Of a stretch of 26,796 bases of DNA, positions 1-26,796 are shown piece after piece; the first letter of the stretch is position 1; every line of letters starts with the position of its first letter. A model generated the notes under the pieces. The model was not told where the DNA came from. It worked only from the letters and a program-made list of their open reading frames with translations, and did no database searches. A program made the translations under genes and the position numbers. The stretch is from Nanoarchaeota archaeon. GTDB lineage: Archaea; EX4484-52; LFW-46. The stretch spans positions 1-26,796 of the forward strand of contig JAHILE010000035.1 in assembly GCA_018897155.1 (NCBI GenBank). Reading direction: 5' to 3'.

Positions 1-54
1 GATTTTTCGTTAATCTCCATCCAAAATTTATTAAACAACCAAAGCCATTACAAT

Positions 55-107
55 ATTGGCAGTATTGCATTTTTATCTCCCAATGATATTATGCATTTAC
101 TGCCAAT
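55..107. repeat. imperfect inverted repeat in the gene-free left edge
   Basis: The arms TTGGCAGTA (56-64) and TACTGCCAA (98-106) are perfect 9-bp complements. Inside them TGCAT (66-70) and ATGCA (91-95) pair again after a small internal loop, giving a long imperfect hairpin with a loop of about 20 nt. It lies downstream of the cysteine synthase stop codon on the minus strand, so it could act in the 3' untranslated region or belong to an element continuing off the window. I see no convincing gene in 1-261. Confidence 0.4.
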
Positions 108-261
108 TATACTTTATCAACCGTATTTTGGGACAGAGCCTTAAATGAAGGCGTGTATTTGGAATTAACTTCATTAACAGACGCTACTGAGTGACTTGGA
201 CGCACACGTTTTCTTTGAATGAATTAATTATACGAACTTTGTATGTTTTTCGCGCTTTTTA

Positions 262-1224
262 TTACTTGCACTCCTTTTTATCATCGCACTTTTCATCACA
301 ATTAAAAAGTTCTTTGCATGTGAATAAATCTGTACTGAGATATTTGTCTCCCCGGTCCGGAATTATTACAACTACGGTTTTGCCTTTACCGAGTTTTTTT
401 GCCTCATCAAGCGCGACTTTCATCGCAGCTCCCGAGCTCATTCCTACAAAAATGCCTTCTTCGCTTGCAAGCTTGCGCGCGGTTTCAAAACCTGCTTCTG
501 CGCCAGCTTTATCAAGCTCGATGACTTCGTCAAACCACTCGCGCCTGAAAAGTTGCGTAGGATTCATCTCTTTCGGGTTTCGGAGGCCTTGGATAGGAAC
601 GCCAAGCATTGGCATAACGCCGACTGTGCGTATATTTTGGTTGTATTCTTTCAGGCGCATTGCAACGCCGACGCCGGTTCCGGCAGTTCCTACGCTTGCG
701 ACAAACGTGTCGATTTTTCCTTCAGTGTCTTCGAGAATCTCGCGCCCGGTTGTCTGATAATGCGCAAGTATGTTTGACGGATCGCTGAATTGGTCAAGGG
801 CTACGTATTTGTCCGGGGTTTCTACCAGAAGCTTCTTTTTCAGCTCTACTGCGCCGCCAGTTCCCTGTGCTGCGGGCGAAAGTATGAGTTCTGCGCCATA
901 TGCTTTGATGATTTTTCTGCGTTCGATAGATACTGATTCAGGCATAGTGAGCGCCAGTTTATGGCCCTTTACTGCAGCAATCATTGCAAGCGCTATACCT
1001 GTATTTCCGGATGTTGCTTCAAGAATTATTTTGCTTTTGTCCAGTTTTCCGGCTGCTTCGGCGTTTTCTATGATGTATAGCGCCATCCTGTCTTTTACAG
1101 AGCCTCCGGGGTTCTGGCCTTCGAGCTTTGCGTAGACGGTTGCACCATTCTTTGGCGCAAGCTTGTTGATTCTAACAAGCGGCGTTTTTCCGATTAATTC
1201 CAAAATATTGTTTAACGTTTGCAT
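262..1224 (-). CDS. cysK: PLP-dependent cysteine synthase (CysK/CysM family)
   Basis: A 320-aa fold-type II PLP enzyme that makes cysteine from an activated serine (O-acetylserine or O-phosphoserine) and sulfide in the cytoplasm. Visible motifs are GGSVKDR with the PLP-binding lysine at residue 44, TSGNTG at 71-76, SVGTAGTGVG near 177-186 as the phosphate-binding loop, and SSGAA plus PDRGDKYLS near the C-terminus. Length fits the family. It is the last gene of a minus-strand cluster with a SerK-like protein upstream, which favours O-phosphoserine as substrate; that is inference from context. A short C-terminal tail holds four cysteines at 303, 309, 313 and 319, which could bind a metal or a redox cofactor. 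The start ATG follows the preceding stop codon by 36 nt. Confidence 0.93.
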   Translation of the reverse strand: MQTLNNILELIGKTPLVRINKLAPKNGATVYAKLEGQNPGGSVKDRMALYIIENAEAAGKLDKSKIILEATSGNTGIALAMIAAVKGHKLALTMPESVSIERRKIIKAYGAELILSPAAQGTGGAVELKKKLLVETPDKYVALDQFSDPSNILAHYQTTGREILEDTEGKIDTFVASVGTAGTGVGVAMRLKEYNQNIRTVGVMPMLGVPIQGLRNPKEMNPTQLFRREWFDEVIELDKAGAEAGFETARKLASEEGIFVGMSSGAAMKVALDEAKKLGKGKTVVVIIPDRGDKYLSTDLFTCKELFNCDEKCDDKKECK

Positions 1225-1260
1225 TTTATCGCCTTAGTCAAATAGTATTTTTTTATATCA

Positions 1261-1557
1261 TTACTCTTCAAAAGAAACAAATAGCTTTGTTTCGCATTCA
1301 AATTTTGAGAGGATGTTATTGATAAATTCGATTTCGGTTTCATACTGAAATTTAGGCATTATAATTTCTATTGCTTTTTTGGCGCCGCCGCAACCCGAAC
1401 CTATGTAGTGTTCAATTCCTCTGAAATGTGTGATTTCATCATAAATTGTGTAATATGTTCCGCAAAAGTTTAAAACGTATTTGTCTTTTAACGGTCCGAA
1501 GCTTAATATAAAATACTTATCGTCTGCACGTATTTCACCAATTTGTATATTTTCCAT
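1261..1557 (-). CDS. hypothetical protein between SerK-like gene and cysteine synthase
   Basis: A 98-aa protein that I do not recognise. It looks like a soluble alpha/beta protein: an aromatic-rich first half with several likely beta strands, a glycine turn GSGCGGAKK near residues 53-61, then helices ending in an acidic tail. No signal peptide or membrane segment is visible. Its ATG lies two bases after the stop of the SerK-like gene, so the two are probably translated together, and cysteine synthase follows 36 nt later. The position suggests a role linked to serine or cysteine metabolism, but nothing in the sequence proves it. Confidence 0.7.
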   Translation of the reverse strand: MENIQIGEIRADDKYFILSFGPLKDKYVLNFCGTYYTIYDEITHFRGIEHYIGSGCGGAKKAIEIIMPKFQYETEIEFINNILSKFECETKLFVSFEE

Positions 1558-1559
1558 TT

Positions 1560-1919
1560 TTATCCATCCAAATTTATTTTTAAAATATCCAGATTTATTG
1601 TCGGCATAATTATTGATATGTGCACAAGCCCGGTTTCTGTCTGAATCATATGCTTTGTTGTCTTTTTAGGAAACAGCCCGCCTGAATTGACTTTTTCCAC
1701 CACATCTTTTTTTGTCAGCTTCGCGCCATTCCATGAATCAATAATAATTCGGTCGTCAAAGTAATTTACATAAAAAACAGGCACTTTTTCTATTTTCAGG
1801 GATTTTAAAGTATTGTATCGGTGATGCCCGTCAAGAATTATTTTTGTCGCGCGGTCTACGACTATTGGGTGTTTCAGGCCTTCGGATAATATGCTTTCCC
1901 GAACCTGCTTTAGCCTCAT
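1560..1919 (-). CDS. compact ParB/SerK-fold protein, probable free serine kinase
   Basis: The 119 aa from the only in-frame ATG carry the hallmarks of the ParB-like family that includes ADP-dependent free serine kinase SerK of Thermococcus: ILDGHHRY near residues 28-35 (catalytic Asp and His of the DGHH motif), a Trp in DSWNG near 62-66, and FPKKTTKH near 83-90, the family's C-terminal PKTT-H signature. Compared with my memory of Thermococcus SerK it lacks a middle segment of roughly 90 residues, so it is a compact form. SerK phosphorylates serine to O-phosphoserine, a cysteine precursor, which fits the cysteine synthase two genes downstream. The N-terminal part with the family's catalytic Glu (KPHEQ) is encoded upstream of this ATG in the same frame (see 1920-2055), so the true start is unclear. 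A general ParB-like DNA-binding role is the alternative. Confidence 0.75.
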   Translation of the reverse strand: MRLKQVRESILSEGLKHPIVVDRATKIILDGHHRYNTLKSLKIEKVPVFYVNYFDDRIIIDSWNGAKLTKKDVVEKVNSGGLFPKKTTKHMIQTETGLVHISIIMPTINLDILKINLDG

Positions 1920-2055
1920 TTTACAAAATTGCTCATGGGGCTTTAAATCAGAAATATTTGCCAGCTCAACATTTTGTTTTTTAAGTTTGTCAGTTAATAG
2001 AAGAAATTCATTATCTGTTGCACCGAAGATCCCTGTTCATTTTCATCATCCTCAT
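1920..2055 (-). other. upstream coding extension of the SerK-like gene, no standard start codon
   Basis: In the frame of the gene at 1560-1919 the codons from 2036 down to 1920 are open and read as protein, including LANISDLKPHEQFCK. KPHEQ matches the SerK segment holding the catalytic Glu (residue 30 in the Thermococcus enzyme). An in-frame TGA lies at 2037-2039 and no ATG, GTG or TTG occurs between it and 1919. Another frame opens with ATG at 2055, 2049, 2046 and 2040 and stops at 2011-2013; losing one base between about 2014 and 2036 would join it to the SerK frame. So either a frameshift (real or a sequence error) or an unusual start (ATC, ATT or CTG codons are present) must be assumed. 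Confidence 0.6.
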
Positions 2056-2127
2056 TTTATATGTTTTTAAGCATTGTGTTCGCGTTATAACATCGTTATA
2101 AAACACTGTTATATTCTGCGCGCGAAA

Positions 2128-2146
2128 GTATATAAAGGTTTTGCGG
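2128..2146 (-). promoter_or_regulatory. box A promoter of the serine/cysteine cluster
   Basis: On the minus strand TTTATATA (2129-2136) is preceded by an A-rich BRE-like stretch, GCAAAACC (2137-2144). Transcription would start near 2104, about 50 nt before the first ATG at 2055. It sits between the ndk stop and the SerK-like gene, so the cluster probably has its own promoter. Confidence 0.65.
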
Positions 2147-2152
2147 TCAGGT

Positions 2153-2203
2153 GACCACACCACAGGTGTGATCGGCGTGAGCGTGTGAGGGCTATAGCCT
2201 CAC
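2153..2203. terminator. two adjacent hairpins after ndk
   Basis: The first hairpin pairs 2153-2161 with 2165-2173 (9-bp stem, one C-A mismatch, 3-nt loop). The second, about 2185-2203, is built on the palindrome GGCTATAGCC extended by GTGA/TCAC with one bulged G, and includes the ndk stop codon at 2200-2202. On the minus strand they lie between the end of ndk and the box A of the next transcript. They could end the ndk transcript or serve as an operator. The structure is visible; the role is inferred. Confidence 0.4.
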
Positions 2204-2655
2204 TCATACACCCATTTTTCATGCACGAGCTCGTACTCTATTATCTCATCTTTTTTGAAGAAAAGCGCAATTTCGCGAGTTGCGCTCGCTGCAGAATCAG
2301 AAGCATGAATTAAGTTTCTTCCGGTGACCATGCCGAAATCGTGCCTTATTGTGCCTGGATCTGCGTTCTGCGGGTTTGTTGCGCCGACCAGCCTTCTGAT
2401 GACTGCTATTGCGTTGTCGCCTTCAACAACAAGTGAAAGAGTAGGCCCTGCGGTTATGAAATCAACAAGCCCTGGAAAGAACGGCTTTTCTTTATGTTCG
2501 GAATAATGCGTATGCGCAAGTTCTTTTGAGACGTTTATGAGCTTCATTCCAACGATTTTCAAGCCCTTTTTTTCAAAGCGCGAAACTATTTCGCCAGCTA
2601 TTGCGCGCTGTACTGCATCGGGTTTTAGCAAAATCAGTGTTTTTTCGATAGGCAT
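2200..2655 (-). CDS. ndk: nucleoside diphosphate kinase
   Basis: A 151-aa NDK of typical length. It moves the gamma-phosphate of ATP to nucleoside diphosphates through a phosphohistidine and balances the (d)NTP pool in the cytoplasm. The start ...TLILLKPDAV, the segment GPTLSLVVEG and the active-site motif NLIHASDS, with the catalytic His at residue 117, are all present. It lies downstream of TFB on the same strand, separated by a 160-nt patch of hairpins. The stop codon falls inside a hairpin that may end the transcript. Confidence 0.97.
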   Translation of the reverse strand: MPIEKTLILLKPDAVQRAIAGEIVSRFEKKGLKIVGMKLINVSKELAHTHYSEHKEKPFFPGLVDFITAGPTLSLVVEGDNAIAVIRRLVGATNPQNADPGTIRHDFGMVTGRNLIHASDSAASATREIALFFKKDEIIEYELVHEKWVYE

Positions 2656-2680
2656 ATAATCAACTCATTTTAAAACATGT

Positions 2681-2801
2681 GACTTGCGCGAAGCGCAAGT
2701 CGCTCCTTCTTTCTTTTCTATCTTCAACACGAAGTGTTGGAGATGCGAAAAATCGAAGATTTTTCAGCCACCCGGATTTGTCTATTCTTTCTTGGAAAGA
2801 A
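2681..2801. repeat. array of four consecutive hairpins between TFB and ndk
   Basis: Four perfect or near-perfect hairpins follow one another: GACTTGCGC/GCGCAAGTC (2681-2701, loop GAA), a stem around CAACAC/GTGTTG extended with wobbles (2720-2744, loop GAA), GAAAAATC/GATTTTTC (2747-2765, loop GAA) and TTCTTTC/GAAAGAA (2785-2801, loop TTG). The first three have unrelated stems but the same C-GAA-G loop. The first contains GCGAAGC, a sequence known to form an exceptionally stable DNA mini-hairpin. The array fills the whole intergenic space. Confidence 0.75.
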
Positions 2802-2816
2802 AGAAAAGAAACCGAA

Positions 2817-3776
2817 TTACTTCTCTTTCTTGTCAGCATATATCTTCTCGACTTCTGCTGCCTTGCGCTCGACTTCTTCCTCGATTCCAAGCTTTCTGAC
2901 AATGTCTTTGTAGCGGTTTCTTATTGTGACTTCTGTCACGCCAACAACGTCTGCGATATCGCGCTGTGTGCGCCTCTCGCCCTTAAGCACTGCCGCAATA
3001 TAAAGAGCAGCTGCCGCGATTCCTGTCGGGCCTTTTCCTGATGTGACTTCTTCATCAACCGCGCTTTTTAGTATATCCTTTGAAAGCGCCTGCACTGGGC
3101 CTGAAAGGCCGAGCAATGATGAGAATCGTGGAATATATTCTTCCGCCAACGCCGGCAAAATCCTAATGTTGAGCTCGCGTGCTACGTATCTGTAAGCCCT
3201 TCCTATTTCGCGCTTCTCTATTCCTGAAGCTGCCGCAAGTTCTGAAAGCGTTCTTGGACTGCGTTTTTCTCGGGCAACCGCGTAAATAAGAGCCGTAATT
3301 ATTGATTCCATCGATCGACCGCGGACAAGGCCTTTTGTTACTGCTTTTTCATAAAGCCTGCCAACTTCCTCATGGACTGATTTCGGCAAGCCGAGGTATG
3401 ATACTTGCCTTGCAAGTTCTGATAAAGAATATGATAAGTTTCTGTCCTTTGATTTTGTAAGGCGTTTGTTCCACTTTCTTAGGCGGTAGTACTGTGCGCG
3501 TTTTTTGACAGACACTTTGTAAAGCTCGCCGACACCTTTTCCGATTTCAGTGGATATTCCTTTGTCGTGCTTTGTGAATGTAAGCGGGGCGCCTGTTCTT
3601 GTTCTTTTGGACTGCTGGTCTGTGTCGAATGCGCGCCATTCGGGTGATTGATCTATTTCATTTTCTTCAATTACCATTCCGCATTTGTTGCAGATAAGTT
3701 CTCCCCGATGTTCGTCTTTTGAGAAACTTGTGCCGTTGCATTCGGGACATTTTGCTTTCGGTATTTCGGCTGCCAT
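2817..3776 (-). CDS. tfb: transcription initiation factor B (TFB)
   Basis: A 319-aa TFIIB homologue that bridges TBP-box A and RNA polymerase at promoters. Counting from the ATG at 3776, the N-terminal zinc ribbon has C10-x2-C13 and C29-x2-C32. It is followed by the B-reader/linker region SPEWRAFDTDQQSKRTRTG and two cyclin-like repeats (about 115-210 and 215-305), the second with a helix-turn-helix (RTQRDIADVVGVTEVTIRNRYKD region) that reads the BRE. A GTG at 3785 would add three residues. I chose the ATG because the box A at 3803-3810 places the transcription start near 3780, making the GTG unlikely. Confidence 0.96.
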   Translation of the reverse strand: MAAEIPKAKCPECNGTSFSKDEHRGELICNKCGMVIEENEIDQSPEWRAFDTDQQSKRTRTGAPLTFTKHDKGISTEIGKGVGELYKVSVKKRAQYYRLRKWNKRLTKSKDRNLSYSLSELARQVSYLGLPKSVHEEVGRLYEKAVTKGLVRGRSMESIITALIYAVAREKRSPRTLSELAAASGIEKREIGRAYRYVARELNIRILPALAEEYIPRFSSLLGLSGPVQALSKDILKSAVDEEVTSGKGPTGIAAAALYIAAVLKGERRTQRDIADVVGVTEVTIRNRYKDIVRKLGIEEEVERKAAEVEKIYADKKEK

Positions 3777-3802
3777 TAGAATCACACACTGCGCACCGAA
3801 AG

Positions 3803-3810
3803 ATTTATAA
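3803..3810 (-). promoter_or_regulatory. box A promoter of TFB
   Basis: TTATAAAT on the minus strand, centred about 27 nt before the expected start near 3780, gives a nearly leaderless tfb transcript. A second TATAAA-like stretch lies near 3853-3862. Confidence 0.55.
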
Positions 3811-3937
3811 GCATGTTGAATATTTGGTGCGCAAACTGAATATCTATAGAAAGCTTTATAAAGGTTTGTTTTGAGGTTTTATTGGGGTTTGTGGCTGTTT
3901 AAAGACTTTTTAGCTATGGAGTTCCAGCATTACATAG

Positions 3938-4447
3938 TTATTCATCTTCAGTCAATTTTTTGATGTGTTTGTCTTTAATCGCATCCATGAGCTCCAGAAC
4001 ACCAGATAGCGCATTGTCAAAGTTTTTTAAATTGAACTGGTTGTCAACGTCTTCTAAATTGAAAGTGTTACAAGTAACTCGCTCAGGAACTTGCTTATCA
4101 AAAAAAACCTTATTGCCGATACTTTTCTTATCCACACCATCTTCCAGATATGCGGCTACCGAAGGCGCAGAAAATATTTCGGGATATTTTTCTTTGATTT
4201 CACTAACATCCGTAGTTATAATATGGCAAACATATACAGAAGGAACGGGCGTTTTACCTTCTTGAGAACAATAAAAAGCCACTATCTTGGAAATGCCGAA
4301 TACATTGTTCATATTGAATGTTGCTGTTGAAAGTCCGAGATGATTATCGTCATAGTCGGGGCTTTTAGTTGTCGGTTTTATGGCCGTGCTATAAAATACA
4401 TCATTTAGAAACTTAGTAATACTATCTACTGTTTTTTGTGCACCCAT
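3938..4447 (-). CDS. hypothetical protein
   Basis: A 169-aa soluble protein that I do not recognise. It has no signal peptide or membrane segment. The N-terminus looks helical (KTVDSITKFLNDVFY), the middle is mixed with predicted strands (ISKIVAFYCS, SVYVCHIITT), and the C-terminus is a charged helix ending KKLTEDE. It stands alone between TFB and rlmH on the minus strand, with an AT-rich TTTAAG-like box A candidate about 30 nt upstream of the ATG, so it is probably transcribed on its own. It may be lineage-specific. Confidence 0.65.
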   Translation of the reverse strand: MGAQKTVDSITKFLNDVFYSTAIKPTTKSPDYDDNHLGLSTATFNMNNVFGISKIVAFYCSQEGKTPVPSVYVCHIITTDVSEIKEKYPEIFSAPSVAAYLEDGVDKKSIGNKVFFDKQVPERVTCNTFNLEDVDNQFNLKNFDNALSGVLELMDAIKDKHIKKLTEDE

Positions 4448-4478
4448 AATTACTTAAGTATAGTAAAAACTTAAATAT

Positions 4479-4979
4479 CTATTTATGGTATTTCATTCCC
4501 TTCTCAATTGTCAAAGTCCGATAAATCTGCTCAAGAATCAGGATGCGCGCGATTTCATGCGTGAAGATCATTGCAGAGAGCGAAATTGTTTTTTCCGCGC
4601 GTCTCTTTACTTCTTCAGAAAGCCCGTTTGCTCCGCCGATGACGAAAATCATCTCGTTTTGCTTCGCTCCACTCGAAGCTTTCCAACCCAAATCCGTTTG
4701 TGAATGGTTGGAAATTAAGTCATTCCTGCCGCGAATCAGTTGCGCGAAACTTTCTGTTGTGAGTGAAGCGCCTTTTGGGTCAAGCGCAAAGAATTTCTTT
4801 TCCTTGATTCTTGCTAGAAGTGCAACGCCTTCTTTGCGGATGACTTCTTCTACGCGCTCGGATTTGTCTTCTTTTATCTCGGTAACTTCTGTGCGAATAA
4901 ATCTGTTGATGCGCGAAAGATATTCTATTTCCTGCGGTTTGAACATCTTGTTTGAGCCGATTGATAATATAGAGATCAT
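4479..4979 (-). CDS. rlmH: RlmH-like SPOUT rRNA methyltransferase with in-frame insertion
   Basis: A 166-aa SPOUT-class methyltransferase. Bacterial RlmH methylates pseudouridine 1915 of 23S rRNA; the archaeal substrate is inferred to be similar. Family motifs are FVIGGANGL (112-120), the knot helix HEIARILILEQIYR (141-154) and the terminal YHK. Residues 86-107 form an extra segment of about 17-20 residues relative to the bacterial protein as I recall it. The DNA for this segment (4658-4724) is two adjacent hairpins, so it looks like a small palindromic insertion. The ATG overlaps the ligase stop as ATGA (4976-4979), indicating coupled translation in the trm5-lig-rlmH operon. Confidence 0.88.
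   Translation of the reverse strand: MISILSIGSNKMFKPQEIEYLSRINRFIRTEVTEIKEDKSERVEEVIRKEGVALLARIKEKKFFALDPKGASLTTESFAQLIRGRNDLISNHSQTDLGWKASSGAKQNEMIFVIGGANGLSEEVKRRAEKTISLSAMIFTHEIARILILEQIYRTLTIEKGMKYHK
4658..4724. repeat. palindromic insertion inside rlmH
   Basis: GCTTCG (4661-4666) pairs with CGAAGC (4674-4679). TTTCCAACC (4680-4688) pairs with GGTTGGAAA (4706-4714), with a nested CAAA/TTTG (4689-4692 / 4697-4700). The segment encodes residues missing from standard RlmH. Its ends encode similar peptides (NDLI before, NEMI after; 10 of 15 bases equal), as expected for an old target duplication. The plus-strand text CATCT...GCTTCGCT...CGAAGCTTT resembles the copies at 8510-8580 and 13398-13457. 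Confidence 0.6.
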
Positions 4980-6982
4980 TGTTTTCGTCCTCTTTGTTTA
5001 TTATATAGATCTTCAACTCGCGTCAAATCGTCAATTTCCTGCGGCGCGCGATCCACTCTTAATCTTAGAAGTCTTGGAAACCGCAATGCATAGCCCGAGC
5101 TGTATGTCGGCGATTTCTGTATCTCTTCATACGCGACTTCTACAACAATCGAAGGCTCAACCATCACAGTTTTTCCCTCCTCTTTTATGATGTGCTCGCG
5201 AAGCATTTCTGTAAGCTCGGAAAAGCTCAAGCCTTCTATTGTTTTTTCTTTTATTCCGGTTCCCATCCTACCGATTCCAACAAAGTCTCCAGTGTCGCGG
5301 TCAATGCATGCAAGGATGAAGCTTGAAACCCAGTTCGCCCGCTTTCCTTCACCCCATTCGCCTCCGACAATTGTCAGGTCCAGCGATTCCATTGTGGGCT
5401 TAAGCTTTATCATGTGGCCGACTCGCGAGCCGGGCTTGTAAGGTGCGCTGATATTCTTGAACATTATACCTTCGTTTCCGGCTTCAAGGGATTTTTTGTA
5501 AAACTCTTCTGCCGATGTTTTCGACGCAGTAAGAAGCTGTTCTGCAAGCACCAGGCGCATCGGCATTTCACGTACAATCACTTCGAGCTTTCTGCGCCGG
5601 TCGGCGAATTCAGCTTTTATCAGCGATTTTCCGTCAAGATATAATATATCAAAAAGATTTAGTATAATCGGAATCTCTTCTGCGGTCTTTCCTATTTCGT
5701 ATTTCCGCTTTATCCTGCGCGAGATTTCCTGGAATGCTTTGTATTTTTTTGTTTTCGGGTCAAAGCCTACAGCCTCGCCTTCGATAATGCATGTGTCCGC
5801 TCTTATGCCTTTTTTCACAGCGTCCCGGATTTCAGGAAACTGCCTTGTGACATTCTCAAGCCTGCGCGTGAAAATCTCTACATCATCGCCCTTTTTATGT
5901 ATCTGCATGCGGAATCCGTCGTACTTATATTCTATCGCGCATGGAGTTCCTACAGTCTCGAGCGCATCGTCAATCCCTGTTGATTTTTGTGCGAGCATTA
6001 CTTTTATCGGGTGCCCAAGCTCAAGAGTTATTGATTTGAATCCCGCATCGCCTTCTTCGCTTGCGCATTTTGCAACAAGGCCGAAATCGTTTGACAATTC
6101 AATTGCTTCATCGACTGCAGAGTATATTTTTTCGTTTATTGCTTTCGTAATCTCGTCGCTTTCGGCGAATATGAAATCCGCGCCTATGCTTTTTGATTTT
6201 TTCCAGAACGTTTCTTCTTTTGCGATTGTGTCTATTTCTTTGCATGTTGCAATGCGCACCGTATTTTTTTCTTTGAAAATTTCAAACCGTTTTTTTACTT
6301 CGCCGCTTTCATCATCTTCTTCGAAGTATTTTGCGATCGTATCCTCAATTACGAATCGTTTGCCTTCAATTTTGAAGAGCCGTTCAAACTCTCTTGCGCC
6401 GTCGGTTTTCAGGAGCAGCTGCGCTTTTGAATACGCCGTAGCAAAGAATGCCTCTGCAATAGCGTCCCGCAGTATGCCTTCTGCAACGCCGATTCGCAGG
6501 TTTCCGATTATTGTTCGCGCGAGATATTTTGCTTCAAGAGGTGATGCGGAAGAGAAAAGTTCAGAGATTAGCATGCGTTTTTTTTCCTGCGAACCAGAAC
6601 CTTCATGCGATGGTAATTTTCTCAGGTTTTCGAAAACGTCATTAAGCGAAAGATGCCTTTTGAAGAGTGCGGCTTGCTTTTTTGTTTCTGTGAGATTTTC
6701 TGCGACAGTTCCGAGATCTCCTGTTTTTTTCCACTCTTCTTCGATTTTTTTCGGATTTACGCCATAAGTTTTTGAAAGAGTTTTGACCATAAGAAGTGAT
6801 GCGATGCCAAGCTCTGTTTCGCTCCAGCCGGGATAAATCCTGCCTAGCGCAAGATAGCAGACGTTGTCAAGCTCTTCAGCAGGCGAATTTTGGAGAAAAT
6901 CGGATAGGATGCGCGCCTTTTCAAGCTTCAGCGTCGTAGCTTCGAGTTTTTGATATGTTTCGGCAAGCGCGCGGTAGAGCAT
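4976..6982 (-). CDS. lig: ATP-dependent DNA ligase
   Basis: A 668-aa archaeal replicative ligase that seals nicks between Okazaki fragments. It has an N-terminal DNA-binding domain, then the nucleotidyltransferase domain with motif I EYKYDGFR (adenylated lysine 353), ILNLFDILYLDG and EGIMFKN, then the OB-fold beginning at the motif V lysines (IKLKP). It is about 70-80 residues longer than typical archaeal ligases. The excess lies at about 190-285, between the DNA-binding and adenylation domains, where two stretches resemble each other (FKIEGKRFVI...DTIAKYFEE and FKEKNTVRIA...DTIAKEETF). It follows trm5 by 31 nt and overlaps rlmH by 4 nt. Confidence 0.97.
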   Translation of the reverse strand: MLYRALAETYQKLEATTLKLEKARILSDFLQNSPAEELDNVCYLALGRIYPGWSETELGIASLLMVKTLSKTYGVNPKKIEEEWKKTGDLGTVAENLTETKKQAALFKRHLSLNDVFENLRKLPSHEGSGSQEKKRMLISELFSSASPLEAKYLARTIIGNLRIGVAEGILRDAIAEAFFATAYSKAQLLLKTDGAREFERLFKIEGKRFVIEDTIAKYFEEDDESGEVKKRFEIFKEKNTVRIATCKEIDTIAKEETFWKKSKSIGADFIFAESDEITKAINEKIYSAVDEAIELSNDFGLVAKCASEEGDAGFKSITLELGHPIKVMLAQKSTGIDDALETVGTPCAIEYKYDGFRMQIHKKGDDVEIFTRRLENVTRQFPEIRDAVKKGIRADTCIIEGEAVGFDPKTKKYKAFQEISRRIKRKYEIGKTAEEIPIILNLFDILYLDGKSLIKAEFADRRRKLEVIVREMPMRLVLAEQLLTASKTSAEEFYKKSLEAGNEGIMFKNISAPYKPGSRVGHMIKLKPTMESLDLTIVGGEWGEGKRANWVSSFILACIDRDTGDFVGIGRMGTGIKEKTIEGLSFSELTEMLREHIIKEEGKTVMVEPSIVVEVAYEEIQKSPTYSSGYALRFPRLLRLRVDRAPQEIDDLTRVEDLYNKQRGRKQ

Positions 6983-7013
6983 AGAATATAATTAGTTGAA
7001 TAGATTATAAAGT

Positions 7014-7880
7014 TTAATTCAAAACTTTAATCTCCACTGCAACCCGAAAGTTATACGCCCCGATTTCTCCGGCTTTGCGCACTTGGAGAATATCCACGTT
7101 TTTTCCTGCTGTAATGCAACGCGCTTTTATTTTTTCTCCAAGCGCGCCAATTACCTCAACAGGCGCGAATGTATACAGATGAATTATCGCGCCTTTTTTT
7201 GCTTTTGTCAGCGCAAGTTCCAGAAAATCAGCGGCGTTTTTCGGGGCTGGCATGATGATGCGATTGAATTTTCCTTTGATTTTTGGCAAAACTTCTGCAA
7301 CATCGCCAAGCAGTACCTCGATCTTTTCTGCGATTTTGTTCATCTCAATATTTTCGCGTATGTATTCGACAGCATCTGGATTTATTTCTATTGCAACGAT
7401 TTTGACGTTCTTGCGCTTTGCCGGGAGTATTGCAAACGGCCCTACGCCTGCAAAAAGGCAGAGAATCCTTTCGCGGCTTTTTACCTGCGATGCTATGCGC
7501 TCGCGCTCGCCCGAAAGCCTTGCCGAAAAATACGCTTTGCTTACATCGACTTTATATCTGCATCCGCTTTCGCGGTGCACTGTTTCTGTGAATGCTTTTG
7601 GCATGAACTTTTTTGGGATGCCTTCAAACTCACGGGCTCTTTTTGCAACGATTTCCATTTTTGGGATCCTAAAAATACCTTCAACTTCCCCGACTTTATT
7701 AAGAACTACTTTGACATTTTTCTGAACATCAAAAACTGCGTTAGCTATTGCCTTTTTCTTAGAAATAAGCTCATCCGGCAATTCAAGTATCGCGATGTCG
7801 CCGACAACTTCAAATGCGCGCGGAAGCAGATTAAGCTCTGTTTCGCTTAATTTTGCAGATAGTGAGGTTTTCAGGTCCAT
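7014..7880 (-). CDS. trm5: Trm5/Taw2-family tRNA methyltransferase
   Basis: A 288-aa class I SAM enzyme of the archaeal Trm5 group, which makes m1G37 in tRNA and prevents frameshifting. It has the family's middle domain (VVGDIAILELPDEL, residues 26-39; ESGCRYKVDVSKAYFSARL, about 104-122) and a Rossmann domain with FAGVGPF (143-149, SAM loop), EINPDA (165-170) and MPAPKNA (210-216) at the position of the N(L)P catalytic motif. That last motif departs from the classic NLP, so a relative such as Taw2 cannot be excluded. A box A, TTTTATAG at 7901-7908, puts the start near the ATG, giving a leaderless first gene of the trm5-lig-rlmH operon. Confidence 0.85.
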   Translation of the reverse strand: MDLKTSLSAKLSETELNLLPRAFEVVGDIAILELPDELISKKKAIANAVFDVQKNVKVVLNKVGEVEGIFRIPKMEIVAKRAREFEGIPKKFMPKAFTETVHRESGCRYKVDVSKAYFSARLSGERERIASQVKSRERILCLFAGVGPFAILPAKRKNVKIVAIEINPDAVEYIRENIEMNKIAEKIEVLLGDVAEVLPKIKGKFNRIIMPAPKNAADFLELALTKAKKGAIIHLYTFAPVEVIGALGEKIKARCITAGKNVDILQVRKAGEIGAYNFRVAVEIKVLN

Positions 7881-7900
7881 AGAAATACTTTGCCGGAAAA

Positions 7901-7908
7901 CTATAAAA
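7901..7908 (-). promoter_or_regulatory. box A promoter of the trm5-lig-rlmH operon
   Basis: TTTTATAG on the minus strand is centred 24-26 nt upstream of the trm5 ATG at 7880, the spacing of leaderless archaeal genes. Confidence 0.5.
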
Positions 7909-7947
7909 CGATTAAATCGCGCAAGTTTAGGAAAAAACTGTCAAGAA

Positions 7948-7955
7948 TATATATT
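7948..7955 (+). promoter_or_regulatory. box A promoter of the voltage-sensor-like gene
   Basis: TATATATT, centred about 25 nt before the ATG at 7976, predicts a leaderless transcript divergent from trm5. Confidence 0.5.
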
Positions 7956-7975
7956 CGTAAAAAACAATAATTCGT

Positions 7976-8512
7976 ATGACTTGCATGAATCATAAAAAAG
8001 ACAGCCGCATGCTGCATAAAATAGAGCATGCAATAGACGCGGCGATTCCATATCTTCTTGTGGCTCTTATTGTAATAACATCAATTGATATGTTTTATGC
8101 AGAAATGGCGGAACAGTATGCTTTTCAGATAGGGCTTATTGACGAAATCATAATTTCGCTGTTTGTAATCGATCTCTTATTTAAGTATCGGCGCGCGCAG
8201 AATTTTCCGAAATTTTTGAAAAAGAATTGGATTGATATTATTGCAGTGATGCCGTTTTACATGATGTTCCGGCTGGTGGATGAATTTATCCTGGCATCGG
8301 AGGTTGTGAGAGAAAGCCAGCAGACGCTGCATATTGCAGAGGGCATAGAGAAGGAAGCTGCAACTGCTGCAAAGGATATTAAGGGCGCAAAGATGATTAC
8401 GCGTTCAGAGCGGATGCTAAGAGAATTAAGAGTGCTATCAAGAGTTCCTCGTTTTGCAAAAGCCGCGCGATTTTTTGAGAAACCAAAACACTTATCTAAT
8501 TCTTTGAACTAA
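7976..8512 (+). CDS. voltage-sensor-like membrane protein without a pore domain
   Basis: A 178-aa protein resembling helices S1-S4 of voltage-gated ion channels. S1 is near residues 22-42. S2 carries the acidic and charged pattern of VSDs (FVIDLLFKYRRAQ, ~60-73). S3 follows as KKNWIDIIAVMPFYMMFRL (~80-99). After a linker comes a positively spaced segment (RSERMLRELRVLSRVPRFAKAARFFEK, ~141-169) like S4 and its cytoplasmic linker. No S5-pore-S6 follows: the frame stops at 8510-8512. It could be a stand-alone voltage sensor or proton channel, a regulatory subunit, or a truncated potassium channel. A second ATG three codons in is possible. Confidence 0.75.
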   Translation: MTCMNHKKDSRMLHKIEHAIDAAIPYLLVALIVITSIDMFYAEMAEQYAFQIGLIDEIIISLFVIDLLFKYRRAQNFPKFLKKNWIDIIAVMPFYMMFRLVDEFILASEVVRESQQTLHIAEGIEKEAATAAKDIKGAKMITRSERMLRELRVLSRVPRFAKAARFFEKPKHLSNSLN

Positions 8513-8580
8513 ATTTAAGTTTAAACTCATCTTATTTCGTTCGAAGCTTTTAAAGCCCTAAGCTTTAAAAAGCTTCCACT
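8510..8580. repeat. palindromic element copy between the VSD gene and rps19e
   Basis: The arm 8543-8556 pairs with 8562-8576 (14 bp, one bulged A, 5-nt loop). The flanking text AGTTTAAACTCATCTTATTT followed by CGTTCGAAGCTTTT matches the element inside gatB (13402-13437) almost base for base, while the hairpin arms differ but remain complementary. It occupies most of the 108-nt gap, so it may also affect termination or rps19e expression. Confidence 0.65.
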
Positions 8581-8620
8581 CAATAATCATAGAGTGTTTA
8601 ATGCACAACCGTGAATATTT

Positions 8621-9049
8621 ATGAGTGTAAAAGACGTTGATTCAAGAGAACTGATAATTTCAACAGCCCAAGAGCTCAAAAAAACAGAGGGCATAACGCC
8701 TCCTGTATGGGTTCCTTTTGTTAAGACAGGCTCCCACAATGAGCGCGTGCCGGACAACCCAGATTGGTGGTATGTCAGGGCAGCTGCTTTGCTTAGGCGC
8801 GTTGCGATTCAGAATGCGGGCGTGTCAAGGCTTAGGAAAGCTTACGGCGGTCGAAAAAACCGCGGATACAAGCCGGAAAAGAAAGTGCAGGCATCAGGAA
8901 ACATAATCCGGAAAATCCTTCAGCAGCTTGAAGCGGCAAAATTTGTCAAAAAGAGTAAGAAAGGCCGCCAGATAACTGCAACAGGTCAGAAGTTTCTTGA
9001 CAAGGTGGCAAAGAACCTTCCGAAACAAGAAGAGAAAGCTGCACAATAG
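8621..9049 (+). CDS. rps19e: 30S ribosomal protein S19e
   Basis: A 142-aa archaeal/eukaryotic small-subunit protein. Family features are the early VWVPFVKTG region, DWWYVRAAALLRR, SRLRKAYGGRKNRG (~67-80, the basic conserved block) and a C-terminal winged-helix-like part (IIRKILQQLEAAKFVKKSKKGR). It opens a translation cluster that continues with PDCD5, L39e and L31e, an order common in archaea. No strong box A is visible; the AT-rich stretch before the ATG includes the palindromic element. Confidence 0.97.
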   Translation: MSVKDVDSRELIISTAQELKKTEGITPPVWVPFVKTGSHNERVPDNPDWWYVRAAALLRRVAIQNAGVSRLRKAYGGRKNRGYKPEKKVQASGNIIRKILQQLEAAKFVKKSKKGRQITATGQKFLDKVAKNLPKQEEKAAQ

Positions 9050-9089
9050 ATTTATCTTTCCTTATTTCATTTTTACTGCAAGATTGATG

Positions 9090-9097
9090 TATATAAT
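9090..9097 (+). promoter_or_regulatory. possible box A upstream of the PDCD5 gene
   Basis: TATATAAT lies about 60 nt before the PDCD5-family ATG, in the 100-nt gap after rps19e. It would give a leader of about 30 nt. Confidence 0.4.
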
Positions 9098-9152
9098 ATA
9101 TTGCAATAAAAAGCTTGAAAATCGGACATTAGTTTAGATTTTCATGATATTT

Positions 9153-9488
9153 ATGCCGGACGAACTTGAAGAATTAAGGAAGCGGCGCATGCAGGAATAT
9201 ACCGCAATGCAAAACCAGCAGATGGGTGCTCAAATGGCGATGCAGCAGCAAGCGGCTGAATTACAATCGCAGCTGAAAATGATAATGCCGCAAATATTGT
9301 CTCCTGAAGCGCGCCAGCGCATATCCAATATTCGCGCAGCAAAGCCGGATTTTGCGATGCAAATCGAGCTTTATCTCGTCCAGCTTTTTCAGGCGGGGCA
9401 GATAAGAAAGCCGCTGATTGATGATGAATTGCGCGCGATTTTAGACAAGCTGGTGCAGAAGAAGGAGACGAAGATTATTCGACGATAG
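9153..9488 (+). CDS. PDCD5-family DNA-binding protein
   Basis: A 111-aa small helical protein of the TFAR19/PDCD5 family, found next to rps19e in many archaea and probably nucleic-acid-binding or chaperone-associated. It starts MPDELEELRKRRMQEY, has a Gln/Met-rich helix (~20-45), and ends with the conserved helical core ILSPEARQRISNIRAAKP followed by a basic tail. I chose the ATG at 9153; a frame three codons longer begins at 9144 but is not family-like. Confidence 0.9.
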   Translation: MPDELEELRKRRMQEYTAMQNQQMGAQMAMQQQAAELQSQLKMIMPQILSPEARQRISNIRAAKPDFAMQIELYLVQLFQAGQIRKPLIDDELRAILDKLVQKKETKIIRR

Positions 9489-9496
9489 GTGAGTTG

Positions 9497-9820
9497 ATGC
9501 TCATAAGAGTTGCATATTCGGATAAGCGTTTTCACGAGTTAAAAAGCTTAGAAGATATTGATGACTTCGCAAGTAAAGAATTATTAAATCGATTGAAAAC
9601 CCCTAAAGGATATCGAGCAGTTTTTGGCACCTCAATTGGCGCAGAACCCCATGAAGAAACGGTAGGTCTTGAAAGGGATGGAAGCTATTGTTGGGCTGAA
9701 AAACCGTTATTTTCCAAAGAAAAATATGGTTCCAAAACGGTTACAGTTCAAATATATGATCTGATAAAAGAGAGCAATCAGCAAATAAAAAACATATGTG
9801 ATACTTTTGGATTGAAATAA
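9497..9820 (+). CDS. hypothetical protein inserted in the ribosomal protein cluster
   Basis: A 107-aa soluble protein that I do not recognise. It starts LIRVAYSDKRFHELKSLEDIDDFASKEL and contains an aromatic and glycine-containing middle (GYRAVFGTSIGAEPHEET) and a C-terminal helix. Its codon use is more AT-rich than its neighbours. It lies nine nt after the PDCD5 stop and 14 nt before rpl39e, where archaeal clusters normally have nothing, so it may have been acquired. Translation is likely coupled (TTGATG start region). Confidence 0.65.
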   Translation: MLIRVAYSDKRFHELKSLEDIDDFASKELLNRLKTPKGYRAVFGTSIGAEPHEETVGLERDGSYCWAEKPLFSKEKYGSKTVTVQIYDLIKESNQQIKNICDTFGLK

Positions 9821-9834
9821 TGAAATGTGATTAT

Positions 9835-10011
9835 ATGTCAAAAACAAAAACTCATGGTAAAAAAATGAAACTTGCGAAAGCAGATAGAACTGCCTCGCCT
9901 GCGCCAAGATGGGTCGATATAAAAATATACGGTATGAAGAAGGCGCGATTCAGTTCGCTTAAGCGTTTCAGAAGCAGAACCTGGAAGAAGGGTGCTAAAC
10001 TGCAAGTTTAA
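9835..10011 (+). CDS. rpl39e: 50S ribosomal protein L39e
   Basis: A 58-aa small basic protein of the ribosomal exit tunnel. It starts MSKTKTHGKKMKLAKA, has the conserved PAPRWVDIKI patch (family: P-x-W-V-x-x-K) and ends in RFRSRTWKKGAKLQV. The ATG at 9835 matches the family start; an in-frame ATG at 9820 would add five residues. It is followed at once by rpl31e. Confidence 0.93.
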   Translation: MSKTKTHGKKMKLAKADRTASPAPRWVDIKIYGMKKARFSSLKRFRSRTWKKGAKLQV

Positions 10012-10023
10012 AGGATGATTCCT

Positions 10024-10548
10024 ATGACCACTGTAAAAACACCAAGATTATATACGATACCATTAACGGATGCATGGAAAAGTCCTTACAAGAGAAGGGC
10101 AAAGAAAGCAGTTGCGCTTATCCAGAAATTTGCAGAAAGACACATGAAGGCAGACCCGAAGAATGTGTGTGTTGGAACTCAGCTGAATGAAGCGATTTGG
10201 GCGCGCGGAATCAAATTCCCGCCGAGAAAAGTTAAAGTCCAGGCAGTTCCGCAGGAAATTGATGTTAAAGGCAAAAAGAGCACAAAAGTCTGGATTGAGC
10301 TTGAAGGCGTGAAACTTGAGCTTGAGAAAAAAAAGAAAGAAGCTCCTAAAAAGAAGGACGAAAAGAAAACCGAATCTCCGAAGGTGGATGTTGTTAAAGC
10401 TGAAGTTAAAACCGAATCTTCCAAAGTTGAAGAAAAGAAAGCAGAAACAATGGTTGAGGAGGAGCGAAAGCGCGGCAAAACAGCGGATTCGCGATTGAGC
10501 GACGATGAGAAGAAAGCTGAAGCGCCTAAAGCAGAGGAAAAGAAATAA
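10024..10548 (+). CDS. rpl31e: 50S ribosomal protein L31e with long charged tail
   Basis: The first ~90 residues are L31e: YTIPLTDAW..PYKRRAKKAVALIQKFAERHMK, then VGTQLNEAIWARGIKFPPRKVKV. The rest (~95-174) is a Lys/Glu-rich low-complexity tail of repeated EKK, KAE and KTES units, far beyond the usual L31e length. Within it a block reading RKRGKTADSRLSDD (~146-159) breaks the pattern and is rich in small inverted repeats at DNA level. I chose the ATG at 10024 because AAAGGATGA lies a suitable distance upstream; the ATG at 10015 overlaps that sequence. Confidence 0.92.
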   Translation: MTTVKTPRLYTIPLTDAWKSPYKRRAKKAVALIQKFAERHMKADPKNVCVGTQLNEAIWARGIKFPPRKVKVQAVPQEIDVKGKKSTKVWIELEGVKLELEKKKKEAPKKKDEKKTESPKVDVVKAEVKTESSKVEEKKAETMVEEERKRGKTADSRLSDDEKKAEAPKAEEKK

Positions 10549-10564
10549 ATGTGATTCATATCAT

Positions 10565-10599
10565 GAAAGCTTGAGCATGGGATGTGCTTTCAAGCTTTT
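10565..10599 (+). repeat. hairpin between rpl31e and rps27e
   Basis: AAAGCTTGA (10566-10574) pairs perfectly with TCAAGCTTT (10590-10598), enclosing a partly pairing 15-nt loop. It lies just after the rpl31e stop and is followed by TTC and A-rich sequence. It may be a processing or termination structure. It shares CTTTC...AAGCTTTT with the elements at 8510 and 13398, but too weakly for a firm family call. Confidence 0.5.
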
Positions 10600-10627
10600 C
10601 AAAATAATGTTAATGAGGATGTTGAAA

Positions 10628-10810
10628 ATGGCTCAAAATTTTCTTAAGGTACAATGCGGAAAATGCAACAATGAACAGAAGATATTTAGCAAAGCATCAA
10701 TGGATGTCAAATGCCTTGTTTGCGGTGAATTGCTTTCAAAGCCAAGCGGTGGAAAGGCAATTCTTCAGCCGAACACAAAGCTTCTGGGTGAGCTGAAAGT
10801 TGATAAATAA
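10628..10810 (+). CDS. rps27e: 30S ribosomal protein S27e
   Basis: A 60-aa zinc-ribbon ribosomal protein with VQCGKCNNEQKIFSKAS (C10-x2-C13) and VKCLVCGELLSKPSGGKA (C29-x2-C32). The ATG at 10628 matches the family N-terminus; several in-frame ATGs lie upstream (10607, 10613, 10619). It is the last gene of the plus-strand translation cluster and converges on idsA. Confidence 0.94.
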   Translation: MAQNFLKVQCGKCNNEQKIFSKASMDVKCLVCGELLSKPSGGKAILQPNTKLLGELKVDK

Positions 10811-10820
10811 GTTTTGTTGT

Positions 10821-10919
10821 ATTATCCCTTTCAATAAGGTAATCGGCAAATTCGTTCGCTCGCGCTCTCGGTTTGCAGACTATTCATATATCACGTTCAA
10901 TCAGGTAGTCCGCAAATGC
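10821..10919 (-). repeat. duplicated 3' end of idsA, in frame across the stop
   Basis: 10887-10919 encodes the end of idsA (AFADYLIERDI). 10821-10853, downstream of the stop and in the same frame, encodes EFADYLIERDN; 25 of 33 bases are equal and five of the eight differences are silent. The copies are 66 bp apart, with a 33-bp GC-rich middle (10854-10886) that holds the stop TGA. Only convergent ends of rps27e and idsA lie nearby. Confidence 0.7.
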
Positions 10920-11981
10920 GCTTAAAACATCCTTTGATTTTGATTCCGGAAGTACAGAATCCACATCTTTCCAGGCATCCTTTACTATTTCTTTTGCCCG
11001 ATTTTTTGCATATTCGACAGAGCCATATTTCTTGATGATGGCTATAGCTTCATATATCAGTTTTTTGTCGTTTGTGTGCATGTTCAGTATTTCAATAAGC
11101 CGCGCCTTTTCCTCTTTCGTAGCCTTTTTAAGCGCATGTATTATCATTAGCGTCCGCTTTCCTTCCGTAATATCGCTGCCGATATATTCTTTTATGAATT
11201 GGCCTTTGCCGCTTTCGGCAGTGAGATTAAGTATATCGTCCTGTATCTGAAATGCCACTCCGATGGTCTCAGCAAACCTTCCAAGAAGGAATTCCTGCTT
11301 TTCGCTTGCTCCGGAAAGAGCGGCAGCAAGCCTTGCAGACATTCGCGCAAGGGAGCCAGTTTTTCCGGCACACATCTGAAGATATTTATTTTCAGTGATT
11401 TCATCAACATTTTCAAATCCGCGATGCCAATATATGTCAACTGCTTGCCCTGCAACAGTCAGGCTTGTCAGATCTTCATGATATATTTCATATGCTCGCA
11501 ATAGTATCTTATCATCGATGAAATTTCTGTTTTTCCTAAGGACGAGAGTGGGTATGAAGTACATCGCTTCTGCAGCATTTATTGCTATATCTGCTCCAAA
11601 AATTACATGCGTGCATGGTTTTCCGCGCCGCAGAGCGCTTGAATCTTCAACATCATCAGCCATCAGTGTTCCATCATGCACTACTTCAGGAATTATTACA
11701 AAATCAGAAACCTTTTCAATATCGCCATTAAGCGCTTCGGCAATCATCAGAAAAAGTGCAGGCCTCCATCGTTTTCCACCTCTGTCAAGAAGATCCCATA
11801 TCGGGTTTACAATGGCATTTTGTATTGCCGAAATGCTGTATTCATAACGGGGCTTGCCTATCATAAATTCAAGAGATTTTGAATCTATTTTTCTCGGAAG
11901 GTATTTTTCTATTCTTTTATCTATGAAATGTTTTTTTTCTTTAAGAATTTCTTCTATGTCTATTTTCCCATCTTTAATCAT
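10884..11981 (-). CDS. idsA: polyprenyl (geranylgeranyl/farnesyl) diphosphate synthase
   Basis: A 365-aa trans-isoprenyl diphosphate synthase that condenses isopentenyl diphosphate with allylic diphosphates to make the C20-type precursor of archaeal lipids. GGKRWRP (68-74), the first Asp-rich motif DDVED (109-113) followed by RRGKP, and the second motif QDDILN (247-252) are visible. The second motif ends in Asn instead of the usual final Asp (DDxxN). The protein is somewhat long because of an N-terminal extension of about 40 residues. Box A at 12003-12010 predicts a leaderless start at 11981. Confidence 0.93.
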   Translation of the reverse strand: MIKDGKIDIEEILKEKKHFIDKRIEKYLPRKIDSKSLEFMIGKPRYEYSISAIQNAIVNPIWDLLDRGGKRWRPALFLMIAEALNGDIEKVSDFVIIPEVVHDGTLMADDVEDSSALRRGKPCTHVIFGADIAINAAEAMYFIPTLVLRKNRNFIDDKILLRAYEIYHEDLTSLTVAGQAVDIYWHRGFENVDEITENKYLQMCAGKTGSLARMSARLAAALSGASEKQEFLLGRFAETIGVAFQIQDDILNLTAESGKGQFIKEYIGSDITEGKRTLMIIHALKKATKEEKARLIEILNMHTNDKKLIYEAIAIIKKYGSVEYAKNRAKEIVKDAWKDVDSVLPESKSKDVLSAFADYLIERDI

Positions 11982-12002
11982 ACTCGAGATTTAACCCATT
12001 CC

Positions 12003-12010
12003 TTTATATG
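12003..12010 (-). promoter_or_regulatory. box A promoter of idsA
   Basis: CATATAAA on the minus strand (plus TTTATATG) is centred about 26 nt before the idsA ATG. It lies immediately after the gatB stop (12018-12020), so idsA can be transcribed apart from gatB. Confidence 0.5.
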
Positions 12011-12017
12011 CTTTTGC

Positions 12018-13574
12018 CTACGTTTTCACAAAAAGGGGGAATTTTTTAACCATTTTAATTATTTTTTCCCTCGCGTTTTTTGCATCAACAGCACCTTTTG
12101 TTTCACGCATCAATTGCCCTATAAGGAAGTTCAGTGATTTTTCTCCGCCGTTTTTGTAGTCTTCAACAGCCTTTGCATTTTTGGCAAGAATTCCGGAAAT
12201 TGTTTTTTCGAGATTTAAAGAGCGGTCTATTTCAGATAGGCCGTGCCTTTTTGCTGCCTCAAGCGGAGGCAGTCTGTCATCAATCATTTTCCAAAGTATG
12301 CGTTCTGCAACATCATCAGAATATTTTCCCGACTCAAACATTTTCAGAAGGTCGATAATCCATTCTTGTTTCAGGCCGGAAGTTTTCCAAGTGATGCTGT
12401 TGTAGTTGAGCGTTTTCATAAGCCTCTCAGATATCCATGCGGCAGCGATTTCTACTTTTACGGTTTTTGCAGCACTCTCGAAAAGGTTTGCAAGGTCAAT
12501 TGACGAAACGATGCTTTCGGCAGTTTTCTCAGCGATTTTATATTGCTTGATCAGGCGTTTCCTCTTCGCATCGGGAAGTTCGGGAATCTGTGAGCTAATG
12601 TTTTTTTTAAATGATTCGGATACCTCAAGCTTAGGAAGATCAGGCTCGAAAATATACCCGTATTCTTCTTCAGTTTCCTTTTTTCTGAGAGCTTTTGTTG
12701 TTCCGGAAACATCATCCCATGCCCTTGTTTCCTGTACGATTTTTCCTCCGCGCGCGACAACATTTTTCTGGCGCATGTATTCAAATGCGAGCGCGCGTTC
12801 AACCTCCTTTGCTCCGGATATGTTTTTGACTTCCACGCGTTCGCCGCCGGCAATTGATATATTTGCATCGGTTTTTATTGATGCCTCAGAAGATGAATCA
12901 TAGACGCCTAGATATTCAAGAACCGTCGCGAGCTTGTTGATGTAGAGGCGCGCCTCTTTAGGCGACTTGAAATCCGGTTCGGTCACTATTTCGATTAAAG
13001 GAATTCCCGAGCGGTTGTAGTCCATAAGAACGTGTTTTCCGTCGCCTCCAAGCCCGCCGACATGCACAAGTTTTGCAGGATCTTCTTCCATATGAATCCT
13101 GCGTATTCTGATTTGTTTTTTGCCGCTTTCGGATTCCATTTCTACGGTCCCATCTTTTGCAAGCGGTATTTCGTATTGTGTTATCTGGAAATTTTTTGCC
13201 ATGTCCGGATAAAAGTATGTCTTTCTTGAGAAGTATGTTTCTTTTGCAATGTCGCATCCAAGCGCAATTGACACTTTTGCTGCTAATTCGAAGGCGCGCC
13301 TGTTTGCATTAGGCTTTGAGCCGGGAAGCCCAAGACATATAGGGCAGGTGATTGTATTTGGAAATGCTTCAGCTTTCATATTATGAAACGCCTTATCCTT
13401 GAGTTTCAAGCTCATCTTGCTTTCGCTTGAAGCTTTTGAACTCTTTGAGTTCAAAATTTTGAAGACTGCTGCTTCAAAATGTATCGGATTCTTGCATCCG
13501 CAGAACATTTTTGTGGTTGAGTTAAGTTGTACGTGCGTTTCAAGGCCAATCTTCACAGGGGTATCAAGACTCAT
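12018..13574 (-). CDS. gatB: Asp/Glu-tRNA amidotransferase subunit B (GatB) with in-frame insertion
   Basis: A 518-aa GatB of the GatCAB amidotransferase, which phosphorylates and amidates Asp-tRNA(Asn) and/or Glu-tRNA(Gln). Signatures include VKIGLETHVQLN, CPICLGLPGSKPNANRRA, SRKTYFYPDMAKNFQITQYEIP, IHMEEDPAKL..DYNRSGIPLIEIVTEPD and a C-terminal YqeY-like tail (NFLIGQLMRETKGAVDA). I start at ATG 13574 (MSLDTP), because the 18 residues before it are not family-like and a TTTAAAAA box A candidate lies at about 13603-13610. Residues 30-67 are extra: standard GatB goes from CxC (25-27) to CPxC (77-80) in about 13 residues, here 49. The extra DNA (13374-13487) is three hairpins. Confidence 0.95.
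   Translation of the reverse strand: MSLDTPVKIGLETHVQLNSTTKMFCGCKNPIHFEAAVFKILNSKSSKASSESKMSLKLKDKAFHNMKAEAFPNTITCPICLGLPGSKPNANRRAFELAAKVSIALGCDIAKETYFSRKTYFYPDMAKNFQITQYEIPLAKDGTVEMESESGKKQIRIRRIHMEEDPAKLVHVGGLGGDGKHVLMDYNRSGIPLIEIVTEPDFKSPKEARLYINKLATVLEYLGVYDSSSEASIKTDANISIAGGERVEVKNISGAKEVERALAFEYMRQKNVVARGGKIVQETRAWDDVSGTTKALRKKETEEEYGYIFEPDLPKLEVSESFKKNISSQIPELPDAKRKRLIKQYKIAEKTAESIVSSIDLANLFESAAKTVKVEIAAAWISERLMKTLNYNSITWKTSGLKQEWIIDLLKMFESGKYSDDVAERILWKMIDDRLPPLEAAKRHGLSEIDRSLNLEKTISGILAKNAKAVEDYKNGGEKSLNFLIGQLMRETKGAVDAKNAREKIIKMVKKFPLFVKT
13398..13487. repeat. palindromic insertion inside gatB
   Basis: Three hairpins follow in series: TTCAAGC/GCTTGAA (13405-13411 / 13425-13431), TTTTGAACTC/GAGTTCAAAA (13434-13443 / 13447-13456, loop TTT) and ATTTTGAAG/CTTCAAAAT (13456-13464 / 13472-13480). 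This DNA accounts for the extra residues of GatB. The first half matches the intergenic copy at 8510-8580. The sequences bordering the extra codons share ATxxAxxxTGAAGCA, a possible worn target duplication. Confidence 0.7.
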
Positions 13575-13640
13575 GTTATCACAACAAACTAGGTTGTCTT
13601 TATTTTTAAAAGTTGTTTTTGTTTTCATTTTTTAATAATC

Positions 13641-13648
13641 TTTATATG
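13641..13648 (+). promoter_or_regulatory. box A promoter of the pilus operon
   Basis: TTTATATG lies about 42 nt before the first pilin ATG and predicts a leader of roughly 15-20 nt that carries AAAGGGA as a possible ribosome-binding site. gatB is transcribed divergently. Confidence 0.6.
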
Positions 13649-13686
13649 TAGGAGAAAGTAAATAAATAGCATTAAAGGGATTAGTC

Positions 13687-14358
13687 ATGCGGCTGTTTTT
13701 AAACACTAAATCTTCTAAAAGAAAGGCTCAGGCAGAAGTGATTTCAGCGCTTCTTATTGTAGGCATAACAGTTGCTGCAGTTTCTGTAGCTTATATGTGG
13801 GGCGTTCCGATGATCCAAAAGGGACAGAGTACGAGCCAGATACAGGAGGCGGAATATTTAATGACACTGATAAGTGATGGTATAACTGATGTGGCTCAGA
13901 ATGGCGGGCAAAAGTCGTTATCGTTGAATCTTCAGGGTCCTTTGGAAATATCCGAAGAGGACAATACCATAAAATACACTATAATTTCTAAAAAAGCAGG
14001 CGTTGCAAGAACGGAATGGGTGCCTCTTAACGAGGATGAAACGTTTGGAATTGCTGCCACAAATCAAAGCAAAAGCATTCCAGTGTATGGTTTTGACAAA
14101 GATGCTGTTCTTCTTGCAAAGTCAGATGTTTTGGGAGATAGCGGGTTTATGGTGTATTATAATTTGGTGTTTCGAGAAGTTGATGATTTTAATACGCGGG
14201 AAGGCAGAATCACAAATATAACTGCAGCGGGGAATAACAAAGTATCAGGAGGAACTGTAAAATTAATGATACGACGAAATCCTCAGATTGTTTCACCATC
14301 ACCGTCAAAGCTTGGCGGAAAGCTGATTTCAACAAAAGTTTTGCTTTCGTTGTCGTAA
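13687..14358 (+). CDS. type IV pilin-like protein 1
   Basis: A 223-aa secreted subunit with a class III (prepilin) signal: a basic leader with KRKA, probable cleavage between A14 and Q15, E17, then the hydrophobic helix VISALLIVGITVAAVSVAYMWGV (~18-40) that would pack in the filament core. The rest is a beta-rich extracellular domain with short N-glycosylation-type sequons (ATNQS, ITNIT). It opens the operon, so it may be the major pilin. The prepilin peptidase is not in this window. Confidence 0.8.
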   Translation: MRLFLNTKSSKRKAQAEVISALLIVGITVAAVSVAYMWGVPMIQKGQSTSQIQEAEYLMTLISDGITDVAQNGGQKSLSLNLQGPLEISEEDNTIKYTIISKKAGVARTEWVPLNEDETFGIAATNQSKSIPVYGFDKDAVLLAKSDVLGDSGFMVYYNLVFREVDDFNTREGRITNITAAGNNKVSGGTVKLMIRRNPQIVSPSPSKLGGKLISTKVLLSLS

Positions 14359-14397
14359 TAAACAAACGGTGATATTATTGCCAAAAACTCAAGAAGA

Positions 14398-14820
14398 ATG
14401 TTTGCTCGAAGAACAGGTGCGTCCGAAATCATAGGGGCTATGCTGACTTTTGCTATCGGAGTTGCGATATTGGGCGGGGTGGTTCTGATTTTCAGCGTGA
14501 TGCAATCGAATGTTTTAAGGGATATTCGTCTACCTCAATCAATGGAAGTGCTTAATTATGTTGCCGCATCTTCAACAAATCTTGTTAGGATAAATGCCAG
14601 TTCATCTTATGTTATGTTAACACTTCCTAGAAAAATCGGCGATTTGGATTATATTATAACTGGAAATGAAAATGGCGATAAAATCATGCTCATAAGCTCA
14701 GAAATTTCAGCAAATGTTTCTTCACCAGCACCTTTCAGAGGGTTTTTTGAAAGCAATTATGAAAAGGTTAGGATACAATACGATGCCGGAAATATAAGTA
14801 TAAGGGGTGTTTCTAATTAA
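14398..14820 (+). CDS. type IV pilin-like protein 2
   Basis: A 140-aa protein with a short basic leader RRTG, probable cleavage after G7, E10 close behind, and the hydrophobic helix IIGAMLTFAIGVAILGGVVLIFSVM (~11-35). The ectodomain is small and has sequons (INASS, NVSS). Its size and pattern resemble the FlaF/FlaG or minor-pilin class. It ends 14 nt inside the reading frame of the ATPase. Confidence 0.75.
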   Translation: MFARRTGASEIIGAMLTFAIGVAILGGVVLIFSVMQSNVLRDIRLPQSMEVLNYVAASSTNLVRINASSSYVMLTLPRKIGDLDYIITGNENGDKIMLISSEISANVSSPAPFRGFFESNYEKVRIQYDAGNISIRGVSN

Positions 14821-16759
14821 AAAAATAAGGCTTAAAAACGCGATTACCGCAATTTCAAAAAAGTATTCCTTTTCTGCGAATTCAGATGGCTCTGGCGTTA
14901 CAGCGAATAGACAAATTAATGCTTCTGTTTCCAGAAATACGAGCGTACCGGCTATGGGGCGGTACCCTAGAGATCTGACAAAGGGTTTTAGAAAATTGAA
15001 AACATTTGTTCAAATCTATAAAGAAAACGAAAGACTGAAATCAATGGCACCCCCTATTAATGTTTTTTTGGGTAATGCACCAGGTACGGAGGCACTTGGA
15101 CGGCTTCCTATGGGCGGAGACGTTGGCGGAGGAAGAAGAACTGGAAGCGGCGGCGGAACTGTTGCTGTTTCTGCTGATGTTTTAGAGCAGCGTCCGATTG
15201 ACATATCGCACATAGAAAAATCATATGTTTCAAAGCCTTACAACGATGAAGAGTTGAGGAGCTTTAATTTGCAGTATAATCTTTCTCCGTTAAATCCCAA
15301 ACCGGGCGAAAAAGTGTTTTCATGGGCATCTGTAAAATGGGCTGATGAAGCAAATAGCTTGATTTATTTTGTGAATGAAGAAAAGCTTGCGGAAAGCGAT
15401 TTAATACAAATAAAGAGGATAAAGCAAGTTATTGAAGAAAAAATCGACGTCTCATTCGATTCTCTTCAGACGGCGTCTGCTATATCGTATTTGAAAAAAG
15501 CGATTGATGCAATAATCATACAGTTCGGGATATTTGTGTCCGCGGACAAGCGTACACTCTATGAATATTACATATTGCGGGATTTTGTGGGTTATGGCAG
15601 GCTGCAGCCGCTCATGAACGATCCGAATATAGAGGATATAAGCTGTGATGGTATTAATATTCCTATTTTCATCTATCATAGAAACCCGTTGATAGGTTCG
15701 CTTAAGACGAATGTTGTTTTTGATACCAAGGATGAGCTCGACGACTTTGTGACGCGCCTTTCACAAAAATGCGGCAGAAGCATATCGGTTTCAGAGCCGT
15801 TGTCTGAAGGCGCGCTTCCTGAAGGCTCCCGTGTGCAGGCAACTCTTGGCACTGATATAGCCCGGCGCGGTTCGAATTTCACCATAAGAAAATTCACATC
15901 AGATCCGCTTACTCCAATGCATCTTCTTGCATCAGGCACATTGAATGAGAAGATGCTCGCATATTTTTGGTATGCTATAGAGAACAATGCGTCTATCTTG
16001 ATATCCGGGCCTACTGCATCAGGAAAAACGTCGCTTCTTAATGCGCTTTCACTATTCATTAAGCCGTCGCTTAAAATCGTGACTATAGAGGATACGCCGG
16101 AACTTAAACTGCCGCATACACACTGGGTGCCGGAAGTTTCAAGGCAGGGTGTTCTGGGAATGGGCAGTAAGATGGTCGGTGAAGTAAGCATGTTCGATCT
16201 TCTAAAGGGCTCGCTGAGGCAGAGGCCAGATTACATAATAGTCGGAGAAGTCCGAGGCGATGAAGCATATGTCCTTTTCCAGCAGATGGCGAGCGGACAC
16301 TCAGGACTTTCCACAATTCATGCAGATTCGATAGATAAGGTGGTTGACAGGCTCACCACACCGCCGATAAATCTGCCTCCAATGCTTCTTGAGACACTGG
16401 ATTTTGTTATCTTCGTAAAGCACATAAGGTACCGGGGAAGATATGTGCGCCGCATAATGGAAGTGAGAGAAATACAGAAATATGACACAAAAGACAAAGA
16501 GATAAAGACTTTGCGCGTTTTTAGATGGTTTCCGAAAACCGATAAGTTTGATACTGATGCGAGTTCGGCGCTTTTGAAAAAAATATCTCTTGATACGGGT
16601 ATAACTGAGGAGCAGGTGAAGGCCGAAATAAACAAGCGCATAAAGGTAATCAAATGGCTCAAGGAAAATAAGATAACTGATTATAGGGATGTCGGAAGGA
16701 TAATAGCTGCATTTTACACGAATCCTGACGCGCTTCTTGAAGAGCTTTCGGAGCAATAA
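14807..16759 (+). CDS. type II/IV secretion ATPase (ArlI/VirB11/TadA family)
   Basis: A 650-aa hexameric secretion ATPase that powers assembly of the pilus encoded around it. The first ~140 residues are a basic, Gly-rich extension (DVGGGRRTGSGGGT near 104-117), then the N-terminal domain of the family and the RecA-like core: Walker A GPTASGKT (401-408), an Asp box (TIEDTPEL), Walker B region DYIIVGEVRGDEA (from 475) and the His box HSGLSTIHADS. The GTG start at 14807 overlaps the pilin-2 stop. The ATPase is cytoplasmic and should dock on the TadC-like proteins encoded next. Confidence 0.93.
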   Translation: MFLIKKIRLKNAITAISKKYSFSANSDGSGVTANRQINASVSRNTSVPAMGRYPRDLTKGFRKLKTFVQIYKENERLKSMAPPINVFLGNAPGTEALGRLPMGGDVGGGRRTGSGGGTVAVSADVLEQRPIDISHIEKSYVSKPYNDEELRSFNLQYNLSPLNPKPGEKVFSWASVKWADEANSLIYFVNEEKLAESDLIQIKRIKQVIEEKIDVSFDSLQTASAISYLKKAIDAIIIQFGIFVSADKRTLYEYYILRDFVGYGRLQPLMNDPNIEDISCDGINIPIFIYHRNPLIGSLKTNVVFDTKDELDDFVTRLSQKCGRSISVSEPLSEGALPEGSRVQATLGTDIARRGSNFTIRKFTSDPLTPMHLLASGTLNEKMLAYFWYAIENNASILISGPTASGKTSLLNALSLFIKPSLKIVTIEDTPELKLPHTHWVPEVSRQGVLGMGSKMVGEVSMFDLLKGSLRQRPDYIIVGEVRGDEAYVLFQQMASGHSGLSTIHADSIDKVVDRLTTPPINLPPMLLETLDFVIFVKHIRYRGRYVRRIMEVREIQKYDTKDKEIKTLRVFRWFPKTDKFDTDASSALLKKISLDTGITEEQVKAEINKRIKVIKWLKENKITDYRDVGRIIAAFYTNPDALLEELSEQ

Positions 16760-16761
16760 TG

Positions 16762-16775
16762 TTCGGATATCCGAA
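16762..16775. repeat. perfect 14-bp palindrome after the ATPase gene
   Basis: TTCGGATATCCGAA is a perfect palindrome three nt after the ATPase stop codon. It could be a binding site for a dimeric regulator or a small hairpin affecting expression of the downstream TadC-like genes. Only the symmetry is seen. Confidence 0.4.
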
Positions 16776-16813
16776 TGTTTGAATGCAGAACGAAATTAAT
16801 CGATGTTTGAGAA

Positions 16814-17749
16814 ATGGCATTTATTCCATCTGCTATAATCGGGACACGGGGGCGAATTATGGCTGAAGATTTCAACGAAAAATATATTTCAATATCCTAT
16901 AGAGTAATGGGGAATTTTGTAGGGCAGTATCTTGTTGATGAGTTGAGAGACTTAAGGCCGGATATACAAAAGGCAAATATCGGAATATCCCTTATAGAAT
17001 ATTTATCTGTTTCTTTATTTACCTCCCTCATAGTTTTTGTTTTCCAAGTACCTTTGATTTCGATAATAATGATGCTCCTTTTGAAGTCCGTCCTGTTGGG
17101 GCTTATCTCGGGATTTCTTTTCGGGCTTTTTTGCGCAATTGGCATCTTTTCACTTTTTTATTTTTATCCTTCGCTTCGCGTGCAAGCTCGATGTAAAAAG
17201 ATAAATGAATCTCTTCCGTTTGCAATGTTTTACCTTACGACAATATCCGGCTCCGGAACCCCGCCTCTTTTAATGTTCAAAATGCTTGCACAGTTCAAAG
17301 AATATGAGGAGATTTCCGAGGAGGCAAAAAAAATAGTTTATGATGTTGATATTGCGGGGATGAGTGTAACAAAAGCTCTTGAAAATGCGGCAGGTCGAAC
17401 GCCTTCGAACCATTTAAGGGAAATCTATTGGGGTATAACTAATAGCCTTACAACTGGAGGTGATTTGAAAAGCCTGCTTTATGAGAAAGCAAACAGTGCT
17501 ATGGAAGAGTATAAAAGAAGCCTTAGCGGGTTTACTGCAATGCTTTCAACACTTACTGAAATATATTTAACCGGTGTTGTGGTGGGCTCGATATTTTTCA
17601 TGGTGCTTTCAACCATAATGAGCAGTTTTGGAAGCGACACAACGACAATAATAAACCTGCAACTGGCAGTAACATTCATACTGCTTCCGATATTATCTGT
17701 TGCGTTTATTGCGGTATTGAAGCAGATTTCGCCAGCCCATGCGATATGA
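16814..17749 (+). CDS. pilus membrane platform protein 1 (T2SSF/TadC/ArlJ family)
   Basis: A 311-aa polytopic membrane protein. Two close hydrophobic stretches lie at ~62-110 (YLSVSLFTSLIVFVFQ..., LGLISGFLFGLFCAIGIFSLFYFY), followed by a T2SSF cytoplasmic domain (LPFAMFYLTTISGSGTPPLLMFKMLAQF, AGMSVTKALENAAGRTPSNHLREIYWG, TTGGDLKSLL) and C-terminal helices (GVVVGSIFFMVLSTIM and a second). It anchors pilin assembly and couples to the ATPase. A start at ATG 16859 (MAEDFNEKY), preceded by GGGGGCG, is also likely. Confidence 0.88.
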   Translation: MAFIPSAIIGTRGRIMAEDFNEKYISISYRVMGNFVGQYLVDELRDLRPDIQKANIGISLIEYLSVSLFTSLIVFVFQVPLISIIMMLLLKSVLLGLISGFLFGLFCAIGIFSLFYFYPSLRVQARCKKINESLPFAMFYLTTISGSGTPPLLMFKMLAQFKEYEEISEEAKKIVYDVDIAGMSVTKALENAAGRTPSNHLREIYWGITNSLTTGGDLKSLLYEKANSAMEEYKRSLSGFTAMLSTLTEIYLTGVVVGSIFFMVLSTIMSSFGSDTTTIINLQLAVTFILLPILSVAFIAVLKQISPAHAI

Positions 17750-17764
17750 AGTTAAGGGGATTTA

Positions 17765-18697
17765 ATGGATTTTTCATCAGAAGAAAAAAAGCGCGGTATC
17801 GTAATTCGCATTTCAGTGATAGCCTTTGCCATATTCTTCGTGCTTGCAATTCTTCTTGGGCATTTTATTTCTTCACAAGCAGGCTTGCTTTTATTTGTTA
17901 TGGCGATACTTGCCGGAAGCATTCCGATTTCAGTGTTCGAATATCTAAAATATACTAAATTCCGAAAGATGGAGGAGCATTTTCCTACGTTTCTCGAGGA
18001 CTTTTCTGAAGCTAAAAAAAGCGGAATGATGTTTCCACAGGCTTTTTTAAGCATATCCAAGACAGAGTATGGCAGTCTATCTAATGAGATTAGGATATCT
18101 GCTGCCCAATTGAGCTGGTACGTACCATTTCCAAAAGTTATGAAACAGCTTTCAATACGTGTGGGGGGCAGCCGGCTTATGAAGCAGGCGTTTACTATCA
18201 TAAATGAAGCATATACTTCTGGCGGAGATGTTGCGGAAACTATGAGTTCGCTTGCGACAAACGTCAATAAGATAAAACAGATAGAAGATGAGCGAAGAAG
18301 CATAATGAGCGAGCAGGTTTTTGTTACCTATTTCATATATATTCTTTTTATCGGGATTTTGGCCGGATTGTATGCTGTGTTAATACCGATGACATCAATA
18401 AATACTGCCGGAAATATGACCGCAGATTCACCGTCAATGCCTGTTGGTGGCATTAGCATAGGCCAACCGACAAATTACTGCGGTGAAATGCCGACAATGT
18501 GCAATATTGGCGAAGCCATAGGATTTTCTGAGAAAGGCATTTATTTTAAAACGCTTTTCTTTTTAATGTCTACAGTACAAGCTATTTGTTCCGGAGTTAT
18601 TGCAGGGCAAATCGAGGAAGGAAATCTCATAGCGGGACTGAAGCATGTGGGAATACTTCTGTTTGTTGATGTTCTCTCATTTTTGATATTTTTTTAA
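17765..18697 (+). CDS. pilus membrane platform protein 2 (T2SSF/TadB/ArlJ family)
   Basis: A 310-aa second T2SSF-type protein, 15 nt after the first. N-terminal membrane segments lie at ~13-60, the cytoplasmic domain at ~75-180 (FPTFLEDFSEAKKSGMMFPQAFLSISK, LSIRVGGSRLMKQAFTIINEAYTSGGDVAETM) and membrane helices at ~185-205 and the C-terminus. Two such proteins in tandem recall TadB-TadC of Tad systems and probably form a hetero-complex on the ATPase. Confidence 0.85.
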   Translation: MDFSSEEKKRGIVIRISVIAFAIFFVLAILLGHFISSQAGLLLFVMAILAGSIPISVFEYLKYTKFRKMEEHFPTFLEDFSEAKKSGMMFPQAFLSISKTEYGSLSNEIRISAAQLSWYVPFPKVMKQLSIRVGGSRLMKQAFTIINEAYTSGGDVAETMSSLATNVNKIKQIEDERRSIMSEQVFVTYFIYILFIGILAGLYAVLIPMTSINTAGNMTADSPSMPVGGISIGQPTNYCGEMPTMCNIGEAIGFSEKGIYFKTLFFLMSTVQAICSGVIAGQIEEGNLIAGLKHVGILLFVDVLSFLIFF

Positions 18698-18722
18698 TGT
18701 TTTTTAGAATATGGGATGATAT

Positions 18723-19400
18723 ATGAAAATAAAACGCAAGGCACAGGTAAAATTCGACTTCATAATAGGTTTTTTTCTCTTCACTGTAGCGGTTGTTTAC
18801 AGCGCATATTCTGCGATTCAAATATTTCCAAGGTATGTTGCGCAATCTACGGATAATGACATGCTGCTTGAAGCGTGGAGGTCAAGCGACGAATTCATGA
18901 GGTTAACCGAAAAGGACGGCACAATCGATGTTAACTCTTTGAAAAATTTCTCATACTGTTTTCATTATATCTATAACAACGCAACCTCAAGAGGTAATTA
19001 CACGTATGTCAAAGATATTCTCAACATCAGGAATTCGAGTGATATACACTTGACATTTGATGTTATCCTTTTTGGAATTACGAATACCGGAAACAATAGT
19101 ATCCGAAACGGGACTGTGATGCTTCGTAGAGCGGCATATAATATTTCTATCAGAAACACATCGAGGTATTTTAACGAAATTCGCACTGTCGGAGAGTGGT
19201 CAAACGCAACTGTTGAAGTAGGGCTTCCGGCAGAAAACTATTCTGTTTCAAAAATAGATTACGATGGTGAATTCGTAATATTGCAAAAAAGAATGATTGA
19301 TTGCGGGCCGAACGTACCGACGCTCGCTCCAAACGCTGTTGTTCGCAGATATAGTATCTACAATGGGAGTGTTGCTATGGCGGAGATAACTTATTGGTGA
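18723..19400 (+). CDS. pilin-like secreted protein 3
   Basis: A 225-aa protein with a short basic start KIKRKAQ and the hydrophobic segment FDFIIGFFLFTVAVVYSAYSAI (~11-32), like a prepilin with possible cleavage after A7, although the usual Glu is replaced (K10/D12). The ectodomain is rich in Asn-X-Ser/Thr sequons (NNAT, NYT, NSS, NNS, NGT, NIS, NTS, NAT), so it is probably glycosylated outside the cell. It probably acts as a minor pilin within the operon. Confidence 0.7.
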   Translation: MKIKRKAQVKFDFIIGFFLFTVAVVYSAYSAIQIFPRYVAQSTDNDMLLEAWRSSDEFMRLTEKDGTIDVNSLKNFSYCFHYIYNNATSRGNYTYVKDILNIRNSSDIHLTFDVILFGITNTGNNSIRNGTVMLRRAAYNISIRNTSRYFNEIRTVGEWSNATVEVGLPAENYSVSKIDYDGEFVILQKRMIDCGPNVPTLAPNAVVRRYSIYNGSVAMAEITYW

Positions 19401-19404
19401 GCTT

Positions 19405-21654
19405 ATGGTTCTTTCATTTTTCGGATTCCGAAGGAAGGGATTTATGCATGCACTTGAGGGCTTAATCGCAGCCATTGTGCTGTTTTTTTATTTTTCTTCT
19501 GCATCGTTTCCGCCGCTTCAGATCAACGATTGGACTTATAATTCTATGAAACAGGCAGGAACGGAATATATAACCAGTATAGAAAAATCTGATGCTTCCG
19601 AGTTGATTGTTCAGGACAGCAGAGTTTTCTCAAAGATAACAAACGCCCTTTTTGAGACATCTGATATTTCTATTATAAAAGGAGGGATTCTGCCTAAAGA
19701 TCTTCTCGTGGGGCTTTTGGGGCGTTCCGGCAATAGCACTATTGTTTTAGGCGGGACTCCAAGACCCTATAATGGATGGTGCAGAAGTAACGGTTGGCAT
19801 CCAGATGCGATATATCGTTCAGACTGTATAGAAAATACAACAAATGGTTTAGGGTATCGAACAGTTCTTGTAGATTTGGACGGTGATGATGTATACGATG
19901 CTGTTTATGTGGATTTAGACGATGATGGACTGTATGACGCTCCATTCGAAGGACCTTTTTTTGAGGATGGCTATGTGAACATTGGAACAAATAACTATTA
20001 CATCAAATATATTGACAGCGATGAAGAATCCATCAACTTTGTTAATATTACATCTTTTAATTATTTCAAGAATGTTCAAAACGTAACTATAAATGGCAGA
20101 AATACGCGTTTTATATATTATGTCGCAGATATGTCCGGCGATATCTCTCAATATGATGTTATTCTGATAACTGATCCGATAGACCTCACATCATACTTGC
20201 CAAAATTGAAGAATTTCTTGCTTTCAGGCAAGGGAATTGTTGAGGTCGTAAACATGACTGATAGTAATTATAATTTGGCTCAGAAGGATTTGTTCGGGCT
20301 GGTAAATGCAAGTTATGGCGTTATCGGAAATGGTAATGAAGCGATTTTATCAGAAAGTGTGCGTTCGGTTTCCGAGCCGCTAAGGATAAAAGATTATTTT
20401 TCAGGCATTCCAATACGCGCAGAGGTTAGTATACCTACAGCAGCATATGATGTTTTTGGCATTTCAATGCCAAATAATGTTCGTGTCGGTTTCCTTAATC
20501 TGACTTCTGGCGACATAAGCATTGCCATAGCAAATATCAGCGGAATTTACAGTTCATTTTATGTAGATTCGAATATAGATTATAATTTTTCAAACCCGCC
20601 TGAAGATGAGACGCCGTACGTGGTTGGGAATTCGATTAATACAACATCTCATGAATATGTAATAAAATCTATTGATCCAAATGGCAATTATGTTGATGTG
20701 CGGCCGTCTTTGAACGCTACGTTAACGAATTTTTTCAACCCGCTTTTGATTATTCCGAATGAAGATTCCTGGGCTGTTGCAGAACAGGTAAATTCATACC
20801 ATGATAATGCAATGTCTCTTTTTGAATCGTTTAATATTTCTTTTTCAGAGCTGCCCGTGCTTGGAGATAATACTACGCTTCTTGCAGGAAATCACAAATA
20901 TGGGCGAATCAATCATACGGAATCCTATTTAATATATCTATCGGGGTCTCCAGTTCTTGGCAATCCGGCAACTCTGCCCCCCGGAATACCCAGTTATGCA
21001 AGTACAACAACGCCTTTTTTTGATCGCGAGTATAATATTTCAGTTACGGATAATTTTGGTGTATTTAAATTGAATATTGATTTAAACGAAAACTTGGCGT
21101 ATGATGATGCTGGAGAAGGCCATAATAACAATACTAATTTTCCCGCCGGTTCAGGCACTTATCGTGTTGTTATTTTGTCTCAAAACTTTACCAATTTTAC
21201 GCGGTTCTCAATGATTTTTAATGCGTCAATTACTAATGTTTCAGGCTCTCTTTTCCTGAATGTTGACTTAAATAACGATTTAACTTACAATGGCGTTGGA
21301 GAAGGGCCGTTTGCCGATAATGACGTGCTCAAAATAGGTCCTGAACGATACCGTATGGATATTGCGCCGGACGGTTATTCTGCAAAATTTACTATCTATG
21401 CGAGAGATGCAGTTCCGGCAGCTATTGCAGGTAATAAATATACTGGAAGGACTGTGTGGATGCCCGATATGGCTAAAGGACGTGCAGATTCTTGGAATTA
21501 TCTTGTTGCTGCAATGTTGTGGGCGTCTCCAAAGAACGAAGATGTGCTTAAATCGTCTGGCTATCGCAACATAGTATCAAGCAAGAAAGTCTTTTTGAAT
21601 ACCGATGACGTTTTTCAGCCATATATTGTTGAATTTTCACGAAGGTATGGATAG
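19405..21654 (+). CDS. giant pilin-anchored surface protein with Asp-rich repeats
   Basis: A 749-aa protein starting with a prepilin-like leader: FRRKG, cleavage after G12, E18, then the hydrophobic helix LIAAIVLFFYFSSASF (~20-36). The large ectodomain is full of sequons. It contains repeated Asp/Asn-rich loops like Ca-binding DxDxD motifs: VDLDGDDVYDAVYVDLDDDGLYD (~158-180) with EGPFFEDG, IDLNENLAYDDAGEG (~557-571) and VDLNNDLTYNGVGEGPFADND (~619-639). Each is followed by strands with a YxI/YRxD pattern. It is probably a tip adhesin or stabilising subunit of the pilus. It follows pilin 3 by 4 nt and ends the operon. Confidence 0.75.
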   Translation: MVLSFFGFRRKGFMHALEGLIAAIVLFFYFSSASFPPLQINDWTYNSMKQAGTEYITSIEKSDASELIVQDSRVFSKITNALFETSDISIIKGGILPKDLLVGLLGRSGNSTIVLGGTPRPYNGWCRSNGWHPDAIYRSDCIENTTNGLGYRTVLVDLDGDDVYDAVYVDLDDDGLYDAPFEGPFFEDGYVNIGTNNYYIKYIDSDEESINFVNITSFNYFKNVQNVTINGRNTRFIYYVADMSGDISQYDVILITDPIDLTSYLPKLKNFLLSGKGIVEVVNMTDSNYNLAQKDLFGLVNASYGVIGNGNEAILSESVRSVSEPLRIKDYFSGIPIRAEVSIPTAAYDVFGISMPNNVRVGFLNLTSGDISIAIANISGIYSSFYVDSNIDYNFSNPPEDETPYVVGNSINTTSHEYVIKSIDPNGNYVDVRPSLNATLTNFFNPLLIIPNEDSWAVAEQVNSYHDNAMSLFESFNISFSELPVLGDNTTLLAGNHKYGRINHTESYLIYLSGSPVLGNPATLPPGIPSYASTTTPFFDREYNISVTDNFGVFKLNIDLNENLAYDDAGEGHNNNTNFPAGSGTYRVVILSQNFTNFTRFSMIFNASITNVSGSLFLNVDLNNDLTYNGVGEGPFADNDVLKIGPERYRMDIAPDGYSAKFTIYARDAVPAAIAGNKYTGRTVWMPDMAKGRADSWNYLVAAMLWASPKNEDVLKSSGYRNIVSSKKVFLNTDDVFQPYIVEFSRRYG

Positions 21655-21671
21655 GCTACTTAAGACATATC

Positions 21672-21679
21672 TATAAATA
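21672..21679 (+). promoter_or_regulatory. box A promoter of the 51-aa Cys-rich gene
   Basis: TATAAATA lies about 35 nt upstream of the ATG at 21710. The distance predicts a start near 21702 and a leader of about 8 nt. Confidence 0.5.
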
Positions 21680-21709
21680 GCTTCTTCAAAAATATTGTTT
21701 TAGATAATT

Positions 21710-21865
21710 ATGGCACGTTACAGATGTTCTGCATGCATGGCAGAAATAGATGCAACAAGCGCGCCGAAAGTCTGCGCATTATGCAATGCAAAAAGCACGT
21801 TGAAGAAAGTGAATCCAGAAACCGACAGCCACTGTGCAGGATGTACTGGATGCTGCGGGCATTAG
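21710..21865 (+). CDS. 51-aa zinc-ribbon-like Cys-rich protein
   Basis: A small open frame starting MARYRCSACMAEID. CSAC and CALC form a likely zinc ribbon of rubredoxin-like spacing (two CxxC about 16 residues apart). The C-terminus HCAGCTGCCGH adds four cysteines and two histidines, enough for a second metal or a redox centre. It has a good box A and reads as a real gene despite its size. Similar small CxxC proteins are frequent in archaea, but I cannot name this one. Confidence 0.7.
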   Translation: MARYRCSACMAEIDATSAPKVCALCNAKSTLKKVNPETDSHCAGCTGCCGH

Positions 21866-21893
21866 GGAGTTGTTTTTGCGGTTCATATATAGC

Positions 21894-21900
21894 TATATAT
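21894..21900 (+). promoter_or_regulatory. box A promoter of the PAC2 gene
   Basis: The TATATAT stretch lies 27-38 nt before the candidate starts (GTG 21923, ATG 21932). Confidence 0.45.
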
Positions 21901-21931
21901 ATTAGCGTAAGCAACATTATTTGTGATCTCT

Positions 21932-22726
21932 ATGAGTGGAAAAGCGACTGAAGTCATTTTTACTGAAAAAGTGCCTGCCTTGAAAAATCCCATACTTATC
22001 GAAGGGCTTCCAGGTATCGGATATATTGGAAGAAATGCCGTCGGCTATCTTCTTGATGAGCTTAAGGCAGTGAAATTCGCGGAAATTCATTCGCATCATT
22101 TTCCTTTTGTAGTGCTTCTTGATCCGAAAAAAAATGGGGTTATAACACCGATTAAAAACGAATTTTATTACGTTAAGGGAAAAGGGCGCGATATAGTCAT
22201 TCTCATCGGAGATGCACAAAGCATAACTCCTGAAGGCCATTATCAGATTGTTGACACAATCCTTGATGTATGCGTAAAGCTTGGCGTAAAGGAAATGATA
22301 ACACTTGGCGGATTTGCTACCGGAGTTTTATCCGAACAGAAGCCGCGCGTTTTAGGAGCGGGAATAGACTTAAAGATAATGGATTCTTTTGAGAAGCTTG
22401 GCGTGGTTTTTAAGAACACCAATATTGGCCAGATTATAGGGGCGTCAGGTCTTTTGATAAGCCTCGGAAACCAGCGCGGCATAGAAGGCGTTTGCCTTAT
22501 GGGTGAAACGTCAGGAATGCTTCTTTCAGATCCAAAATCAACTGAGTCTGTCCTTGAAATCATCACAAAATACCTCGGCATAAAAATTGACATGACTAAG
22601 CTTGATGCAAAGATAAAAGAAATCGAAAAAATTATCGAGAAAATCGAGAGTTTGCAGGGGAAAATTGCGTCGACATCTGGCGCTTCGCCTTCGAAAAAGA
22701 AGGAAGAGCTTGGATATATCGGGTAA
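21932..22726 (+). CDS. PAC2-family protein (proteasome assembly chaperone-like)
   Basis: A 264-aa PAC2-domain protein of the archaeal PbaA/PbaB type, which assist or bind proteasome particles. Features are NPILIEGLPGIGYIGRNAVGYLLDELKA (~17-44), GRDIVILIGDAQS (~89-101), a central ITLGGFATG (~129-137) and GASGLLISLGN (~172-182). After the domain comes a coiled coil (LDAKIKEIEKIIEKIESLQGK, ~223-243) and a tail KKKEELGYIG resembling proteasome-binding tails, though Tyr is third from the end. ATG 21932 is preferred over GTG 21923. Confidence 0.88.
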   Translation: MSGKATEVIFTEKVPALKNPILIEGLPGIGYIGRNAVGYLLDELKAVKFAEIHSHHFPFVVLLDPKKNGVITPIKNEFYYVKGKGRDIVILIGDAQSITPEGHYQIVDTILDVCVKLGVKEMITLGGFATGVLSEQKPRVLGAGIDLKIMDSFEKLGVVFKNTNIGQIIGASGLLISLGNQRGIEGVCLMGETSGMLLSDPKSTESVLEIITKYLGIKIDMTKLDAKIKEIEKIIEKIESLQGKIASTSGASPSKKKEELGYIG

Positions 22727-22736
22727 GGGCGAATCA

Positions 22737-23216
22737 GTGAAAGTTGAGCCTTATGTTACAGAGGTTACAGAGGCTGCAGGAAAATATGCAAAAGCAGCAA
22801 TAGAACGGCAAGATAGCCTCTATCAGGCAATTCTGATGCGCTTTGCGCAAGAAGATACTACAGTGTTAATTACAGAGTTCGAATTTCTGAAGTATATTGC
22901 AGATGAACGAAAGATACATAAGCGCCTTATGCAAATGGAGGCTATCGGACTGGTCGTAATACATCCAGCAAAAGACAATCTTCTTAGAACGCCTATTTAC
23001 GAAATTACGCCTTTAGGAAAAGAGACTGCAAAAATACTGGAAGATTTTGAGATAAAAACCGGATATCCTACTACATGCGACATTGTAAAAAGAACGCTGG
23101 AAATCTATACGGATAAAAAATATCCTACGCTGGCTAAAGAAATGAAAGCAATAATTAATGAAATTATCTCTGGAAAAACAACTTTCGAAGACATTATGGC
23201 GAAAGCGCATATTTGA
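22737..23216 (+). CDS. hypothetical protein, possible winged-helix domain
   Basis: A 159-aa soluble protein. Residues ~20-105 read like a winged helix: helices DSLYQAILMRFAQ and EFEFLKYIADERKIHKRLMQMEAIGLV, then the wing VIHPAKDNLLRTPIYEITPLGKETA, a pattern seen in MarR-like DNA-binding proteins. The C-terminal part is helical and basic-acidic. I place the start at GTG 22737, 10 nt after the PAC2 stop, because a longer frame overlaps PAC2. It is probably co-transcribed with PAC2. The function is unknown. Confidence 0.65.
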   Translation: MKVEPYVTEVTEAAGKYAKAAIERQDSLYQAILMRFAQEDTTVLITEFEFLKYIADERKIHKRLMQMEAIGLVVIHPAKDNLLRTPIYEITPLGKETAKILEDFEIKTGYPTTCDIVKRTLEIYTDKKYPTLAKEMKAIINEIISGKTTFEDIMAKAHI

Positions 23217-23222
23217 ACAAAA

Positions 23223-23603
23223 TTATTCCACCTTTACCGCATTAACAATTCCATCCTGTCCCGGCCTTGATGTTACGCGCGCCTTTCCGGATTCTGTTTG
23301 TATTATTGCGCCGCATGTTATGACTTTTTGCCTGACAAAGTGCGGGTTTGCGTGGTTTTCAAGAACATCAGTTATTTTCACTTTCTTTGTTGTTTTTGCA
23401 ATTTGATCGATTAAATTTGCGAATTCAGTTGCGCGAAGCTTAAGCTTGATGTTTCCGCCTTTTGTTCGCGCCTTTTTCAATTTGTTTACACCAATAGTAG
23501 TTTTTATTGCATCGCCGCCCATTTCATGCTTGCGCATCTTTTTCATGGTGGAATGCATTCCGCCGGTTGGTTTTCTTTTGGAGTTTTGCTGTACTATGAC
23601 CAT
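23223..23603 (-). CDS. rps8e: 30S ribosomal protein S8e
   Basis: A 126-aa archaeal S8e. It has KRKPTGG near the N-terminus, KKARTKGGNIKLKLRATEFAN, KKVKITDVLENHANPHFVRQKVITCGAIIQTESGKARVTSRPGQDGIVNAV (the SRPGQDG motif is diagnostic). It is convergent with the preceding gene (6 nt between stops) and divergent from lsm. Confidence 0.96.
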   Translation of the reverse strand: MVIVQQNSKRKPTGGMHSTMKKMRKHEMGGDAIKTTIGVNKLKKARTKGGNIKLKLRATEFANLIDQIAKTTKKVKITDVLENHANPHFVRQKVITCGAIIQTESGKARVTSRPGQDGIVNAVKVE

Positions 23604-23651
23604 GGATAATCACTTTTTCTCAATTATTGCTTAAATTAGAGGATGACAAAC

Positions 23652-23660
23652 CTTTAAATA
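23652..23660. promoter_or_regulatory. near-symmetric box A shared by rps8e and lsm
   Basis: CTTTAAATA reads as TTTAAATA for lsm on the plus strand and TATTTAAAG for rps8e on the minus strand. The distances (about 25-35 nt to likely starts on each side) allow one TBP site to serve both genes. No second convincing box is visible in the 100-nt gap. Confidence 0.45.
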
Positions 23661-23703
23661 CTTACCGTATGAAGTTATGAAAGATACTAAAATGTGTGAT
23701 GAT

Positions 23704-23925
23704 ATGAGCAATAGACCACTTGACCTGCTTGACAATGCAAAAGGAAAACGTGTGATAGTGAAGCTTAAAAACAACCGCCAGATTTCGGGCATTTTAAGAG
23801 CACTTGATATTCATTTGAATATGTGGATTGACGATGCAGAAGTTGCGGAAGAAGACAAAACTACTAAATACGGCAAGGTTTTGGTCCGTGGAGATAGCAT
23901 AATTTTTGCAAGCCCTACGGAGTGA
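23704..23925 (+). CDS. Sm-like archaeal RNA-binding protein (LSm/SmAP)
   Basis: A 73-aa Sm-fold protein that forms a heptameric ring binding U-rich RNA. Sm1 is GKRVIVKLKNNRQISGILRALDIHLNMWIDDA (~13-44) and Sm2 is YGKVLVRGDSIIFASP (~56-71). I chose ATG 23704 (MSNRPLDLL) because SmAPs start this way and box A puts transcription near 23680-23687; ATGs at 23677 and 23692 are alternatives. It pairs with rpl37e as in many archaea. Confidence 0.93.
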   Translation: MSNRPLDLLDNAKGKRVIVKLKNNRQISGILRALDIHLNMWIDDAEVAEEDKTTKYGKVLVRGDSIIFASPTE

Positions 23926-23940
23926 TTTTTAAAATATTTA

Positions 23941-24046
23941 TTGGAGGACTGATTCGAGGTTCCTCATAACCTCGAGCACTTGGGCGCGTTGCTTCGCAAC
24001 GCACCTGTTTAATAAACCAAAATATGATATTAATGGAGGACTGATT
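23941..24046. repeat. hairpin insertion with duplicated ribosome-binding region before rpl37e
   Basis: TGGAGGACTGATT occurs at about 23942-23954 and again at 24034-24046, each preceded by AAAATAT and a short AT stretch. Between the copies are two hairpins: TCGAGGTT/AACCTCGA (about 23953-23974) and GCGTTGC/GCAACGC (loop TTC, about 23985-24001; on the minus strand it reads GCGAAGC). The pattern is that of an insertion that duplicated its target, the ribosome-binding site of rpl37e. Confidence 0.65.
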
Positions 24047-24048
24047 TT

Positions 24049-24255
24049 ATTCCAGCAGTAAGAAAATTCTCAAAAGGAAAGCCATCATTTGGTAAAATGA
24101 ACAAGGACGGTCCGCACAAAATGTGCAGGCGATGCGGCAAACACAGTTACCACACATCAAAGAAAACCTGCGCAACCTGTGGTTTTGGAAAAACCGCAAA
24201 GCTAAGAACTTATTCGTGGCAGAATAAACATAGTTCTGGCGGCAGAAAGAGATAA
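24049..24255 (+). CDS. rpl37e: 50S ribosomal protein L37e, probable ATT start
   Basis: The frame reads [15 protein letters not shown], then [33 protein letters not shown], the L37e zinc finger with two CxxC pairs (CRRC, CATC). No ATG, GTG or TTG lies between the in-frame TAA upstream and the conserved KGKPSFGK block; the first ATG (24097) would remove that block. ATT at 24049 follows GGAGG (24035-24039) by 9 nt and gives 68 aa, so I use it. Conserved after lsm in many archaea. Confidence 0.85.
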
Positions 24256-24270
24256 TCGCTTTTTTGAACG

Positions 24271-24278
24271 TATATAAA
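24271..24278 (+). promoter_or_regulatory. box A promoter of adkA
   Basis: TATATAAA lies about 40 nt upstream of ATG 24314 and predicts a start near 24300, shortly before the alternative GTG at 24305. Confidence 0.5.
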
Positions 24279-24313
24279 ACCAAGTGCACTAATTATATTT
24301 CGTAGTGTTCTTT

Positions 24314-24874
24314 ATGTCTAAAATAGTTATTTTAACAGGCATTCCGGGAAGCGGGAAAACAAGCATTCTGACAGAATCTGTCGCAGTTCTTAATCGAGAA
24401 GGAAAAAAGACCGTGTCTGTCAATTTCGGCGATGTAATGTTTGAAACCTCAGGTGTTGCGCACCGGGATGAAATGCGCAAACTACCTCAGGAAAAGCAAG
24501 TTGAAAACCAGAAAAAGGCTGCTGAAAAAATCGCTCAGATGGCTAGACGAGAAAACGTAATTGTGGATACGCATTGCACAATAAAAACGCCTTTGGGTTA
24601 TCTTTGCGGCCTGCCAGAATGGGTTTTGAAAAATATTAAGCCCAATGTAATAGTTCTTGTCGAAGCAGATCCTTCTGAAATTAAAAGCAGGCGCGACTCT
24701 GATGAAAGCCGCAAGCGCGACGAAGAATCTAGCGAGGATATTGACGCGCACCAGATATTGAATCGCGCAGCAGCAATCTCTTATTGCATGCTCACCGGCG
24801 CGACAATGAAAATAATAAAGAACCGCAATGATTATCTTCTTGATGCGGTGAAAGATTTAATAAGGTTGTTTTAA
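24314..24874 (+). CDS. adkA: adenylate kinase, archaeal type
   Basis: A 186-aa P-loop nucleotide kinase that interconverts ATP, AMP and ADP. The P-loop GIPGSGKTS (~9-17) is at the N-terminus. NFGDVMFE, HRDEMRKLPQEKQ and VIVDTHCTIKTPLGYLCGLP are characteristic of the archaeal AdkA group, as is the RRDSDESRKRDEES lid-like block (~135-148). ATG 24314 gives the family start MSKIVILTG; GTG 24305 would add three residues. The next gene begins directly after its stop. Confidence 0.94.
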   Translation: MSKIVILTGIPGSGKTSILTESVAVLNREGKKTVSVNFGDVMFETSGVAHRDEMRKLPQEKQVENQKKAAEKIAQMARRENVIVDTHCTIKTPLGYLCGLPEWVLKNIKPNVIVLVEADPSEIKSRRDSDESRKRDEESSEDIDAHQILNRAAAISYCMLTGATMKIIKNRNDYLLDAVKDLIRLF

Positions 24875-25234
24875 ATGTCTTTTGATTTTAAAGAAGTTTT
24901 TGCGCCGGACTGGAAAAAGGTATTGTTCTCATTTGTTCTTTTATTTCTGGTTCTGTATTTTGCGCCATGCAAGGTGTCGTTTACACAAAGCATGGGAAAT
25001 CCGGTAGGATATTATTGGAGTGTCTGCAGTAATATGATTTCTTTTTCGGAACTCATGAACCCTGAAGCATGCGGCGTGCAATTTTCATTTTTCGGAATTC
25101 TTGAGTTTTCAGATCGTATGCTTTTGGGGTTGTCTTTTAGCATCTTGATCATATATGCTGTGTCTTATATCGTTTCATCTCTTATAGTCTTCTATTTCAA
25201 AGGAATGTCTTCAAGAAATACTGAAAGAATATAA
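24875..25234 (+). CDS. small membrane protein of unknown function
   Basis: A 119-aa protein with two or three hydrophobic segments (VLFSFVLLFLVLYFAPC, ~16-32; LLGLSFSILIIYAVSYIVSSLIVFYF, ~83-108). The loop between them contains three cysteines in all (C32, C51, C66), which could form disulfides outside the cell. Its ATG directly follows the adkA stop codon, so translation is coupled. I do not recognise the family. Confidence 0.7.
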   Translation: MSFDFKEVFAPDWKKVLFSFVLLFLVLYFAPCKVSFTQSMGNPVGYYWSVCSNMISFSELMNPEACGVQFSFFGILEFSDRMLLGLSFSILIIYAVSYIVSSLIVFYFKGMSSRNTERI

Positions 25235-25235
25235 A
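25229..25235 (+). promoter_or_regulatory. box A promoter of the dedA gene
   Basis: ATATAAA overlaps the stop of the preceding gene and lies about 27 nt before the dedA ATG, so dedA is probably leaderless. Confidence 0.45.
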
Positions 25236-25258
25236 GAGCACCCTACCTTTAACACAGT

Positions 25259-25897
25259 ATGGAACCATTATCAAGCGTCATAAATATTATTTTGCATCTG
25301 GACATATACCTTAATCAGATAGTTCTGGAATATAAAAGCACCACCTATGCAATACTTTTTTTAATCATATTTTTAGAAACCGGGTTTGTGGCGACACCGT
25401 TTCTTCCCGGAGATTCTCTTCTTTTTGCTGCAGGGGCAATTGCTGCACTCGGTTCTCTTAATCCGTTTTGGTTGATAGTTTTGCTTTCAATAGCAGCGAT
25501 ACTTGGAGACAATATGAATTATTGGATCGGGCGCCACGCCGGTAGTAGACTGTATTCTTTGGAGACGCGGTTTATCAAAAAAGAACATTTTGATAAGACT
25601 CAGCAGTTCTACGAAAAACATGGCGGAAAGACAATAATTCTTGCCAGATTTCTTCCGATAATCCGCACATTTGCGCCGTTTGTCGCAGGCATAGGGAAGA
25701 TGAGCTACTCGCGCTTTCTGGAGTATAATGTGATTGGCGGAATTGTATGGGTTGCATTATTTATATCCGCAGGCTATTATTTCGGCAACATTCCAATAAT
25801 AAAGCAGAACTTTACAATGGTGATAATGGCGATAATAGTAATCACAATGGCGCCTGCTGTGATTGGGTTTCTGAAGCATTATAGAAAGCAGAAATAG
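25259..25897 (+). CDS. DedA/SNARE-associated family membrane protein
   Basis: A 212-aa polytopic membrane protein. The motif FLETGFVATPFLPGDSLLFAAG (~40-60) and the segment FYEKHGGKTIILARFLPIIRTFAPFVAG (~117-144) with two conserved arginines are DedA hallmarks, matching the re-entrant loops of the family. Bacterial members flip undecaprenyl phosphate or phospholipids; an archaeal member may handle the dolichyl-type carrier used for the glycans of surface proteins such as those of the pilus operon, but that link is only inference. Confidence 0.93.
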   Translation: MEPLSSVINIILHLDIYLNQIVLEYKSTTYAILFLIIFLETGFVATPFLPGDSLLFAAGAIAALGSLNPFWLIVLLSIAAILGDNMNYWIGRHAGSRLYSLETRFIKKEHFDKTQQFYEKHGGKTIILARFLPIIRTFAPFVAGIGKMSYSRFLEYNVIGGIVWVALFISAGYYFGNIPIIKQNFTMVIMAIIVITMAPAVIGFLKHYRKQK

Positions 25898-26016
25898 AGC
25901 GCTATAAATTTCGAGTATTTTGTTTTATCAGGGCATTATTTTTGATTGTTTCTACGAGTTACTTCAAATACGGTGTATGAAAGCATAATTATTCGTCGAC
26001 ATTTGTCGTGGGTAGG

Positions 26017-26024
26017 TTTATATA
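26017..26024 (+). promoter_or_regulatory. box A before the structured RNA and tnpA
   Basis: TTTATATA, a textbook archaeal box A, predicts transcription from about 26045 into the structured region and tnpA. The gap 25898-26016 before it is AT-rich and shows no gene. Confidence 0.6.
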
Positions 26025-26073
26025 CTGTAGATACCATATGGTAGTTACTTTATGGTGGTATTATAGGTTTAGT

Positions 26074-26143
26074 CCGAGCGCCGCAAGAACCCTGCCCGCT
26101 TTAGCGGGCGGATGAATTGCGTCACCAGCTTCTAAGCGCTCGG
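26074..26143 (+). ncRNA. structured region: IS200/IS605 left-end hairpin or omegaRNA-like RNA
   Basis: An outer stem CCGAGCGC (26074-26081) / GCGCTCGG (26136-26143) continues with CGCAA (26082-26086) / TTGCG (26117-26121) and an inner hairpin GCCCGC-TTTA-GCGGGC (26094-26109). The segment AAGAACCCTG...GCGGGCGGATGAATTG resembles the 3' hairpin of IS605-group elements and of TnpB omegaRNAs. No tnpB is present here, so it may be the left-end hairpin of the IS or a relic. The right-end hairpin at 26769-26788 also has loop TTTA. Confidence 0.5.
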
Positions 26144-26160
26144 AATTCAAGAATCATTAG

Positions 26161-26273
26161 ATTTTTCTTCTAGAAAACCTAAGAATAGGGCAGGGAACGA
26201 ACCTTGCCCTATGCAAAGGATGAGACTTGCTTACTGTTAGGTTTCTTTCCCTTAAAAAGATTTGGTGACTAAA
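26161..26273 (+). promoter_or_regulatory. structured 5' leader of tnpA
   Basis: AAACCTAA (26175-26182) pairs with TTAGGTTT (26237-26244). Inside are ATAGGGCA/TGCCCTAT (26185-26192 / 26205-26212) and a small GCAA/TTGC hairpin (26213-26230), making a three-way junction. A competing hairpin TTTTCT/AGAAAA (26163-26177) overlaps the outer stem. GGTGA follows at about 26265-26269, just before ATG 26274. IS200 is known to limit transposase translation with a 5' leader structure, and this leader may do the same. Confidence 0.55.
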
Positions 26274-26753
26274 ATGAAAATTGACCTGATTAGCGGCAGC
26301 CATGCCGTAGGAGAAGCGAATTACCACCTGCAGTTTACACCTGCATACCGAAAGGGAATTTTTGCGGACGACGCAGTACGAATCCTGACAAGAGATTACC
26401 TCCTTGCATCGGCAAAAAAGCACGGAATAACCATTTCAGCAATGGGATTCGGACCAGATCACTGCCACGTTTTTACAGCAGAGTGCAAAAATTTCAGTGT
26501 TTCAAAAATTGCAAATTTGCTCAAAGGTTTTTCGTCAAGGATGATGAGAAAAAACCATTGGGATTTGTTCAGAAAAGACCTTTACGGCGATAAATTCTGG
26601 TCCGGAGGATATTTTTACAGAACTGTCGGCGCAGTAAATTCAGAAACTGTAAAGCATTATGTTGAACAGTCGCAACAGAAGCATTGGCATAAAACATTAT
26701 CTACAAAGCCGAATTTCGGCGCACAAAGTAAGCTGATTCAGTTTGCGGCGTAA
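26274..26753 (+). CDS. tnpA: IS200/IS605 Y1 HUH transposase TnpA
   Basis: A 159-aa single-strand transposase that cuts and joins the hairpin ends of its element. The HUH metal motif is HCH at residues 63-65 (GPDHCHVFTAE) and the nucleophile is probably Y129 (ETVKHYVEQSQ). Other family marks are the N-terminal YHLQFTPAYRK and LKGFSSRMMRK; the length is typical. ATG 26274 is chosen because GGTGA lies just upstream; GTG 26262 would add four residues. The frame is complete, so the element could be active. Confidence 0.95.
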   Translation: MKIDLISGSHAVGEANYHLQFTPAYRKGIFADDAVRILTRDYLLASAKKHGITISAMGFGPDHCHVFTAECKNFSVSKIANLLKGFSSRMMRKNHWDLFRKDLYGDKFWSGGYFYRTVGAVNSETVKHYVEQSQQKHWHKTLSTKPNFGAQSKLIQFAA

Positions 26754-26768
26754 GTCATGCATGAAACG

Positions 26769-26788
26769 CCGCGCCATTTATGGCGCGG
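26769..26788 (+). repeat. right-end hairpin of the IS200 element
   Basis: A perfect 8-bp stem CCGCGCCA/TGGCGCGG with loop TTTA, 16 nt after the tnpA stop. This is the expected subterminal hairpin recognised by Y1 transposases. Confidence 0.75.
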
Positions 26789-26796
26789 TAGTTTAC

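Follow-up and report, generated by a model that had tools for sequence, protein, structure and literature searches.

Palindromic elements inside protein genes

The Rickettsia palindromic elements (RPEs) are units of approximately 105–150 bp with 12-bp terminal inverted repeats, according to the summaries drawn on here (Ogata et al. 2000, 2002; PMC2229807, PMC10969869, PMC3733652). In-frame palindromic insertion is cited in summary for Wolbachia as well. For archaea, Suyama, Lathe and Bork (2005) reported protein genes of Methanocaldococcus jannaschii into which palindromic repeats are fused, as outlined in PMC2229807 and PMC2996958. In REP-rich bacteria, intragenic REPs are found in genes for DNA repair, uvrA and uvrB among them (PMC3733652). 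In both the IS200/IS605 and the REP systems the target is picked by a short guide at the foot of the hairpin, and only the IS200-type subclass has been found in archaea (PMC6006769).

Here we describe an insertion in the gatB gene of an archaeon, studied within a stretch of 26,796 nucleotides (the window), together with the repeat family to which it belongs. The insert very probably represents a decayed member of a family of mobile, non-coding double-hairpin DNA elements, which abound in this archaeon and in its order relatives. That we are dealing with a mobile palindromic family that is tolerated in frame is, in our judgement, nearly certain.

Like the RPEs, the archaeal element is a short palindrome that occurs both between genes and in frame in unrelated, often essential genes, where the extra segment is presumably tolerated. 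Nine filled and empty gene pairs display in-frame insertion of this kind, absent from the orthologues, and in this sense the likeness to RPEs put forward in the preliminary description holds. Compared by description, the two differ in that the archaeal inserts are 42–108 nt long, consist of repeated X-Y hairpins (see below) and end at T-tracts, and a unit of approximately 105–150 bp with terminal inverted repeats was not found. The double-hairpin elements of fungal and algal mitochondrial DNA also have two hairpins with variable stems and are mobile without a known enzyme. These differ in being organellar, and we liken them by description. The coding palindromes of M. jannaschii are the nearest published precedent, likened here by their cited description; on that description, the earlier remark that no such family was known in archaea does not stand (PMC2229807, PMC2996958).

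The resemblance to REPs, BIMEs and REPtrons (TnpA_REP) lies in imperfect, high-copy hairpins of 20–40 nt that have a short conserved foot and form arrays (PMC3733652, PMC6006769), and high-copy short imperfect hairpins are indeed what we find. However, REP feet are GTAG or CGTC, whereas the foot of the archaeal element is AAAAG...ATTTT, and REPs commonly go with a TnpA_REP gene, whereas no such gene is linked to the archaeal element and none of the Y1 genes of this genome is flanked by its copies. Palindromes in the mitochondrial genes of Nematomorpha (PMC6649704) also lie in coding sequence, with both arms encoding conserved residues; unlike these, the archaeal palindrome is an insertion that is missing from the sister. 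No account of this family was found in the literature searched, subscription papers being outside its scope. The sequence family and the double-hairpin architecture look new, while the kind of phenomenon is known.

The gatB insertion and its counterparts in other genes

The two host genes in the window and their insertions are listed here; G001 is a genome of the same genus.

12018-13574, minus strand: gatB host gene, 518 aa, ATG at 13574, with matches to Pfam GatB_N and GatB_Yqey and to NCBIfam
13383-13481, minus strand: in-frame insertion in gatB, 99 nt or 33 codons, residues 32-64, from protein and DNA alignment with the empty G001 gene
4479-4979, minus strand: rlmH, the second host gene, with PDB sequence matches to RlmH
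4650-4715, minus strand: in-frame insertion in rlmH, 66 nt or 22 codons, with X at 4680-4714 and Y class I at 4645-4682; empty in G001

In the alignment, the empty site of G001 gatB reads CCGGTT followed by AATTTGAAG, which gives the exact insertion point, and the G001 protein is 82% identical over residues 65-509. Matches to GatB in order relatives stop near residue 34 and resume near residue 65, and hardly any DNA lies between these two points. The segment is absent from G001, and it is not seen in the GatB matches of any of the approximately 30 order relatives. This was the comparison that the preliminary description had named as able to refute an insertion, and it revealed a missing segment, not an old one encoded by different DNA. 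Solved GatB structures align only either side, with residues up to approximately 30 and from approximately 69, therefore the segment sits between the CxC and CPxC pairs, and the long spacing between these pairs is real.

Judged by these sequence comparisons, the gatB insertion is real and postdates the divergence from G001. The empty G001 site, together with homologous copies elsewhere in the genome, bears out the proposal that a palindromic element entered an essential gene in frame. The element had been placed at 13374-13487; the insertion is there, but it aligns as 99 nt, thus the natural unit is slightly shorter, with four hairpins. The same genome encodes both this bacterial-type GatB and an archaeal GatE-like protein (G000:C48:26382-27137).

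Filled and empty pairs with G001 were found in nine conserved genes, where the inserts of 42–108 nt are all multiples of three: gatB (99 nt), rlmH (66), uvrC (108), metG (54), topA (42), ksgA (105) and genes for a ferredoxin (57), an ATPase (42) and a glycosyltransferase (90). Coding copies were sought in approximately 21% of the genome plus the hit loci, and they were found via open frames, so the preservation of frame is partly selected for by the search. These copies occur in both orientations and in several reading phases. The insert junctions lie at short runs of A or T, whereas a run of four or more A/T touches only 11.8% of coding positions. G001 has insertions of its own, e.g. in one protein gene whose product we take to be PHP-like. 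Fresh insertions between near-identical strains were not seen, and G001 is only approximately 75–80% identical in DNA, so that the insertion events may be old or recent.

A further insertion lies near the C-terminus of uvrA, where the alignment with G001 ends before crossing it. Both uvrA and uvrC (L109), which are nucleotide-excision-repair genes, carry insertions in this small sample, a parallel to the repair-gene preference of bacterial intragenic REPs (PMC3733652).

Architecture, folding and distribution of the repeat

The repeat unit is a double hairpin, 5'-TTTT/X-AAAA-G-Y-A-TTTT/. X has the form TTTT-stem-loop-stem-AAAA, with a loop that is either short (often GAA) or approximately 15–17 nt long, like ATTCACCAACGTCTTTG. 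Y comes in two classes. Class I has the form AAAAGCTTCGAGC..GCGAGATGATTTT, with the variants GCCT/AGGA, GCCG/CGGA and GCCA/TGGA; two neighbouring positions are kept as G.A (26 of 31) and A.G (30 of 31), and the pairs flanking them covary. Class II has a perfect stem of variable sequence, whose positions 10-11 are paired in 37–38 of 40 distinct copies versus 18–20 in shuffles, with none of 2000 shuffles as high. Among 46 copies, X stands 5' of Y in 32 and 3' of it in 7, where the shuffle means are 0.8 and 0.5. The X stem that forms the left end is freely variable, and a fixed terminal inverted repeat is absent. Some of the displayed copies from family f7 have no evident X beside them.

The gatB insert runs X, X, Y class I, Y class II, and its right end is decayed.

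13457-13479, minus strand: first X hairpin, TTTTGAAG-CAGCAGT-CTTCAAAA, starting at the target T-tract
13434-13456, minus strand: second X hairpin, TTTTGAACTC-AAA-GAGTTCAAAA, with a perfect 10-bp stem, stronger than the other three
13408-13437, minus strand: Y class I hairpin, AAAAGCTTCAAGCGAAAGCAAGATGA, with a mismatched-purine stem and a decayed right end; similar to C15:13161-13198 (E 9.4e-7)
13381-13411, minus strand: Y class II hairpin, GCTT-GAAAC..GTTTC-ATAA, its right end decayed from ATGATTTT

Three hairpins with stems of 7, 10 and 9 bp had been described previously. All three are present, as inverted repeats at 13374-13380/13382-13388 (7 bp), 13402-13411/13425-13434 (10 nt, 90%) and 13456-13464/13472-13480 (9 bp), but there are four in all and the strongest, at 13434-13456, had been missed. 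An intact relative of the class II hairpin is found at G000:C16:8775-8808. Folded as single-stranded DNA, 13374-13487 reaches -20.7 kcal/mol versus -9.9 for dinucleotide shuffles (z = -5.0, 0 of 200 shuffles), whereas as RNA it is moderate against such shuffles (z = -2.2); the DNA fold thus stands out much more than the RNA fold.

X hairpins overlap the starts of genes near the centre of the loci L054, L052, L053, L068, L070 and L072. Their stem contains AAAAATG and their loop a Shine–Dalgarno-like GGAG or GGTGA, a layout that looks as though the element supplied a ribosome-binding site. The gene-start copies raised the suspicion that X stems are inverted copies of the target. We dropped this as a general rule, as the metG and topA stems are unlike their flanks and the X loops are semi-conserved.

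A DNA search with the gatB insert found its best further copy in the genome at E 9.4e-7. The pattern AAAAGCTT-N6-36-ATGATTTT has 47 exact copies in this genome, none in a reversed control and 31 in G001. Nine of the 11 family-f7 genomes hold 6 to 29 exact copies (24–29 apiece in G023, G012, G017 and G031) and the remaining two hold 3–4. Copies of the pattern are almost missing from the other archaea sampled. Within the order, two families are rich in hits and hardly any occur elsewhere: f1 and f7 have the element, f2 and f3 lack it. The covariance-model search proposed in the preliminary description did recover family copies: at E <= 0.01, with only 150 candidates scored per genome and a few sites common to both models, two models matched at least 84 and at least 27 sites in the genome itself and at least 79 and at least 41 in G001. 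Class I copies are also present in named archaeal MAG records, e.g. Candidatus Aenigmatarchaeota RS_3_1 and isolate LFW-46, and the order is probably aenigmatarchaeal. Viral contigs contain no exact match to the class I pattern, which speaks against carriage by viruses.

Two probable copies of the second class lie elsewhere in the window. For both, the bare pattern is not above chance and the support is stem pairing (7 bp at 9108-9148).

9108-9148, plus strand: probable Y class II copy, AAAAGCTT-GAAAATC..GATTTTC-ATGAT, 7-bp stem, just upstream of the open reading frame at 9144
10560-10596, minus strand: probable Y class II copy, AGCTT-GAAAGC..GCTTTC-ATGAT, between genes

The same array of elements stands at or near the end of three contigs, C46 (L035 1-120), C23 (L036 1500-1591) and C2 (L038 1-140), which suggests that long arrays probably break the assembly. 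In G004, a genome of family f4, a Y-like hairpin is repeated in tandem at approximately position 1500 of L186 and reads as the repeated peptide KNHLTFVRSFLAFYNADTCA.

Mobility and competing explanations

By analogy with the guided joining of IS200/IS605 and REP systems, we tentatively suggest single-strand joining guided by T-tracts as a possible route. Copies would travel as single-stranded DNA in folded form and be joined on the 3' side of a T-tract. The central AAAA could pair with the left or the right TTTT, closing either hairpin, and would act as a guide that chooses the T-tract target. Inside genes, selection would keep only stop-free copies of a length that is a multiple of three, and the surviving coding copies would be translated as extra loops. 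No mobilising enzyme was found, and most of the relatives that are rich in the element lack Y1 transposases. That the element represents a new class of single-strand mobile DNA, i.e. a double hairpin of 40–60 nt with an A-tract self-guide and an enzyme outside the Y1 family, is an unlikely extension. One of the Y1 genes of this genome lies in the window.

26262-26753, plus strand: Y1 (IS200-like) transposase gene at the end of the contig, preceded by a structured stretch and followed directly by a GC-rich hairpin

The main rival to guided single-strand joining is a spread that needs no enzyme, in which template switching by the polymerase or microhomology-mediated repair copies the hairpin arrays into A/T tracts and the stems stay paired through hairpin-templated correction. 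It would account for the A/T-tract microhomology at both insert ends and for the absence of transposase linkage, and covarying stems are compatible with hairpin-templated correction too. However, the constant X-then-Y polarity, the conserved G.A mismatches and the constant feet suggest recognition by a protein, and we hold enzyme-free spread to be rather unlikely. Mobilisation by one of the genome's own Y1 HUH transposases, as in an IS200/IS605-like or REP/RAYT system, would fit the short guide-like sequence at the 5' foot of a hairpin and the joining 3' of a short target, which match the described logic (PMC6006769), and the genome has three Y1 genes (at the window end, L073 and L075). Against this, those genes have no flanking copies, and their flanks show no ends that match the element as would be expected for an IS200/IS605-derived MITE, though the assembly may miss a contig; the ends of the Y1 gene at 26262-26753 are unlike the gatB-type elements. 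Moreover, nine of the 11 listed f7 genomes, which are incomplete, have no Y1 match, among them the four with 24–29 copies. A Y1 mobiliser is thus improbable.

A functional RNA structure kept for regulation (a terminator, an mRNA-stability or a 5' leader element) is suggested by the many intergenic copies, some of which overlap gene starts with a Shine–Dalgarno-like loop. Copies in essential coding regions in either orientation speak against it, as do the less unusual RNA fold and the lack of any Rfam match in the window at gathering thresholds, and as a general explanation it seems quite improbable; single intergenic copies may nevertheless have been co-opted for regulation. The repeat is short and non-coding with an apparent T-tract duplication, which could recall a MITE moved by a DDE transposase, or a bulge-helix-bulge intron removed from the mRNA. 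But the freely varying X stem leaves no fixed terminal inverted repeat, splicing would make the frame-preserving insert lengths unnecessary, and a 3-nt/4-bp/3-nt bulge-helix-bulge is not visible in Y, hence either is very improbable. Finally, that the segment is an old GatB protein loop with DNA that is palindromic by chance can be given next to no probability because of the empty sites. We found no support for such a loop, which is missing from same-genus GatB and not seen in order relatives, and the same DNA family occurs in unrelated genes and between genes.

In summary, a mobile double-hairpin element would be the first such archaeal family outside M. jannaschii, as far as the literature searched shows. 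A DPANN-type genome of 1.4 Mb carries approximately 100 or more of these hairpins, with clean filled and empty pairs in core genes such as gatB, topA, ksgA, metG, uvrC and rlmH. The polarity, covarying stems and T-tract junctions yield testable predictions on mobilisation in cells with very small genomes, in which a tiny non-coding mobile DNA would be able to add segments to essential proteins.
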